Shown here piece by piece: positions 1 through 64,000 of a stretch of DNA of 64,000 bases. Origin of the DNA: Aurantibacillus circumpalustris (GTDB taxonomy: Bacteria; Bacteroidota; Bacteroidia; B-17B0; Aurantibacillaceae); assembly GCF_029625215.1 (NCBI RefSeq), contig NZ_CP121197.1:868001-932000 (forward strand), written 5' to 3'. Numbering within the stretch: the first letter of the stretch is position 1; each line of letters starts with the position of its first letter. Below the pieces are notes generated by a model that was not told the DNA's origin, did no database searches, and was given only the letters and a program-made list of their open reading frames with translations. The translations under genes were made by a program, and so were the position numbers.

Positions 1-24
1 TTTTAAACCTTAGGAGAAATGTAG

Positions 25-118
25 AACCAACTGGGTATGTCTTCCTAAACGGCGAAAAACAGGCTGTTGTTCAACTTTTGAAAATTGCTTTTCAAGGTGC
101 ATCACAATTCTCTGTGCA
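25..118. repeat. 94-bp dispersed repeat, copy 1
   Basis: An ungapped 94-base match to 1329-1422, with 77 identical positions by my count and the last 24 bases identical. On the minus strand both copies stay open in the same frame and reach a stop at the same place. Copy 1 reads ...QRIVMHLEKQFSKVE then QPVFRRLGRHTQLV. Differences between the copies are largely silent or conservative, which suggests the frame was once translated. Function is unknown. The two copies flank the higBA remnant. Confidence 0.8.
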
Positions 119-124
119 ACCCCC

Positions 125-176
125 GTTAGGCACAGCGTCTCGCTACGTCTTTTTAAACAAGGCTTCTAGCCTTAAC
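125..176. repeat. imperfect hairpin repeat, copy 1 (second copy at 43343-43388)
   Basis: A block starting gttagg and ending gccttaac, with internal gcgtctc and tacgtc words and a small hairpin (AAGGCT-tct-AGCCTT). The same arrangement recurs at 43343-43388 with an AAGGCC-tgt-GGCCTT hairpin. Both copies lie 30-45 bp downstream of a T9SS C-terminal stop codon on the minus strand, so they look like part of one ancestral gene end that was copied. Confidence 0.6.
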
Positions 177-220
177 AGGAACGGTAAGTGAATATATGAA
201 AAGAAAATAATAGAATCGTC

Positions 221-283
221 TTACCTTCCCCCAATAAACCTTTTACTAACGGTACCAAACTTGTCGCTTATAGCATTTGTATC
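221..283 (-). pseudogene. relic of a T9SS C-terminal sorting domain
   Basis: Twenty codons read on the minus strand between an in-frame TAA (284-286) and the stop at 221-223. They give DTNAISDKFGTVSKRFIGGR, closely resembling the end of the T9SS protein at 43421-44677 (SNNLGTVSKRFVISR). The rest of the gene is absent. Together with the hairpin repeat at 125-176, this appears to be a copied and decayed gene tail rather than a functional peptide. Confidence 0.6.
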
Positions 284-348
284 TTAGTCTAAAACTTAAG
301 AGCAATTGAGATTGTAGATGACAAAATAAAATCAAAAAAGCCTATCCA

Positions 349-786
349 TTATAGAACAACCTGTAATTCTTTAGGAGTATTCATCATTCCCTCGTCTTTA
401 TGGCCTTTATTAGCTGCAGACACTATGGGGTACGGCCTGTTAAACGTTTCCTGAGAAATCTTAAAATATTCAGAAAGTTTGCGAATTATGTTTTTTGAAA
501 GTCCTTTTTTATAACTTAAAATTTTACTCAAAGTACCTTTAGAAATTTCGAGAATCTTCATCATTTGTTCCCTTTTTAAGTTATGATTCTCCATCAGAAA
601 TTTAATTAATTCAACCGGGTCGCTTTCTTCGTTTTTCAGATTTTCTCTTTCCCAGGTTTCAATTAAAACTTCAAGAAGCTCTCTATCATCTTCGTACTTA
701 TCTGATGGCTCTTCGCACAAGTCTATAAGCTTAGCGGTATATTCTTTATACTGTTCTTTGCTTTTTATAACCTTAAACTTATTCAT
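349..786 (-). CDS. higA: HigA-type antitoxin with helix-turn-helix domain
   Basis: A 145-aa protein with an acidic N-terminal half and an XRE-like helix-turn-helix at about residues 65-105 (LKREQMMKILEISKGTLSKI, then LSKNIIRKLSEYFKIS). It matches the HigA architecture of antitoxins that bind a HigB RNase and repress their own promoter. It starts 12 bp after the end of the decayed higB frame (799-1155), the toxin-first order typical of higBA. The ORF is intact although the toxin is not, so it may now act only as an orphan regulator. The last ~25 residues are low in recognisable motifs. Confidence 0.8.
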   Translation of the reverse strand: MNKFKVIKSKEQYKEYTAKLIDLCEEPSDKYEDDRELLEVLIETWERENLKNEESDPVELIKFLMENHNLKREQMMKILEISKGTLSKILSYKKGLSKNIIRKLSEYFKISQETFNRPYPIVSAANKGHKDEGMMNTPKELQVVL

Positions 787-798
787 TTTATCTGCGTT

Positions 799-1155
799 TT
801 AATATGTACTAATAATTAATTTCTGCACTTCTGTAAGTCTATTGTATTCTTCATGTGTTCCAATCTAATTCACATATAAATGTATTTTATAGGTCTCACT
901 TTTTTAATAATAAAATCAAAATTTATAAGAACATATTATTCTAAAAGCATTCGAACTATTTCCACCTAAATCAAAAACCACTCTGTTTGAACCATTAGAC
1001 AATAAATTTCCTTTTACGGTTTTAGTTATATCTATTGGTTCTTCCCACTCAGCATTTTTAATTGCAGTTAACCACGCGACAAATAGTTTTCTTCCATTGG
1101 AATGATTGTCCGCGAAGTCCTCTATTGTTTCCTGAAGAAATAGTCTAACCTTCAT
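799..1155 (-). pseudogene. higB: decayed HigB-family toxin with three in-frame stops
   Basis: The frame opens MKVRLFLQETIEDFADNHSN and carries the HigB core RVVFDLGGN...FRIICSYKF, then meets TGA at 918-916. Reading on in the same frame gives TAA (906-904), KSETYKIHLYVN, TAG (867-865), and then IGTHEEYNRLTEVQKLI to a TAA at 801-799. The IGTHEEY segment is the family's conserved C-terminal motif, normally preceded by W where the TAG now stands. The full 118-codon frame is the expected HigB length. HigB toxins are ribosome-dependent mRNA interferases; a protein ending at residue 79 would lack the C-terminal strand. I infer loss of function by nonsense mutations without any frameshift. Confidence 0.85.
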
Positions 1156-1313
1156 ATAAATATACGTATAAAAACCAAAAAAAGTTTCACAAAAGGAAAC
1201 TTTTTAATTTTATATTGTTTTTCGCAGGCAAATGTCTTATAATCAAATAAATGCGCTTATTTTTGGTGCGTTAAAAGGTTATTCTCGTTACCGGAGAGGC
1301 TTTTTTCTACTTT

Positions 1314-1538
1314 TTAAGAAAAAGTCAAAACCAACTGTGTATGCTTTCCAAGGCGACGAAAGATTGGTTGTGTCTCAACTTTCGAAAATTGTTTTTCGAG
1401 GTGCATCACAATTCTCTGTGCAGACTCTGCCTTTTTTAATAAAGGTGTGTGTTGATCTTTATTGCCATTTAATACATTCAAAAAACTAGCCCACTCTTGA
1501 AGAGTAGAAGAATTAGAAGATGCGACTTGTGCGTTCAT
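1314..1538 (-). CDS. small ORF containing dispersed-repeat copy 2, function unknown
   Basis: A 74-aa frame, MNAQVASSNSSTLQEWASFL then NVLNGNKDQH..., whose last ~34 residues are encoded by the repeat at 1329-1422 and match the translated repeat at 25-118 with the same stop position. No known domain is recognised. The in-frame conservation between copies supports past translation. The ORF is short and repeat-derived, so it may be a fragment of a larger vanished gene. About 30 bp upstream lies a hairpin with 7-bp arms (1568-1585). Confidence 0.3.
   Translation of the reverse strand: MNAQVASSNSSTLQEWASFLNVLNGNKDQHTPLLKKAESAQRIVMHLEKQFSKVETQPIFRRLGKHTQLVLTFS
1329..1422. repeat. 94-bp dispersed repeat, copy 2
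   Basis: Direct-orientation partner of 25-118, same length without gaps. The 17 differences cluster in the first two thirds. With copy 1 it brackets about 1.2 kb holding the higBA remnant and the T9SS tail relic. Confidence 0.8.
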
Positions 1539-1741
1539 TTTACGTTGTATTAGTTGTTGAGAACAAAACTACTACGTTTAGTAGTATTATGTTGCTATGT
1601 TTTATAGTAAGTTTGGTATAATAGCTTTCTATGAGGTTTTTTAACACCAAAACCAAAGTGCTAATGGCAATTTCTTTAGAATTCCTAATTTGATTTCTTC
1701 TAATTAATCCAGTAATTTGAAGGGTTTAATACAATTTTATT

Positions 1742-2344
1742 ATGGCTAATATTTTTGAATTTAATGGGTACAAGCCGGTAATTGATCGAAGCGCGTTCAT
1801 TCACCCCAATGCAACGGTAACAGGAAATGTCATTATCGGGAAAAACGTGTATGTGGGTCCAGGTGCAGCAATTCGTGGCGATTGGGGTCAAATTATAATT
1901 GAAGATGATTGCAATGTGCAAGAAAATTGCACCATACATATGTTTCCTGGAACAACAGTTCTGCTTAAAGAATCGGCACACGTAGGTCATGGCGCTATTA
2001 TACACGGTGCAACACTCGGCAAAAACTGCTTAATAGGAATGAATTCTGTGATTATGGATAACGCCGTTATTGGCGACGAATGTATTATCGGCGCTTTAAG
2101 CATGGTGCCGGCAGAGATGGTGATTGAAAAAAGAAAAGTTGTAGTTGGTAATCCAGCCAAAGTAATTAAAGACGTAAGTGATGACATGATTGAATGGAAA
2201 ACGAAGGGCACAAAATTGTATCAGCAACTTCCATCAGATTGTCACTCCTCTCTAAAGCCTTGTGAACCTTTAACTAGGATGCCCGCCTTCAGACCACAGC
2301 AACAAGACGAATACAAAACCTGGCAAAAAGAAAAGAAAAAATAG
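1742..2344 (+). CDS. paaY: PaaY-like hexapeptide-repeat protein (gamma carbonic anhydrase/acyltransferase family)
   Basis: A 200-aa left-handed beta-helix protein. Hexapeptide repeats run from about residue 20 to 145 (NATVTGNVIIGKNVYVG and similar). His66, His83 and His88 (in HVGHGAIIHG) match the zinc ligands of the gamma carbonic anhydrase group. Length and the C-terminal helix (GNPAKVIKDVSDDMIEWK) match PaaY/CaiE rather than the shorter YrdA type. PaaY is associated with phenylacetate degradation as a thioesterase, but no other paa gene is in the window, so the physiological role here is open. Possible alternatives are a generic carbonic anhydrase or a CoA-related thioesterase. Confidence 0.8.
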   Translation: MANIFEFNGYKPVIDRSAFIHPNATVTGNVIIGKNVYVGPGAAIRGDWGQIIIEDDCNVQENCTIHMFPGTTVLLKESAHVGHGAIIHGATLGKNCLIGMNSVIMDNAVIGDECIIGALSMVPAEMVIEKRKVVVGNPAKVIKDVSDDMIEWKTKGTKLYQQLPSDCHSSLKPCEPLTRMPAFRPQQQDEYKTWQKEKKK

Positions 2345-2480
2345 AATCTTCTTTATAAAATACTTTCAAAAATTTTATGATTCTATGTGAAAAAGTAATG
2401 TAAACGGACAGTTCTTAAGCAAGCTTGGCTTTTAAAATTCGCGTTTTTTTCGTTAATTTAAGTTCTTAAAATCAATTTAT

Positions 2481-3572
2481 ATGGCAAAGACAAAATCAAT
2501 AATAACAGCTAATTCTACCAAGTTTTTATACGAGTACCTTAATAATCCGTCGCCAACTGGTTTTGAAAGTAGTGGCCAGAAAATATGGCTGAATTACATT
2601 AAACCATACATAGACGAATATTTTATAGATACATACGGAACGGCAGTAGGAGTAATTAATCCAAAAGCAGAATACAAAGTTGTGATTGAAGCTCATGCTG
2701 ATGAAATTAGCTGGTTTGTGCATTATATTACAAAGGATGGTTTTATTTACCTGCGTAGAAACGGAGGAAGTGATCATCAAATAGCGCCTTCCATGCGCGT
2801 TGATATACATACGGATAAAGGCATAGTGAAAGGTGTTTTTGGCTGGCCGGCAATTCATGTACGTGATGCAGCCAAAGAAGAGAGTCCAACCCTAAAGAAC
2901 ATTTTTTTAGATCTTGGATGTAAATCTGATAAAGAAGTAGAGGCCTTAGGCGTTCACGTGGGTTGTGTTGTTACCTATCAAGATGAATTGATGGAACTTA
3001 ATAATCGCTACTATACTGGCAGAGCTCTTGATAACCGTATTGGTGGGTTTATGATTGCTGAGGTTGCACGTATGCTGAAAGAAAACAAAGACAAACTTCC
3101 TTTTGGTTTATACATTGTTAATTCTGTTCAGGAAGAAGTTGGATTAAATGGAGCAACCATGATTGCTCGTAAAATAAATCCAAACGTAGCCATTGTTACC
3201 GATGTGTGTCATGACACTCAAAGTCCGATGATGAACAAAATTGCAAGCGGTGATTTGGCATGCGGTAAAGGGCCTGTGGTAAGTTACGCACCTGCAGTAC
3301 AAAACAATCTTTTAAAACTTGTTATAGATGCTGCTAAGAAAAATAAAATTCCTTTCCAACGTCAGGCTGCATCACGTGCAACCGGAACTGATACAGATGC
3401 TTTTGCGTATGCTACCGATGGTATAGCTTCAGCACTTATTTCTTTACCATTGCGTTATATGCACACTACTGTTGAAACCGTTCATAAGCAAGACGTGGAA
3501 GAAGTAATTAAACTTATTTATCATTCTCTAAAGAGTATTAAAAACAATCAGGATTTTAGATACATCAAATAG
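2481..3572 (+). CDS. M42-family metallo-aminopeptidase
   Basis: A 363-aa cytoplasmic peptidase of the M42 (glutamyl aminopeptidase/FrvX) family. The binuclear metal site is complete: His72 in EAHADE, Asp184 in ALDNRIGG, Glu219 in QEEVG with the preceding Glu218 as catalytic base, Asp241 in VTDVCHD, and His328 in RYMHTTVE. The family forms large tetrahedral dodecamers that trim peptides from the N-terminus. The gene stands alone between PaaY-like and GH3-like genes, with about 135 bp upstream and no clear promoter match. Substrate preference cannot be told from sequence. Confidence 0.9.
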   Translation: MAKTKSIITANSTKFLYEYLNNPSPTGFESSGQKIWLNYIKPYIDEYFIDTYGTAVGVINPKAEYKVVIEAHADEISWFVHYITKDGFIYLRRNGGSDHQIAPSMRVDIHTDKGIVKGVFGWPAIHVRDAAKEESPTLKNIFLDLGCKSDKEVEALGVHVGCVVTYQDELMELNNRYYTGRALDNRIGGFMIAEVARMLKENKDKLPFGLYIVNSVQEEVGLNGATMIARKINPNVAIVTDVCHDTQSPMMNKIASGDLACGKGPVVSYAPAVQNNLLKLVIDAAKKNKIPFQRQAASRATGTDTDAFAYATDGIASALISLPLRYMHTTVETVHKQDVEEVIKLIYHSLKSIKNNQDFRYIK

Positions 3573-3637
3573 TTATAAGTGTTTAATTTTTAGTGTTTAA
3601 TAAAAATGATGTCAATTAAAAATTCAAAACTAAACCG

Positions 3638-5176
3638 ATGCCAATACTTGGTACCATCATAAAAAGTGCAATTGATATACGTTCTCGGATTCCGGGGCGA
3701 AAAAATATTTATAAGCAACAGGTTAAGCAATTGCATAAGCTTATTACAAAAGCGATGTTTACCGATTTTGGTACCCAATTTAAATTTAGTGAGTTATCTG
3801 TTCAAGAAGATCCGGTAAAGGCATTTCAAAAACTTGTTCCCTTGTATGATTATCAGAGCATCTTTGATACCTGGTGGCACCGCGCGCTTAAAGGCGAAAA
3901 AAACGTTTGTTGGCCCGGCAAAATCAATTATTTTGCTTTAAGCTCAGGGACTTCGGAATCATCAAGCAAACATATTCCTGTTACTAAGGCTATGATCAGG
4001 TCCATACAAAGAGGGACAATGAAACAAATTCTTTCTACCAAACATTTTAATTTTAAAAAATCACAGTTCGAAACCGAAGTGCTTTTTGTTGGCGGAAGTA
4101 CAAACCTCAACTTTAACGGAACTTATTTCAGTGGCGATTTAAGCGGCATTACAACAGGCACTCAACCCCGTTGGTTTCAAAACTTCACATTACCAGGACC
4201 CAACATTCGCTCACTTGCTAATTGGGAAAATAAACTTCAAGAAATTGTAGATAACGCAAAGAAGTGGAATGTTGGTTTTATTTGCGGCGTTCCAGCTTGG
4301 ATTCAAATTTTGTTTGAACGCATCATCAAACATTATGACCTTAAAACCATTCATGATATTTGGCCCAACCTTGTGATATTTGTTCATGGAGGCGTTGCCA
4401 TTCATCCTTATAAAAAAAGTATAGATGCACTGTGTGGCAAACCATTAATATATCTTGATACCTATATGGCTTCTGAAGGCTTTTTGGCTTATCAAGAGCG
4501 TCCAAACGAACAGCAGGGCATGAAACTCATTACCGACAATAAAATGTTTTTTGAGTTTATTCCTTTTACTGAAGATAATTTTGACGGTGACGGTAACTTA
4601 AAACCCAATCCCCAAGTTTTAAATATTACTGAAGTTGAATTAGATAAAGACTATGCTGTTGTAATTAGTAATTGTGCAGGAGCTTGGCGATACGTAATAG
4701 GAGATACTGTAAGATTTACAGACTTAGCGCGTTGTGAAGTAATTGTAAGCGGAAGAACAAAACACTTTTTAAGTTTATGCGGAGAGCATTTGAGCGTTGA
4801 CAATATGAATCAAGCAATAAAACTTGTTTCAGAAGAAATGAATATTCATATAAACGAATATTCGGTTGTTGGCGTTTCTCATGAGGGACTTTTTGCTCAT
4901 CATTGGTATGTTGGTATTGATGGCAAGGTTGACGAGGAGCAACTAAAAGAAAAATTAGACGCGCATTTAAAAATATTAAATGATGACTACGCCGTAGAAA
5001 GAAAACACGCTTTAAAAGATGTTATAATTACAGTGCTTCCTAACCGGGCATTTATAGATTTTTTAGCGAGTAAAAATAAATTAGGTGGGCAAAGCAAATT
5101 TCCAAGGGTTTTAAAAGGAAAACACTTAAATGAATGGTTGGCCTTTTTAGAAAACGATAAAACACACAACTCTTGA
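3638..5176 (+). CDS. GH3 auxin-responsive-promoter family protein (acyl-adenylate/amide synthetase-like)
   Basis: A 512-aa protein with the GH3 family layout, a branch of the ANL adenylating superfamily. The ATP-binding loop LSSGTSES lies at residues 101-108. A conserved segment (YLDTYMASEGFLAYQ) and RYVIGDTVRFTD follow, with a C-terminal small domain ending near residue 505. In plants GH3 enzymes join amino acids to acyl hormones; bacterial members have mostly unknown substrates. It is the first of four close-packed plus-strand genes: its TGA overlaps the TTG start of the LysE-like exporter by three bases, so the two are probably translationally coupled. Confidence 0.85.
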   Translation: MPILGTIIKSAIDIRSRIPGRKNIYKQQVKQLHKLITKAMFTDFGTQFKFSELSVQEDPVKAFQKLVPLYDYQSIFDTWWHRALKGEKNVCWPGKINYFALSSGTSESSSKHIPVTKAMIRSIQRGTMKQILSTKHFNFKKSQFETEVLFVGGSTNLNFNGTYFSGDLSGITTGTQPRWFQNFTLPGPNIRSLANWENKLQEIVDNAKKWNVGFICGVPAWIQILFERIIKHYDLKTIHDIWPNLVIFVHGGVAIHPYKKSIDALCGKPLIYLDTYMASEGFLAYQERPNEQQGMKLITDNKMFFEFIPFTEDNFDGDGNLKPNPQVLNITEVELDKDYAVVISNCAGAWRYVIGDTVRFTDLARCEVIVSGRTKHFLSLCGEHLSVDNMNQAIKLVSEEMNIHINEYSVVGVSHEGLFAHHWYVGIDGKVDEEQLKEKLDAHLKILNDDYAVERKHALKDVIITVLPNRAFIDFLASKNKLGGQSKFPRVLKGKHLNEWLAFLENDKTHNS

Positions 5177-5811
5177 TTCTTAGTTTAATATCCCAGACTA
5201 TTGTTATAGTTCTTTTACTGACCTTTTCGTTTGGACCTGCGTTTTTCGCGCTGATAAATACAGGCATTACCCATGGTTACAAAACAGGTTCATTATTAGC
5301 AGTAGGCGTTGTGGCCAGTGATTTTTTACTTTGCCTGCTGATGATTTTTCTAATTCACTTTGGTGCAAGCAATTTTATTCATGACGAAAAAAGCCAGCGT
5401 TTTATGGGAATTCTGGCGGGTATTGTGCTTATTGTTTTTGGTGCCCTTCATTTTAAAGAACCTATTCCCAAGAAAGACGATGTGATTGAAATTATCATTC
5501 CTTCCGCAAAAGCCATGATTATTAAAGGTTTTTTTCTCAACTGTCTTAACCCAGCGGTTTGGCTACTTTGGCTCGGCAATGTAACAGCGGTTAGTAAAAC
5601 CTTAAATTATAATGTACTTACAATGATTCTTTATTTTAGTATTACTCTTGGCCTTGTGCTATTAGTAGAACTAGGGAAAGTTTCTGTTGCTGGTAAACTC
5701 AAACAAATACTCACTCCAAAAACAATGTATGTGATAAACGTTATAACGGGTGGTTTGCTGGTGATTTTTGGGCTTGTACTTATTTATAATCATTTTTTTG
5801 AAACGGTATGA
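5173..5811 (+). CDS. LysE-family amino-acid exporter
   Basis: A 212-aa membrane protein with six predicted hydrophobic segments and the LysE/RhtB N-terminal signature FSFGPAFFALINTGITHGYK. The start is TTG at 5173-5175, which overlaps the TGA of the GH3-like gene. No ATG precedes the second membrane segment, and the TTG gives the expected N-terminus. Its last bases overlap the ATG of the DUF493 gene (ATGA). LysE proteins export amino acids or related metabolites. Coupling to a GH3-like enzyme makes export of an amino-acid conjugate conceivable, but that is inference. Confidence 0.85.
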   Translation: MILSLISQTIVIVLLLTFSFGPAFFALINTGITHGYKTGSLLAVGVVASDFLLCLLMIFLIHFGASNFIHDEKSQRFMGILAGIVLIVFGALHFKEPIPKKDDVIEIIIPSAKAMIIKGFFLNCLNPAVWLLWLGNVTAVSKTLNYNVLTMILYFSITLGLVLLVELGKVSVAGKLKQILTPKTMYVINVITGGLLVIFGLVLIYNHFFETV

Positions 5812-6080
5812 CAGAAGCAGATCTAGAAAAATTAAGGGTGAAACTCCTAGAAACAACTAGCTTTCCAAGCGTTTACATGTTTAAACTTATTGTGCCTAGC
5901 GAAAACAGAACTATTGCACTCGTTGAAAATTTGTTTGAAGCCGGTACTGATATTTTAACAAAGGAAAGCGATAAAGGAAAGTATACAAGTATTACAGCCA
6001 AACAAGTTGTAATTACCGTTGAAGAAATTATTGAGATCTATAGAAAAGCTGCGGCCATAAAGGGCGTGATGATGCTTTAA
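5808..6080 (+). CDS. DUF493 (YbeD-like) protein
   Basis: A 90-aa cytoplasmic protein of the DUF493 family, with the small ferredoxin-like alpha/beta fold of E. coli YbeD (an ACT-like regulatory fold). Family signatures include FPSVYMFKLIVPSE near residues 19-32 and KYTSITAKQVV near 58-68. The gene starts inside the LysE stop and is followed after 8 bp by the epimerase gene. The family's role is unproven. Confidence 0.85.
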   Translation: MTEADLEKLRVKLLETTSFPSVYMFKLIVPSENRTIALVENLFEAGTDILTKESDKGKYTSITAKQVVITVEEIIEIYRKAAAIKGVMML

Positions 6081-6088
6081 TTACGAGA

Positions 6089-6955
6089 ATGGATATTATA
6101 CTCTCTTCAAATAAGTTAAAAGTTGTATTAAAATCTTTAGGTGCCGAAATTTGTAGCGTTAAAAACAAAGACGACTTGGAGTTTATGTGGCAGGCTAAAA
6201 AAGAATTTTGGCCACGACACGCGCCTGTTCTTTTCCCAATAGTGGGGCAGTTAAAAGAAGATACCTTTATTTTTGAAAACAAGCCTTATAAACTTTCAAA
6301 ACATGGCTTCGCAAGAGATTGTGAATTTACGTTAGTTGAAAACAGCGGCACTACTTGTACTTTTCAATTGCAATCTGATCTAAAAACAAAAACCGTTTAT
6401 CCTTTCGATTTTATTTTCGAAATTAAATACGAACTTGTTGAGTCCGTTTTGACAACAGACTATAAAGTAATTAACCCTTCTTCAGAACCCATATATTTTA
6501 GTGTTGGTGGACATCCTGCTTTTGCCTGTCCGTTGAATGATTCAGAAGTCTTTGAAGATTATTATTTTGAATTTGCGTCTAAGCAACTTGAGGTTACTGA
6601 GCTAAACAAAGGTTTAAGAAAAGAAACAAAACAGACCGTTAAACTAAAAGAAAACAAACTCTTTTTATCGGAAACACTTTTTGATAATGACGCGCTGATT
6701 TTTGAAAACAACCAGGTAAATAAAATATCCCTTTGCTCCAGTAAATCAACCCACAAAATTACCTTAGAATGCAAAAACTGGCCTTATTTTGGCGTTTGGT
6801 CAAAAGAACGTTGTAAAGAGTATGTTTGCATGGAGCCTTGGCATGGAATTGCTGATCTTGAAAGCTCTAATAAAAACTTAACTGAAAAAGAAGGTATTAT
6901 TAAGCTAGAACCAGAAAAACAGTTCAACTGCAGCTTTTCGATCTCATTTGAGTAG
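6089..6955 (+). CDS. aldose 1-epimerase-family protein
   Basis: A 288-aa galactose-mutarotase-like beta-sandwich protein of the LacX/YphB-type branch. Catalytic-type residues are visible: His72 in SKHGFARD, His142 in GGHPAF and the acid EPWHG with Glu249. It interconverts sugar anomers in the cytoplasm; the sugar is not predictable. It ends the GH3-LysE-DUF493 run and has no terminator visible before trigger factor (89-bp gap). Confidence 0.85.
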   Translation: MDIILSSNKLKVVLKSLGAEICSVKNKDDLEFMWQAKKEFWPRHAPVLFPIVGQLKEDTFIFENKPYKLSKHGFARDCEFTLVENSGTTCTFQLQSDLKTKTVYPFDFIFEIKYELVESVLTTDYKVINPSSEPIYFSVGGHPAFACPLNDSEVFEDYYFEFASKQLEVTELNKGLRKETKQTVKLKENKLFLSETLFDNDALIFENNQVNKISLCSSKSTHKITLECKNWPYFGVWSKERCKEYVCMEPWHGIADLESSNKNLTEKEGIIKLEPEKQFNCSFSISFE

Positions 6956-7016
6956 ATTTATGTTAATTTTCTCTATTTCAGAGGGTTAAAACTCTAATTA
7001 ACTAAAGAAAATTTGT

Positions 7017-7024
7017 TATTTTTG
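7017..7024 (+). promoter_or_regulatory. candidate -7 element for trigger factor
   Basis: TATTTTTG fits the Bacteroidota -7 consensus TAnnTTTG and lies 20 bp before the tig start codon. No TTG -33 match is found at the usual spacing, so this is half a promoter by motif alone. Confidence 0.4.
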
Positions 7025-7044
7025 CCCTCCTAAAAAATAACACT

Positions 7045-8379
7045 ATGAATATTACAAAGCACGATATTGACACCTTAAATGCTGAAATAACTATTTCAGT
7101 AACACCTACCGATTACGAAACCCGTGTAAGTGAAGGTATAAAAAAAGTTCAAAGACAAGCTAATATGCCAGGCTTTAGACCAGGTAAAGTGCCAACTGGT
7201 CTTATTAAAAAACAATATGGAACGCAAATTTTAGTAGATGAGATTAACAAGCTATTAAATGACACTATTTATAAATACATTGAAGAAAACAAACTTGAAA
7301 TCTTAGGTAATCCATTGCCAAAAGACCAAACTTCAGTTGACTTTAACAAGCAAACTGAATTTGAATTCGTTTATCAATTAGGTTTAGCTCCTGAATTCAA
7401 TGTTAACCTAGACAATAAAAACACATTCACTTACAAAACAGTAAAAGTGGACGATGCGTTAATTGAAAAATATTTAAAAGACATTCGTCGTAATTATGGT
7501 AAACCAACAAGTCCAGAAGTTTCAGGTGAAAAAGATGTTGTGTTTGTTGATATTAATGAATTAGAAGGAGCTGGCGAGATTAAAGCTGGTGGAATTTTCA
7601 AAAGTACAAGTGTAAGTTACGAGCGTACTAAAAACGAAGCTGCAAAGGCAAAACTTTTAGGTCTTAAAAAAGAAGACAAAGTAGTAATAAACATTAACGA
7701 TTTATATGAAACAGCTGTAGACAAAAGTGTTTCATTAGGAATTGACAAAGAATTGGCTGAGACTGTAAGTTGCAATTTGCAATTAACCGTTAAAAATATT
7801 TCTCGCATGGAAGATGCAGAACTGAACCAAGAGCTTTTTGATAAAGTTTATGGTGAAGGTAAAATTACGAACGAAGAAGAATTTAAAAATAAAATTCGTG
7901 AAGAGTTGAGTTTGATGTTTCAAGCGGATTCAGAAAAATTCTTAAGAACTGAAGTTGAAAATAAGTTGGTAGAAAAAACAAATTTACAATTGCCAGATTC
8001 TTTCTTAAAGCGTTGGTTAGCGGTAGCAAACGAAAAACCAATTACAGAAGAAGAAATTGAAAAAGATTATCCAAACTATTCTAAATCGATGCAGTGGCGT
8101 TTGATTGAGAATAAAATTATTAAAGACAATAGCATTCAAGTTACTCCTGATGAGGCGAAAGAAGAAGCTAAAAACTTTATTAAAAGTGAATATGCTCGTT
8201 ACGGACAAGTTCCTACAGAAGAGGATTTAGAAAAAATTTCTAAAGACCTTTTGAGTAAAGAAAAAGAAGCGCAACGTATTTTTGAAAACCTTTACAGCAA
8301 AAAAGTTTTAGGTTTAATTAAAGAAAAATGTACGCTAGACACTAAAGAAGTGAGCTACGACGAGTTTTTTAAAAACTAA
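7045..8379 (+). CDS. tig: trigger factor, ribosome-associated chaperone
   Basis: A 444-aa protein. The N-terminal ribosome-binding domain carries the signature GFRPGKVP at residues 43-50. The middle domain (about 150-250) is a divergent FKBP fold that, as in other Bacteroidota, lacks an obvious peptidyl-prolyl isomerase active site. The C-terminal helical arms run to residue 444. It binds nascent chains at the ribosome exit tunnel. A strong terminator follows 17 bp downstream, so it is probably transcribed alone. Confidence 0.92.
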   Translation: MNITKHDIDTLNAEITISVTPTDYETRVSEGIKKVQRQANMPGFRPGKVPTGLIKKQYGTQILVDEINKLLNDTIYKYIEENKLEILGNPLPKDQTSVDFNKQTEFEFVYQLGLAPEFNVNLDNKNTFTYKTVKVDDALIEKYLKDIRRNYGKPTSPEVSGEKDVVFVDINELEGAGEIKAGGIFKSTSVSYERTKNEAAKAKLLGLKKEDKVVININDLYETAVDKSVSLGIDKELAETVSCNLQLTVKNISRMEDAELNQELFDKVYGEGKITNEEEFKNKIREELSLMFQADSEKFLRTEVENKLVEKTNLQLPDSFLKRWLAVANEKPITEEEIEKDYPNYSKSMQWRLIENKIIKDNSIQVTPDEAKEEAKNFIKSEYARYGQVPTEEDLEKISKDLLSKEKEAQRIFENLYSKKVLGLIKEKCTLDTKEVSYDEFFKN

Positions 8380-8396
8380 AATAAGTGTTTCAAATT

Positions 8397-8434
8397 AAAA
8401 GCCCGTTTCATAAATAATGAAACGGGCTTTTTTA
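8397..8434. terminator. bidirectional terminator between tig and the envelope protein
   Basis: A stem of GCCCGTTTCAT paired with ATGAAACGGGC around a 5-nt loop, with A-run on the left and T-run on the right. It can end both tig (plus) and the convergent gene at 8451-9359 (minus). Confidence 0.9.
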
Positions 8435-8450
8435 TTACTTAAAATTTCAT

Positions 8451-9359
8451 CTAACGAAAGAGAACAAAAGACATTCCTGCTTCCAGATTAACAGTTGCCA
8501 TAGGTTGTACAAATTCAGTATAAACAATTGCGCCTCTTGAATCCTTAATTAAAACATCTTTAAAGCTTGGTTTTGCTGTAAAAAAACTTAAACCGGCATG
8601 TAATGCAACTTTTTCAAATTTATATCTAATTCCCATTTTAATAACACCGGCCAAGGCGCTTGTTTTGCCAACACTTTGATTAACACTTATTGAAGAGCCC
8701 TTTTGTGAGGCTGATAAAACTATTTCCGGGCTTTCAAACCTTGGTCTTCCAACCAAAAGAGAAAAATCAAAAGAAGTATTATTATTAGCACTTATTGGTA
8801 AATTAAAATAAACGCCGCCAAAAAGGCCATTGTTTGTCCAGTCTGTTACTTTAACTGAAGTTGATACTCCTTGTGGGAAAATAGACGAGAGAGATTGCTC
8901 TAGTACGGCTTTATCAACAGTGTTTTTTTGATACCGATAATCTGCGCAAAAACCAAAGTATTTCGATAGTTTTAATATTAAAGCTGCATCTAAAATCAGC
9001 CCTATTTTGGCAAGCCCAGCTGTTTTGCTATTTTCGTTTTTACTTCCAAAATCGCCGATTGGAATTGCAAGACCTGCTGATACTTGTATTATCAATAGTT
9101 CGCTGCTTTTACTTGAAGTTAAATCTTTTGGTTTTCTTTTGGCGTTTTTTGTAGAGAAATACGTGTCAACTTCTGATTTTTTTATGATTGATCTGTTCCT
9201 TTGGGCCGTGCGGATGTAAACAATTGAAACACTGTCTTCGTCAACAATTCGGCAATATATTTTCGCGCCATCCTTTTTAACGATTATATCTTGTGCAAAA
9301 CCATGAGTAAAGCAAAAAAAGAAAATAAATGTAAAAATTTGAGGGCAATAGTTTTTCAT
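8451..9359 (-). CDS. predicted outer-membrane beta-barrel protein, function unknown
   Basis: A 302-aa protein with a signal peptide (about residues 1-22, ending FTHGFAQ). A short domain DIIVKKDGAKIYCRIVDEDS resembles the "gene product with Q-D-x-I-x-x-K/N-x-G" lead found in many Bacteroidota envelope proteins and in the gene at 54893-55984. The rest alternates hydrophobic and polar residues and ends in an aromatic MSFVLFR typical of a barrel strand. No specific family is recognised. It has its own promoter at 9374-9404. Confidence 0.6.
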   Translation of the reverse strand: MKNYCPQIFTFIFFFCFTHGFAQDIIVKKDGAKIYCRIVDEDSVSIVYIRTAQRNRSIIKKSEVDTYFSTKNAKRKPKDLTSSKSSELLIIQVSAGLAIPIGDFGSKNENSKTAGLAKIGLILDAALILKLSKYFGFCADYRYQKNTVDKAVLEQSLSSIFPQGVSTSVKVTDWTNNGLFGGVYFNLPISANNNTSFDFSLLVGRPRFESPEIVLSASQKGSSISVNQSVGKTSALAGVIKMGIRYKFEKVALHAGLSFFTAKPSFKDVLIKDSRGAIVYTEFVQPMATVNLEAGMSFVLFR

Positions 9360-9373
9360 TGTTTTGGGACAAG

Positions 9374-9404
9374 CAAAAATATAATTTAATTCGTGTTAAA
9401 TCAA
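9374..9404 (-). promoter_or_regulatory. Bacteroidota-type promoter for 8451-9359
   Basis: On the minus strand TTG (9404-9402), 20 bp spacing, then TATTTTTG (9381-9374), with the ATG 14 bp downstream. This fits TTG-N17..23-TAnnTTTG. Confidence 0.6.
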
Positions 9405-9455
9405 AGCAGCTTATTTATTCTCTTACAAAAAAATATACTAATGACCTCTGCCTGT

Positions 9456-10850
9456 TTAACGAGCGTTATACAACCAACCACCTGGATCCATAGTTTTTTG
9501 GCCTTTCCAAATTTGAATGTTAATGGATGTTTTATCCTCTTCTTCATTATACATCACTGTTCCAATAACCTCTTTAACGCTTACTTTTTGTCCGGTTTTT
9601 ACCGAAATATCTCCCAGGTTACAGTATACACTTAAGTATTCCCCGTGTCTGATAATAACTAGTTTTCCTCCTGTTGGCGAAACCGCAATACTAGTTACCT
9701 CACCTTCAAAAACGGCGCGTGCTTGTGTTCCCTTGGTCGCGCATATTTCAAGACCGTTATTAAACATCATAAAACCCTTAATAGCTGGATGCTCGTGCTC
9801 ACCATAGGTTTCGCAAATAACACCCTTAGCAACCGGCCAAGGTAATTTGCCGCGGTTATTTGAAAAATCGGTGCTCAAGGCTTCGGCCTCTTCGCTAAGT
9901 TCTGGTACCGAAGGATTGTCAGGTTTTTCCCGTTTGGTTATTTTTTCCTCATCGTCATCTCGTTTGTCAGGTATAGATTTTGAAGGCTCCTCCTTCTTCT
10001 TTTTTGCTTCTCTTGCTTTTGCTTCTCTTGCCTTTTTAGCCGCAAGAGCCTTGGCGGCTTCGGCTTTGGCCGCTTCTTCCATTTTTCGTTTAATTTCTGC
10101 AGCGATTAATCGTTTGATTTCAAGTTGTAATTGAATCGCGTCTTCCTTTTTCTTTTCAAGTTCTGATTTTAATTCCTTTTCTTTTTTCTGTAACTCAGTT
10201 AACACCTGTTCTTGCTGTGTTTTTTCGCTACTCAACTGAACTTTCTGAACTTGTTCATTTCCTAATAATTTGTTCTTTTCGAGTTTTTGTTCTTTTAGTT
10301 CACTTAGTTTTGCTAGCAAAATGGTTTGCGTATTGATAATTTCAATGGCTTGTTTCCTTCTGAATTCAGAGTACTGCTGCATATATTTTAAACGCGAGTA
10401 TGCTTGATTAAAACTTTCTGCGGCAAAAATGTACATCAACACACTGTATGCGTCCTGATTTCTTTGAGCAAACACAATCATTTGTGCGTATTCTTTTTTT
10501 AATTTTTCTAAACTCGCTTTAAGTAATTCACTTTCCGCTTCGTTTTTTCTAATATCTCTGTTTAATTGTTGAATTTGTAAATTAATAGTGTTGATAAGCT
10601 CTTGACGTTTTTCGAGCTTCATATTAATATTAACCAAGAAGCCTATCGAAGATTTTTTATTGGCTTTGGTTTCGTTGAGCATAGAGTTGATCTCTTTAAT
10701 CTCATCGTTAATTTTACGCTTTTTGCTTTCTAAATCTTTTTTAGAATTCTTTGAGTTATGCTGCGAATAAGAAGGAGAAACAAATAGAATAGAACAAACA
10801 AGCATTGCAAGCAATGCCAGTTTATTTCTTTTGTATTTGAATTGGATCAT
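9456..10850 (-). CDS. EnvC-like murein hydrolase activator (coiled coil plus degenerate LytM domain)
   Basis: A 464-aa protein with signal peptide (about 1-30). A long coiled coil (about 35-250) leads to an Ala/Lys/Glu-rich segment (about 250-330) and a LytM/M23 domain (about 345-464). The LytM metal ligands are replaced: FNNGLEI instead of HxGxD, VYCNLG instead of the HL motif, and INIQIWKG instead of HxH. This is the EnvC pattern, in which the domain activates amidases rather than cutting peptidoglycan itself. It is the last gene of the 14465-to-9456 operon; its start overlaps the DUF4292 gene by 29 bp. Confidence 0.82.
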   Translation of the reverse strand: MIQFKYKRNKLALLAMLVCSILFVSPSYSQHNSKNSKKDLESKKRKINDEIKEINSMLNETKANKKSSIGFLVNINMKLEKRQELINTINLQIQQLNRDIRKNEAESELLKASLEKLKKEYAQMIVFAQRNQDAYSVLMYIFAAESFNQAYSRLKYMQQYSEFRRKQAIEIINTQTILLAKLSELKEQKLEKNKLLGNEQVQKVQLSSEKTQQEQVLTELQKKEKELKSELEKKKEDAIQLQLEIKRLIAAEIKRKMEEAAKAEAAKALAAKKAREAKAREAKKKKEEPSKSIPDKRDDDEEKITKREKPDNPSVPELSEEAEALSTDFSNNRGKLPWPVAKGVICETYGEHEHPAIKGFMMFNNGLEICATKGTQARAVFEGEVTSIAVSPTGGKLVIIRHGEYLSVYCNLGDISVKTGQKVSVKEVIGTVMYNEEEDKTSINIQIWKGQKTMDPGGWLYNAR

Positions 10851-11712
10851 ATTTTGCCGGAATGTTTAAGGACAGCTTTTGTGGCGTGTTTTTCTCTATG
10901 CGAACATAGTCAATTTTTATGTTTGCTTTCTTCTGTGCTACTATATCAATATCAACATGGTATGGTGCATAAACACTGTCCTTTTGCTGAAATTTACTAT
11001 AGTTAGCAATAAACTGCCTGTTAGTAGCGGGTTCAATAAACTCGTTTTTTAAAATTTTATAATTATCAGGATTTAGCGTAAGTGTTTGCAATGAGTTTTT
11101 TATGTCCGAAACACCCGCTTGAATCTTTCTTAGTTTTCGTTTTCTTTCTGTACTGAGTAAATAATGACAGTTTTGTTTATCGGTTACAGGCTTTAATTTA
11201 GATTCATCTTCTTGAAATTCTGCACTATTACCAAATAATACTGCTTGAAGCAATTCAAAATCAAGGTCAGCGTTAAGTAAATTGTTTATGTACACAAAAT
11301 CTCCGGTAAAATATGTTTTTTGAATGTAGTTGACGAACTTTACAGAATCTTTTGTTATAAGCAATTTTGCAACCTGCAATCCCAACAAATAGTGAACTGA
11401 AACAAGCATGGCACTATCTCTTCGAATACTAACTTTAATGTCAAAACTTTCTTCTTTATCATCTACCAATGCTTCAACATTTGCTTTGGCGTAAACCCAG
11501 TCAAAAATAAATTCGTTTTCTTTTACATTCTTACTTAAAGTGCGTGCGCTTTTGTGATCAAGGCGACAGCGATTACTCAAACTGTCTTCTGAAATAGTAA
11601 CTGGAGTTTCTGTTTTCAGAGTTTTCTTTTTGTTTTTACAAGATGTGATTGCAGCCATCAAGAGAGCTACGCAAATAATACTTGTATTATATCTTGTGAT
11701 TAAACTAATCAT
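10822..11712 (-). CDS. DUF4292 family lipoprotein
   Basis: A 296-aa protein with a lipoprotein signal ending AAITSC at about residue 25, then charged linker KNKKKT. The body resembles the LolA/LolB-like fold assigned to DUF4292, a family restricted largely to Bacteroidota. It overlaps the TPR gene upstream by 8 bp and the EnvC-like gene downstream by 29 bp, so expression is coupled. Role probably in the outer membrane or its lipoprotein handling, by fold only. Confidence 0.75.
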   Translation of the reverse strand: MISLITRYNTSIICVALLMAAITSCKNKKKTLKTETPVTISEDSLSNRCRLDHKSARTLSKNVKENEFIFDWVYAKANVEALVDDKEESFDIKVSIRRDSAMLVSVHYLLGLQVAKLLITKDSVKFVNYIQKTYFTGDFVYINNLLNADLDFELLQAVLFGNSAEFQEDESKLKPVTDKQNCHYLLSTERKRKLRKIQAGVSDIKNSLQTLTLNPDNYKILKNEFIEPATNRQFIANYSKFQQKDSVYAPYHVDIDIVAQKKANIKIDYVRIEKNTPQKLSLNIPAKYDPIQIQKK

Positions 11713-13462
11713 TCAATTTCTTAGCTTTTATTTTATTTATCAAGCTCTCCGAATTACCACCATTTTGTTTTGCAGCGTCCCATTGCTTTAGCGCTTCAGT
11801 AATTTTATTTAACTTATACAGTACATCTCCGTAGTGCTCAAGTATAGTTGGGTTCTTTGGCCCCATGCTCGCCGCTTTAGATAAATACTGTTCTGCTTCG
11901 CCGAACTTTTTTTGTTGAAAAAGAATCCAGCCATACGTGTCTAGATAACTTCGGTTATTAGGTTGTAAATCATTGGCTCGCTTTGAAAATTTCTCAGCCT
12001 TATCCAGAAACTCTTTTCGTAAAGACAAATAGTAGGCGTAATTGTTTAATACATAAGTGTTATCCGCTTCAATCTTCAAGGCCTCCTCGAAATTGTTATC
12101 CGATTTTTCGTAATCTTTTAAATAAAAATTGGCATCGCCCAAAAGGCTAAGAAATTCAATGCGTTGTGAATTATCGCTTACAAATTCCATTCCGTCTTTT
12201 AAAACCTGAACCGCTTTTTTATACTCTTTCAATTCTGTATTAGCAATGCCGTTGTATTTATAATTAGAGGGTAGACTAGGGAAAATTTCAATAGCTTTCG
12301 CACTATGATGTTCTAGTGAATCGAATTGATGTAATTGGTAATCTGCGAAAAGTAAATTATCCCAAACTCTAAAATCACGCCGTTCGCCTATAGCCCCAGA
12401 ATAATAATGAACTGACGCTTCTTTAATTTTGTTATCGAGCATTAAAAAATCTGCATACAGTGCATTTGCTTCAGTAGATTTTGGATGCACTTCCAACATA
12501 ATAACCGAAAGTTCAACTCCTCTCTCAAAGGCCACTTTTTCACGGTTTTCTGCACGAACATAAAATGATCCGAGTATACTTGTTTTAGTTTCAATATCAA
12601 GATCAGGGTTTAGAAAAGCTTTTTTCAAATTCTCGTAAGCAAGCGCGTCTTCACCTTTTGCACTATAGTAATTATGAAGCGCGAGATGTATCTCAGGATT
12701 ATTAGGTTCTACACTAAGTATTTTATCATACATGTTTTTAGCCTTGTCAAGATCATTTTGCTCTAAATAAAACTCTGCCAAATATCCATAAAAACGTACT
12801 TCAGAAGGATTTAAGTCAGATAATTTTTTTAGTTCGGTTTCTGCCTCATTATTTTTTTTCTGACTCTTTAATAATTTTACTTTATTTAAAGTTATTTGTT
12901 CGTTAATTCCATATGTTGTTTCGAGTTCATCATATATTTTATACGATTTATCGTAATAACCTAATATGGCATACTCAATAGCAAGGTCTTCCTTAAACTC
13001 GTTTTTTGTTGGAAATTTTTTTACCAGTGCCTCCCTAATTTTTACCGCTTGACTATATTGCTTTATCGCATTATAACAGTCCACTAACAACAATTGATAC
13101 CATTCATTATTGGGATTGGCTGTTGCGCAAAATTTGGCATTCTCTAAAGCTTTTTGATCTGAACCTAACAGTTTATAAATGGTGCCAGCTTCATAATAAA
13201 TTGCGGGATCTTTTGGTTCAATTTTTTTACACTCTTCAAAAAGTTTAAGTGCTTCTTGTAGATTTCCCTTTTTTCTTTGCAGGCAAGCCTCCACGTAAAG
13301 GTAACCCATACTAGCATAGCTGAGCTCTTTGCTTATATTTTCTTCTTTTGGATTAGGGATTTTGTTCGCGGATGTGTTTTTTTTACTCTTACACGAAAAC
13401 ACAGCTGCAAATGAAAAAAAGAGTGCAAGAGCAAATAAAATATTTGTTTTTGTTTTATACAA
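11705..13462 (-). CDS. TPR-repeat lipoprotein
   Basis: A 585-aa protein with lipoprotein signal (AAVFSC, Cys about residue 24) and tetratricopeptide repeats over most of its length. Clear examples are near residues 62-95 (GNLQEALKLFEECKKIEPKD) and at the C-terminus (KKFGEAEQYLSKAASMGPKN). The start is TTG, lying inside the end of the nucleotidyltransferase gene (8-bp overlap). TPR lipoproteins in this phylum scaffold envelope assemblies; the partner may be the DUF4292 or EnvC-like neighbour. Confidence 0.8.
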   Translation of the reverse strand: MYKTKTNILFALALFFSFAAVFSCKSKKNTSANKIPNPKEENISKELSYASMGYLYVEACLQRKKGNLQEALKLFEECKKIEPKDPAIYYEAGTIYKLLGSDQKALENAKFCATANPNNEWYQLLLVDCYNAIKQYSQAVKIREALVKKFPTKNEFKEDLAIEYAILGYYDKSYKIYDELETTYGINEQITLNKVKLLKSQKKNNEAETELKKLSDLNPSEVRFYGYLAEFYLEQNDLDKAKNMYDKILSVEPNNPEIHLALHNYYSAKGEDALAYENLKKAFLNPDLDIETKTSILGSFYVRAENREKVAFERGVELSVIMLEVHPKSTEANALYADFLMLDNKIKEASVHYYSGAIGERRDFRVWDNLLFADYQLHQFDSLEHHSAKAIEIFPSLPSNYKYNGIANTELKEYKKAVQVLKDGMEFVSDNSQRIEFLSLLGDANFYLKDYEKSDNNFEEALKIEADNTYVLNNYAYYLSLRKEFLDKAEKFSKRANDLQPNNRSYLDTYGWILFQQKKFGEAEQYLSKAASMGPKNPTILEHYGDVLYKLNKITEALKQWDAAKQNGGNSESLINKIKAKKLND

Positions 13463-14465
13463 TGAGTTGCGTGTAATCGCTAATACTTATATCTATTGAT
13501 GTTCCAGTTACCTCAGCACCAATACCCAACATGCTGTTTGAAATATTAGCGTTTGTAATTTTAGTGTCTGTTTGAATAATGGAATTTTTTAAAATACTTC
13601 CTTTCACTTTACTGTTTGCTCCAATACTAGCGTGCGGACCAATTACTGAATCGTTCAATTCAACATTATCCCCAATAAAACAAGGTTCGATAATAATACT
13701 GTTTGTGTTTTTAATGTTTTTTCCTTTTAAATGCGCTTTGCCTTTATCGAATTCTAAAACGCGTTGGTTGGTGTAAACCGTTGCGTTTTTATTTCCGCAG
13801 TCTAACCATTCAGTAACCTGACCCGGTACAAATTTAGTGCCCTTTTGTTTCATATTCTCAAGAGCATTTGTTAATTGAAACTCGCCCTTTTCTTTAATAT
13901 CATTATCTAATAAGTATTGTAATTCACTTTTCAGATAATCTCCATCTTTAAAATAATAGATTCCTATAATGGCTAAATCGCTTACAAAAGTCTCGGGTTT
14001 TTCCACAAAATCGGTAATTGCACCCTTGGCATCTAACTTCACCACTCCAAACTGACTAGGATCGTCTATTTTTTGAACCCAAATAACCCCTTCCTGCTCT
14101 GTATCCATTACAAAATCGGCCTTAAACAGTGTATCCGCAAAAGCCACCACTGTTTTTCCTTTAATAGCATCCTTAGCGCACATAATGGCATGAGCGGTAC
14201 CCAGAGCTATATCCTGATAATAAATACTTCCTTTGGCGCCCTGACTCTCAGCTACTTTAATAAGATTTTGTTCTACTTCTGCTCCAAAATCAGGCCCAAT
14301 AACAAAAGCTATTTCGTTAACTTTCTGGCCACAAACCTTGGTAATGTCTTCTACTAGACGTTGAACGATAGCCTTTCCTGCAACAGGAATTAATGGTTTA
14401 GCGGTTGTTAGTGTATGTGGGCGCATACGCTTACCTTTGCCCGCCATTGGAATGATAATCTGCAT
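13455..14465 (-). CDS. sugar-phosphate nucleotidyltransferase with left-handed beta-helix tail
   Basis: A 336-aa RmlA/GlmU-like enzyme. The NTP-binding signature is MAGKGKRMRPHTLTTAKPLI at residues 7-26, with FADTLF near 109. Hexapeptide-like repeats at about 240-325 (NTNSIIIEPCFIGDNVELND) form a beta-helix domain. It would transfer a nucleotide to a sugar-1-phosphate; the sugar and base are not certain. First gene of the operon running down to 9456. A minus-strand -7 match CAAAAATA (complement, 14483-14490) lies 18 bp upstream, though the nearest TTG is 25 bp away. Confidence 0.82.
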   Translation of the reverse strand: MQIIIPMAGKGKRMRPHTLTTAKPLIPVAGKAIVQRLVEDITKVCGQKVNEIAFVIGPDFGAEVEQNLIKVAESQGAKGSIYYQDIALGTAHAIMCAKDAIKGKTVVAFADTLFKADFVMDTEQEGVIWVQKIDDPSQFGVVKLDAKGAITDFVEKPETFVSDLAIIGIYYFKDGDYLKSELQYLLDNDIKEKGEFQLTNALENMKQKGTKFVPGQVTEWLDCGNKNATVYTNQRVLEFDKGKAHLKGKNIKNTNSIIIEPCFIGDNVELNDSVIGPHASIGANSKVKGSILKNSIIQTDTKITNANISNSMLGIGAEVTGTSIDISISDYTQLIV

Positions 14466-14519
14466 AAAATTTTATTGTCCCGCAAAAATAGCATAATTTA
14501 ATGGATGTTTCCTTGCAAA

Positions 14520-15050
14520 ATGACAGCTAAAAAGTACTTTATAGCCATTGTAATTCCTGAACCACTACGTTCGCAGATTGAGGCAATTAAACAAAATTTA
14601 TTCGCTGAACATGGTTTAAAGGGAGCCCTGAGAAGTCCTTCGCACATTACGCTACACAGACCATTTGAGTGGAAAGAAGAAAAAGAGTATATGTTAATTG
14701 AAAAAATTTCGGATTTTAAATTTGGCGCAACATTTTCAATTTCTCTTAAAGATTTTGCAGCATTTGAGCCTAGAGTAATTTATGTTAATGTTTTAAAAAA
14801 TGGAGTCCTAGAAGAGCTTCATCAAAAATTGAAAGCCTTTGCACAAAAAGAACTTCAATTACTGAATGAAATTAATGACTTAAGGGGTTTTCATCCTCAT
14901 ATTACCGTTGCTTTTAGAGATTTAAAAAAACCGAAGTTTTATGAATTACAAAAGGAGTTTGAATCAAAACGACTTGTAGGTAATTTTGAATATGCCGGTT
15001 TTAGTTTATTGAAATTGGAGAAGAAGTGGGAGGTTTTAAAAGATTTTTAA
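14520..15050 (+). CDS. 2'-5' RNA ligase-family protein (two-histidine phosphoesterase)
   Basis: About 176 aa, with both catalytic-type motifs of the 2H phosphoesterase fold: SHITLHRPF and HPHITVAFRDL. I prefer the ATG at 14520 (MTAKKYFIAIVIPE), which matches the family start, over the ATG at 14505 that adds five residues. Members ligate or hydrolyse 2',5' or cyclic phosphate bonds in RNA or nucleotides; the actual substrate is unknown. It is divergent from the nucleotidyltransferase operon, sharing a roughly 50-bp start region. Confidence 0.8.
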   Translation: MTAKKYFIAIVIPEPLRSQIEAIKQNLFAEHGLKGALRSPSHITLHRPFEWKEEKEYMLIEKISDFKFGATFSISLKDFAAFEPRVIYVNVLKNGVLEELHQKLKAFAQKELQLLNEINDLRGFHPHITVAFRDLKKPKFYELQKEFESKRLVGNFEYAGFSLLKLEKKWEVLKDF

Positions 15051-15197
15051 ATCAATCCTCGTACATTAAACTCTTCTATTGAAAAATTTCATCCTGTCGA
15101 TATTTAAAACCATTCTAATTAAGCAAACTGTTTCATATCTAATAATGTATCAAGCTGTTATAGCGAATACTGACCTATATTTGGATAAAAACAAAAC

Positions 15198-15228
15198 TTG
15201 GTTCTAATTGTTTTGCTTAATACATTTG
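15198..15228 (+). promoter_or_regulatory. Bacteroidota-type promoter for sdhC
   Basis: TTG (15198-15200), 20 bp, then TACATTTG (15221-15228), 37 bp before the sdhC ATG. A second -7-like TATATTTG occurs at 15176-15183 without a good -33 partner. Confidence 0.6.
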
Positions 15229-15265
15229 CCATGCACATTTCACGCAATATTAAGTCAAAAGCATT

Positions 15266-15946
15266 ATGAGTAAAAAATCAGGTTTTCTATCTTCTTCAAT
15301 TGGGAAAAAGGTAATTATGGGCGCAACTGGCCTATTTTTAATATCCTTTCTAGTTATTCACTGTTTCCTTAACTCGCTCATTTTTGTAAATGACAGTGGG
15401 GCACTCTTCAACGAAGGAGCTCATTTTATGGCCACCAACTGGATTATTAGAGCTATGGAGGTCGTTTTAATGTTAGGAATTATCCTACACATTGTTCAAG
15501 CTTTAGTTCTAACACTTGAGAATAAAAAAGCAAGGCCTATTGGATATGCCAAAGTAAATGGTTCAGCGAACTCTAGCTGGTATAGCCGCTCAATGGGTCT
15601 TTTAGGGACATTACTTTTGATCTTCCTTATCATTCACTTAGCACATTTTTGGGTGAAGTCACGTTTCACTGGTTTGCCAATTGACGACAACACTGGTCAT
15701 GACAACCTATACATTGTTATGCAAGAAACGTTTAAGTATGCATGGGTTGTTGCTGTTTATTGTCTCGCAATGATTTCTTTAGCTTATCACTTAATGCATG
15801 GTTTTCAATCGGCGTTTCAAACTTTAGGCTTAAATCATAAAAAATACACTCCGCTTATCAAATCGGTTGGCATGTGGTTTTCCATCATCATTCCAATCAT
15901 TTTTGCTGCCATGCCAATAACAATGCATTTCGGGTTAATAAAATAA
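15266..15946 (+). CDS. sdhC: succinate dehydrogenase cytochrome b subunit
   Basis: A 226-aa inner-membrane protein with five hydrophobic helices (about 15-38, 60-85, 112-135, 155-180, 200-225) and several conserved histidines in or near helices for haem b binding (for example HCFLNSL, HIVQAL, HLAHFW, HLMHGFQSAF). This is the single-subunit B-type anchor found in Bacteroidota, in place of separate SdhC and SdhD. It anchors SdhA and SdhB and passes electrons to quinone. First gene of the sdh operon. Confidence 0.93.
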   Translation: MSKKSGFLSSSIGKKVIMGATGLFLISFLVIHCFLNSLIFVNDSGALFNEGAHFMATNWIIRAMEVVLMLGIILHIVQALVLTLENKKARPIGYAKVNGSANSSWYSRSMGLLGTLLLIFLIIHLAHFWVKSRFTGLPIDDNTGHDNLYIVMQETFKYAWVVAVYCLAMISLAYHLMHGFQSAFQTLGLNHKKYTPLIKSVGMWFSIIIPIIFAAMPITMHFGLIK

Positions 15947-15958
15947 ACTAAAAATAAA

Positions 15959-15991
15959 ATTAGTGCTTAGAGCTTAACTCTAAGCACTAAT
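15959..15991 (+). repeat. perfect 14-bp hairpin in the sdhC-sdhA gap
   Basis: ATTAGTGCTTAGAG, a 5-nt loop, then its exact complement CTCTAAGCACTAAT. It has no T-run, so it is not a typical terminator. It could be an mRNA processing or stability hairpin between sdhC and sdhA, or a small repeat; the following bases (atcactaaacactaag) repeat part of the motif. Confidence 0.7.
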
Positions 15992-16009
15992 CACTAAACA
16001 CTAAGATAT

Positions 16010-17998
16010 ATGGCTTCATCACCAAAATTAAATTCAAAAATACCTGAAGGAACTATTGAGAACAAATGGACAAAATACCGTTCTACTGTTCACTTAGTAA
16101 ATCCTGCAAACAAACGTAGCCTCGAGGTAATTGTTGTTGGTTCAGGATTAGCGGGAGCTTCGGCCGCTGCTACCTTGGCCGAAATGGGATATAAAGTAAA
16201 AGTGCTTTGTTTTCAGGATTCGCCTCGTCGTGCGCACAGTATTGCGGCGCAAGGTGGAGTAAATGCAGCAAAAAATTATCAAAACGATGGCGACAGTGTT
16301 TACCGTTTGTTTTATGATACCATCAAAGGTGGTGATTACAGAGCTCGCGAAGCTAACGTTCACCGTCTTGCCGAAGTTTCTGGAAATATTATTGATCAAT
16401 GTGTTGCCCAAGGTGTTCCTTTTGCGCGTGAATACGGCGGAACTTTAAGTAACCGTTCTTTTGGTGGAACACAGGTTCAACGTACGTTTTATGCAGCCGG
16501 ACAAACTGGTCAGCAATTATTATTAGGCGCTTACAGTGCTTTGCAACGTCAGGTTGGAATGGGTGCGGTTCAATTATTGGCTCGTCATGAAATGATGGAT
16601 GTTGTGAACATCGACGGTAAATGCCGCGGTATTATTGCCCGTGATTTAGTTACCGGAAAATTAGAGCGTCATTTTGGTCACGCGGTTCTGTTGTGCACTG
16701 GTGGATATGGTAACGTGTTTTATTTATCTACCAACGCCATGGGAAGTAATGTGACTGCGGCTTGGAAAGCACACAAAAAAGGTGCGTTTTTCGGAAATCC
16801 TTGTTACACGCAAATTCACCCAACGTGTATTCCAGTATCAGGAGATCATCAATCAAAATTAACTTTGATGTCTGAGTCGTTGCGTAACGACGGTAGAATT
16901 TGGGTTCCTAAAAAACAAGGCGATACCCGCAAAGCAACTGATATTCCTGAAGAAGAAAGAGATTATTATTTAGAACGCAGATACCCTGCCTTTGGTAATC
17001 TAGTGCCGCGTGACGTTGCCAGTCGTGCAGCTAAAGAACGTTGCGATGCTGGTTACGGTGTAGGTACGAGTAAAATGGCTGTATACCTGGATTTTGCGGC
17101 CAACACAGAGCGTTACGGAAAAATTGAAGCAAACAAATTAAACCTTCACAATCCGAGTAAAGCAGAAATTATGCGTTTGGGAAAAGATGTGGTGAAAGAA
17201 AAATACGGTAACTTATTTGATATGTACGCGCAGATCACTGGTGAGAATCCTTACGAAGTGCCTATGCGTATTTATCCTGCGGTTCACTATACGATGGGTG
17301 GACTTTGGGTAGATTATAATTTAATGACCACTGTGCCGGGCTTATATGCTATGGGCGAAGCGAACTTCAGCGATCACGGCGCTAACCGTTTGGGAGCATC
17401 AGCATTGATGCAAGGATTAGCTGATGGTTACTTCGTAATTCCGTATACCATTGGAGATTATTTATCTGAAGAAATTCGCACCAAGGCTATTCCAACAGAT
17501 AACGAAGCTTTTGTGAAAGCTGAAGCTGAGGTTCAAGAACGTATTAGTAAACTGATGAACATAAAAGGGACTAAGTCGGTTGACAATTTCCACAAACGTT
17601 TAGGAAAAATTATGTGGGATAAGTGTGGAATGGCTCGTAACAAAGAAGGTTTAACTTCTGCGATATCAGAAATTCAACAATTAAAAGCGGAATTCTGGAA
17701 AGACGTTCGTGTTCCGGGTGAAGCCAATGAATTTAATCCTGAATTAGAAAAAGCGCATCGTGTTGCAGATTTTATTGAACTTGGAGAATTAATGTGTAAA
17801 GATGCTTTAAATCGTAACGAAAGTTGTGGAGGTCACTTCCGCGAAGAATACCAGACTCCAGACGGTGAGGCTTTACGTGATGATGACAACTTCGCCTACG
17901 TTGCTGCTTGGGAATACAAAGGCGACAGCAATTTCGAATTACACAAAGAAGAATTAACATTCGAGAATATTAAATTAGCACAAAGGAATTACGCTTAG
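16010..17998 (+). CDS. sdhA: succinate dehydrogenase/fumarate reductase flavoprotein subunit
   Basis: A 662-aa flavoprotein. FAD-binding [11 protein letters not shown] at residues 43-53; His76 in [11 protein letters not shown] is the expected site of covalent FAD. The substrate-site and capping motifs include [20 protein letters not shown] near 440-460. It oxidises succinate to fumarate (or the reverse) at the cytoplasmic face of the inner membrane. Length fits the larger B-type enzymes. Between it and sdhB lies an extra gene, the four-helix-bundle protein. Confidence 0.95.
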
Positions 17999-18037
17999 GT
18001 TAGAAGTTAGGCGTTATAGGTTAAAAGTGACTTTGTA

Positions 18038-18433
18038 ATGGCAAGTTTTACTTCTTTTGAAGAATTAGAGTGTTGGAAAGAGGCGGTTGTATTAAGAAAA
18101 CAAATACGAATAAAAATACGTTCTTTTCAAGTTGAAGAAAAATACAAACTAATTGATCAGTTAAAAAGGGCTACACGTTCCGTGACAGCAAATATTGCCG
18201 AAGGTTTTGGGCGGTATCATTCTCAGGAAAACTCCCAATTTTGCAGACACTCGAGAGGTTCTTTGCATGAAATAATTGACCATTTAATTGTTGCCAACGA
18301 AGAGGGCTATTTAACTGACAATGAACTAAATGAATTAAAACAACAAACCCTTAAATGCATTGCAATTTTGAACGGATATATTAATTACTTACAAAAAGCA
18401 AAAATTAATACTACCAAAACGAATAACAAATAA
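18038..18433 (+). CDS. four-helix bundle protein (S23/IVS-encoded family)
   Basis: A 131-aa protein of the 23S rRNA-intervening-sequence family, recognised by FEELECWKEA at the N-terminus, a central LIDQLKRATRSVTANIAEGF (residues 46-65) and the C-terminal coiled helices. The family folds as a pentameric four-helix bundle with unknown function. It is often encoded by short inserted DNA. Here it sits alone between sdhA and sdhB, with 39 bp on each side, so it is probably cotranscribed with the respiratory complex but functionally unrelated to it. Confidence 0.85.
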   Translation: MASFTSFEELECWKEAVVLRKQIRIKIRSFQVEEKYKLIDQLKRATRSVTANIAEGFGRYHSQENSQFCRHSRGSLHEIIDHLIVANEEGYLTDNELNELKQQTLKCIAILNGYINYLQKAKINTTKTNNK

Positions 18434-18472
18434 TTTTAACGATTAACACATTATAGACTAAAGCATAAGATT

Positions 18473-19228
18473 ATGAGCCACGGAAATATGAATCTCACTT
18501 TAAAAGTGTGGAAACAAAAAAATAAAAACGAAAAAGGTCGTTTTGAAACTTATGATGCTAAAGGTATTTCGCCTGACATGAGTTTTTTAGAAATGTTTGA
18601 CGTTGTTAACGAACAATTAATTAGCAGTGGTAAAGAACCCATTGCTTTTGATCACGATTGCCGCGAAGGTATTTGTGGGATGTGTAGCATGTACATCAAT
18701 GGTCGCCCTCATGGACCCAAAGATGGTGTTACCACTTGCCAGTTGCACATGCGAAGCTTTAAAGATGGCGATACCATTGTGGTAGAACCATGGAGAAGTG
18801 CAGCGTTTCCAGTAATTAAAGATTTAGCTGTTGACCGTTCATCGTTTGATCGCATCATGGCTTCAGGAGGATTTGTTTCTGTAAACACAGGTAATGCAAA
18901 AGACGCTAACAATATTTTAATTAACAAAGACGATGCTGACACTGCTTTTAACGCAGCGGCTTGCATTGGTTGTGGTGCCTGCGTGGCAGCTTGTAAAAAT
19001 TCAAGTGCTATGTTGTTTGTTTCTGCAAAAGTTTCTCAATTAGCCTTGTTACCGCAAGGAGCTATTGAAAAAAGAGACCGTGTGTTAAACATGGTAAAAC
19101 AAATGGACGATGAAGGTTTTGGAAATTGTACAAATACTGGTGCTTGCGAGGCAGAATGCCCGAAGAGTATTTCTCTGGAAAACATTGCTCGTATGAACCG
19201 CGAATATTTAGGTGCTAGCTTAACCTAG
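18473..19228 (+). CDS. sdhB: succinate dehydrogenase/fumarate reductase iron-sulfur subunit
   Basis: A 251-aa protein with all cluster ligands. [2Fe-2S]: Cys63, Cys68, Cys71 (CREGICGMC) and Cys89. Ferredoxin-like domain: Cys164, Cys167, Cys170, Cys174 ([11 protein letters not shown]) and Cys219, Cys225, Cys229 ([11 protein letters not shown]) for the [4Fe-4S] and [3Fe-4S] clusters. It carries electrons from SdhA to the SdhC quinone site. A rho-independent terminator follows. Confidence 0.95.
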
Positions 19229-19251
19229 GGGTTTTATTTTTGAGATGAGTG

Positions 19252-19283
19252 AACCGTTCTTCGCAAGAGGAGCGGTTTTTTTG
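19252..19283 (+). terminator. terminator after sdhB
   Basis: AACCGTTC pairs with GAGCGGTT (one U-G pair) around a 10-nt loop, followed by a run of T. Confidence 0.75.
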
Positions 19284-19301
19284 TTTCTTCTTAGCTCAAT
19301 A

Positions 19302-19332
19302 AAAGCCCGTGTAACAGAAGTTCACGGGCTTT
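19302..19332. terminator. terminator for the 902-aa surface protein
   Basis: AAAGCCCGTG and CACGGGCTTT form a 10-bp stem around an 11-nt loop, 20 bp downstream of the convergent minus-strand gene. It can work in both directions. Confidence 0.8.
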
Positions 19333-19351
19333 CGATTTAAAAAGAGGTTGT

Positions 19352-22060
19352 TTATTTACTAACCACAATTTTCTGACTAATGTTTACTTCGCCGTTTTGT
19401 CCAACCACAAAATAAATTCCATTCGCTAAATCAAAAACAGATACTTTATAATCGTTTTGAGCAGAAAGTTTTATCGTCCTGACCTCCTGTCCTAATTCAT
19501 TTATTAATTTAAGATCAAGGTTTGAGTCGGCAATTATGCTAAACGAACCATTACTAGGATTCGGGTATACTAAGAGCTTTTTATTTACTCTAGTTAACTC
19601 TCCTATGCCATTGCAAGAGCTTACCGAAATTTGCTTGAAACTACTCATTTCACAACCATTAGCATCCACTCCGATTAACGAATAGGTGGTGGTGTTTTGT
19701 GGATTTACGCTAATTGTGTTGGTTGTTAGCGAATTACTCCAGATATAAGTTACAGCGCCCGTAGCGGTTAAAACAATTGGCGCATCTGATTTACACACCG
19801 TTGTTTTTGTTGTCACAATGGCCACGTTGGGGTTCTCAAATACTGTGATTAAAACCTCAGCGGAACTTTTACAACTTAAACCAGGGGTGTTAGTTGTAGC
19901 TGTGACACTGTAATTTGTGGTTATAGTTGGAGTAACAAAAGCAACCCCGTTAATTGAAATAAAACCAGTCCATGTATAAGTATTTGCCCCAGTGGCCGTT
20001 AATGTTGTGCTGCCACCTTGACAAATAGCAGTTGTGACCGCAGATGCCGCAACACTTGCCGTTAATACATTAATTGTAATTGTTTTAGTATTTGAACATC
20101 CGTTTGTATAAGTGCCGACTACTGTATAATTAGTTGTTACTGGGGGGTTAACAAGATTTGTTGAAGTAGAAGGTCCGTTTGTCCAATTATAACTATCAGC
20201 ACCAATAGCTGTGAGCACTGCGGCATCCCCTGAACATACAATTAATTTATCAGTAGATACTACAACTGTTGGCGATATTTCGGTTAAAATAATTTGGCTG
20301 GCTTGAGATGTACAGTTAAGTGAATTAGTTCCAATAACCTGATAGGCAGTGGCTGTAGTTGGATTATCGGAAAACGTAGCGCCGCTCACATTACCTTGAC
20401 TCCATGTGTACGACATGGCTCCACTTGCTGTCATAGTAACCAAGGCTCCTTCGCAAACCGTTGGGCTGCTTGCTGTAATAGTAATGGTTGGTGTTGGATT
20501 AGTGTTTACTGCAACTGTAGCCGTTCCAAAACAAGTTCCATCTGATGCAGATACTGTATAAATTGTGTTGGCTAATGGTGATACAACAGCTGGATTTATT
20601 GGAATTCCACCGGGCATCCAAGTATAGCCGCTCACAGAAGACGCTGCTGTTAAAGTCGCTGTAGTTCCTACGCAAACTGTTGCTTGAGATGCGCTCGCCG
20701 TTACCACCAAAGGGGCGATTGTTATCGCAGTGGTTGAGGTACTAACGCCACAGCCGTTTCCTCCAGCCACAGTATATGTGGCAGTTGCAGATGGCATAAA
20801 TGATTGTCCGTTGGTTACTGGAACCGAACCTCCAGTCCATGTGTAAGATAATGCTCCGCCCGCTGTTAAAATAGCACTTTGACCTAAACAAATAGTATTA
20901 GGTGTATTGGTAATAGTAAGTGCTGGTAAGCCTGAACTAACAAGAACCGTAATGCTTTTTGAAGCCATACAATTAGAAGGCGACATTGCCGTTAAAGCAT
21001 ACACCGTATTTGTAGTAGGAGAAACTACGATAACAGAACTGGTAGTGTTACCTGTACTCCATGAATAATTGCTGATTGCGTTTGTTGTTAGCGTAAGGCT
21101 TTGGCCTGAACAAATTAATGGAGCTGTACTGTTTGTACCTGAAGCTGTTAAATTAATGCTACATAACTCTGTTATATGCACCCTCCCGTTTCCTGTAACA
21201 TCAGGATTAGTAACAAAACCCGTTTGACCAAACATGATAGTTGCACCACTAGTTACACCGCCAATGTAAGAAGAGCCGCCGCCGCCTGCACCTCCATCAC
21301 CACGACCACCGCCGCCACCATAATAGCCCGCACCACCACCACCGGCATGGTCGTTTATACCAGTAAGAGTACAGCCACCGCCACCGCCATTCCATCCACC
21401 TGTACCACCATTGCCACCACCGCCACCGGCACCGTGCATTATTCCTGCTGTACCAGTATTTGCCGCGCCACCACCATATCCATATCCACCGGGAGTTCCT
21501 ACTCCATAACTGCCTGCTGTTGCAGACCCTCCCGTGGTTTGTGATCCGCCAGTAGCTGCTGATCCTCCCGTAACACCAGTGCCATCTATAGCAGTGCCGC
21601 CGGTTAAGCCACCACCGTCACCACCAGTGCTATTTTCATTGGTTGTACCACCTGAAGTGCTACCACCTCCTCCACCAGCTGCAATTATAACTGTAGTTGT
21701 TATTGCTATATCTGACATACCGCCACCGCCGCTACCAACCTGAGCGGCGCCTGAAGCATTACCCCCATGCCCGCCCACATATATGCTAAATGTTGTTGTT
21801 GACGGATTCACATAAACTCCCCTACTATAACCGCCTTTTCCGCCTAATATTAAATTTGTTCCATTAGTCGCGCTACCACCATCAGCACCCCAGCACTCTA
21901 TTGAATAGTTACCTGCTGGGAGGCCTATGGTTTGTACGCTTCCAGTATAACTGAAAGTGTAGGTTGTTTGTGAGTATGCTGTACCAGAAAATACAGTCAA
22001 TGCCAAGACGAGCAATCCTTGCTTTACGCTTGATAGTAATTTGTAAATTTTTCTTTTCAT
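19352..22060 (-). CDS. large secreted surface protein: glycine-rich domain, Ig/PKD-like repeats, T9SS type A sorting domain
   Basis: A 902-aa protein with a signal peptide (about 1-30, ending GTAYSQ). A very glycine-rich domain spans about 60-295, followed by about seven repeats of 75-90 aa from about 300 to 810. Each repeat carries a Cys plus the pattern YTWSTG/YTWTG and TTTYTVxG. A T9SS C-terminal domain follows (LLVYPNPSNGSFSI to the final IVVSK). This predicts export by the type IX system and anchoring at the cell surface; glycine-rich plus Ig-like surface proteins are usually adhesins. The glycine-rich coding part is strongly GC-skewed compared with its neighbours. Confidence 0.85.
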   Translation of the reverse strand: MKRKIYKLLSSVKQGLLVLALTVFSGTAYSQTTYTFSYTGSVQTIGLPAGNYSIECWGADGGSATNGTNLILGGKGGYSRGVYVNPSTTTFSIYVGGHGGNASGAAQVGSGGGGMSDIAITTTVIIAAGGGGGSTSGGTTNENSTGGDGGGLTGGTAIDGTGVTGGSAATGGSQTTGGSATAGSYGVGTPGGYGYGGGAANTGTAGIMHGAGGGGGNGGTGGWNGGGGGCTLTGINDHAGGGGAGYYGGGGGRGDGGAGGGGSSYIGGVTSGATIMFGQTGFVTNPDVTGNGRVHITELCSINLTASGTNSTAPLICSGQSLTLTTNAISNYSWSTGNTTSSVIVVSPTTNTVYALTAMSPSNCMASKSITVLVSSGLPALTITNTPNTICLGQSAILTAGGALSYTWTGGSVPVTNGQSFMPSATATYTVAGGNGCGVSTSTTAITIAPLVVTASASQATVCVGTTATLTAASSVSGYTWMPGGIPINPAVVSPLANTIYTVSASDGTCFGTATVAVNTNPTPTITITASSPTVCEGALVTMTASGAMSYTWSQGNVSGATFSDNPTTATAYQVIGTNSLNCTSQASQIILTEISPTVVVSTDKLIVCSGDAAVLTAIGADSYNWTNGPSTSTNLVNPPVTTNYTVVGTYTNGCSNTKTITINVLTASVAASAVTTAICQGGSTTLTATGANTYTWTGFISINGVAFVTPTITTNYSVTATTNTPGLSCKSSAEVLITVFENPNVAIVTTKTTVCKSDAPIVLTATGAVTYIWSNSLTTNTISVNPQNTTTYSLIGVDANGCEMSSFKQISVSSCNGIGELTRVNKKLLVYPNPSNGSFSIIADSNLDLKLINELGQEVRTIKLSAQNDYKVSVFDLANGIYFVVGQNGEVNISQKIVVSK

Positions 22061-22533
22061 ATTGCGTGTTTTTAATGTGTATGCGTTATTATTTTATAAT
22101 TCACACTGGTTCAACCCCTTAATCCGCACATTCGATCCTGTAGGCCAACTCAGACGAAAGCGTTGGACTTTGGCCCCAAAAGTTTCGTTTAAGCCTAACA
22201 ATAAAGCGAGAATAATTGCAGGTTTAAAAAACTTATTTGACGATTATGAATCTAAAGATAATTATGTTTCATCATTTAGAATTTTACAGATACCTAAATG
22301 TACAAATTTCTGGTTTTTAATTTCTGATTTTAACATATAGAATAGTAAAATCAAACTACAACTCCAGCTTTAAATTAGCTAAGATTCAGCAATAACAATG
22401 ATTATAAAATTAAATTGGGTTTAAAATTTGTTATTGGCTTTTTTGGTGGGATATCCTCTTTTTTATAAAACTTGTTGTGATATATAACTCGAGCAAGGCC
22501 AAGCTCTCAAGGTGTATGTGTCTTTATAAATTC
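22061..22533. other. intergenic region between the surface protein and the histidine kinase
   Basis: No convincing gene. A 92-codon plus-strand frame at 22062-22340 has no recognisable domain and begins against the start codon of the minus-strand surface-protein gene, so it is more likely its 5' leader and promoter region. No repeat or terminator was recognised. Confidence 0.5.
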
Positions 22534-24039
22534 TTAATTCCTATCCAACTTAATTCTAAACGTTGTACCCTTATTTGGTTCACTGTTTAGAACGTAAATT
22601 TTTCCTTTGTGATAAATTTCAATTATCCTTTTACACAAACTTAAACCTAAACCCCAGCCTCTGTTTTTTGTTGTAAAACCTGGTTCAAATACAGTAGTAA
22701 ATTTAGATTTGTGGATTCCTTTTCCGCTGTCCGTAATATCTATTATCAATCCTTCTGGAATACCTGTTAAAGTAATATTCAAAGTGCCTTTTCCTTCCAT
22801 GGCGTCGACTGCGTTTTTGCAGAGGTTTTCGATCACCCATTCAAAAAGCGGCTTGCTTAAATGAGCTTGTATGCGTTCCTCAGGAAGATTTAAAGTATAA
22901 GCCACATTTTTAGAAGTGCGTTTTTTCAAATAATCAATCGCCTCAAACAATACCTCGTTTACGTTTTCTAAAACTAAAGTTGGTTGTGATCCTATTTTGC
23001 TAAAACGGTCTGTAATGGTATTTAAACGTTTTACATCTTGTTGCATTTCATTTACAATTGCCTCATCCACGCCTTGCGACAACAAATGTTCGTTCCAAGC
23101 CATGAGCGAAGAAAGCGGTGTTCCCAATTGGTGTGCTGTTTCTTTGCTCATTCCCACCCAAACCTGATCCTGCTCCGCTTTACGTGCTGTGCTAAATAAA
23201 ATGTAGGCAATTAATAAAAACAAACCGATTACCCCAAATTGAACGTAGGGATAAAACTTAAGTTTTGTAAGTAAATCTGATTCCGCATAAAAAATATAAT
23301 TAGTCTCGCCCTGACCGAGATCAATAGGAATGGGCTGATTAGCCTGCGCCAACTCCAAAAGTGTTGCGCGTAATTTTTCAGGTGTATTTATTTTTGCGGT
23401 GTCAAACTTATCGCTGTGTTCAATTACATGGCGTTTACTGGCATCGGTAAAAATTACCTGAACCTCCGCTGTATTCACCGAAACTTCTTTAAAGGATTTA
23501 ATAAGGTCTTCAAAAATAAGTTGTAGGTCAGTAAACACTTTACTGTCGTTATAATACAAATAGGAGTTAAATTTTCGATAATAATTAATTACAACAGGTT
23601 CATATTTTGCCTTCATCAGGTTTAGTTCCTGTCTCAAATAAACCGTGTCTTGCGATTTTAATGAGTCTAGATTTCTCGATGTGATTTCTCCATTATCATT
23701 CACAAGAATAACAGGTACCGTAGTGTTTTCCTGCAACACTTTTAAAACAAAATTAATGTCGGAAGAGTTATCGTACTGATTTAATTGCTTAAACGCTTCT
23801 GCAACTAATTCCGCCTTTTTACGCTCTTCACTTTTTATCTCATTAAAAATTCTGTTAGTGACCTTAATTAATTTTGCTCTCTTTTGCACTGCTTGTGCCC
23901 AGACTTCCGCTTTTAATTTTTCATCTCTCGAAATACGTTCCACAAGATTGTTGGTATACCAAAAAGACGCAAGCACAATGAGAAGAGCCGCTGCGGCTAG
24001 CGCCATTTTCCAACGTTGTTTTTTTGCGTAAATATTCAC
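22534..24039 (-). CDS. membrane sensor histidine kinase
   Basis: A 501-aa protein: membrane helix about 12-30, a periplasmic sensor region to about 255, a second helix about 263-283, then the kinase. The phosphorylated residue is His303 in GMSKETAHQLGTPLSSL. The ATP-binding part shows the N box ENLCKNAVDAM, the G1 box DITDSGKGI and the G2 motif GWGLGLSLCKR. The start is GTG. No response regulator gene is next to it. Ligand unknown. Confidence 0.9.
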   Translation of the reverse strand: MNIYAKKQRWKMALAAAALLIVLASFWYTNNLVERISRDEKLKAEVWAQAVQKRAKLIKVTNRIFNEIKSEERKKAELVAEAFKQLNQYDNSSDINFVLKVLQENTTVPVILVNDNGEITSRNLDSLKSQDTVYLRQELNLMKAKYEPVVINYYRKFNSYLYYNDSKVFTDLQLIFEDLIKSFKEVSVNTAEVQVIFTDASKRHVIEHSDKFDTAKINTPEKLRATLLELAQANQPIPIDLGQGETNYIFYAESDLLTKLKFYPYVQFGVIGLFLLIAYILFSTARKAEQDQVWVGMSKETAHQLGTPLSSLMAWNEHLLSQGVDEAIVNEMQQDVKRLNTITDRFSKIGSQPTLVLENVNEVLFEAIDYLKKRTSKNVAYTLNLPEERIQAHLSKPLFEWVIENLCKNAVDAMEGKGTLNITLTGIPEGLIIDITDSGKGIHKSKFTTVFEPGFTTKNRGWGLGLSLCKRIIEIYHKGKIYVLNSEPNKGTTFRIKLDRN

Positions 24040-24131
24040 TTTAAAGAAATAGTTTTATAAATATAATTATAATAAACGTTTAACGCTTTAAGATGTTGTG
24101 GCTGCATTCAAAAAGATTTAATCACCGAATT

Positions 24132-26738
24132 CTAAAAATCCTCCTCTTCCTTCTTTTTTAATTCCAAAGTTTTCTTTGGGGAAGCTTGTTCGGGTTTTTC
24201 GAGTTCGAATACTGTTTCTGGTTTTTTAGATTTTGTTACGCTTGTGTCTTTTTTAAACAGATTCCACTCTTCTTTAAAAAGCTGTTTCATTGTTTTCTTT
24301 TCTCGAGCTATATCATCTTTAATTTTTTCTTTCTGACCTTTAAAATCATACTTAATATCTGGATTATCAATGGTTCCCGTCATCCGTATAAATGCACTGC
24401 GGCGGTACTCAGGATCGTTTTCAATTGGACCAAACTCTGATTCTTTTCCCTTTCTCTTTTTTGCGAGATATTGATTTAGTAATAACTGAATATGGTAATC
24501 AATGTGATTATCGAATGTGTGCGTGCCTGAAACCTGAACATCGAGCGCCGAATTTTTTATCGATGTTCTAGGAATTATTATCGTGCCGTTTTTTATTTCT
24601 ACTGCACTTTGTAAAGAAGAAAATTTAATTCTCTTTAATTCTTCTACATCCACAAATTTTGACAAACTCAACAAGGGTTTAAAATCGTTTAACTCTCCGC
24701 GTTCAATTTGAAGGTTACAAAGAGAATGTATTGAATTTAAATCTGCCTCCAATTTATTATTCCACGTTCCCGAAAATTCTATTGTTGCAGTAGCCGAACC
24801 TTTAATGTTTTTTTCAGTGAGCACTTCTTGTCCAAAATTATTTAGCTGTGAAAAAAGTTCAGTGATGTTAATGTTGCTTAACTTGCTTTCAAGCGCAACC
24901 TCTAGCCTGTTTTTAGAATTATCAGCAAAGGCATTTATTTCTGCTTCGCCCTCCATGGTCAGCAGTTTCATATCACTCACAATCGCTTTCTGATTTTTAA
25001 TCTCTATTTCACCCGTTATTGCATTGGCATTAAACTTTCCAAAACTAAATTTTACAATTGCCGCATTTAATTTGAAATTTACGTTTGAAGGAATTAGTGG
25101 TTTTTCTTTTGTCTCCGAAGATTTTCCACTTGGCGTTATAAAGTCTTCCAACTTTATATAATCAGAATACAAACTTCCTGTAATAGTGAGTGGCGCCGTT
25201 CTATCCATAAGGTAATTAAATACTCCGGGAATTTTACCATTGAGTTTTAAATCAGAGCTACCACGTTCTAATTTCAAATCCTTCACCTCGATCTGCCTTT
25301 CTATAGCTCTTATTTCGCAGCTTTCTACATTATAACTTTTTTCATCGTGTTTAAATTTTGCTTCAAGTTTAGAAACGTTAGCCTTTAATTTTACTTTCAC
25401 TTTGTCAGAAAAAGCTTGTTCCTTAAGCACACTCAAAAGTCCTTCTACTTCTGTATCTATTTGCAGATTTCCTTTCAGTTCACTTAAAGTATCTATTGGC
25501 CAAAAATTGATTAGGTTTTCGAGTTTTACAGTTGCATTAGCAGAAAATTTTAAATAAGGGTTTTCAAAATCATTAATAAGACAAGCTCCCCTTATTTCGT
25601 CATTCTTAATAGTGAGATGAATGTTTTTTAAATTTAAAACGGAAGCGCTTTTCGTGTAATTTAAATACCCTTCTAAGTTTACCTGCGTTGCTTTGGCACC
25701 ATTTGGTTTATACGTAATTATGCCTTGTTTAATTCCAAAATCACTCACTATGCTGTAAGTGTCTTTATTTAAATACCGAAACGTTCCTTCAGCATAAAAA
25801 TTCCCCGAACTTTCATACTCATTTATTTTACCCTTAAATTTTTCTGGTAACAAGGATAATAAAGAGGCAATGTCTAAGTTTGGGGCTTTATACTTGAGGT
25901 CCGCCCTTTCAAGTTTGTCCCTATAATCAACGCGTCCGCTTAGCTCTAATTTCAATTTATTCAAATTTACTTTTGCTGTTTTAATAGAATAGGAATCGTC
26001 ATTTACCAATAAACTCATAGCAATGTCGCATTCCTTCTCTCTTAAATAGTGCGTTTTGCCTTGTACTAATTCGTGTATGAATAGTTTAGCATCAGACTCC
26101 ATTTCAAATTCTTCCTCTTTAAAACTTCCCTTAAAAACAAGTTGCTTTATTTGAAGGCTTGTTTTAATTAAACTTTGTTTGTTTTTAAAACTCAATTTAG
26201 AATTCACAACACTCACCATTTTAAGATTAAAGTTTATGTTTCCTGACTCATTTGTTTTGCTTTCAGACTTGTTCCAAAATTCATAATTTGGCGTTCCGTC
26301 CTTTAGAATCAACAGTTTTACAACTCCTTGTTTTAGTTTTATTTTTTTTATTTCATAGTTTTTATTCCACAAATCCTTAATATTAAAATGGAGATTGAGT
26401 TGCCCGGCAAATAAAAGAGTGTCTTTATTTTTAATTGGAAAAGCATCCAGCATAAGAAGATTCCTGAATTGAATGGAGCAATCAGGGAAGCTGCTTATAA
26501 TTGTAAGGTCAATGTTTTTTGGGTCGACTTGCACTTCTGCTTTAAGGTGTTTGTTCAACTCCTTAATGATAGCTGCTTTTACATCGTTTTCGTAAACAAA
26601 TAATAAAGTAATTAACGCCAGTATGAAAAATAAAACGAGCGAAACAATCCATAAGATTATTCTCCTGATTCTTTTAAAAACAGATCGTTTCTTCGTATTT
26701 AAAATAGGGTTCTCCTCCAACAGTATAAATGTGAGCAA
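24132..26738 (-). CDS. AsmA-family envelope protein
   Basis: A large protein (868 aa from a TTG start) with one N-terminal membrane helix (about 30-52, IILWIVSLVLFFILALITLL) and a long beta-rich region with the AsmA-type ends. A C-terminal low-complexity Lys/Glu tail follows. AsmA-like proteins bridge the periplasm as lipid-transfer grooves between membranes. The true start is uncertain: the stretch before NTKKRSVFKR is not family-like, and there is no ATG upstream of the helix. Confidence 0.75.
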   Translation of the reverse strand: MLTFILLEENPILNTKKRSVFKRIRRIILWIVSLVLFFILALITLLFVYENDVKAAIIKELNKHLKAEVQVDPKNIDLTIISSFPDCSIQFRNLLMLDAFPIKNKDTLLFAGQLNLHFNIKDLWNKNYEIKKIKLKQGVVKLLILKDGTPNYEFWNKSESKTNESGNINFNLKMVSVVNSKLSFKNKQSLIKTSLQIKQLVFKGSFKEEEFEMESDAKLFIHELVQGKTHYLREKECDIAMSLLVNDDSYSIKTAKVNLNKLKLELSGRVDYRDKLERADLKYKAPNLDIASLLSLLPEKFKGKINEYESSGNFYAEGTFRYLNKDTYSIVSDFGIKQGIITYKPNGAKATQVNLEGYLNYTKSASVLNLKNIHLTIKNDEIRGACLINDFENPYLKFSANATVKLENLINFWPIDTLSELKGNLQIDTEVEGLLSVLKEQAFSDKVKVKLKANVSKLEAKFKHDEKSYNVESCEIRAIERQIEVKDLKLERGSSDLKLNGKIPGVFNYLMDRTAPLTITGSLYSDYIKLEDFITPSGKSSETKEKPLIPSNVNFKLNAAIVKFSFGKFNANAITGEIEIKNQKAIVSDMKLLTMEGEAEINAFADNSKNRLEVALESKLSNINITELFSQLNNFGQEVLTEKNIKGSATATIEFSGTWNNKLEADLNSIHSLCNLQIERGELNDFKPLLSLSKFVDVEELKRIKFSSLQSAVEIKNGTIIIPRTSIKNSALDVQVSGTHTFDNHIDYHIQLLLNQYLAKKRKGKESEFGPIENDPEYRRSAFIRMTGTIDNPDIKYDFKGQKEKIKDDIAREKKTMKQLFKEEWNLFKKDTSVTKSKKPETVFELEKPEQASPKKTLELKKKEEEDF

Positions 26739-26860
26739 TAGTTTGCTTGCATTTATAATGCCTATAAGTAAAAATAAACAATCAGGTTTTTATAATTTTA
26801 GTTAAATGGCCTATATTTACCTTCGATCATTTAATTAAGGATCAAAAAAACAGACCCGTT

Positions 26861-28249
26861 ATGAAGAACCTCATTTACTACTTATTACTGTTTTATGCCC
26901 TTGTTTGCGTTCTTTCAATTACTTTTTTCAGTGGCACCGGCGACTCAGGTGATAGTGTTACACATTACCTCTTTGCTAAGTACGCTCCCTCTCATCCCAT
27001 TTTGTTTTTAAATCATTGGGCCAAACCTGTCTTTGTTTTACTCGCCTCACCATTTGCGCAATTTGGATTTATAGGTGTTAAAATTTTCAATTCGCTGATT
27101 TCTTTGCTGGTTATTTTCTTTACATACAAAACCGCTGAAAAATTAGAAATTAAAAATGCCATCTTAGTTGCTGTTTTTCTAATTTTCTCTCCCCTCTTTT
27201 ATATCCTTACTTTTTCAGGGCTTACCGAACCACTATTTGCTCTCTTTACAATTCTTGGAATTTATTTTTGCTCTAAACAAAAGCACATTACCGCAGCTTT
27301 AATTATTTCCTTTTTACCTTATGTTCGCTCTGAAGGACTTATCATAATTGGAATTTTTGGTCTTTATTTTCTTTATAAAAGTCTTTGGAAACCTCTACCC
27401 TTTTTAACCTTGGGCTCTGTCATTTATGGCTTTATTGGTCTTTTTGTTTTCGGTGATTTCTTTTGGGTTTTCACCGAGATACCTTATGCTAAATTAAGCA
27501 GCGTTTATGGGCAAGGTGCTTTTTTTCATTTTGTAGAACAGCTTATTAACGTTACTGGCGTCCCAATTTATATCCTGTTTTGGATCGGTTTTCTTTTTTT
27601 ATTTGCTTTAATCATTAAAAAGAAAACACATGCAGAACAGCATATTCTTTTGTTTCTTGGTTTCTGCGCCTTCTTCACTGCCCATACTTTGTTTTGGTAT
27701 TTAGGCATTTTTAATTCAATGGGACTTAAAAGAGTTTTAATAGGCATTATACCCCTTATTGCTCTTATTTCTTTGATAGGATTTAATTTTATCAGCGAAC
27801 GAGTTCATTCAAAACCCAAGCTTAAAAAAGGCGTGCAAATTTTTTTAATCGGGTATATTCTACTTTTTCCTTTTTTACCAAATCCTTCAGCTATAAATTG
27901 GGAAAAGGATATGATGCTAAATCCTGATCAGAAAATTGCCATTCAAGTTTCTGAATTTATTTTGAACGAAAAGCTGATTAACTATCCTTTACTTTATAAT
28001 CACCGCTATTTAAGCATTCCCTTAAACATAGATTATTTCGATTCAAAAAAATGTCTACAAATCACTTCTGAAAATATAAAAACAATGAAGGCAGGGAATT
28101 TGCTCATATGGGACAACCACTACGGTGAGTTTGAATCGGGTTTTAGACAAGGTAAACTGGATTCGAATTCTACTCTCACAAATATTGGCATCTTTAAAAC
28201 AAATGAGTTGGGAAAAAACGCGATTTTTTCGGTTTACAAAAAAAATTGA
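26861..28249 (+). CDS. multi-pass membrane protein, glycosyltransferase-like (GT-C type)
   Basis: A 462-aa protein with about ten hydrophobic helices and an acidic first loop GTGDSGDSVTHYLFAKYA (residues 26-43). This position carries the catalytic acidic residues in GT-C lipid-linked-sugar transferases. A soluble C-terminal part (about 365-462) follows. I infer a dolichol-mannosyltransferase-like or mannosyltransferase-like role; acceptor unknown. No partner gene nearby beyond the GT2 fusion at 29844. Confidence 0.6.
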   Translation: MKNLIYYLLLFYALVCVLSITFFSGTGDSGDSVTHYLFAKYAPSHPILFLNHWAKPVFVLLASPFAQFGFIGVKIFNSLISLLVIFFTYKTAEKLEIKNAILVAVFLIFSPLFYILTFSGLTEPLFALFTILGIYFCSKQKHITAALIISFLPYVRSEGLIIIGIFGLYFLYKSLWKPLPFLTLGSVIYGFIGLFVFGDFFWVFTEIPYAKLSSVYGQGAFFHFVEQLINVTGVPIYILFWIGFLFLFALIIKKKTHAEQHILLFLGFCAFFTAHTLFWYLGIFNSMGLKRVLIGIIPLIALISLIGFNFISERVHSKPKLKKGVQIFLIGYILLFPFLPNPSAINWEKDMMLNPDQKIAIQVSEFILNEKLINYPLLYNHRYLSIPLNIDYFDSKKCLQITSENIKTMKAGNLLIWDNHYGEFESGFRQGKLDSNSTLTNIGIFKTNELGKNAIFSVYKKN

Positions 28250-28254
28250 ATTCC

Positions 28255-28992
28255 CTAGTCTTGCTTAATAGCAAGTCCTTTGCCCTGCTTCTCGCTTAGA
28301 TTATTAACGTGGGCATTGCCTTTATAATAAATACTTCCATCACTCCAAATGAGATAATCTAAAGTAATGTTATCACCGATATTAAAAAAGGCGTCCCCAA
28401 TACTATAACTTGAAATAAACACATAATTCGTAATAGTAAGTTCTTCTGCTTTCGTAAAATTTGTGCCAGAAGTATACACTTGTAAATTCTTTGTTGTTCC
28501 TTTTAAATACATGTCCCCATTTCCGTGTGAACTTGTGCGAATTTCGTCGTAGGTACCGTTAATGTACGTATCTCCTGAATTTTCGGCCTTCACAAAGATT
28601 TTGTCCTGCTTAACATCCTCATCAAATGTAATTGGACCAACACCGTAATTTGATACTTGCTCCAGATAAGGCGAGGTAATTTTAATTTTTACCTTCCGCT
28701 TGTAACCCCTTACAACGTTGCATTTGTTGTTGTTATCCAACCTTAAGGTATCGTCTTTTATTTTCGTAGAAATATTTTTTATGATGTTTTCTCCTGCAGT
28801 TACCTCTACTTTATATTCAGTTCCTTGAAAAATGGACACTTCCATATTATCGTATGTTTCAACATATTTAAAATCGCCAATAAGCCGAACGTCTGTTATG
28901 TCGTTTCCATTAGACTTAAAACAATCAAAGGCATTTTCTTTGCGGCAGGATAGAAGTAGAATTAAAAAAGAATATGTGAAAATGTGCTTGAT
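28255..28992 (-). CDS. GIN-domain (DUF2807) lipoprotein with non-canonical start codon
   Basis: The first ATG (28845) lies inside the domain. Reading upstream in frame gives a perfect lipoprotein N-terminus, IKHIFTYSFLILLLSCRKEN, then DVRLIGDFKYVETYDN, which is the conserved start of the GIN/DUF2807 beta-helix. The frame is bounded by TAA just upstream, and the only position for initiation of the lipoprotein signal is ATC at 28992-28990, exactly where MKHIF would start. Total 245 aa. GIN proteins are putative outer-membrane auto-adhesins of unknown role. Either ATC initiates, or the start codon has been lost, or the base is an error. Confidence 0.75.
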   Translation of the reverse strand: MKHIFTYSFLILLLSCRKENAFDCFKSNGNDITDVRLIGDFKYVETYDNMEVSIFQGTEYKVEVTAGENIIKNISTKIKDDTLRLDNNNKCNVVRGYKRKVKIKITSPYLEQVSNYGVGPITFDEDVKQDKIFVKAENSGDTYINGTYDEIRTSSHGNGDMYLKGTTKNLQVYTSGTNFTKAEELTITNYVFISSYSIGDAFFNIGDNITLDYLIWSDGSIYYKGNAHVNNLSEKQGKGLAIKQD

Positions 28993-29093
28993 AACCCTTT
29001 ATCTTTATAGAACCTACTGTATTTTTAATAAAGATATGGAATTCAAGAGCAAAGTTTAAAATTTAGAACTAATTATTTGATCTGGATTAAATT

Positions 29094-29127
29094 AAAAAAA
29101 GGCCTTCGCTTAAAACGAAGACCTTTT
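29094..29127 (-). terminator. terminator after partial tRNA-Arg copy 1
   Basis: On the minus strand GGTCTTCG pairs with CGAAGGCC (one G-U pair) and is followed by a T-run. The same position relative to the intact tRNA holds another terminator (29549-29578), so each copy carried its own downstream unit. Confidence 0.75.
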
Positions 29128-29128
29128 G

Positions 29129-29276
29129 TAGTCCCACTTGGATTCGAACCAAGGGCCGCCGGTTTAGAAAACCGGTGCTCCCTGCCTGCCGTCGCTCCAG
29201 CCTACGTGTCGGCAGGCAGGCCTGCCTGCCGTCGCACAAGCTTGAGCGTCGGCAGGCAGGTATCCAACTGAGCTAT
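29129..29276 (-). pseudogene. tRNA-Arg(UCU) copy 1: 5' end lost, two palindromic inserts in the D-loop
   Basis: The T-arm, variable region and anticodon arm (CCGGT-TTTCTAA-ACCGG, anticodon UCU) are identical to the intact copy at 29580-29653. The D-loop is split by two tandem 40-bp palindromic elements (29181-29260) just before the 3' strand of the D-stem. The first seven acceptor bases are missing: sequence before ATAGCTCAG comes from the end of the GIY-YIG gene. The acceptor stem cannot form, so it should be non-functional. Confidence 0.85.
29181..29260. repeat. two tandem copies of a 40-bp palindromic element inside a tRNA D-loop
   Basis: Copies at 29181-29220 and 29221-29260. Each has perfect 11-bp inverted arms, CCTGCCTGCCG and CGGCAGGCAGG, around an 18-nt variable core; the core of the second copy is itself nearly palindromic around AAGCTT. 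A third copy is at 29698-29737 in the same position of another tRNA copy. Confidence 0.9.
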
Positions 29277-29530
29277 TTATCCAACAATCGCTGCCATTTT
29301 TCTTTTATCTTCTCTTTTCCAATACCCGATTTCCAGTATTTTTCTCTTTCACGAGCTAAAACTCTTGTAGCAAACTGTTCTGTGAAAAATAACTGCCATG
29401 GCTTATAACCTTTGGTAGATGTTGTTTTACCGCTATTGTGCTCATTCAATCTACTTTCAGGATGTTCAGACATGCCAACGTAAAATCGTAAGCCTTTAAC
29501 TTCACTAACAATAATGTAAGCAAAAAACAT
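29273..29530 (-). CDS. GIY-YIG nuclease-superfamily protein
   Basis: An 85-aa single-domain GIY-YIG protein (YhbQ/UvrC-N type). The motif strand AYIIVSEVKG, FYVGMS, catalytic-type Arg in SRLNEHNSGKT, and the Glu in LAREREKYWKSG are present. Such orphan domains are common next to tRNA and rRNA genes in Bacteroidota and are suspected selfish or repair nucleases. Its TAG stop is formed by bases of the adjacent truncated tRNA (the ATAG of ATAGCTCAG), so its end was fused onto the tRNA. It sits between tRNA copies 1 and 2. Confidence 0.85.
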   Translation of the reverse strand: MFFAYIIVSEVKGLRFYVGMSEHPESRLNEHNSGKTTSTKGYKPWQLFFTEQFATRVLAREREKYWKSGIGKEKIKEKWQRLLDK

Positions 29531-29548
29531 GGGTTTTAAATTTTAAGA

Positions 29549-29578
29549 AAATAGCCTTCATGAATATGAAGGCTATTT
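29549..29578 (-). terminator. terminator of the intact tRNA-Arg
   Basis: A 13-bp perfect stem (AAATAGCCTTCAT with its complement) and a 4-nt loop immediately after the tRNA 3' end on the minus strand, followed by T-rich sequence. Confidence 0.85.
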
Positions 29579-29579
29579 G

Positions 29580-29653
29580 TAGTCCCACTTGGATTCGAAC
29601 CAAGGGCCGCCGGTTTAGAAAACCGGTGCTCTATCCAACTGAGCTATGGGACC
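29580..29653 (-). tRNA. tRNA-Arg (UCU), intact copy
   Basis: A full cloverleaf. The 7-bp acceptor stem GGTCCCA/TGGGACT has a terminal G-U pair. D-arm GCTC-AGTTGGATA-GAGC; anticodon arm CCGGT-TTTCTAA-ACCGG with anticodon TCT; T-arm with GGTTCGAATCC. CCA is not encoded. Reads AGA (and AGG) codons. It should be transcribed from the promoter at 29781-29810, unless the truncated copy 3 in front of it interferes. Confidence 0.95.
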
Positions 29654-29676
29654 AATTTTTTGCTTCTAATTTTGTT

Positions 29677-29759
29677 CGGTTTAGAAAACCGGTGCTCCCT
29701 GCCTGCCGTCTCACAAGCCTGCTCGTCGGCAGGCAGGTATCCAACTGAGCTATGGGACC
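29677..29759 (-). pseudogene. tRNA-Arg(UCU) copy 3: 3' half lost, one palindromic insert in the D-loop
   Basis: It keeps the acceptor 5' strand (GGTCCCA), the D-arm and the anticodon arm through ACCG, then diverges into AT-rich sequence 24 bp before the intact copy; variable region and T-arm are absent. One 40-bp palindrome (29698-29737) interrupts the D-loop at exactly the position seen in copy 1. Confidence 0.85.
29698..29737. repeat. 40-bp palindromic element in tRNA copy 3
   Basis: Same 11-bp arms as 29181-29260, with a different 18-nt core. The insertion is between TTGGATA and GAGC of the tRNA. Confidence 0.9.
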
Positions 29760-29780
29760 ATTTTTAATTTTTTGAGATTG

Positions 29781-29810
29781 CAAAGGTAAAAAAAGAAATT
29801 ATTTAAACAA
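29781..29810 (-). promoter_or_regulatory. Bacteroidota-type promoter for the tRNA-Arg cluster
   Basis: On the minus strand TTG (29810-29808), 19 bp, TACCTTTG (29788-29781), about 22 bp before the first tRNA base of copy 3. This fits TTG-N17..23-TAnnTTTG well. Confidence 0.7.
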
Positions 29811-29843
29811 TTATAATTATTTTAGTGCATTAAGCCATTCAAT

Positions 29844-31796
29844 CTGCAACTCTCAGTCATAATCGTCAATTACAACGTTAAGCACTTTTTAGAACAGTGT
29901 CTTTTTTCCGTTTTTAAAGCCTTGAAAAACATTGAAGCTGAGGTGTTTGTTGTAGACAATAACTCCGTAGATGGCTCGGTAACGCTTCTTCAGGAAAAAT
30001 TTCCCAATGTTAAGCTCATTCGTAACAAAAACAATGTTGGCTTCTCGGTTGCCAATAATCAAGCCATTAAGGAATCTCAGGGTAAATATGTACTTCTTTT
30101 AAATCCAGATACGGTTGTTCAGGAAGATACTTTTGAGAAAACTTTGGCTTTTATGGAAAAAACTCCCGATGCCGGTGGTCTAGGCATTAAAATGTTAGAT
30201 GGTAAAGGCACTTTTCTGCCCGAAAGTAAGCGCGGACTCCCTGTTCCCGCTGTTGCTTTTTACAAAATTTTTGGTCTTGCCAAACTGTTTCCAAACTCAA
30301 AAAAATTCGGACAATATCATCTTACTTACCTCAATAAAAATGAAAACCACAGTGTTGACGTGTTGAGCGGTGCATTTATGCTCATACGAAAAGAAGTATT
30401 GAAAAAAGTGGGTTTACTTGACGAGACTTTTTTTATGTATGGAGAAGACATTGATCTTTCTTACCGCATTACTCAGGGAGGTTATAAAAATTACTATTTC
30501 GCCGAAAGCAGTATTATTCATTACAAAGGCGAGAGCACCAAAAAAAGCAGTGTAAATTATGTCATTGTTTTTTACAAAGCCATGGCCATTTTTGCTAAAA
30601 AGCATTTTAGTCAGAGTAACGCTCGCTTGTTTAATACATTAATTCATCTTGCCATTTATTTAAGGGCAACATTGGCTATTACAACACGTTTTGCAAAACA
30701 GTTATTTTTTCCAGCAATTGATTTTTTGCTGATTTTACTAGGACTCTACCTTTGTAAGGATATTTATGAAACGCGTTTTAAACTTTATCCTAATTTTTAT
30801 TCGGCTGAAATTATTAATCTTTTTTTTCCGATATACGCCCTCGTTTGGATGATATTCACCTACCTCAGCGGTGGATATGATACCCCCACAAGTCTCAGAA
30901 GAATAGCGCGAGGTGTTTTAACCGGCACGGCATTTATCCTTATTGTGTATTCTCTACTACCAGAATATTATCGCTTTTCCAGAGCATTGATCCTTATAGG
31001 TTCTTTTTACGCATTACTAACTTACATTATTACACGTGTTATTTATCACTTTTTTAAAATAAAACAGTTTAAGTTAGGCGGACATCGCACAAATGCTCGT
31101 ATTGCCATTATTGGTAGTGAACCTGAATTTAATCGTGTAAATGGTTTGCTGAAAGAAACAAATATTCAATCTGAATTTATTGGTTTTATAAGTAACGAAA
31201 ATAATGGCGTAAAAAACGAAGCCTACATTGGACATTTGCAACAAATAGATGAAGCCATAGATATTCACAACATTAATGAGATTATTTTTTGCGCGCGTGA
31301 TATTTCTTCTCGCGACATTATCGACAAAATGATTAGTCTTGTTACTAAAGGCGTAGAGTTCAAAATTGCTCCGCCGGAAAGTCTTTCTATCATTGGCAGT
31401 AACAGCATCGACACAGCTGGTGATTTGTATGTTATTGATGTAAATAATGTTGGAAGGCCTGAAAATAGACGCAACAAACGCTTCTTGGATATTTTGGTAA
31501 GTCTGTTTTTGCTTTTATTTATTTGGTTATTCGTTTGGTTTCAGAAAAATAAAAGTGGTTTTATCACCAATGTCTTTAAAGTTTTATTTGGCTTCTACTC
31601 TTGGGTTGGTTATGGTAAAAGCATTAGAAAAGATCTGCCCTCCTTGCGTCCTTCTATATTAACGCCTGCAGATAGTTTAAAGGGTGCGACTAACGATGAC
31701 CGTATCAATAAAGCTTTTCTAAATTACTCTAAAGATTATAGGGTTGAGAATGATCTTCGCATTCTTCTCCAAAACCACAAAGAGCTAGGTAGATAA
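29844..31796 (+). CDS. GT2 glycosyltransferase fused to a polyprenyl-glycosylphosphotransferase-like membrane part
   Basis: About 650 aa from a CTG at 29844 (LQLSVIIVNYNVKHFLEQCL); the next usual start (TTG, 29922) would remove the nucleotide-binding strand. Upstream there is a stop and no ATG, GTG or TTG. N-terminal GT2 domain (about 1-260) with VDNNSVDGS and the acidic LLNPDT motif plus GAFMLIRKEV. Then four or five membrane helices (about 270-410) and a Rossmann-like segment (IAIIGSEPEFNRV onward). A final helix-containing region resembles WbaP-type enzymes but lacks the full catalytic transferase domain. Likely role: surface polysaccharide assembly at the inner membrane. Confidence 0.8.
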   Translation: MQLSVIIVNYNVKHFLEQCLFSVFKALKNIEAEVFVVDNNSVDGSVTLLQEKFPNVKLIRNKNNVGFSVANNQAIKESQGKYVLLLNPDTVVQEDTFEKTLAFMEKTPDAGGLGIKMLDGKGTFLPESKRGLPVPAVAFYKIFGLAKLFPNSKKFGQYHLTYLNKNENHSVDVLSGAFMLIRKEVLKKVGLLDETFFMYGEDIDLSYRITQGGYKNYYFAESSIIHYKGESTKKSSVNYVIVFYKAMAIFAKKHFSQSNARLFNTLIHLAIYLRATLAITTRFAKQLFFPAIDFLLILLGLYLCKDIYETRFKLYPNFYSAEIINLFFPIYALVWMIFTYLSGGYDTPTSLRRIARGVLTGTAFILIVYSLLPEYYRFSRALILIGSFYALLTYIITRVIYHFFKIKQFKLGGHRTNARIAIIGSEPEFNRVNGLLKETNIQSEFIGFISNENNGVKNEAYIGHLQQIDEAIDIHNINEIIFCARDISSRDIIDKMISLVTKGVEFKIAPPESLSIIGSNSIDTAGDLYVIDVNNVGRPENRRNKRFLDILVSLFLLLFIWLFVWFQKNKSGFITNVFKVLFGFYSWVGYGKSIRKDLPSLRPSILTPADSLKGATNDDRINKAFLNYSKDYRVENDLRILLQNHKELGR

Positions 31797-31867
31797 ATGT
31801 TAAACTTTGTTTAGCCCTTTGTTCAAATGGAATAATAACTCCAATTTAGATACATAATTAATTTGGT

Positions 31868-32317
31868 ATGAAAAAAATTCTCGCTCTCTGTTTTACTTTA
31901 CTGCTTTCCTTTAATTTCTTTTCCCAATCTAAAAACCCCATAAGCTGGGTTACAAGTTATAAATCCATTTCTTCAACTGAAGGTGAAATTATTATTATCG
32001 CCAGTATTGAAAAAGGTTGGCATATGTATTCGCAAGACACAACCAGTGCTGGTCCGGTGCCTACTACTTTTTATTTTGAAAAAGCTACTGGTTTTAAATT
32101 AGTTGGAAAGGCCCTAGAAATAGGTGCCCACGAAATTTTTGATAAAGCCTTTGATGCTAAAATTTCCTCGTTTTCAGATAAAGCAGAATTCAGACAAAAA
32201 ATCAAAATTACGGGCAAAACAAGTTTCACCATTCCGTTTAAGGTTGAATATATGTGTTGCGACGACAGTATGTGCCTTCCGCCTAAAACAGTTGATCTAA
32301 GCGTAAAGGTTCAATAA
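31868..32317 (+). CDS. stand-alone DsbD N-terminal-domain protein, copy 1
   Basis: A 149-aa secreted protein (signal peptide about 1-20) consisting only of the immunoglobulin-like N-terminal domain of DsbD. It retains the redox-type cysteine segment VEYMCCDDSMCLPPKTVDL near the C-terminus (residues 125-143). In DsbD this domain receives electrons and passes them to periplasmic partners. It is followed after 15 bp by a paralogue and then by full-length DsbD, all on the same strand. Confidence 0.8.
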   Translation: MKKILALCFTLLLSFNFFSQSKNPISWVTSYKSISSTEGEIIIIASIEKGWHMYSQDTTSAGPVPTTFYFEKATGFKLVGKALEIGAHEIFDKAFDAKISSFSDKAEFRQKIKITGKTSFTIPFKVEYMCCDDSMCLPPKTVDLSVKVQ

Positions 32318-32332
32318 AAATTAATTCTCATT

Positions 32333-32779
32333 ATGAAAAAAATTCTCTTTCTCCTCTTAAGTACTTTTTCCTTTTTTAATGTTTTCTCTCAAGAAAATCC
32401 AATAAAATGGAAGGCGAGTTATACTTCCATTTCTGCTACCGAAGGAGAAATTATTGTGGTTGCCGATATAGATAAAGGCTGGCACACCTATTCACAACAA
32501 CCAAACAACGCAGTTCCTATTCCAACCTTCTTTAGTTACAAGGGCTCGAAAGATTATGAATTGATTGGCTCTACAGAAGAAAACAATGCGCATGAAGAAT
32601 TTGATGCGGCTCTAGGTGAAAAACTCCTTGTTTTTGTTGACAAAGCCGAGTTTAAACAAAAAGTGAGGTTGAATACAAAAAAAGCTCATACCATTTTTTT
32701 AAAAATAGAATATATTTGTTGTGACAATAAAATGTGCCTACCGCCAACAACAATTGACCTAAGCGTAAAGGTTCAATAA
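32333..32779 (+). CDS. stand-alone DsbD N-terminal-domain protein, copy 2
   Basis: A 148-aa paralogue of the preceding gene (shared AxYTSISATEGEIIVVA, GWHTYSQ and IEYICCDNKMCLPPTTIDLS motifs). It has its own signal peptide and the same CC...C arrangement, and ends with the same SVKVQ. The two probably arose by tandem duplication of the N-terminal part of dsbD. It is 44 bp upstream of the full-length gene. Confidence 0.8.
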   Translation: MKKILFLLLSTFSFFNVFSQENPIKWKASYTSISATEGEIIVVADIDKGWHTYSQQPNNAVPIPTFFSYKGSKDYELIGSTEENNAHEEFDAALGEKLLVFVDKAEFKQKVRLNTKKAHTIFLKIEYICCDNKMCLPPTTIDLSVKVQ

Positions 32780-32823
32780 GAAATTAATAGTACTTTTAAC
32801 TTCGATTTACACACCATAACCGC

Positions 32824-34899
32824 ATGAAAAAACTACTTCTCCTTCTTATTTTTTTTGTATCCCGTTTTGTTGCGCAAGAAAGTCCTGTAAGCTGGAATTT
32901 TGAAACAAAAAAAATATCCGAATGTGAGTATGACCTAATCTTTAAAGCAAAAATTAAAGAACCTTGGCACATATATTCCATCGTAAAAAATACAACCAAA
33001 GAAGCAGAAGACATCTGGCCGACAACTATCATATTCAAAAAATCTTCCACATACGAACTTGTTGGTAAACTAAAAGAATCTAAACCGGTAACGGAGTTTG
33101 ATAAAGTTTGGGAAGCAGTTGTTGCCTTTCATCCACATACAGCAACTTTTACGCAACGTGTAAAATTACTTACAAACGAAAAAGTAAAAATAAGCGGCGA
33201 CTATGAGGTTCAAGCTTGTACCGATGAAATGTGCACAAGGCCTCCGGTTGACAAATTTGAGTTTAACCTTCAAGGTTCTACCTCCTGTGTGCCAATAGCT
33301 GCAGAAGAAAAAACACAAGAAAGCAAAATTGATTCTTTAATATCTGATACTTTAGTTAGCTCTGTAACTGTTCCAGCTGATACAATTACTCCTCCTGTTA
33401 TCGAACAAACTATTTATGACGAAAACGAACTTTCCGCAAGTTCCATGTCCTGGTGGGCAATTTTTTTAGCAGGATTTATTGGTGGTTTCGCGGCACTTCT
33501 TACTCCCTGCGTGTTTCCAATGATTCCGATGAATGTGAGTTTTTTTACAAAACAATCTAAGACAAAACAACAGGGCATAAAAAACGCATTTGTTTATGCT
33601 ATTTTTCTTATCGTACTATATGTTGGCTTAGGTTTGGGTGTAACTCTCATTTTTGGCGCCGGTGCGCTGCACAGCTTATCCACGAATGTCTGGTTTAATC
33701 TTGCCTTCTTTTTATTGTTGCTAGTTTTTGCCATTTCTTTTTTAGGTGCTTTTGAAATAGTTCTTCCAAGTTCCTTTGTAAATAAAATGGACGCTAAATC
33801 TGAGAAAGGTGGATACGTCGGCATTTTCTTTATGGCCTTTACACTTGCTTTAGTATCTTTTAGTTGCACCGGTCCTATTATTGGAACGCTTTTAGTACAA
33901 GCCGCTGCAGGCGGAGGTATTTCCGGTCCATTTTGGGGAATGTTTGGATTCGCTCTAGCACTCGCACTCCCTTTTGGATTATTTGCTGCCTTTCCAGGTT
34001 GGTTAAATTCTTTACCGAAGTCAGGTGGTTGGTTAAACTCAGTAAAAGTAGTTTTAGGTTTCTTAGAATTGGCTCTAGCTCTTAAGTTTGCCTCAAATGC
34101 TGATTTGGTTATTCAAGCAGGTATTCTCACGCGCGAGGTTTTTATTTCTTTGTGGATTGTCATCTTTGGATTACAAACCGCTTACTTGTTGGGAATGTTT
34201 AAAACGTCACACGATAGTGATTTAAAGCATGTTTCTGTTACACGCTTGTTTTTTGCAATCATTTCTTTATTTGTAACCGTTTACCTTATTCCAGGTTTAT
34301 GGGGCGCTCCTTTAAAAATCTTTAGTGGCATTCTTCCTCCGCTTGAATACTCAGAGTCGCCACATGGTTTTGGAGGGAATTCAAACAGCATTTCAGCTTC
34401 ATCAAAATTAAACTCTGACACTGAATTTGGAAAGCATATCGAAATAAATAAAAATGGTATTGCTCATTTCAAAAATGATTACGAAAACGCTTTGGCTTAC
34501 GCGAAAAAAACCGGAAGACCTTTGTTAGTTGATTTTACAGGGCATGCTTGTGCTAATTGTCGAAAAACTGAAGATTACATCTGGCCTGATCCTGAAATTA
34601 CCAGACGCTTAAACAATGAGGTCGTGCTTGTTTCATTATATGTTGATGATAAGCGTGCTCTTGATCCAAAAGATTTTATGACCGTACAGTGGTATGGTAA
34701 AGAACGAGAGATAACCGACATTGGTGACAAATTTAAATACATGGAGGAACAAGTTTACGGACAAAGCACACAACCACTCTATGTGTTGCTCGATCATGAT
34801 GAAAAACAATTAGTAAGTGTACGCGGTTATAAAACAGGTATTGAAGAATACGGAAAGTGGATAGATGAAGGCGTCGCCGCTTTCAAAAAGAAAAAATAG
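32824..34899 (+). CDS. dsbD: thiol:disulfide interchange protein DsbD
   Basis: A 691-aa protein with all three DsbD parts. A periplasmic N-terminal domain carries Cys in YEVQACTDEMCTRPP. An eight-helix membrane domain (about 205-500) has the redox pair Cys229 (LTPCVFPMIPM) and Cys348 (SFSCTGPIIG). A C-terminal thioredoxin-like domain has Cys576-Ala-Asn-Cys579. It carries reducing equivalents from cytoplasmic thioredoxin to the periplasm, for protein disulfide repair and cytochrome c maturation. The two upstream single-domain genes may be extra electron acceptors. Confidence 0.92.
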   Translation: MKKLLLLLIFFVSRFVAQESPVSWNFETKKISECEYDLIFKAKIKEPWHIYSIVKNTTKEAEDIWPTTIIFKKSSTYELVGKLKESKPVTEFDKVWEAVVAFHPHTATFTQRVKLLTNEKVKISGDYEVQACTDEMCTRPPVDKFEFNLQGSTSCVPIAAEEKTQESKIDSLISDTLVSSVTVPADTITPPVIEQTIYDENELSASSMSWWAIFLAGFIGGFAALLTPCVFPMIPMNVSFFTKQSKTKQQGIKNAFVYAIFLIVLYVGLGLGVTLIFGAGALHSLSTNVWFNLAFFLLLLVFAISFLGAFEIVLPSSFVNKMDAKSEKGGYVGIFFMAFTLALVSFSCTGPIIGTLLVQAAAGGGISGPFWGMFGFALALALPFGLFAAFPGWLNSLPKSGGWLNSVKVVLGFLELALALKFASNADLVIQAGILTREVFISLWIVIFGLQTAYLLGMFKTSHDSDLKHVSVTRLFFAIISLFVTVYLIPGLWGAPLKIFSGILPPLEYSESPHGFGGNSNSISASSKLNSDTEFGKHIEINKNGIAHFKNDYENALAYAKKTGRPLLVDFTGHACANCRKTEDYIWPDPEITRRLNNEVVLVSLYVDDKRALDPKDFMTVQWYGKEREITDIGDKFKYMEEQVYGQSTQPLYVLLDHDEKQLVSVRGYKTGIEEYGKWIDEGVAAFKKKK

Positions 34900-34910
34900 T
34901 AGAATTTATT

Positions 34911-34918
34911 TATATTTG
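34911..34918 (+). promoter_or_regulatory. candidate -7 element for ferritin
   Basis: TATATTTG matches TAnnTTTG, 14 bp before the ATG. No good TTG -33 was found at proper spacing. Confidence 0.4.
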
Positions 34919-34932
34919 TAAAAACAAAACTC

Positions 34933-35460
34933 ATGTTATCACCACAAGTTAGTAAGGCTTTAAACAAGCAAATAGAAGTAGAAGGTTTTTCATCTCAATA
35001 TTATTTAGCAATGGCTAGTTGGGCTGAAACTCAAGGTTTAAATGGTGTTTCTGCCTTTCTGTATCACCATGCTGATGAAGAACGTATGCATATGCTTAAA
35101 CTGATTAAGTTTGTAAACGAACGTGGTGGTCACGGTGTTGTACCTGCATTAAAACAACCTCCAGTTACTTACAAATCTGTAAAATCTGTTTTTGAAGAAA
35201 TTCTAAAACACGAAATGAAAGTAACGTCTGATATCAATTCATTGGTAGATTCTACGCTAAAAGAAAAAGACTATAGCACGCATAACTTCTTACAATGGTA
35301 TGTGAGTGAGCAAATTGAAGAAGAAGCTTTAGCAAGACAAATCGTTGATAAACTAAAATTAATAGGCGACGATAAAGGTGGTTTATATTTCTTCGACCGC
35401 GATTTGGAAGCAATGGCTAAAACAATGGGCACTAAAGAAACAGAAGAAAAAAAGAAATAA
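34933..35460 (+). CDS. ftnA: ferritin (non-haem bacterial type)
   Basis: A 175-aa four-helix protein. The ferroxidase-centre residues of the FtnA family are all in place: Glu17, Glu50, His53, Glu94, Gln127 and Glu130. Twenty-four subunits form an iron-storage cage. The gene stands alone after dsbD. The charged tail (GTKETEEKKK) is as usual for the family. Confidence 0.92.
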   Translation: MLSPQVSKALNKQIEVEGFSSQYYLAMASWAETQGLNGVSAFLYHHADEERMHMLKLIKFVNERGGHGVVPALKQPPVTYKSVKSVFEEILKHEMKVTSDINSLVDSTLKEKDYSTHNFLQWYVSEQIEEEALARQIVDKLKLIGDDKGGLYFFDRDLEAMAKTMGTKETEEKKK

Positions 35461-35548
35461 CGTTCGCCGAATCATTAAGTTTCACTAACGTAATTTATTC
35501 GTGCTAATTAGTAAAATTCATGACTTCGTGCATTGAATTTCCGTAATT

Positions 35549-35833
35549 TTATTTAGTAACGAAGACATAAACGTCTTCGTTTTCCTTTTTCATTAAATAT
35601 TTCTCTCTCGAAAAAGTTTCAAGGCTCTTTTTATTTGTACGGAGTTCGTTTAAATTGGCTTTATTCGTTTCAATCTGCGTAAGGTAATACTCCTTATCCG
35701 TGTCTAATTTTTGACACTTTTTAATTAATTCGTACTGAGTAAAAACATCGTTCTTGTCAAAAAAAATAAGCCATACGATAATGGCAATAAGCGTTAAAAA
35801 ATATTTATTTTTAAGAAGTTTTAATAATAACAT
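35549..35833 (-). CDS. septum formation initiator (FtsB/DivIC family)
   Basis: A 94-aa protein with a short N-terminal cytoplasmic part, one membrane helix (about residues 11-26, YFLTLIAIIVWLIFF), a coiled coil (about 35-80) and the typical FxREKYLMKKENEDVYVF end. This is the FtsB/DivIC layout; it links FtsQ/DivIB and FtsL in the division complex. It is divergent to the L,D-transpeptidase gene, sharing a 53-bp start region with a minus-strand TAATTTTG at 35867-35860. Confidence 0.88.
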   Translation of the reverse strand: MLLLKLLKNKYFLTLIAIIVWLIFFDKNDVFTQYELIKKCQKLDTDKEYYLTQIETNKANLNELRTNKKSLETFSREKYLMKKENEDVYVFVTK

Positions 35834-35886
35834 GTTACTTTAATAAATCGTTTCCTTATCAAAATTAGCACAATCTCACAAACAAG

Positions 35887-36642
35887 ATGATTCATATTAA
35901 AAAGATTATCAATACCTGTTTGTTAGCTTGTATTAGCATACTCCTGTCTTTTCAAAATCTTTCCTTTAAAGATCAACAGCTTAAAAACAACCGTGTTAAA
36001 AAGGCGTATGCGAGCCACTGGGCAACCTTGCAAAATCTATTGGTAGATAAACAAATTAACAAGTCTAAATTTGATTTATACATCCGCGTTTTTAAACAAG
36101 AAGGCGTTCTCGAGGCTTGGGTTAAAAATAAAACCCAAAACGGCTACACGTTACTGAAAAACTTTTCTGTTTGTGCTAAAAGTGGAGCGCTCGGTCCTAA
36201 ACGCAAACAAGGTGATGGCCAGGTTCCCGAAGGATTTTATGAGATTTCTGCTTTTCAACCAAACAGTAGTTATCATCTTGCATTAAAGGTTAGTTACCCT
36301 AATAAAAGTGATCACCTCAAAACAACAGCTTCCGATCCGGGAGGTGACATTATGATTCACGGTAATTGTGTCACCATTGGTTGTATTCCGATTCAAGATG
36401 AGCCTATAGAAGAGCTGTACGTTTTGGCGGTAGAAGCAAAAAATAATAGCAGCAGTGTTTACAGCGATATTTATCCTTTCCGTTTTAATGAAAACAACAG
36501 ACAGCTTTTAGAAAACTGCAAGCCTGAATTGCAAGAATTTTGGAAAAATCTTAAATCTTCTTACGAGAATTTTGAATCTAAAAAAGTCCGTCTACAAGTA
36601 ACCGTCGATTCAAAAGGAAATTATACCTTTAATTCGAAATAA
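35887..36642 (+). CDS. L,D-transpeptidase (YafK-like)
   Basis: A 251-aa protein with an N-terminal signal or anchor (about 5-25). The L,D-transpeptidase signature is DIMIHGN...GCIPI with His158 and the catalytic Cys166. Family members form 3-3 cross-links in peptidoglycan, or attach or release proteins from it. Only 1 bp separates it from the DUF4296 gene, so they are cotranscribed. Confidence 0.85.
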   Translation: MIHIKKIINTCLLACISILLSFQNLSFKDQQLKNNRVKKAYASHWATLQNLLVDKQINKSKFDLYIRVFKQEGVLEAWVKNKTQNGYTLLKNFSVCAKSGALGPKRKQGDGQVPEGFYEISAFQPNSSYHLALKVSYPNKSDHLKTTASDPGGDIMIHGNCVTIGCIPIQDEPIEELYVLAVEAKNNSSSVYSDIYPFRFNENNRQLLENCKPELQEFWKNLKSSYENFESKKVRLQVTVDSKGNYTFNSK

Positions 36643-36643
36643 T

Positions 36644-37024
36644 ATGTTTAAGGCACTATATCTCTTTTTGACTCTCTCCCTACTTTTTTTCGCTGCGTGT
36701 GTAAGCACCGCGAATAAAGAAGACAAGGTGCCTGCTGAAATCTTAAATAGAGATACCTTGATTAAAATTCTAGCGGAATTTGCATTAGCTGAAAGTGCTG
36801 CGAACTTAAATGTAACTAACATTAACTTTAATAAGATGGACTCTGCGTATGCTTTTAATCCGATAAAAGACAATCATGTAAGACAATCACAATACGATTC
36901 TGCCATTACTTACTATGTGGGCCACCCAGAGCTTTATAAAGAAATTTATGAAAACGTGTTGGTAACTTTAAGTGAATTGCAAGCAAAGAGAGCCCCTGCT
37001 GCTACTGATACATCTGCAAAATAG
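36644..37024 (+). CDS. DUF4296 lipoprotein
   Basis: A 126-aa lipoprotein (lipobox FFAAC, Cys about residue 19). The DUF4296 helical region is ILNRDTLIKILAEFALAESA and onward. The family is confined to Bacteroidota and its role is unknown. Its 3' end overlaps the end of the convergent gene at 37002-38513 by 23 bp. Confidence 0.8.
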   Translation: MFKALYLFLTLSLLFFAACVSTANKEDKVPAEILNRDTLIKILAEFALAESAANLNVTNINFNKMDSAYAFNPIKDNHVRQSQYDSAITYYVGHPELYKEIYENVLVTLSELQAKRAPAATDTSAK

Positions 37025-38513
37025 CAAACTTTTCAAATTTGCTATTGTTTAAATAAAAAACCATGTCTTTTTGTTCTGTCGAATAATAATTTAATGGTAT
37101 TAGCTCGTAATTTGAGTTTCGATAAATCTCCTTCTTTTTAAATACTCCATCAGCGCATAAAGAATAAATTACTACACTAGCTTTTCTTGGTCCGCTTAGT
37201 TTTTTAAAGGTTTTATATTTATAATTTCCGGCTTCACTTCCTCTATTTGATGCATGTTCTATGAGTGTTATTTTTAAACTATCGCCATAAAAATGAACCA
37301 TGGGTTCTGCAAAGTTTTTATAACGCGTTCTTCCCGCGAAAAAAAATATTTTACGAGGAATTATTTTTTGAGAAACAACTTCACCATTTCTAAGATTTGT
37401 CTTTCTAAACAGAAGTTCTTTATAATAATCTTTCTCGCTCCGCGCAAAAAGAGAATATGCAAATTGATGCTCTACATGATTTCCGATAGACTGGTGATTT
37501 TTAAAATAAGATTCCTTTTGGGGTCCATCATAAAAAGTAAGTTGTCTTCTAATTTCTTCATCATAATTGGTACTCGTATTATAAATTTGCTTACCCGATG
37601 CGCCGTCTAACTTTATGTTCACAATTATTTCTGGCCAATCGTTCTTTATTGTGTCTTCCCTGGTTGTAAGAAACGAAATTACCACGGCGTTGCTGTCGGG
37701 AATTATTGTGCCTTGACGAATATAATCGCCTTTTGATAAATTTAAAGGTCGATAAACTGTTTTCGCAGAACTAGCTTTCCAGTCGCAAAAAACCAAAGAG
37801 TCTAGTCGTGTGCGTGTGTGCGTAATACCGCCAAATGTTTCTGTTCCAATTATTGAACTGCGCGACTGCAGATATAATAAATCGTTTTTTTCGTTACACG
37901 TAAAACTCCAGGAAGAAATTTCAATATCGTTCTCAAGTGGCAACTGCTTAGTCCAAATTATTTCTCTTTTCTGTGTTGAAAACAAAAGCGCTACTCGTCT
38001 TATTATTCCGTTAAGGGCTGTTTTGCTAGCCACCATAAGAATATTATTATTTACCGTTTGTGAAAAGTTAAAATGAAACGCCTCTGTATTTTTGTCGCTT
38101 TCAAGATTCGCCAGTTCTATAAAACCAGAGGATTTTCCTGTGGTATCAATAATTTTGAGATAAACCGTTCTTTTAGTGTTTAACACCTTTTCAAACAAAA
38201 AATAAAGTTTATTATTTGCTTCAAACAAAATGTAATCCAAATTTTCGTAATCAAACCAGCTGGCATTAACGCTGTCTAATTTTAAAGGTGTAAAAGCAAC
38301 AATCTCTGCACTTGGTTTTATGCGCCGTTCAATCGTTATATCATGAACAACATAATTAATACGTAAAACGTGAAAATAAGAAGGGTGATTGTTAATGATC
38401 TGAACAGGAATGTTTTTTTTTCTTGTCTCAAAATTTCTGCTGAACCGAAACTCTTGTGAAAATAAAGAAGCGCAACAATTAACTAAAATGATAATTATTG
38501 CGCTTCTCACCAT
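37002..38513 (-). CDS. secreted protein of unknown function (beta-propeller-like)
   Basis: A 503-aa protein with a signal peptide (about 1-20, ending ASLFSQ). The body has repeated beta-rich modules (for example NLDYILFEANNKLYFLFEKV), suggesting a propeller or similar all-beta fold. No family is recognised. It begins 6 bp after glmS ends and is likely cotranscribed with it. Confidence 0.55.
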   Translation of the reverse strand: MVRSAIIIILVNCCASLFSQEFRFSRNFETRKKNIPVQIINNHPSYFHVLRINYVVHDITIERRIKPSAEIVAFTPLKLDSVNASWFDYENLDYILFEANNKLYFLFEKVLNTKRTVYLKIIDTTGKSSGFIELANLESDKNTEAFHFNFSQTVNNNILMVASKTALNGIIRRVALLFSTQKREIIWTKQLPLENDIEISSWSFTCNEKNDLLYLQSRSSIIGTETFGGITHTRTRLDSLVFCDWKASSAKTVYRPLNLSKGDYIRQGTIIPDSNAVVISFLTTREDTIKNDWPEIIVNIKLDGASGKQIYNTSTNYDEEIRRQLTFYDGPQKESYFKNHQSIGNHVEHQFAYSLFARSEKDYYKELLFRKTNLRNGEVVSQKIIPRKIFFFAGRTRYKNFAEPMVHFYGDSLKITLIEHASNRGSEAGNYKYKTFKKLSGPRKASVVIYSLCADGVFKKKEIYRNSNYELIPLNYYSTEQKDMVFYLNNSKFEKFAILQMYQ

Positions 38514-38519
38514 ATTTTT

Positions 38520-40364
38520 TTATTCTACCGTTACGCTTTTTGCCAGGTTACGGGGTTGATCTACATTGCAACCACGCATCACCGCTACGTGATACGATAA
38601 TAATTGTAAAGGAATAACAGCAATTAATGGAACCAAAAATTCATCTGTTTCAGGAATTTCAATAACGTAGTCTGCCATTGCCTTTACCTCTTTATCTCCT
38701 GAAGTAACAACAGCTGTAACCTTCCCTTTGCGGGCTTTTACTTCTTGAATATTACTAACTACTTTCTCATAATTCGCACCTTTGGTTGCAATCACAAACA
38801 CAGGCATTTCCTCATCAATAAGGGCAATAGGGCCATGCTTCATTTCTGCAGCTGGATACCCTTCAGCATGAATGTAGGAGATCTCTTTTAATTTTAAAGC
38901 GCCTTCAAGGGCAACCGGGAAAGACACGCCACGGCCTAAATACAAGGCGTTGCGACTATCTTTATACGTGTATGCAATCTCACGAAGTTTGTCGTTTAAT
39001 TTTAAAACCTCTTCTATTTTTGAAGGAATTGCTTCCATCTCATATAATAATTGTCTAAAACGGCTTTCAGTTAAAGTACCGCGTACTTTACCCATGTGCA
39101 ATGCCATAAGCGTCAGAACAGTTACTTGAGCAGTGAATGCTTTTGTAGATGCCACTCCTATTTCAGGACCAGCATGCGTATAACTTCCACCATGCGTAGC
39201 TCTTGCAATTGAAGATCCTACCACGTTACAAATACCCAATACTGTTGCGCCTCTTGATTTCGCCAGTTCTACCGCTGCTAAAGTATCGGCCGTTTCGCCA
39301 CTTTGAGAAATAGCTATCACGATATCATCTTCGTAAATAACCGGATTGCGATATCTGAATTCTGAAGCGTATTCTACCTCAACAGGCACTCGTGCAAATT
39401 CTTCAAATAAATATTCAGCAACTAAAGCCGCGTGCCAAGAAGTTCCACAAGCAATAAATAAAATGCGTTTTGCTTTTTCAAACTTCTTTTCATGATCAAC
39501 AATTCCGCCCATTCTTACCTCGCCAAGATCTGCTTGTAAACGCCCACGCATACTGTCTAAAACAGAACGCGGTTGTTCGTAGATTTCTTTAAGCATAAAG
39601 TGATCGTAACCACCTTTCTCAATTGACTCTAATTCAACTGTGAGTTTTTGAACGTAAGGTGTAATTTCTTTATCCTTTAAGTTCCTAATTTTTAATTCTT
39701 GTCCTCTACGGATAATCGCTACTTGTTCATCGTCAAGATAAACCACGTTTTTAGTGTATTCAATAATTGGCGACGCATCGGAAGCAATAAAAAAATCATC
39801 GCTTCCTATACCAATTACCATGGGACTTCCCTTTTTCGCCGCTACAATAGTATCAGGATCATTTTTATCCAAAACAACTAAAGCATAAGCTCCAATCACT
39901 TGTTTTAAAGCGGCCTGAACAGCGTGGCCCATTTTTATACCTTCATGCTGTTGAATATCTTCTATCAGATGAATAAGGACTTCCGTATCGGTTTGCGATA
40001 GAAAAGTATGTCCTCGTTTTGTCAAACCTTCTTTAATAGTCGCGTAATTCTCAATGATTCCATTATGAATCATGACTAAATTTTTGCTTTGCGAGTAATG
40101 CGGGTGCGAGTTTACGTCGTTTGGTTCGCCATGTGTAGCCCAACGTGTATGCCCAATACCGACATTTCCCGTGGTGTCTTTATCCTTAACAAAACTTATT
40201 AATTCACTTACTTTGCCCTTACGCTTATAAACGTTTAAGTCGCCCTTTTTATCAATCATGGCAACTCCAGCACTATCATAACCTCGGTATTCTAGTCGTG
40301 ATAAGCCTTTAATTAAAATTGGGTAAGCCTCTCTTTTACCTATGTATGCAACAATTCCGCACAT
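38520..40364 (-). CDS. glmS: glutamine-fructose-6-phosphate aminotransferase
   Basis: A 614-aa enzyme with an N-terminal glutaminase domain (catalytic Cys2 in MCGIVAYIG; RWATHGEPN) and two sugar-isomerase (SIS) domains (CGTSWHAAL; ISQSGETADT; ARG and GPIALID segments). It ends in the invariant-type KSVTVE. It makes glucosamine-6-phosphate, the first step to UDP-GlcNAc for peptidoglycan and lipid A. It follows the pseudouridine synthase on the minus strand. Confidence 0.96.
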   Translation of the reverse strand: MCGIVAYIGKREAYPILIKGLSRLEYRGYDSAGVAMIDKKGDLNVYKRKGKVSELISFVKDKDTTGNVGIGHTRWATHGEPNDVNSHPHYSQSKNLVMIHNGIIENYATIKEGLTKRGHTFLSQTDTEVLIHLIEDIQQHEGIKMGHAVQAALKQVIGAYALVVLDKNDPDTIVAAKKGSPMVIGIGSDDFFIASDASPIIEYTKNVVYLDDEQVAIIRRGQELKIRNLKDKEITPYVQKLTVELESIEKGGYDHFMLKEIYEQPRSVLDSMRGRLQADLGEVRMGGIVDHEKKFEKAKRILFIACGTSWHAALVAEYLFEEFARVPVEVEYASEFRYRNPVIYEDDIVIAISQSGETADTLAAVELAKSRGATVLGICNVVGSSIARATHGGSYTHAGPEIGVASTKAFTAQVTVLTLMALHMGKVRGTLTESRFRQLLYEMEAIPSKIEEVLKLNDKLREIAYTYKDSRNALYLGRGVSFPVALEGALKLKEISYIHAEGYPAAEMKHGPIALIDEEMPVFVIATKGANYEKVVSNIQEVKARKGKVTAVVTSGDKEVKAMADYVIEIPETDEFLVPLIAVIPLQLLSYHVAVMRGCNVDQPRNLAKSVTVE

Positions 40365-40405
40365 ATTCTAAAATTTATTAATTAATCAATTAAAGATACA
40401 TCTTT

Positions 40406-41932
40406 TTAGCCGATCATCTGTAAAAAGCTGATCTCTTTTCCTGTAAGAAAACGGTGTTTTCCTCTTGGTAAATCTTTTTTTGTAAGTCCTGCAAACACAA
40501 CTCTGTCCAGCTTTAAAACATCGTATCCGAGATGTTCAAAAATCCTCCTCACAATTCTATTGCGGCCGCTGTGAATTTCAATACCCACTTCTTTTTTTCC
40601 CTCTCCCACAAAAGCCAAATCATCCGCCTTTACAATTCCATCTTCCAGCTCAAGTCCATCCACAATTAATTTAAAGTCTTCGGGTTTTAAACCTTTATTT
40701 AAACTTACGTGGTATATTTTTTTGACACCAAATTTTGGGTGGGTCAATTTTGTAGTGATTTCACCATCGTTTGTAAAAAGCAATAATCCTGTTGTGTTGC
40801 GGTCTAAGCGCCCTACCGGATAAATTCGTTCTCTACAAGCTCCTTTTACAAGCTCCATCACTGTTTTACGTTCTTTTGGATCGTCAACGGTTGTGATGTA
40901 ATCTTTGGGTTTATTCAACAAAAGATAAACCTTGCGTTCTGCTCTAACAGCTGCATCGCCGTAGGTTACTTTATCGGTCGGACTAATTTTAGTTCCTAAT
41001 TTATCTACAACAACTCCGTTTACTTTAACAGCACCACTTATAATTAAATTATCAGCATCACGGCGTGAAGCAACTCCAGCATTAGATAAGTATTTGTTCA
41101 AACGCATTAAACCGTCAGTTCCTGTTTGTTTTGGTATGGGTGCCGATTTTTTAGAACGCTTGTCGCCATATTTCTCGCGGGATGTTTGCGGTGTAAAAGC
41201 CTTTCCTTCTTCAAACTCATCGTACTTTACGCGTTTAGTAAAGGTTTCGTCGTCGTTTTTTCGTGGTTTGGTAAGTCTTCTTTTTCCTGGTGCTTTGTTT
41301 ACAGAAGATTTTTTATCCTCTGAATGTCTTATACCTCCTGAAGTCGCTTTTTTAAACCCTGCAAATTTATCGTCTTTACTTTTGATCGTTTTTTTATAGG
41401 ATTTTTTATCACTATCTCTGTCTGAACTTCTTTTTGGTCGTGATTCCTCATCACGCGAAGGCCTTTCATCATTAAAACGTCTTGGTGGTTTATCGTCTGA
41501 ATCGCGAAACGATCTGCGCGGCTTATCGCTATACTGATCTTTTCCGTAAGATGGTTTTTCGTCTCTCTCTTTGTACTCCCTTTTAGGTTTATCACGGTTA
41601 TCAAAAGATTTCTCTTTGCTAAACTCCTTCTTAAATGGTTTACGCTCATCACTATAACTTCTTTTAGGTCTATCAACGTAGGTGGAAGGTTTTTCGCCAC
41701 CAAAATCTTTTTTAAAGGGTTTGCGCTCGCCTCTGTTTGAGTCCGATTTATAAGATCGCTCTCTTGGTTTATCTTCTTTAGTTTCTCTAAAGTTTTTATT
41801 CTTGCTGAACGAGCGTTTAGCTTTATACTCTTTTTTATCTTCCACCGTACCGGCTCTTGCGGGTCTTTTATCACTGCGTGATCGTGATCTTCCTTTATCT
41901 TCTGACCCTTTTTTACTACTGAATTTACTCAT
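40406..41932 (-). CDS. RluB/RsuA-type pseudouridine synthase with long basic disordered N-terminus
   Basis: About 508 aa from ATG at 41932 (the TTG at 41938 adds two residues). Residues 1 to about 270 are an Arg/Lys/Ser/Asp-rich low-complexity region. An S4 RNA-binding domain (about 277-325, LNKYLSNAGVASRRDAD) and the synthase domain follow, with catalytic Asp in GRLDRNTTG (residue 377). RluB modifies U2605 of 23S rRNA; Bacteroidota homologues often carry such extensions. It is 13 bp after yraN. Confidence 0.88.
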   Translation of the reverse strand: MSKFSSKKGSEDKGRSRSRSDKRPARAGTVEDKKEYKAKRSFSKNKNFRETKEDKPRERSYKSDSNRGERKPFKKDFGGEKPSTYVDRPKRSYSDERKPFKKEFSKEKSFDNRDKPKREYKERDEKPSYGKDQYSDKPRRSFRDSDDKPPRRFNDERPSRDEESRPKRSSDRDSDKKSYKKTIKSKDDKFAGFKKATSGGIRHSEDKKSSVNKAPGKRRLTKPRKNDDETFTKRVKYDEFEEGKAFTPQTSREKYGDKRSKKSAPIPKQTGTDGLMRLNKYLSNAGVASRRDADNLIISGAVKVNGVVVDKLGTKISPTDKVTYGDAAVRAERKVYLLLNKPKDYITTVDDPKERKTVMELVKGACRERIYPVGRLDRNTTGLLLFTNDGEITTKLTHPKFGVKKIYHVSLNKGLKPEDFKLIVDGLELEDGIVKADDLAFVGEGKKEVGIEIHSGRNRIVRRIFEHLGYDVLKLDRVVFAGLTKKDLPRGKHRFLTGKEISFLQMIG

Positions 41933-41945
41933 ATACAAATTTAAA

Positions 41946-42314
41946 TTACTTAAGCAGGGGGTAAAATGCGGCCTCCAAATGTTTTACAGTGTGATTGTTA
42001 TTAAACTGAAGAACAGATATAATGTCAAACCTCGATTCTAAATCAATGTTGTTTTCTATTAAATACTGGTTGGCAGCGGCAATCAAAAAGTTCTGCTTTT
42101 GCTTGGTAACAAATACTTCCGGCTCGCCAAAGGTATTACTTTTCCTGGTTTTAACCTCAACAAACACAATGGTTTCATCTTTTTTAGCAATTATATCAAT
42201 CTCGTATTTCCTAAAACGCCAATTTAATTCCAAAAGCTCATACCCTTTTGATATCAAATACTTCCTGGCTATAATTTCTCCTTCCTGTCCTTGCTTTTGA
42301 GAATTATTGTTCAT
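41946..42314 (-). CDS. YraN/UPF0102 family putative endonuclease
   Basis: A 122-aa protein with the YraN fold, a small PD-(D/E)xK nuclease. It has GEIIARKYLISKGYELLELN, EIDIIAKKDETIVFVEVKTRKS (Asp, Glu-x-Lys catalytic type) and a C-terminal Leu-rich helix. Its role is unproven, with links to DNA uptake or repair. First gene of the yraN-rluB-glmS-37002 minus-strand group. Confidence 0.88.
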   Translation of the reverse strand: MNNNSQKQGQEGEIIARKYLISKGYELLELNWRFRKYEIDIIAKKDETIVFVEVKTRKSNTFGEPEVFVTKQKQNFLIAAANQYLIENNIDLESRFDIISVLQFNNNHTVKHLEAAFYPLLK

Positions 42315-42367
42315 TTATTGTTCTGTTACTACTAAAATACTAAATTAGTAATCTAAAACTTTGGCTT

Positions 42368-43006
42368 ATGAAAAAAATTATAGTATTCAGTTCGGTGTTT
42401 TTTGGCCTTTCAGGCTTATTCGCTCAAAATTTTAGCGGCAATATCGAGTTTAAGTATGCCACGCAAAAGGACACCACACATAATATTTACATAGTAAAAA
42501 ATAAGTCGGTGCGTTTGGACCAATATGGTAAGAAAGGAAACATAGAAGGTAGTTTTCTTTTTGATCTTGCCGGCAATGAAGTTAAATTTCTAAATCCAAA
42601 ACGTAAACTTTGGGGTTTTCAAAAAAGCGAAACTCCTCAGGTGATACGTGGAACATGCATTTCTACTAAGGGAAGCGACTCGAAAACTATTTCCGGAATA
42701 AAGTGTGTTGATTATACCGTTAAAAACACCGACGAAAACACCACCATCACCTACTGGATTGCAGAAAGCAAATATCCTTTTTTCGCTCCACTGGTTAAAC
42801 TTTGGAATAGAAAAGACAGACAAAGTATTTATTTTGGTCAGATCAAAGGCTTGCCAGAAGGCAGTATGCCGCTTTTAAGTGAAGAAAGACAAGTAAGCGA
42901 CAATAAACTTTTAACCAAGTTAGAGGTAGTTAAATTTGTTTCGACTCCACCAACCGACGATGTTTTCGCTATTCCGGAAGGTTATACAAAATTTGATCAG
43001 GAGTAA
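42368..43006 (+). CDS. DUF4412-like secreted protein
   Basis: A 212-aa protein with signal peptide (about 1-20, ending GLFAQ). It then has the DUF4412 pattern: NFSGNIEFKYATQ, KNKSVRLDQYG, an ISGIKCVDYTVKN segment and a final VFAIPEGYTKFDQE. The family is periplasmic and of unknown function, with a lipid-binding-like all-beta fold. It stands alone, convergent with the T9SS paralogues. Confidence 0.7.
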   Translation: MKKIIVFSSVFFGLSGLFAQNFSGNIEFKYATQKDTTHNIYIVKNKSVRLDQYGKKGNIEGSFLFDLAGNEVKFLNPKRKLWGFQKSETPQVIRGTCISTKGSDSKTISGIKCVDYTVKNTDENTTITYWIAESKYPFFAPLVKLWNRKDRQSIYFGQIKGLPEGSMPLLSEERQVSDNKLLTKLEVVKFVSTPPTDDVFAIPEGYTKFDQE

Positions 43007-43182
43007 ATTTACTATCCTTTAAAATTACGTTAGCGCCCTGCGCGTTTAATACAGAGTTATACTGAGTATTGTGAAGTGCGCGCACTTCTATTAATAGTAT
43101 TATCCTTAACACTTTATATCGATTCCTGCTGTCACTCAGTGCCTATATTGCTCAGTGTTGAACAAAGTGCCTGCTAAAATAT

Positions 43183-43315
43183 AACCACATAGTTTCATAG
43201 AATCAACTAAACGCCAAAAACATAGAGACACATAGAATTTGAAGCGTTGCTTCAAATTCTATGTGTCCTAAAATCACCTTAATATTATTCAATAAGCCAA
43301 TGTTGCTATGTGGTT
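43183..43315. repeat. inverted repeat with nested hairpin (AACCACATAG family), copy 1
   Basis: Outer arms AACCACATAG (43183-43192) and CTATGTGGTT (43306-43315). Inside is a perfect 19-bp stem with a 3-nt loop (43227-43267). Related copies are at 46647-46809 and 57834-57930. No ORF inside. Lies in the 414-bp gap between the DUF4412 gene and the first T9SS paralogue, which holds no gene. Confidence 0.8.
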
Positions 43316-43342
43316 TATTTAAATAGAACGATTTGCGCCTGT

Positions 43343-43388
43343 GTTAGGTAGCGTCTCTACGTCCTTTTAAAAAGGCCTGTGGCCTTAA
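43343..43388. repeat. imperfect hairpin repeat, copy 2
   Basis: Same element as 125-176: gttagg...gcgtctc, tacgtc, then AAGGCC-tgt-GGCCTT. It is 33 bp beyond the stop of the T9SS gene at 43421, mirroring the relic at the window start. Confidence 0.6.
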
Positions 43389-43420
43389 GAAAAATACTTG
43401 AACTGCAAACTAAGAATGTT

Positions 43421-44677
43421 CTACCTAGAAATCACAAACCGCTTACTAACGGTACCAAGATTGTTGCTTTTGAGAGTTAAGAAATAAACCCCATTTTCAA
43501 GATCGTTCGTTTTAAGAATAAATGTTTTGTTTTCAAACACAACTTCTTCTTTTCTTATTAAAGCTCCAAGTGTATTGTAAATAGAAATTGAATTAAACTC
43601 CTTGAGCAAATTCGGGTTGGAAGTTTTTAATTCTAAAAAATCTTGTGCGGGATTTGGATACAACTCTAAAGCGCCTTCGACTACGCTCAGTCGGACCTTG
43701 TTTAACCCCACATAAATACTTGTCTCTACTACTACAGTATCCCACTTAGGAGTATTATTACACCAAAGCTGTTGTTTTACCACATAGGTTGCCGTTGCCG
43801 TTGGGTTAATCCAAAACCCTGCAACGGTATCAATGGGGTTTACCATGTCTGGTAATTTATACCAAATACACGCTTCATCAATACCAATGTCTGGTTCTCT
43901 GCCGAGAAAAACACTATTACCAGGAAAAACGATCGTATCTCTTCCGGCGAAAGCAGGGAGGTCGAATTCAATTAAACTAACGTCGTCTATGTAAACGTCA
44001 TTTGACATGGTGGTTAAAGTAGGTGTGTTTATTAACAGTGTATTGGTTGCTGCGTTGCTTTTAAAATTACCTAATACCATGTACTTTTCGTCTCCAATTG
44101 CTACGAAAGTTCCTGTTATTGGTATCCAATTGAGAGTATCAGTAATTATGCCAGCTGTATTTTGTATTTGTGGATTCAAATAAGTTAAGGGAACCATAGA
44201 GTGTGTAATAGTGTCTAATGTACTATTCCCAAAATAAGCTGCATAACTATCTATTGCTACACGGTTGTTGTTTGTATTAACAACATAATATTTTGCACAG
44301 TAAACAGTGTTTGGTTTTAAGACCTGTTTCAAGCGATTGCGAGGATATTCTCTCGGACAATTATCGCAAAAAAACTGACTCAAAGCAAAATTCTTTCCCG
44401 TTCTTGGATATTGAAAACCTGTGCTACAATATGGAACTGCGCCCAGAGGGGGTTTACCAAACAAATAGTAGCTAATGTTATTTAAGGAGTCAAATGCCGC
44501 CCAAAATTTAGCAGCATCAAAGGGATTCATTGTTGCACTTGGCAGAGCCGTTTCAAAACTTGGATTATTAACATAGTTAGCGATTTGAGATTTGGCGTTA
44601 AGGGAAAGAAAAATACCAGAAAGTATTAGAGCAAGCTTGCTGGTATTTATTATAGAATATTTTATTTTATTTAGCAA
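43421..44677 (-). CDS. T9SS-secreted protein, paralogue A
   Basis: A 418-aa protein. Signal peptide about 1-30 (SLNAKSQ), a carbohydrate-binding-like beta domain (about 35-235, with FETALPSATMNPFD), a short Ig-like region (AGRDTIVFPGNSVFLGREPD) and a T9SS type A sorting domain (LELYPNPAQDFLEL to KRFVISR). It shares most of its length with 44865-46130. The linker before the sorting domain includes a dispersed repeat word (43673-43696) read in frame as RLSVVEGAL. The start is TTG inside the tail of an upstream sorting-domain relic. Function unknown; surface exposed. Confidence 0.8.
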   Translation of the reverse strand: MLNKIKYSIINTSKLALILSGIFLSLNAKSQIANYVNNPSFETALPSATMNPFDAAKFWAAFDSLNNISYYLFGKPPLGAVPYCSTGFQYPRTGKNFALSQFFCDNCPREYPRNRLKQVLKPNTVYCAKYYVVNTNNNRVAIDSYAAYFGNSTLDTITHSMVPLTYLNPQIQNTAGIITDTLNWIPITGTFVAIGDEKYMVLGNFKSNAATNTLLINTPTLTTMSNDVYIDDVSLIEFDLPAFAGRDTIVFPGNSVFLGREPDIGIDEACIWYKLPDMVNPIDTVAGFWINPTATATYVVKQQLWCNNTPKWDTVVVETSIYVGLNKVRLSVVEGALELYPNPAQDFLELKTSNPNLLKEFNSISIYNTLGALIRKEEVVFENKTFILKTNDLENGVYFLTLKSNNLGTVSKRFVISR

Positions 44678-44816
44678 TCAGTAATTTTTTAGTAACCTTT
44701 TCATTTTTGCTATTGCTAATTGTAATTAGATATGCTCCATTTAAAAGGCCTAAATCTAAGTTAGCAATAAATCCTGTTACTTTTATAGTTTGATTCAAAA
44801 CGATTCTGGTACGGGT
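44667..44816 (-). pseudogene. orphan T9SS sorting-domain tail between the paralogues
   Basis: A frame reading RIVLNQTIKVTGFIANLDLG then LLNGAYLITISNSKNEKV and ending KKLLIAK with stop at 44667-44669. This is the end of a T9SS domain without its protein. It begins right at the palindromic repeat (44817-44875) that ends paralogue B. It may be the original end of an earlier gene or of B itself, separated by repeat insertion. Confidence 0.7.
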
Positions 44817-44875
44817 AGACCTTCAAGGTCTTTGTTGCTATTGCGCGGTAAGACCTTGAAGGTCTTACCGCGCAA
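44817..44875. repeat. palindromic repeat at the end of paralogue B
   Basis: AGACCTTCAAGGTCT (44817-44831) followed by a 35-nt near-perfect palindrome (44841-44875) with 17-bp arms starting TTGCGCGGTAAGACCTT and one central unpaired base. Both share the AGACCTT core. The second palindrome encodes the last residues IAR and supplies the TAA stop of the gene at 44865. Confidence 0.85.
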
Positions 44876-46130
44876 TAATAACAAACCGCCGACTAACGTT
44901 ACCCATAGTGTTGCTTTTAAGAGTTAAGAAATAAACCCCATTTTCAAGATCGTTCGTTTTAAGAATAAACGTTTTGTTTTCAAACACAACTTCTTCTTCT
45001 CTCATCAATTTCCCAAGGTTATTGTAAATGAAAATTGAATTAAACTCCTTGAATAAATTCGTGTTGGAAGTTTTTAATTCCAAAAAATCTTGTGCTGGAT
45101 TTGGAAACACCTTTATGTCACTCTGAGCAGCCTGTCCTGAGCCTGCCGAAGGGTAGTCGAAGAGTGAATTTCCCACATAAATACTTGTCTCAACAACCAC
45201 TGTATCCCATTTAGGAACGTTATTACACCATAGCTGTTGTTTCACTACATACGTTGCGGTGCTTGTTGGGTTAATCCAAAATCCTGCAATGGTATCAATG
45301 GGGTTTATCAAATCTGGTAATTTATACCAAATACAGGCTTCGTCAATGCCTACGTCTGGTTCTCTGCCCAAAAAAACACTATCTCCAGGGTGTATTATGG
45401 TATCTCTGCCTGCAAAGGCGGGGAGGTTTATGTCTATACAGGATACATCATCTAACAGAACATCCGTTGCTATTGTGGGCAAATGAGTTGGGTTAATTAA
45501 AACAGTATTCGTTGCAACATCACTTTTAAAATTGCCTATTATCATGTATTTTTCGTTACCAGTAGCTACGAAAGTGCCTGTTATTGGTAACCAATTTAAG
45601 GTGTCCGTAATTAGATTACCTGTTGGATTCTGAACCTGTGGTATTAAATAGGTCAATGGATGCGTGCAGTAGTTAATTGTATCAACTTGTGAATCTCCAA
45701 AATAGGCTCCAATTCCATCAATGCCGTAAGTAGTATTGTTAGTTATATTACAATAAAATTTCACACAATAAGTAACTCCTGACTTTAATGAGTCTTTAAG
45801 TTTATTTAATGGATAACCTCTTGTTGAACCTACGTTAAAAAAGGTACTTCCAAAATAATTATTACCATGCTTCGGCCACTGATAGGTATATCCATTCAAT
45901 GGTACATTAAAGGGTGGCAGTGAAGCACTGAAAGTGATTCCAAAAAAACTTGAACTGTCAATGGCTCTCCAGCATTTTGCCAAAGGGGGATTAGAACCCA
46001 GAACAACTTGCTCAAACCCCCCATTATTTACATGATTTGCAATCTGACTTTGAATTACAAAGGGGATGCACATTAAAAAAAGCACTATCAGTCTAATTGC
46101 ATTAAAGTTATAAACTGGTTTATTTAGCAA
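44865..46130 (-). CDS. T9SS-secreted protein, paralogue B
   Basis: About 421 aa from a TTG at 46130, which aligns with the TTG start of paralogue A; the ATG at 46157 would extend into the overlapping T9SS-tail relic in another frame. Signal peptide (IRLIVLFLMCIPFVIQSQ), then the same beta domain, Ig-like region and sorting domain as paralogue A. The linker before the sorting domain carries a longer dispersed repeat (45126-45165) read as LFDYPSAGSGQAAQSD. Ends RRFVIIAR, the last codons provided by a palindrome. Confidence 0.8.
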   Translation of the reverse strand: MLNKPVYNFNAIRLIVLFLMCIPFVIQSQIANHVNNGGFEQVVLGSNPPLAKCWRAIDSSSFFGITFSASLPPFNVPLNGYTYQWPKHGNNYFGSTFFNVGSTRGYPLNKLKDSLKSGVTYCVKFYCNITNNTTYGIDGIGAYFGDSQVDTINYCTHPLTYLIPQVQNPTGNLITDTLNWLPITGTFVATGNEKYMIIGNFKSDVATNTVLINPTHLPTIATDVLLDDVSCIDINLPAFAGRDTIIHPGDSVFLGREPDVGIDEACIWYKLPDLINPIDTIAGFWINPTSTATYVVKQQLWCNNVPKWDTVVVETSIYVGNSLFDYPSAGSGQAAQSDIKVFPNPAQDFLELKTSNTNLFKEFNSIFIYNNLGKLMREEEVVFENKTFILKTNDLENGVYFLTLKSNTMGNVSRRFVIIAR

Positions 46131-46224
46131 TAAGTAGTTTTTTAGTAATTTGTTCATTATTCTTATTAACTAAAGTTACAAAATAAACACCATTCAACAG
46201 GTTGAGTTCACACTGATAAATTGT
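46120..46224 (-). pseudogene. orphan T9SS sorting-domain tail upstream of paralogue B
   Basis: TIYQCELNLLNGVYFVTLVN then KNNEQITKKLLIAK and stop at 46120-46122. It closely resembles the relic at 44667-44816. The TTG start of paralogue B lies inside its last codons, as for paralogue A. So the duplicated unit is a foreign sorting-domain tail plus paralogue. Confidence 0.7.
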
Positions 46225-46247
46225 TTAGAATCCAATGGAAGAGTGAA

Positions 46248-46604
46248 TCAATCTTCCCTCTTTTCGTTTACGCCAAATAAAGCATTTAAAATGCCCGTGA
46301 ATACAGATAGAATGAGGCTGAAAATTAATGCAGTTAAAAACCCATCCACTTGAAATCCACTTACCAGTTTTTCTGCAAAAATAATGATGATGGCATTAAT
46401 TACCAGAAGAAAAAGCCCCAAGGTAACTACAGTAATCGGTATGGTGAGTACCGTTAGTATTGGTTTCACGATGGTGTTTAAAAACGCTAATACAATGGCC
46501 ACCATTAAGGCGGATAAATAATCATCAAGTGTAACGCCTGGTAAAATTTTCGCCACTACAAAAACTGCAATGGCAGAGATAATTATTTTGAGAATAAATT
46601 TGAT
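46248..46604 (-). CDS. phage-holin-family 4-TM membrane protein with non-canonical start
   Basis: About 118 aa. The usual-start frame begins at GTG (46556, AKILPGV...), which cuts off the first membrane helix. Upstream in the same frame is IKFILKIIISAIAVFVVAKI, the family-typical MKFILKLLIS helix with ATC (46604-46602) in place of ATG and a stop 12 bp further upstream. Four hydrophobic helices then follow. The family (PF04020, named after a holin) is a common bacterial membrane protein of unknown role and is not evidence of a prophage here. Confidence 0.75.
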   Translation of the reverse strand: MKFILKIIISAIAVFVVAKILPGVTLDDYLSALMVAIVLAFLNTIVKPILTVLTIPITVVTLGLFLLVINAIIIIFAEKLVSGFQVDGFLTALIFSLILSVFTGILNALFGVNEKRED

Positions 46605-46646
46605 GGTGTAAATTTAAAATTTTTATTCTCTACAGCCTAAATAAAC

Positions 46647-46809
46647 TTTAACCACATAGGCACATAGAGTAGGTTATAGGCGTTACTTTAATAAGTAAAC
46701 ATAGTTCCGATTGCTATCGAAATTGAAGCGTGGCTTAAAATTTATACAATATTGTGTCTTGTTTGTGTTTTGCTAATCCTATGTAACTCTATGTGCCTAT
46801 GTGGTTAAA
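46647..46809. repeat. inverted repeat (AACCACATAG family), copy 2
   Basis: Perfect 24-bp arms: TTTAACCACATAGGCACATA at the start of 46647-46670 and its complement at 46786-46809. The 115-bp interior holds no ORF and a ccgattgctatcg word resembling the ccgatagctatcgg palindrome of copy 3. Confidence 0.85.
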
Positions 46810-46828
46810 ATAGCAACGAGTTCAGCGC

Positions 46829-48094
46829 TTAAGTTTTTTGCTTTTTCTTTTTAGCAGCAGGAAACAAAATATTGTTTAAAATAAGTCTGTAGCCGGGAGA
46901 ATTTGGATGCAGTGAAAGGTCTGTTGGTGGTTCTTCAACCCTGTGCTGATAGTCTTCTGGATCATGTCCACTGTAAAACGTCCAGGTGCCTTTACCAAAA
47001 TCGCCATGAATGTAGCGGGCTTCACCATAGGCTTTTGTTTCACCCATGATCAAAACATTTTTCTTAATATACTTTTTATCGAAAGCCGCCGTTTGTCCCC
47101 AAAATCCTTTAATCGTTGAGGTATGATTTTGACAAAGCATCGTTGGTACAGGATCCCATTTTGCTGAAAACTCAAAGAGCGTAAAAATATCTGTTTTTTC
47201 CGTTGGCCCATATTGATTCCTAGTGCCATAAGTATCGATGGTGGAATATTCGTATTCCATCGGATTCATGCTTAACTTATAGTCTTCAAACGCAAAACCT
47301 TTGCTAAAATCCAACATAGCCGTTGCGTTTTTATCCGCAGGATCGTGATCAAAAACACTTTCACAGATATCAATCCCTTCGGCCGCAAGCGCAATGTCAT
47401 AACTGTCAGTAGCACTGCACATGGCAAATAAAAAACCGCCATTAAATACAAAATCTTTTATGCGTTTAGCGGTATGCAGCTTCATTAAAGACACTTTGGT
47501 GAAGCCTAGTTTTTTTGCCATGGCTTCGTTTTCTTTCACCTCAGCCTGGTACCAGGCAGCGTTACGAAACCCGCTGTAAAACTTACCGTATTGTCCGGTA
47601 AAATCTTCGTGATGCAAATGCAACCAATCGTAATCTTTTAATTTTTCAAGAAAAATTTCTTCGTCATATAAAACATCGTAAGGAATTTCGGCATATTTCA
47701 ACACCAGTGTTACCGCGTCATCCCAAGGTTGTTTGCCTTTTGGAGAGTAAACCGCAATACGCGGTGCTTTTTCTAATTTTACTGCATCTTGATTTACTTC
47801 TGGGTTAGCAATGTCTGCTAAAATAGAATTTCCTTGTGCATCAGACACCGTTTCATAACTAATACCTCTGATCACGCATTCATTTGCAACCGCCTTCACA
47901 TTTGGAATCATAAAACTTCCGCCTCTGTAATTTAAAAGCCAGTGTATTTCCAACTCTCCCTTTAAAGCCCAATAGGCCAAACCATATGCCTTCAGATGAT
48001 TTTTTTGTGCATCATCCATTGGAATAAGCAAATAAGAACCGAAGCTTTTTATTGCAAAGAAAAAAAAGAAAAAAAGAAAAAGGATTTTTTTCAT
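46829..48094 (-). CDS. conserved Bacteroidota periplasmic protein often named 'asparagine synthetase B'
   Basis: A 421-aa protein with signal peptide (about 1-19, ending KSFGS). Family hallmarks are YLLIPMDDAQKNHLKAYGLA and LLNYRGGSFMIP. A glutamine-amidotransferase-like region (about 110-290) includes YDWLHLHHEDFTGQYG, FVFNGGFLFAMCSATDS and FDHDPADKNA. It shows no AsnB synthetase ATP-binding site and is exported, so the common database name is probably wrong. Actual role unknown. It follows the lipoprotein and the MORN gene on the same strand. Confidence 0.75.
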   Translation of the reverse strand: MKKILFLFFFFFFAIKSFGSYLLIPMDDAQKNHLKAYGLAYWALKGELEIHWLLNYRGGSFMIPNVKAVANECVIRGISYETVSDAQGNSILADIANPEVNQDAVKLEKAPRIAVYSPKGKQPWDDAVTLVLKYAEIPYDVLYDEEIFLEKLKDYDWLHLHHEDFTGQYGKFYSGFRNAAWYQAEVKENEAMAKKLGFTKVSLMKLHTAKRIKDFVFNGGFLFAMCSATDSYDIALAAEGIDICESVFDHDPADKNATAMLDFSKGFAFEDYKLSMNPMEYEYSTIDTYGTRNQYGPTEKTDIFTLFEFSAKWDPVPTMLCQNHTSTIKGFWGQTAAFDKKYIKKNVLIMGETKAYGEARYIHGDFGKGTWTFYSGHDPEDYQHRVEEPPTDLSLHPNSPGYRLILNNILFPAAKKKKQKT

Positions 48095-48154
48095 GTTACC
48101 AATCTAAGGTAAGAATAATTGCACTAAGCCCAATTTCTTGCTTTAGAAAAAAAG

Positions 48155-49024
48155 TTAAAAGGATTTTGATAGTCCATTGCTTGGAGTAGTAACTTCCTCT
48201 GAAGCATTGGTCATCTTATTTCTGAGTTCGGATATTTTTTTTGTAATGCCTTCTATTGCCCTCTTATCGTAGGTGGTTGTGGTTTCAGCGACATTATAAA
48301 TTTTATAAAGTTCCTGAAGATCACTTAAAATAAATTTAGCGTTTTCTTCTAATGTAACGCCTTCCATCATTACAATAAGATTTCGTAGAGACTCTTTTTG
48401 TTTTACAATAGCTTTAATAATACTCTCAGTTCCATTTTCTTGTGCTAACTGGCAGGAAACATACAAGCCTTCAATCCAGCAGCCAGATAGTATTATTGCT
48501 GAAGTAGCAGGGCGTTTATTAGATTTTAATATCTCATCCACTTTTTTAAAAGCGCCCGTCACGATTTCAATTACGGAATCTTTGTTGTTGTCATTAGCAT
48601 CAATTCTTTCAAACATACGTTGATCGAAAGCGCTGTTAACACCTAAATATCCAGCAAGTATATTTACACATTTTAAAAAAACCATGCTTTCCTGAGTTTG
48701 ATCAAAAGAACTGGCAATGCTTAAATCGGCACCATATATTCCTAAATTGGCTGCTTTTGCCAACTCCACAATGTATTTATTTGAGAGTGTTGGATCATTT
48801 AAAAGGTCAGGATTATACTCTATTCTGTTCTCATCAATCAACTTCATCACCAACTTCCTTTCAGGCAAAGTATTAAACACATTTTGTGCGTTGAATTTAC
48901 TTTCTTGAAGCTCCGGCTTTGAATACTCTTCTTCAGAAACAAGTTCTTCAGACTTTTGGCCTCCGCAAGAAAAAATAAAGAGGAACGAAAATAAAATTAG
49001 AGCTTTATGGATAAGTTTTTGCAT
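48155..49024 (-). CDS. lipoprotein of unknown function
   Basis: About 289 aa from ATG at 49024 (the TTG 15 bp upstream gives an unlikely extension). Lipoprotein signal FIFSCGGQK with Cys near residue 19, then a predominantly helical body and a Ser/Thr-rich end. No family recognised. Minus-strand TATATTTG at 49044-49037 is a candidate -7 element just before the start. Confidence 0.6.
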   Translation of the reverse strand: MQKLIHKALILFSFLFIFSCGGQKSEELVSEEEYSKPELQESKFNAQNVFNTLPERKLVMKLIDENRIEYNPDLLNDPTLSNKYIVELAKAANLGIYGADLSIASSFDQTQESMVFLKCVNILAGYLGVNSAFDQRMFERIDANDNNKDSVIEIVTGAFKKVDEILKSNKRPATSAIILSGCWIEGLYVSCQLAQENGTESIIKAIVKQKESLRNLIVMMEGVTLEENAKFILSDLQELYKIYNVAETTTTYDKRAIEGITKKISELRNKMTNASEEVTTPSNGLSKSF

Positions 49025-49036
49025 GATATATTCAAA

Positions 49037-49044
49037 CAAATATA
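49037..49044 (-). promoter_or_regulatory. candidate -7 element for the 48155-49024 lipoprotein
   Basis: TATATTTG on the minus strand, 12 bp before the chosen ATG. No TTG at the expected distance. Confidence 0.35.
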
Positions 49045-49058
49045 CTAAAATAATTTAC

Positions 49059-50792
49059 TTACTTACGGACTCCGTCCTCATAATTCACGCGGTTTATCTC
49101 TTTTCCATTTTTGTCGTAAAAAATCCACTCTCCGTCGGCTACACTTTGCACTTTACCTTTTCTACGGTCATTAATTATTTTGTAATTGCACACACTTTGT
49201 ATGTTTGAATTAGAATAATAGCTTGTGCTTTTACCATTTAATTTCCCATCCTTAAAATTTTGAACGCGACTTACGCCTCCCGTTTCAAAATAATACGTCC
49301 ACTCACCACTCTGGTGCCCCTTTTTATATTCTCCTTTTGAATCAACGAAATCCCCTTTTTCATACCATTGAATATAGGTTCCATGCTTTACACCATTTAC
49401 GTAGTTACTTAATTCGCGCGGTTTTCCGTTTTCATAAAAATAACTCCACTCACCGCTTCTATTTCCTTTTTCATTGTAATTGCCCACATAATTGGGTTTA
49501 GCGTTTGTATACCAACCTTCCCAGTGTTCGATAAGTGTGTTACCTTTAATTGTACCTTCATCCTTTTTAGTTCCATTCTCCCACCAGCTTGTCCAGAGCC
49601 CTTCTTCTTTGCCATTTACATAAGGGCCTTCTTGTAGTTTGTTTCCATTTTCCCACCAGGTTGTCCAGGTTCCCGTTTTTATACCATTATCGTAATCTCC
49701 TTGTCTCCATTTTTCGCCTGTTTTATAAAAATAATTCCAGGTGCCATTTTGTTTATCAGTTAAATAATTTCCTTCGCTTTCAACTTTGTTATTAGAATAA
49801 TAGTAGGTCCATTTTTCTTCGCGGATATTGTCACGCAAAGTTCCTTCCATCTCAAGCCCTCCTTCCTCGCGATAAAATTTCCAAAGGCCATCTTTCTTGT
49901 TGTTAGTAAAATTTCCCTCGCTTTTAATTTTATGATTACGATAATATGAAGAGTAATAGCCATTCAACATTCCAATTTCATACGTTGCTTCGTAATCTAA
50001 TTCTCCGTTGCTGTGAAAAAAACGCCAAACACCGTCCTGTAAACCCTCTTTGTAGGCACCCATAGCGCGTATTAAGCCGTTTTCATAAGTGGCGGTAAGC
50101 GTTCCGGTACCATTGCTAATTAATTTTCTGCCTGTGTTATCCCATAAATCTAAAAGATAAAGCACGGTGTCTCTGTATTCTTTTACCGATTTATTCTTGC
50201 CGTTTTCATAGTAGTCTTCCCAGCGCCCACAAGGCTGACCGTTGCAGAAATTTTGTTTTACCGCCAGTTTTCCGGATTTAAAATAAGATTCGGCCTTGCC
50301 ATTGCGTTTATCTTTCTCAAAAGTTCCTTTACTTTCTGGTTTTCCGTCCTCATAAAAATATGTCCAGTCGCCTTCTTTTCGCCCTAAATCAAAGGTTTCA
50401 CGACTTTTTATTTTTCCATTTTCGAAATAGGAGGTCCAGGTACTATCTGCTAAATCGTTTTCATATTTTGTTATTTGTGCAAGTTTTCCAGACTTAAAGA
50501 AATAGCGATTGGTTCCCCACTTTTTTCCTCTGCTATAATTTTCAATGGCTTTTTTGGTTCCGTTGTCGTAGTATACAGTCCAAACACTATCTTCTTTTCC
50601 GTAGTAATAGAAGCCCTTGCGGCTCACCTTACCTGTTTTATAATACTCTATGAGAGGGCCATGGGGCATGCCCTTATAATAATCTGTTTCTGATTTTAGT
50701 TGGGTTTGTTGAGGGTCGTAATAGTCTTTTTTTAATTGAGCTGCTAAAGAAAAACTAAGAGTAAAAAATAAAATAGAAGTTAAAAAACGCAT
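49059..50792 (-). CDS. MORN/YwqK-type repeat protein
   Basis: A 577-aa secreted protein (signal peptide about 1-18) made of about 22 repeats of roughly 23 residues with the pattern YYENGKxxxxGxYxxGxxxGxWxxY (for example YFENGKIKSRETFDLGRKEG). This is the MORN_2/YwqK family, which databases call a toxin-antitoxin antitoxin. Export and the lack of a toxin partner make that role doubtful here. A long beta-hairpin solenoid is expected. Followed on the same strand by the lipoprotein. Confidence 0.8.
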   Translation of the reverse strand: MRFLTSILFFTLSFSLAAQLKKDYYDPQQTQLKSETDYYKGMPHGPLIEYYKTGKVSRKGFYYYGKEDSVWTVYYDNGTKKAIENYSRGKKWGTNRYFFKSGKLAQITKYENDLADSTWTSYFENGKIKSRETFDLGRKEGDWTYFYEDGKPESKGTFEKDKRNGKAESYFKSGKLAVKQNFCNGQPCGRWEDYYENGKNKSVKEYRDTVLYLLDLWDNTGRKLISNGTGTLTATYENGLIRAMGAYKEGLQDGVWRFFHSNGELDYEATYEIGMLNGYYSSYYRNHKIKSEGNFTNNKKDGLWKFYREEGGLEMEGTLRDNIREEKWTYYYSNNKVESEGNYLTDKQNGTWNYFYKTGEKWRQGDYDNGIKTGTWTTWWENGNKLQEGPYVNGKEEGLWTSWWENGTKKDEGTIKGNTLIEHWEGWYTNAKPNYVGNYNEKGNRSGEWSYFYENGKPRELSNYVNGVKHGTYIQWYEKGDFVDSKGEYKKGHQSGEWTYYFETGGVSRVQNFKDGKLNGKSTSYYSNSNIQSVCNYKIINDRRKGKVQSVADGEWIFYDKNGKEINRVNYEDGVRK

Positions 50793-51002
50793 AGGCTAAA
50801 TTACACAGCATAATGTATAATTAGGCTTTTGGTTACAGGTTTTGTGAACAATTTTTACGTTGAAAAGGGTGGGGTTAATGTTATGTCAACACATTTAGAA
50901 ACAAGTTTTACTTTTTCAAAATAATTTGCAACGGCTAGCGCGATATCAAAAAAGTCTGAAACAACTGGGCCAAATTCTACCATCTGATTGTTGACATAAC
51001 TT

Positions 51003-52442
51003 TTAATAGCCAAAACTTTTAAACCGAATATTCTCTGCTGGAGAGTATATTAGCACCTTGTAGCCTCTTTGTTTTAGCTCTTTCAACACATTGGCTTCGG
51101 GAAGATCACTATAAGCTGTAATACTTGTATAAAACATGGCCTCAATTGGATGAGGATAGCTAAATAAGACAACATCACTGCCACTAAGCAGAATCCTCTC
51201 ATTTTTTAATTCCCTTACCCATTCTTTATGCCTTTCATATGGTTCAAAAAGTTTTATGCGCTCGGTTGTATATCTAAGCGGTAATGCGATGAGACAGATT
51301 TGAATAAACTTCGACATGTTTTTTTTCCATGGACGACCATAACCCTTATCAATTTTGTAAAAAAGATCGGCAGTTAAAATAAACATTGCTGGTGCAACAA
51401 AAAGAATGTACCCTTGCATTTTTGTTTCAGCAAAGGAAAAAAACAATACAGGAATTAATACCCATACCAATAAGCTGGTGTATGCGGGTAACCTTTCTTT
51501 TCTCATTATTATATTGTAAATCGTAAATCCAAGAACCAGAAAAAATAATTCATTATAGCTGACGAATAATTTTTTGAAAAAATAAAAACAACCGCCGCCC
51601 TGATCATCAAGAGTTTCACGCATATGCATTACTTGGTGATAGTATTCCCAAAAAGCCTCTTTTGGAAATTTTGACATAATATACAACTGCCAAGATCCAG
51701 CCAAAACCAAAACAATCAAAAAATGTGTAAGCAAATAACGAATGTTTAGCTTAACAGATTCTTTATTAAAAATGTACAGTATCCAAACTGGATATATGAT
51801 TAAAGCGGGGAGTGACTTGGTGAGAACCGCCGCAGAAATACAAATCGCCGAAACTATTAACAGCCGGATCTTACTGTTTTCATAAAAAATAAATGCAAAA
51901 TATATCCCCGCCTCAATTAGCACTAAGAAGAAGCTGTCATAATGATCTGTGGCAACACGTCCAGCAGCCATTTCTATTATTAGTCCGTTGGTTGCGTGGA
52001 ACCATGCGGCGAGAACTCCCGTTTTTTTATTAAACAATTTAGTTCCTAATAAAAATGTTATAAAAACAGAAATTGTTGATAATACTATTGATGGAATTCT
52101 AACCGAGAACTCACTAACACCAAAAATCTTTAGGCATAAAGCTATAAGCCATAAAGGAAATGGTTGCTTGTGTAACCAAATATGATTTGCGCTCCAGTCT
52201 TGATAATTATATGGTAGAACAGGGTTCTCATACAATGTTGGTTCAAGCGGGTGGTTTAATAAATTTTTTGCAACCAACGCATGGTACCGTTCGTCCCATT
52301 CGTGTAAAAAACTATCTGAGGCGAGATAAATTCTAAGTACCAGCGAAATGCCTAATATTAAAAAAAGATAAAGATTATATTTATCCCCATGAAAAACTTT
52401 ATTAAATATTCGTCTTGTTACGTTTTTTATTTGCTGTGCCAT
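51003..52442 (-). CDS. ArnT-like membrane glycosyltransferase
   Basis: A 479-aa GT-C protein with about eleven membrane helices. The catalytic first loop has SFLHEWDERYHALVAKNLL near residues 44-62, and IPSIVLSTISVFITFLLG follows. The ArnT/PMT family transfers a sugar from a polyprenyl-phosphate carrier to lipid or protein. It overlaps the start of the divergent GH16 gene by 54 bp. The rest of the 210-bp gap toward 50793 includes a possible frame extension (see findings). Confidence 0.85.
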   Translation of the reverse strand: MAQQIKNVTRRIFNKVFHGDKYNLYLFLILGISLVLRIYLASDSFLHEWDERYHALVAKNLLNHPLEPTLYENPVLPYNYQDWSANHIWLHKQPFPLWLIALCLKIFGVSEFSVRIPSIVLSTISVFITFLLGTKLFNKKTGVLAAWFHATNGLIIEMAAGRVATDHYDSFFLVLIEAGIYFAFIFYENSKIRLLIVSAICISAAVLTKSLPALIIYPVWILYIFNKESVKLNIRYLLTHFLIVLVLAGSWQLYIMSKFPKEAFWEYYHQVMHMRETLDDQGGGCFYFFKKLFVSYNELFFLVLGFTIYNIIMRKERLPAYTSLLVWVLIPVLFFSFAETKMQGYILFVAPAMFILTADLFYKIDKGYGRPWKKNMSKFIQICLIALPLRYTTERIKLFEPYERHKEWVRELKNERILLSGSDVVLFSYPHPIEAMFYTSITAYSDLPEANVLKELKQRGYKVLIYSPAENIRFKSFGY

Positions 52443-53618
52443 ACAGTTAACGGACAGTTCTTGTTTCAGATTAATAAAGATACATGTATAAAATGGAATT
52501 ATAGCGATGGGGATGAGTTTAACGATAAAAAGATAGATGAATTAAAGTGGCAGACAAGATTTCCTTGGTCAAGATCGTTAATATCTGAAGACATATTTTA
52601 TTCTGAAAATAATGTAATCGTTGATAGCGGTTTCGCGAGATTTCGAGTGCAAAAAGAAAAAACACAAACCAAGTTGTTTATTTGGGAACATGATAGCGCA
52701 ACATTTAAACGCCTTGGAAAATATCCTGACAGTTTAGGGAATTATGCGTTGAGTTATACAGGTGGACTTATATGGTCTCGAAAAAAATACAAATACGGTT
52801 ATTTTGAAGTTCGTTTTAAAAACCCCAGCAATGTCGGGCTCTGGCCAGCTTTTTGGTTATATGGAGAAAATGCAAACGAAATAGATTTTATGGAGTTAAA
52901 GGGCGAAATAAATAATCAAATTCATGTAGACATACACTGTCCTGATGGCTGTAACAATTATATTCAAGGACTCTTCAATTATCGTAAGTCATTTGGGCAC
53001 TGGATAAAAACCAATGGTGATTTTCATAATGGTTTTAATGTTGTTTCGGGAGAATGGCAGCCGAATTATGTAAAATACTTTCTTAATGGAAATTTAGTTG
53101 CTTATTTTTCTGGGAAAATCGACGTTGATTTAGACCTTACAACTGGAAACGGCAAGGCCCATAAGGGCGGTGCTTTCGCGCCAGGAGTGAGTGATAAAAC
53201 CATCTTCCCGACTGACTTTATCGTTGACTATATTCGGGTTTGGAGTAAAGATAGCGCCGAGAGTATACAAAAAAATTTAACCCGAGATTTCACAATAGTT
53301 GATGAAAAACAAAGTGAACAGATTGAACCTAAAAATGAAAGAATAAAATTTAAACGAAAAGCAAAAACGAAAATAGAAGAAATTATTACCCTTAGTGTGC
53401 TCCCCCACAAAGTGAATGGTTATAGCATGCATTTATTAGGTTACAATAAAAAAATCGAAAGTTTTACTTTCAAATTAATATCCGAAACTGGTAAAATATT
53501 ATTTGAGCCAACTGTATATTCCAATTCTTATTATGACAAAGCTTTCGAAGAGTCTACAGAGAAAGTCTATTTAGAAATAAACTACGAGGGTACGGTGTAT
53601 AAATATCAACTCAAATAA
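52389..53618 (+). CDS. GH16-family glycoside hydrolase, copy 1
   Basis: A 409-aa protein with signal peptide (about 1-22, ending TVNGQ). A GH16 beta-jelly-roll domain (about 30-290) contains the catalytic motif EIDFME (Glu164, Asp166, Glu169). A C-terminal beta domain of about 90 aa follows a charged linker. GH16 enzymes cleave beta-1,3/1,4-glucans, agar or carrageenan; the target is unknown. Cotranscribed with the next GH16 gene 3 bp downstream. Confidence 0.88.
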   Translation: MKNFIKYSSCYVFYLLCHTVNGQFLFQINKDTCIKWNYSDGDEFNDKKIDELKWQTRFPWSRSLISEDIFYSENNVIVDSGFARFRVQKEKTQTKLFIWEHDSATFKRLGKYPDSLGNYALSYTGGLIWSRKKYKYGYFEVRFKNPSNVGLWPAFWLYGENANEIDFMELKGEINNQIHVDIHCPDGCNNYIQGLFNYRKSFGHWIKTNGDFHNGFNVVSGEWQPNYVKYFLNGNLVAYFSGKIDVDLDLTTGNGKAHKGGAFAPGVSDKTIFPTDFIVDYIRVWSKDSAESIQKNLTRDFTIVDEKQSEQIEPKNERIKFKRKAKTKIEEIITLSVLPHKVNGYSMHLLGYNKKIESFTFKLISETGKILFEPTVYSNSYYDKAFEESTEKVYLEINYEGTVYKYQLK

Positions 53619-53621
53619 AAA

Positions 53622-54569
53622 ATGTTTATAGGACGCCGTCTCATTTTATATTGTTTTTTATTCTTTTTATCCATCGGCGCTTTGCGTTCTCAGGTTTGCG
53701 ATGGAAAAAAAGTTGTGCTTATTAGCGATGCCCTTTGTCCTGAAGAAAAATTCATTTTAGACTTTGAAGATAATTTTGATGGAAGCGCTCTCGATTCTTC
53801 GAAATGGAAAATTATTTATGGTGTAGCAAGAGACATCGAACATACAAATGCACAACAATGGTACTCGCCTAAAAATATTGAAGTAAGCAATGGAACACTG
53901 AAACTAATAACGAAAAGAGACACATTCATCAATCAGTGCTATGATATTTGGGAGAAAAACGCTTTACTGCATAAATGTGAAGATTTTTTCTTTTCCGCAG
54001 GCGAGATTGATTCAAAAGAAAAATTCAGCCACGGAAAATTTGAAATGTCATGTAAACTACCAAGAGCAAAAGGTGTTGGTTCTTCCTTTTGGACATATGG
54101 AGCTCCACCAAGTAACGAAATAGATATTTTTGAATTTGAAAATGAATACAAATTATTTGGCCAATATGATGAAAACAAATTATCAAAAGTTCAGAGAATG
54201 AATTCGCGCACAGACCTTGACAATAATGGTACTATAGAAGACTGCCCCAATAGTTACACGGGTATAGATTATTCTAAAGACTTTCATGTATTCACTCTAA
54301 TTTGGACACCTCAAAAACTTGAATGGTATGTGGATGGAGTTTTAAAAAGAAGAAGTACTCTTTTCTATACTATGCTAGGACAAATAGTTGAATGCAACGG
54401 CCTCCAAATGGGCTGCGAGTATATTTTAAACCGTGCTTTCCCCATGAATGCGATGAGTATAATCGTTGATAATATTGTACAGTCAAAAGATAAGGCTCCA
54501 GATAAAGACACTCCGTTTCCGAACAACTTTGAAATTGATTATATAAAGTTTTACCGGCTTGTACCCTAA
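53622..54569 (+). CDS. GH16-family glycoside hydrolase, copy 2
   Basis: A 315-aa secreted protein (signal peptide about 1-23, ending GALRSQ). A GH16 domain follows (about 45-315) with EIDIFE (Glu166, Asp168, Glu171) and WTPQKLEWYVDGVLKR. It lacks the extra C-terminal domain of its neighbour and differs considerably in sequence, so the two are probably complementary enzymes rather than a recent duplication. Confidence 0.88.
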   Translation: MFIGRRLILYCFLFFLSIGALRSQVCDGKKVVLISDALCPEEKFILDFEDNFDGSALDSSKWKIIYGVARDIEHTNAQQWYSPKNIEVSNGTLKLITKRDTFINQCYDIWEKNALLHKCEDFFFSAGEIDSKEKFSHGKFEMSCKLPRAKGVGSSFWTYGAPPSNEIDIFEFENEYKLFGQYDENKLSKVQRMNSRTDLDNNGTIEDCPNSYTGIDYSKDFHVFTLIWTPQKLEWYVDGVLKRRSTLFYTMLGQIVECNGLQMGCEYILNRAFPMNAMSIIVDNIVQSKDKAPDKDTPFPNNFEIDYIKFYRLVP

Positions 54570-54892
54570 ACTCAGCCTTAATCGTTTCACCTCAACCACA
54601 CTTATATGATGCATTTGAGATAGATTTATTCAATATCATTCTCTTGAAAACAATTAACATTAACAATCTTTTTTATTATTTGCAATAAATAATAATTACA
54701 TCCTAAATTTTTGCAGTTTTAATAAATATCCTTTACGGGTTTTTGCTTTTTACGGGTTTTTGTTAATCACAAATGCTCTGTCCTATAAAAATAAGCTTGT
54801 TTTAATTAATCTTGATTTTCTTCTGCGACATTCAATTTCTTTCCGCTTCTCCTCCATCCTAATTTCGTTGCAGAATTTTAAAAAAAGAAATC
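54570..54892. other. intergenic region after the GH16 pair
   Basis: No gene seen in 323 bp. It contains two direct copies of TTTACGGGTTTTTG separated by three bases (around 54732-54763), and T-rich DNA before the next gene. Confidence 0.5.
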
Positions 54893-55984
54893 ATGAAAAA
54901 ATTATCACAACCAAATTTATCAAACGGTATGGAGACTCGCTTTCTGTCCTTACTGAGTTTCTTGCTTTTATTCCTATTTAATGAGGCTTCTGCTCAGGAT
55001 ACCATTTTCTTTAATAACGAATCGGTTCTTGTTGCTAAAATTTCACTTGTAGATACGAAAGAAATAAAGTACAAGAAGCTAAAGAACCCAAATGGCCCGA
55101 CATACTCCTTGGCAAAATCAGAAATTTCAAAAATCACTTACGCAAATGGTTCAGTTGACACTTTTGATGCAGATGAAGAGCCTGCAGTTGACATCGTTAA
55201 TCCACTTTTTAATAAACTACCAAGCGACGTTAGTCCTTTAAACACAGATGTTATTATTACAAAAAACGGAAAGGGAATTTATTGTGCGATTAAAATGGCA
55301 GATAATTCCAGAATACGTTATCAGATCTTTAGGAGGGGTGCTGATCCAGTAAATACGATTCCACTTGAAAATGTATTGGAATATAGATATAGAGGTGTCA
55401 TTAAAAAAGTTAACTTATCTAGCACTACTACTAACACTTCAACAGATGATACAGATGACGATTTTGTTTACGAAGAAAGAAGACGCTACGGCGGGCCAAG
55501 GATTGGATTAACGACAATAGGACCTGGTGCTTTCAGTGATGTTTTAAATTACGATGGTAACCGAACAACTTATACCCAATTCGGATGGCAGTTTGAAACA
55601 CGCATGTTTACGACCAAAGAGGGTCTTTCGGGCATGTTAGAGGTTGTTCCGATGATCGGCGGAATGGATATGGGTACGATCATTCCTTCTATTTCGGGCT
55701 TAATAGGTTTAAGAACAAAAAATGGAATTGAGTTTGGCTTGGGCCCCACTCTAGCGCTATACGTGAGTCAGAACACATCGTCATCTAGTCTTGGAGTTGT
55801 GATTGCAGCCGGAATGTCAATAAAATCGGGGAAAGTAAACTTTCCCATTAATTTAGCTTTCGTTCCCTCAATTAGTAAAAAGAAGGATGTTTTCAATCCT
55901 ACAACTGGTAACTATGAATCTAAAACTTATGATACCGGATTTAAGCTTTCACTATTGATAGGTTTCAATTACAGAAAACATTAA
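54893..55984 (+). CDS. predicted outer-membrane beta-barrel protein, function unknown
   Basis: A 363-aa protein with signal peptide (up to SAQ, about residue 35). A lead module DTIFFNNESVLVAKISLVDT repeats after residue 110 as DVIITKNGKGIYCAIKMADN. The barrel-like second half (about 195-363) has repeated aromatic/glycine strands. The lead resembles that of 8451-9359. No named family. Confidence 0.6.
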   Translation: MKKLSQPNLSNGMETRFLSLLSFLLLFLFNEASAQDTIFFNNESVLVAKISLVDTKEIKYKKLKNPNGPTYSLAKSEISKITYANGSVDTFDADEEPAVDIVNPLFNKLPSDVSPLNTDVIITKNGKGIYCAIKMADNSRIRYQIFRRGADPVNTIPLENVLEYRYRGVIKKVNLSSTTTNTSTDDTDDDFVYEERRRYGGPRIGLTTIGPGAFSDVLNYDGNRTTYTQFGWQFETRMFTTKEGLSGMLEVVPMIGGMDMGTIIPSISGLIGLRTKNGIEFGLGPTLALYVSQNTSSSSLGVVIAAGMSIKSGKVNFPINLAFVPSISKKKDVFNPTTGNYESKTYDTGFKLSLLIGFNYRKH

Positions 55985-56019
55985 TTAATGAAAACAAATT
56001 AGAAGGTGAAAGACATTGG

Positions 56020-57810
56020 TTAATCATTTAACTTCAACACGGCCATAAAGGCACTTTGCGGAATTTCAACGTTACCAACCTGTTTCATTCGTTTTTTACC
56101 TTCTTTTTGTTTTTCGAGTAATTTACGTTTACGGCTAATATCGCCACCATAACATTTTGCAGTTACGTCTTTTCGAATAGCGCTTATAGTTTCACGAGAA
56201 ATAATTTTAGCGCCAATAGCTGCTTGAATTGGAATTTCAAATTGTTGTTTAGGAATTAACTCCTTTAATTTTTCACAGATTTTTTTGCCGAACACATATG
56301 CATTACTTCTGTGTATTAAACACGACAAAGCATCCACTGGTTCGCTTTTTAAAAGAATATCTAATTTCACTAAATCAGAATTGCGCATGCCCGTTGGGTG
56401 GTAATCGAAAGAAGCGTAGCCTTTTGAAATAGATTTTAAACGATCGAAGAAATCAAATACCACTTCACCTAAAGGCATTTCAAACACTAACTCTACGCGG
56501 TCTGCTGTTAGGTAATTTTGTGTTACAATTTGTCCGCGTTTTTCTATACACAAACTCATTACCGGACCAATAAATTCAGATTTAGTAATAATGTTTGCTT
56601 TGATGTATGGTTCTTCTATACGTTCAATACGTCCTGGATCAGGTAAATCACTTGGGTTATTTACAGTAACAACTTCTCCATTTGTTTTGTAAGCAAGGTA
56701 CGACACGTTGGGAACCGTTGTAATTACCGTCATGTTAAACTCACGCTCTAAACGTTCTTGTACAATTTCCATGTGCAACATTCCTAAGAATCCGCAACGG
56801 AAGCCAAAACCAAGAGCTAAAGAAGATTCTGGTTCCCAAGTTAAGGACGCGTCGTTCAATTGGAGTTTCTCCATACTGTAACGTAGCTCTTCAAAATCTT
56901 CCGTATCTACCGGATAAATTCCAGCAAATACCATGGGTTTAACCTCTTCAAATCCATGAATACCTTCAAGGCAAGGACGATCAAAATGCGTAATTGTGTC
57001 CCCTACTTTTACTTCTTTCGCACTTTTTATTCCTGAAATAATATAACCTACGTCTCCAGTACTTAACTGCGGACGCGGCTCTGGTTTTAATTTTAAAACG
57101 CCCACCTCATCTGCGTTATAAAAAGCTCCCGTATTTACAAATTTTACCTTTTCGCCTTTTTTAATAGTACCGTTAATGATTTTAAAATACGCAATAATTC
57201 CTCTAAACGAATTAAATACACTGTCAAAAATTAAGGCTTGTAAGGGTGCGTTGGGGTCGCCAACCGGACAGTGAATGCGTTCAATAATGGCGGCTAAAAT
57301 TTCTTCGATGCCCATGCCTGTTTTTCCACTAGCAGGAATAACTTCTTCGCGTTCGCAACCAATTAAATCAACAATTTGATCGGTTACCATTTCTGGCTCT
57401 GCGCTTGGCAAATCCATTTTATTTAAAATAGGAATGATTGTTAAGTCATGTTCGAGCGCTAAATACAAATTAGAAATAGTTTGCGCTTGAATACCTTGTG
57501 CGGCATCTACAATTAACAAAGCGCCTTCACAGGCAGCAATAGAACGGGAAACCTCGTAACTAAAATCAACGTGACCAGGAGTGTCAATTAAATTGAGAAC
57601 GTATTTTTCGCCTTTGTAGGTGTAATCCATTTGAATGGCGTGGCTCTTAATGGTGATGCCGCGTTCTTTTTCAAGATCCATGTCATCTAGCACTTGCGCC
57701 TGCATGTCGCGCTTATTAACGGCGCCAGTATATTCGAGTAGACGATCGGCAAGGGTACTTTTACCGTGATCGATATGTGCAATAATACAAAAGTTGCGTA
57801 TGTTCTTCAT
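56020..57810 (-). CDS. lepA: elongation factor 4
   Basis: A 596-aa GTPase from ATG at 57810 ([20 protein letters not shown]); the longer frame to 57864 reads into repeat DNA. G1 [10 protein letters not shown]3 [12 protein letters not shown]4 NKMDLPSA and the LepA-specific C-terminal domain are present. EF4 back-translocates stalled ribosomes. A -7-like TATATTTG lies at 57948-57941, so the transcript would include a repeat-bearing leader of roughly 130 nt. Confidence 0.95.
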
Positions 57811-57833
57811 TTCTGTTTTTTCTCCTGTTTTTA

Positions 57834-57930
57834 CCACGGAGGCACAGAGAGCGCGGAGGTTCACTAAGTTTTTCTTAGTGTTCTTTCGTGAACTTTTCCG
57901 ATAGCTATCGGGAGCCTTAGTGGTTTTTCA
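57834..57930. repeat. inverted repeat (AACCACATAG-related family), copy 3, in the lepA leader
   Basis: Starts accacggaggcacagagag and ends tagtggt. It contains a hairpin CACTAAG-ttttt-CTTAGTG (57862-57880) and the perfect 14-bp palindrome CCGATAGCTATCGG (57898-57911). It lies between the lepA -7 element and the lepA start, so RNA copies of the stems would form in the lepA leader. Confidence 0.65.
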
Positions 57931-58043
57931 TTAGGGGGCACAAATATACTAAATTGCTGGTAATGAAAGCGGTTGAACTAGTGAATATTACGGATTTTGA
58001 TGTTATTTTTGCTCTTTTCTAAATTAATATTCAATAAACACTT

Positions 58044-60530
58044 TTGTCTTTCGATCCTTATAAAATAGATCTCCCTGTTACTGATATTATTTCTCAGGTA
58101 CGCGATCAATTATCTCAACAAAACACCTTAATTGTAAATGCTCCACCGGGCGCTGGTAAAAGCACTTTACTGCCATTGGCTTTGTTGGAGGAGATTTGGC
58201 TGCAAGGCAAAAAAATAATTATGCTGGAACCTCGCAGGCTGGCGGCTAGAACCATTGCCGCGCGCATGGCTTCACTATTAGGTGAAGAGCTTGGACAAAC
58301 TATTGGCTACCGCATTCGTTTCGATAATAAAGTTGGTCCGAAAACCGTGATTGAAGTTGTTACGGAAGGCATTCTCACTCGTATGTTGCATCAAGATAAC
58401 GCACTTGAAAATGTGGCGCTCGTCATTTTTGATGAGTTCCACGAAAGAAGCTTGCACGCCGATGTAGCTATGGCTTTGTGCAGAGAGGCACAACAAGTTT
58501 TACGTCCTGATTTACGCATCATGGTAATGTCGGCAACGCTTAACATGCCGCAACTCACAGCTCTTTTAAAAGCACCCGTGGTAGTTAGTGAGGGAAAACA
58601 ATATCCGGTAGAAATTATTTATACAAACGATGCTGATGAGAAACTTCTTCCAGAATTAACAGCGAGAACTGTGGCAAAGGCAATCAGCGAGCACGAAGGG
58701 GATGTTTTAGTTTTTCTTCCAGGAGAAGGCGAAATCAGAAAAACAGAAGAGCTACTTAAAAATCAATTAAGTGGCGTGTTAATTCATCCACTATACGGAC
58801 AGTTACCTCAACAAGAACAGTTCCTCGCAATTATGCCTAATAAGTTTGGGAAAAGAAAAGTAGTATTAGCGACTTCTATTGCCGAAACCTCTTTAACTAT
58901 TGAGGGAATCAAAATCGTTGTAGATTCTGGTTTTGGAAGGACTTCAAAGTTTGATTCCAAATCTGGTTTATCGCGTTTAGAAACTATTCGCATTTCAAAA
59001 GATTCTGCAGATCAGCGAGCTGGTCGCGCCGGACGTTTAAGCGCAGGTGTTTGTTACCGAATGTGGACAAAAGCAACCCACGAAAGGCTAACAGAACATC
59101 GCGTGCCTGAAATTATGGAAGCTGATCTTGCTTCTTTGGTGCTGGACATGGCACAATGGGGCGTTTCAGACATTAATCAATTGGCTTGGTTAACGGTTCC
59201 GCCTAAGTCGGCCCTAAAACAAGCAACCGATACACTCGAACAACTCGATGCAATTGAAAATAACAAAATAACTGCTCATGGAAAACAAATTCACCGTTTG
59301 GCTTGTCACCCGCGTATTGCGCACATGTTGCTCCTTGCAGAAGACTTAAGTGATAAACAATTAGCTACTGACATTGCTGCAGTGTTAGAAGAACGCGATC
59401 CTCTTCCAAGAGAATCAGGAACAGATATTAATTTACGCATTGAAGCGCTTCGTCGTTCCCGCAGCAACAACAGTAGCGGACATAAATTTGGACGCATCGA
59501 AAAAGTTGCAGCATCTTACCGCAAGATGCTGGACATCTCTTTAAGTAATGGACCTGTAGCTGTTTTTGAAACGGGTCTTCTTTTAGCATACGCCTACCCG
59601 GAACGCATCGCTTTTGCACGTCCAGGTAACAACGCACAGTTTCAATTAGCAAACGGTAAATACGCAATGATTGGTCACAAAGACGATCTGGCTCATGAAC
59701 CCTGGTTGGCTGTGGCTCACATGGACTTACGAGAAGGCCTTGGAAAAATATTTTTAGCAGCACCTCTTAATCCGAAAGATTTAAAATCATTGGTGAAAGA
59801 ACAAGACGTGATCACTTGGGACACGCGTAAAGGAGGACTCATTGCTACTAAAGAATTAAAAATTGGAAGCATTGTTTTGCAATCTAAGCCTTTACCCTCT
59901 CCGAGCGCAGAACACTTAATGGAAGCCATTTCAAACGCCATTAAAATAGAAGGAGAAAATCTTTTGTCCTTTGACGAAAAAATGATCCAACTTCAAAATA
60001 GAATTTCAAGTTTAGCGAAATGGAACGAAGAAGAAAATTGGCCGAATGTAACCACAGAAGAATTACTTAACACAAATGAACTTTGGTTAGGTCCTTATCT
60101 TAAAGACATTAAAAAACCAGAGGGCCTAAAAAAATTAGACCTCAGCGAAGCTTTATATCATTCCTTAGATTGGGAAAAACAACAGGCATTAAATGTATTA
60201 GCGCCTTCTAAAATAGAAGTGCCAAGTGGTTCTAAGATAAACATTCAGTATTTTCCAAATGGCGCAACACCTGTATTGTCGGTGCGTTTGCAAGAAGTTT
60301 TTGGTTTAAGCGATACCCCTGTTTTAAATAATGGCAAAACAAAAATAGTGCTGCATCTTTTATCACCCGGTTACAAACCCGTTCAAGTGACCGCAGATTT
60401 AAAAAGTTTTTGGAACAATTTATATTTTGAAGTAAAAAAAGAATTGCAACGGCGTTACCCAAAACACTCTTGGCCGGATGATCCTTGGACGGCTGCTGCG
60501 GTGGCTAAGGGAAGGAGTCAGAAGAAATAA
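58044..60530 (+). CDS. hrpB: ATP-dependent RNA helicase HrpB
   Basis: An 828-aa DEAH-family helicase. Walker A APPGAGKST (residues 33-41), Walker B DEFH (130-133), SAT motif (VMSATLNM), QRAGRAGR near 325, and the HrpB C-terminal domain. The start is TTG at 58044; no ATG or GTG exists before the Walker motif. HrpB's cellular role is not well known. Divergent from lepA with 233 bp between. Confidence 0.92.
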   Translation: MSFDPYKIDLPVTDIISQVRDQLSQQNTLIVNAPPGAGKSTLLPLALLEEIWLQGKKIIMLEPRRLAARTIAARMASLLGEELGQTIGYRIRFDNKVGPKTVIEVVTEGILTRMLHQDNALENVALVIFDEFHERSLHADVAMALCREAQQVLRPDLRIMVMSATLNMPQLTALLKAPVVVSEGKQYPVEIIYTNDADEKLLPELTARTVAKAISEHEGDVLVFLPGEGEIRKTEELLKNQLSGVLIHPLYGQLPQQEQFLAIMPNKFGKRKVVLATSIAETSLTIEGIKIVVDSGFGRTSKFDSKSGLSRLETIRISKDSADQRAGRAGRLSAGVCYRMWTKATHERLTEHRVPEIMEADLASLVLDMAQWGVSDINQLAWLTVPPKSALKQATDTLEQLDAIENNKITAHGKQIHRLACHPRIAHMLLLAEDLSDKQLATDIAAVLEERDPLPRESGTDINLRIEALRRSRSNNSSGHKFGRIEKVAASYRKMLDISLSNGPVAVFETGLLLAYAYPERIAFARPGNNAQFQLANGKYAMIGHKDDLAHEPWLAVAHMDLREGLGKIFLAAPLNPKDLKSLVKEQDVITWDTRKGGLIATKELKIGSIVLQSKPLPSPSAEHLMEAISNAIKIEGENLLSFDEKMIQLQNRISSLAKWNEEENWPNVTTEELLNTNELWLGPYLKDIKKPEGLKKLDLSEALYHSLDWEKQQALNVLAPSKIEVPSGSKINIQYFPNGATPVLSVRLQEVFGLSDTPVLNNGKTKIVLHLLSPGYKPVQVTADLKSFWNNLYFEVKKELQRRYPKHSWPDDPWTAAAVAKGRSQKK

Positions 60531-60546
60531 ATATTTGTACTAAATT

Positions 60547-61047
60547 GGCATACAGCTTATCCCCCTCCTTGAGGGGGTGACCGCAGGGCGGGGGAGGCAA
60601 TTAAAACAAAACCCAAATGAATAACAACTACTACAACAAAGACCTCAAAAAGTTTGCGAGCGAAAACAGAAAAGAGATGACCAAAGCAGAAGCCTGCTTG
60701 TGGAAATATGCTTTAAGAGCAAAACAAACTGGATTCACATTTAATCGTCAGCGACCTGTTCTTAATTATATTACAGATTTTATGTGCAAAGAACTAAAAC
60801 TAATTATTGAAGTAGATGGATACAGCCATCTGCTGGAAGACGTTATTAAAAACGATATTATTAGACAGCAGAAATTAGAAGAACTCGGCTTTAAAGTCAT
60901 TCGCTTTAAGGATGAAGAAGTTTTAACTTCAATAAAAAGCGTGAGGGCTGCTATCGCAGAAACAATTGCGCAGTTAAAAACTCCAAGGTAACACTCTTGT
61001 GCATTTTCCTCCCCCCTACCCCCCTCCAGAGGGGGATACTGTGTGCC
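60547..61047. mobile_element. DUF559 cassette with imperfect terminal inverted repeats
   Basis: Left end GGCATACAGCTTATCCCCCTC and right end (complement) GGCACACAGTATCCCCCTC, each followed by further G/C-rich inverted repeats (CCCCCTCcttGAGGGGG on the left, CCCCCTCcagaGGGGG on the right). Inside is a single DUF559 gene. The whole 501-bp unit sits between the convergent ends of hrpB and the 61059 gene. This looks like a small selfish cassette; no clear target duplication. Confidence 0.65.
60617..60991 (+). CDS. DUF559 endonuclease-like protein
   Basis: A 124-aa PD-(D/E)xK-fold protein like the Vsr/DUF559 group: Arg-rich NRQRPVLNYITDFMCKELKL with Asp54, then IIEVDGYSH with Glu65 and Asp67 as the active-site pattern. 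Such genes sit between repeats in many Bacteroidota genomes and are thought to be homing- or repair-type nucleases. It is the only gene in the bounded cassette. Confidence 0.85.
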   Translation: MNNNYYNKDLKKFASENRKEMTKAEACLWKYALRAKQTGFTFNRQRPVLNYITDFMCKELKLIIEVDGYSHLLEDVIKNDIIRQQKLEELGFKVIRFKDEEVLTSIKSVRAAIAETIAQLKTPR

Positions 61048-61058
61048 TAAACTCCTTT

Positions 61059-62441
61059 TCACCTCCGCTCCAAATCCATCTTCTCATCGCCCTCTTTATA
61101 GGGCACATAAGTAAAAATAAACTGAAACATTTCTTCCGTTGTTTTCATGCTTTCAACTCCATTGCCTTGCGTGATGCTTTGTGGTGGGTGAAAAGGATTG
61201 TTCGGGTTCTTATTCGTATTGTCGTAGGTGCCGTATACATGAATAGTGGTACCGGCCTCCAGCTTAATAGGATGTTTATACGTGTAATAATACTGCCACC
61301 TAAAATCCCATTTATTAATTCTGATTAAAGGAATCGTGTCTCCATTTTGCTTTAATGCAAAAGCCCAAAACGCTTTCCCTATTAAATGCATGTGCGGATT
61401 TACCGAAAGCACAGAGATAGGCGAAGACAAAGTTGAGCTAGTATGAAATGTTTTTATTTCATTTGGAGGAATAATAAACTCTGGCTCTATCGACGATACA
61501 CCAAAGGTTCCCAATTGTGTTTCAACGATTCGTCTTTGCAATGGAGTTTTTCGATAGAACACATTTATGTGACTACTGTCTTTTAAATCCAAATTACTCG
61601 GACCATAATGTATGTTGTTTAATAAAAACGCTCCATGCTTTTTAAAACGATAGCCACCAACTTCCTTAGGGTAAGCTGGTGGAATAAATCCCGGTAAATA
61701 ATAAACAACATTAGGCGTTAAGGTTGGAAACTCTGGTTGTTTTTTGTCTGTATACGGAATGTGCATTTCGCTGTAAACATCGTTCAGTTTTGCCCTTGTG
61801 TCAGTATGAATCGACTCTCCGGTCATGTAATTAAATTCACGCGCAGGATCATAGCTTATTAAATGCCCATTAACATGATGAATGACTTTTCGTTGATCGG
61901 GCACGAACTCAACAAAATCAATAAGCGTGTCTTTCTCTATTTCATATGGAAATTTCATGATTAAAAACTCATCCGTTCCATTTCCTTTTATTGCAAAAGA
62001 TTTTTGGGCATACACAACTAAGTCTGGTTTTCCAAAATAAGATCCTTTATAAAACTCCAGCGCCTTTGGTTCGGTTAAACTATCGCCGCGCGGAGTATCG
62101 CTCTCAACCCAGTTTTTTATTAACCTAATTTCTTTCTCCGTTAAAACTCTTTCTCCAATAAAATGTGTGTAATTGGCATCTGCGGGCCAAGGCGGCATGT
62201 AGCGTGTTTGTGTAACAAACTTCATGAGTTTGGCTTTTTTTATGGCGTCTGAATAACTTAAAAGATTAAATGGTCCGCTTTCTCCCGGGCGGTGACAAGG
62301 TGTACAATTTTTAAAAACAATGGGGGCAATGTGTTCGCTCCAGGTAGCTTGAGTATTGGCTTCGGAGATTTCTTTGTGTTCTTCATTTTTACATGAAACA
62401 CAAAACGCAATTAAGCAACAAACAAAAAAACTTCGAGTCAT
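61059..62441 (-). CDS. haem-binding lipoprotein of the copper type II monooxygenase-like group
   Basis: About 460 aa from ATG at 62441. Lipoprotein signal IAFCVSC, then a cytochrome-c-like segment with haem-binding CTPCH near residues 45-49 and its MPPWPAD Met region. A larger beta domain follows with VIHHVNGHLI and NPHMHLIGKAF histidine motifs, as in ascorbate-dependent copper monooxygenases (peptidylglycine monooxygenase-like). An oxidoreductase in the periplasm or outer membrane is plausible; substrate unknown. The DUF420 gene upstream is 20 bp away on the same strand. Confidence 0.7.
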   Translation of the reverse strand: MTRSFFVCCLIAFCVSCKNEEHKEISEANTQATWSEHIAPIVFKNCTPCHRPGESGPFNLLSYSDAIKKAKLMKFVTQTRYMPPWPADANYTHFIGERVLTEKEIRLIKNWVESDTPRGDSLTEPKALEFYKGSYFGKPDLVVYAQKSFAIKGNGTDEFLIMKFPYEIEKDTLIDFVEFVPDQRKVIHHVNGHLISYDPAREFNYMTGESIHTDTRAKLNDVYSEMHIPYTDKKQPEFPTLTPNVVYYLPGFIPPAYPKEVGGYRFKKHGAFLLNNIHYGPSNLDLKDSSHINVFYRKTPLQRRIVETQLGTFGVSSIEPEFIIPPNEIKTFHTSSTLSSPISVLSVNPHMHLIGKAFWAFALKQNGDTIPLIRINKWDFRWQYYYTYKHPIKLEAGTTIHVYGTYDNTNKNPNNPFHPPQSITQGNGVESMKTTEEMFQFIFTYVPYKEGDEKMDLERR

Positions 62442-62461
62442 TAAGCCCAAAGATATAATTT

Positions 62462-63052
62462 CTAATAATTATAATACGGTGAAACCATCAGATATACCAC
62501 AACGCCCGTTACGGTAACGTACAACCAAATAGGATAACTGAAACGTGTTAATTTTTTGTGTTTCTCGCGTTGATCGGTAAGTCCATAATAGAAAGAAAGC
62601 AAAACCATTGGTAAAACAACAATTGCTAAAAAGATATGCGTCAATAATATAACGACGTAAACCGGTTTAATGCCACTCACCGCAGCGCTTTCGGCCGCAC
62701 TCATTACTCCATCATGATCAACATCGCCGTATTTTGTATCGGGAATAAAATAGTGCGCCGTAACATAACTAAGCAAAAACAAGGTGCTTAAAGCAAATGC
62801 CGTTAAGTTTAATTTTTTGTGCAGCTGTATGTTTCTGTTTTTAATTGCCCATAAAGAAATAAGTAACAATACGCTACAAGTGCCGTTAAGAAAGGCGTTC
62901 AGAGCTGGCAACTTATAAATGAAGCTAGGAAAAACATCTGGATGTGGTATCCATTTTTGATTCAAAACTGTTACAAGAGCGCAGACCGCAATGGTTGTAA
63001 TGTAGGTCGTTAATTTAATTGCTTTTTCGTTAGAAACTGATAATAAGGCCAT
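62462..63052 (-). CDS. DUF420 membrane protein
   Basis: A 196-aa protein with five or six membrane helices, matching DUF420 (YozB), often near cytochrome c oxidase assembly genes. A segment between helices, GDVDHDGVMSAAE (about residues 108-120), fits the 12-residue EF-hand calcium loop (D-x-D-x-DG...E). It precedes the haem lipoprotein and could be related to respiratory or copper handling. Confidence 0.75.
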   Translation of the reverse strand: MALLSVSNEKAIKLTTYITTIAVCALVTVLNQKWIPHPDVFPSFIYKLPALNAFLNGTCSVLLLISLWAIKNRNIQLHKKLNLTAFALSTLFLLSYVTAHYFIPDTKYGDVDHDGVMSAAESAAVSGIKPVYVVILLTHIFLAIVVLPMVLLSFYYGLTDQREKHKKLTRFSYPIWLYVTVTGVVVYLMVSPYYNY

Positions 63053-63092
63053 CTTTAAATTTTGCGCTAATTTACACTCTGCGGCCCTTATA

Positions 63093-63127
63093 AAAAAGAA
63101 AAAGACAGGTTATTCGCCTGCCTTTTT
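63093..63127 (-). terminator. terminator after fabI
   Basis: AAAAAGACAGG and CCTGCCTTTTT form an 11-bp stem (one G-U pair in the minus RNA) around a 7-nt loop, followed by T residues on the minus strand. Confidence 0.8.
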
Positions 63128-63146
63128 AAAAAATGAATCTCTAAAT

Positions 63147-63959
63147 TTATTTCTTAAGCGCGTTCAGTTGCTCCTGACTCACACCGGTAGAAGAATAACC
63201 ACCATCATGGTACAAATTCTGCATTGTAACCATTCTTGTTAAATCGCTAAACAAACTCACACAGTAATTTGCGCAATCTTCTGCACTAGCATTGCCCAAA
63301 GGAGATTGTAATTCGGCAAAATCGTAAAAATCCATGAAGCCTTTAATGCTTGTTCCTGCTTTTGTTTTAGTAGGAGATTGCGAAACGGTATTAATTCTCA
63401 CCTTTTTCTTTAAACCATAATGATACCCAAAACTGCGAGCAATACTTTCTAACATGGCTTTGATGTCCGACATGTCTGTATAAAAAGGGAATGCACGTTG
63501 TGCACCCATGTAAGTTAAAGAAACAATCGACGCCCACTCATTCAGCGCGTCTAGCTTGTAAGCTGCCGCTAACATTTTATGGAAAGAAAGTGCTGAAATG
63601 TCAATTCCTTTTTGATAATAATCGTAGTTTAATTCTGTGTAAGGAATGTCTTTACGCATATTCACGCTCATACCGATTGAATGCAAAACAAAATCTAACT
63701 TCCCGCCCAAATGCGCCATAGATTCTGTGTAAAGTTTTTCGATTTCTTCCGTGCTTGTTGCATCTGCAGGAATAATTTTAGAACCCGTTTTTTCGGCTAA
63801 TTTGTTTATTTCTCCCATTCGCATCGCAATAGGAGCATTCGTTAACACAAAAGTAGCGCCTTCTTCGTGCGCGCGTAAGGCAACTTGCCAAGCAATTGAA
63901 TTTTCATCCAAAGCGCCTGTAATAATTCCTCGTTTTCCTTTTAATAAATTATAAGCCAT
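63147..63959 (-). CDS. fabI: enoyl-[acyl-carrier-protein] reductase, NADH
   Basis: A 270-aa FabI. The FabI-type cofactor motif is GIITGALDENSIAWQVA. The catalytic site is TYMGAQRAFPFYTDMSDIKA with the two Tyr and Lys at FabI spacing. It performs the last step of fatty-acid elongation. Its promoter is probably the TATATTTG at 63985-63978. Confidence 0.95.
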   Translation of the reverse strand: MAYNLLKGKRGIITGALDENSIAWQVALRAHEEGATFVLTNAPIAMRMGEINKLAEKTGSKIIPADATSTEEIEKLYTESMAHLGGKLDFVLHSIGMSVNMRKDIPYTELNYDYYQKGIDISALSFHKMLAAAYKLDALNEWASIVSLTYMGAQRAFPFYTDMSDIKAMLESIARSFGYHYGLKKKVRINTVSQSPTKTKAGTSIKGFMDFYDFAELQSPLGNASAEDCANYCVSLFSDLTRMVTMQNLYHDGGYSSTGVSQEQLNALKK

Positions 63960-63977
63960 AAGTTTATTTTATTTCTA

Positions 63978-63985
63978 CAAATATA
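63978..63985 (-). promoter_or_regulatory. candidate -7 element for fabI
   Basis: TATATTTG on the minus strand, 18 bp upstream of the fabI ATG. Its -33 partner would lie beyond the window end. Confidence 0.4.
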
Positions 63986-64000
63986 ACAATATCGGGCAAA

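Follow-up and report, generated by a model that had tools for sequence, protein, structure and literature searches.

The tRNA-Arg(UCU) locus of Aurantibacillus circumpalustris described here is probably a mobile element that homes on tRNA genes in the manner of the free-standing homing endonucleases, with a GIY-YIG nuclease as its sole gene. The window analysed is a stretch of 64,000 nucleotides (contig NZ_CP121197.1, positions 868,001 to 932,000), in which the locus occupies positions 29129-29759; every feature of the locus and its flanks lies on the minus strand. A first-pass annotation had reported three tRNA-Arg(UCU) copies, an intact one without insert and two broken ones, with 40-bp hairpins of perfect arms at the same D-loop site of both broken copies and a tandem pair in one of them. 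The coordinates bear this out, the common site being position 22/23 and the pair belonging to copy C. The GIY-YIG ORF located between copies B and C had been overlooked. In window coordinates and in the direction of transcription, the features are the following.

29770-29825, minus strand: promoter-like upstream region of tRNA-Arg, TAATTATAATTGTTTAAATAATTTCTTTTTTTACCTTTGC, now ahead of broken copy A (congener comparison)
29738-29759, minus strand: copy A, tRNA-Arg positions 1-22 (100% identity with the intact gene)
29698-29737, minus strand: 40-bp hairpin of copy A, at D-loop position 22/23 (fold -26.5 kcal/mol)
29677-29697, minus strand: copy A, tRNA positions 23-43, where the copy stops (100% identity with the intact gene)
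29579-29653, minus strand: copy B, the intact tRNA-Arg(UCU) (ARAGORN; Rfam 71.2 bits)
29549-29578, minus strand: terminator-like hairpin with 13-bp arms, 3' of the intact tRNA (inverted repeat I9)
29273-29530, minus strand: ORF of the 85-aa GIY-YIG nuclease, ATG at 29528-29530 (translation, Pfam PF01541)
29261-29276, minus strand: copy C, tRNA positions 7-22, the end of the ORF replacing the first 6 nt (sequence comparison)
29221-29260 and 29181-29220, minus strand: tandem 40-bp hairpins of copy C, at position 22/23 (fold of the pair -61.7 kcal/mol)
29128-29180, minus strand: copy C, tRNA positions 23-75 (100% identity with the intact gene)
29098-29127, minus strand: terminator-like hairpin and T run 3' of copy C (direct sequence reading)

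The intact tRNA is thus followed by a terminator, the ORF and then tRNA positions 7-22, the hairpins and positions 23-75, and a 23-nt spacer separates the end of copy A from the intact gene. The ORF runs into copy C, its TAG stop codon (29273-29275) being at the same time tRNA positions 8-10 (U8-A9-G10). All tRNA pieces of the broken copies are 100% identical to the intact tRNA-Arg; the three hairpins share the perfect arms CCTGCCTGCCG/CGGCAGGCAGG and differ in their centres. The sequence CTGCCTGCC occurs six times in the window, every time at the tRNA-Arg locus, for 0.16 occurrences expected, and a chance origin of the repeated arms at this locus is excluded. ARAGORN and Rfam detect copy B only in the window, and tRNA-Arg(UCU) is single-copy in the genome, a single 4.6-Mb contig where the next full-length match is 77% identical. 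The region TAATTATAATTGTTTAAATAATTTCTTTTTTTACCTTTGC is also found directly upstream of the lone intact tRNA-Arg in most congeners with an empty site. Two known kinds of insertion were rejected: a self-splicing group I or II intron, as Rfam finds only the intact tRNA in the window and the insert is a bare hairpin, and a tRNA-targeting integrative element with integrase and att repeats, as the GIY-YIG gene is the sole ORF inside the element.

That the arrangement reflects a collapsed or chimeric repeat, an alternative named in the first-pass annotation, is hardly conceivable. Identical tRNA pieces could mislead assembly, and some arrays in draft genomes do consist of identical units (L102), but a one-off artefact is excluded by the single contig together with the recurrence of the same architecture across many independent genomes. 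The design is repeated, with a different sequence, in a sister genome (L028/L048) and in more than 100 independent assemblies, and tandem ORF copies are diverged yet selectively constrained.

The protein carries the catalytic domain by which free-standing homing endonuclease elements are recognised: it matches Pfam PF01541 (E=9e-14), and this domain is all that it contains. The AlphaFold model of the 85-aa product has a mean pLDDT of 94.6, and its nearest solved relatives, by sequence and by fold, are the UPF0213 proteins and Slx1. When the ORF was aligned with 16 relatives, Y5, Y17, G19, H31 and E51 were invariant and R27 nearly so, these being the residues at the GIY, YIG, Arg, His and Glu positions; because catalytic residues are preserved to this degree across 17 diverse copies, the product is likely to be an active nuclease. 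No separate sequence-specific DNA-binding domain is recognisable in the 85 residues, which yield PF01541 only. Such a domain is also absent from many stand-alone GIY-YIG proteins, so its absence does not exclude homing, although the element is not classed here as a typical free-standing homing endonuclease. Comparison of loci gives a median dN/dS of 0.19 and comparison of tandem copies 0.15, and premature stops are present in only 11 of 188 ORFs. A dN/dS of about 0.2 and the scarcity of stops indicate that the ORF family is under purifying selection.

The orthologous site is variably occupied. Twenty congeneric tRNA-Arg(UCU) loci were compared, anchored on the neighbouring glycosyltransferase gene. 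Seventeen of them hold a single intact tRNA-Arg(UCU) with the same glycosyltransferase gene alongside and neither ORF nor palindrome, and the ORF is present in three (the window genome, L048 and L051). In the glycosyltransferase tree the three carriers fall within one subclade of eight, where empty sites are found too. This shows a presence/absence polymorphism at the orthologous tRNA-Arg gene, whose direction would be gain, as opposed to precise loss. A gene lying at its own target and relatives free of the element, the situation sought in a free-standing homing endonuclease, are therefore both found at this locus.

Relatives of the element are present in considerably more than a hundred bacterial genomes. 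A single-protein similarity search across about 85,000 species genomes first gave 14 loci in four groups, Bacteroidota, candidate WOR-3/Stahlbacteria, Ignavibacteria and Falkowbacteria. Thirteen of these adjoin an intact tRNA (Arg, Leu, Ser or Val) and the fourteenth a tRNA-like 3' piece; most hold tRNA fragments as well, many of them split by a hairpin. A profile of the ORF matches 234 of the 395 genomes of the class, some of them drafts, and most of its best-scoring matches are tRNA-linked. The survey took 142 distinct loci from the best-scoring matches, in Bacteroidota, WOR-3/Stahlbacteria, Ignavibacteria and Falkowbacteria. An intact tRNA lies within 300 bp of the ORF in 121 of them, a proportion that may be inflated because most of the loci behind the profile were tRNA-linked; for the 37 tRNAs of the window genome, such proximity is expected by chance for about 0.7% of genes. 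ORF and intact tRNA are co-directional in all 121 loci. Their tRNAs belong to 24 ARAGORN types, the anticodon of one being unresolved, and to about 20 anticodon types; in 111 of the loci a tRNA fragment is duplicated close to the ORF. Inspection and library BLAST found tRNA pieces in about 12 of the 21 loci lacking a called tRNA. Other non-coding RNAs were discarded as targets, since in 20 uncalled loci Rfam found one tRNA only and most hold tRNA pieces. A viral, phage or plasmid carrier was likewise discarded, as no relatives of the ORF were found in the IMG/VR, phage and plasmid collections (tblastn for phage and plasmid).

The tree of the nucleases follows the tRNA target. On a tree of the 142 ORFs, built on about 80 columns, tRNA isotype requires 38 changes, compared with 83 when shuffled (minimum 74 of 500), and host family requires 101, compared with 112. 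Ten tRNA-Met elements from eight host families form one clade with 99% support. The low number of isotype changes and this clade across eight families thus indicate lineages dedicated to particular tRNA targets, another feature of free-standing homing endonucleases. With WOR-3/Stahlbacteria copies the window ORF shares 56-57% identity, hardly less than the 60% it shares with the ORF of a congener whose flanking gene is 78% identical; such near-equal identity to distant and congeneric copies suggests transfer. The discordance with host family on the ORF tree could also reflect old paralogous lineages with losses, not transfer.

The insertions obey simple rules. Two layouts exist, tRNA, ORF and tRNA 3' piece (70 loci) or tRNA 5' piece, ORF and tRNA (51), and in either the element supplies the part that completes the gene, so that one intact tRNA is left. 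Of 47 inserts that part two successive tRNA pieces, 42 lie in the D, anticodon or T loop (null expectation 50%, p=9e-9). The break is in the T loop in 14 of 25 elements with the ORF after the tRNA and in the D loop in 14 of 22 with the ORF before it, and 40 of the 47 inserts have a stem of at least 6 bp. The first-pass annotation had proposed the D loop as the target; it is indeed the site used in the window, but T and anticodon loops serve too. The strand rule, the loop preference and the empty sites cannot jointly arise from the limits of the survey, of the draft genomes or of the tree. A system acting on RNA was also weighed, in which the nuclease cleaves tRNA loops and the hairpin-bearing pseudo-tRNA RNA is a guide, decoy or antidote, in the style of a toxin-antitoxin or tRNA-defence system. 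It would agree with break points that match the loops of the folded tRNA, with the constant co-direction of ORF and tRNA pieces and with a catalytic-domain-only nuclease of the Slx1-like, structure-specific group. Yet the hairpins vary in length and sequence, in some elements no more than a short end of the tRNA is left, and empty sites, tandem units and the regeneration of an intact tRNA are signs of DNA insertion. To our knowledge, all GIY-YIG enzymes of known activity are DNases. Moreover, no parts of tRNA genes are more conserved in sequence than the D and T loops, and an enzyme that recognises DNA by its sequence could therefore yield the same pattern. An RNA-level system is hence a distinctly improbable explanation.

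An intact tRNA that is hit again and again should give rise to tandem arrays of an ORF and a tRNA piece, and such arrays comprise three diverged units in L110, ten units of 457 bp in L102 and seven units in L153. The L102 units (G132 contig 9, 905200-911400), each a GIY-YIG ORF with a tRNA-Met 3' piece, sit behind one tRNA-Met gene, and nine have identical profile scores. Other units have no ORF: a tRNA 5' piece, a hairpin and a repeat of the upstream flank lie ahead of intact tRNAs in L219, L250, L252 and L253, and to these are added copy A of the window and ten 89-bp copies at the tRNA-Val locus of the window genome. The ORF is therefore not needed to maintain hairpin units, and the ORF-less units would be non-autonomous derivatives. 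Replication slippage at tRNA genes, with a nuclease gene for cellular repair that became fixed close by and no mobility at all, would account for the tandem order of the copies and for spacers that repeat the tRNA upstream flank (L250, L252). It is nonetheless very improbable, given an ORF family found at many tRNA types, in many families and in other phyla with target-specific clades, its absence from the orthologous site of 17 congeners, and the three other-type GIY-YIG genes of the window genome, which have no tRNA within their 3-kb neighbourhoods.

Further associations were seen in the same genome and elsewhere. A second element of the window genome (L019/L020, genome 2149700-2151400) has two GIY-YIG ORFs after tRNA-Val(UAC), and the ten 89-bp tandem copies of the tRNA 5' piece lie ahead of it; there a TCCCGACTAACGTCGGGA hairpin replaces the anticodon arm, and the ARAGORN call of tRNA-Cys(ACA) at the hairpin-bearing 3' copy is spurious. 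The third (L021, genome 760300-760720) consists of tRNA-Ala(GGC), a GIY-YIG ORF and a tRNA-Ala 3' piece with a TCCCGACTCGGGTCGGGA hairpin instead of the anticodon loop. A different GIY-YIG ORF without tRNA (L022, 1142959-1143177 and flanks) lies within a longer dispersed repeat, CCTTGCAGAGATTCCTTCGGGTTTGTTCTTTACACGCGGTTGCCTCGGAATGAC, and is possibly another association of GIY-YIG and repeat. On a Falkowbacteria contig, an ORF-less 3' copy of a tRNA-Ile is split in its T loop by CCTGCCTGCCGGCAGGCAGG (L039:5891-6044), and a separate tRNA-Val element on the same contig carries an ORF.

The palindrome itself behaves differently from the ORF. The first-pass annotation had attributed the targeting of tRNA genes to it, and of that proposal the mobile agent at tRNA loops, the D-loop site and the half-tRNAs stand, but the palindrome as targeting agent does not: the same family is present off tRNAs at genome positions 301727, 797137, 2721370 and 3307937, and what stays constant is the GIY-YIG ORF alongside. 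When one palindrome per genome was sampled, about 5 of 21 were tRNA-linked and about 16 were not, so that the preference which had been anticipated is far above chance and yet concerns a minority; as most copies lie elsewhere, the palindrome was rejected as a tRNA-specific element. The perfect 20-bp palindrome CCTGCCTGCCGGCAGGCAGG occurs at non-tRNA sites in many Bacteroidota genomes (L204-L222 sample), with up to 50 matches of the pattern in one of them (G031). The hairpin-in-D-loop arrangement is found in 8 of the 395 class genomes and in none of the reversed control, and each match away from contig ends adjoins an intact tRNA. Unrelated hairpin families (CCCGCCCG.., TCCCGA.., TCCGAAGGA..) take the same positions in other elements, those with TCCCGA..TCGGGA arms in other elements of the window genome and also as a dispersed family. 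Different dispersed families thus fill the same place, which indicates that the hairpin is interchangeable between elements. Its exact placement within the broken copy suggests a function at the junction, where it may block re-cutting, block recombination with the intact copy, or have been captured at the break.

These properties bear on the reverse relation of hairpin and ORF, in which a REP/MITE-like hairpin, moved on single-stranded loops by a Y1 (RAYT-type) transposase or a host enzyme, enters tRNA loops and the ORF is a later passenger. The hairpins do belong to families dispersed in the genome, and as such show the imperfect palindromes typical of REP/RAYT systems; the genome has two Y1_Tnp genes, and ORF-less hairpin-in-D-loop units adjoin intact tRNAs. 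Neither Y1_Tnp locus, though, is flanked by copies of the window palindrome, and RAYT/REP was rejected as the mover for this reason; unrelated hairpin families sit at the same tRNA positions, palindromes are mostly outside tRNAs, and the ORF tracks tRNA type and is under purifying selection. A palindrome-driven origin consequently seems unlikely.

Under the favoured reading of a nuclease-driven tRNA-homing element, the nuclease would break or nick an element-free tRNA gene at a loop, here at the D-loop boundary 22/23. Repair from an element-bearing copy would insert the ORF together with the tRNA sequence that completes the interrupted gene. An intact tRNA would thereby survive beside a broken one, with the hairpin at the junction inside the broken copy, which it probably guards against a second cut or recombination with the intact one. 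Copy A (tRNA 1-22, hairpin, 23-43 and spacer) would be an ORF-less miniature of the same kind. The intact tRNA beside the ORF still holds the presumed target, and the host would have to avoid the cutting of this surviving gene; recognition of flanking sequence or low activity are guesses at how it is protected. The chances are evenly balanced for a wider proposition, namely a widespread class of minimal elements, rich in Bacteroidota and present in other phyla, in which a stand-alone, Slx1-like GIY-YIG nuclease is aimed at the loop structure of tRNA genes, with tRNA-dedicated lineages, a junction hairpin, tRNA regeneration and ORF-less miniatures. Recognition may then be structural, of a folded tRNA gene or cruciform, and not by sequence.

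If true, this would give a name and a mechanism to many GIY-YIG ORFs and half-tRNAs beside Bacteroidota tRNA genes, and tRNA fragments and tRNA-overlapping ORFs in such genomes would be parts of elements, not annotation noise. The element would be among the smallest autonomous mobile elements known, for which an essential single-copy tRNA gene becomes a safe landing site. Whether a bare GIY-YIG domain reads tRNA loops by sequence or by structure becomes a testable question.

Among open-licence PMC papers no earlier description of chromosomal tRNA-loop GIY-YIG elements was found, the matches being limited to SegB and to homing endonucleases of mitochondria or phages, in agreement with the initial impression that no family with this target had been described. 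Several known systems nevertheless share part of its features. REP/RAYT systems and other dispersed bacterial palindromes resemble the window hairpins in being GC-rich, imperfectly palindromic, about 20-40 bp long and scattered over the genome. The window palindrome differs in that it is placed exactly at a junction in a tRNA loop, next to a GIY-YIG ORF and with no adjoining RAYT, and in that several palindrome families unrelated to one another fill this role. Integrative elements directed at tRNA genes by a tyrosine recombinase also insert into a tRNA gene, regenerate an intact tRNA and accumulate in tandem. The present elements differ in having no integrase, in a unit of about 350-450 bp with one nuclease gene, and in insertion at loops with an added hairpin. 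Slx1 and the stand-alone Slx1-like or UPF0213 GIY-YIG proteins of prokaryotes (PMC1564403) resemble the window nuclease in their minimal catalytic domain, and are its nearest solved relatives in sequence and fold, but they are cellular proteins. Slx1 cuts branched DNA, an activity that could suit cruciforms or folded tRNA genes. Text searches of the superfamily survey revealed nothing that ties stand-alone GIY-YIG domains to tRNA genes or to mobility.

Of the characterised enzymes, SegB of the T-even phages comes closest; it is a free-standing homing endonuclease of the GIY-YIG type (PMC13096335; PMC2988022). Its cleavage motif is RAWTSGAAC (PMC13096335), which by our reading is the reverse complement of the tRNA T-loop consensus GTTCSAWTY. 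It also promotes tandem amplification, through recombination between a tRNA 5' region and the segB 3' region (PMC13096335). SegB and the window nuclease share the GIY-YIG domain, the lack of an intron and a gene that adjoins tRNA genes, and SegB cuts inside tRNA genes. SegB is a phage protein, whereas the window ORF is chromosomal and its family occurs in Bacteroidota and other phyla; the window protein is reduced to 85 aa of catalytic domain; elements of its type form target-specific lineages with many tRNA targets; and the window element is inserted inside the tRNA gene, which is regenerated, and has hairpins. By analogy, the window element would work like SegB.
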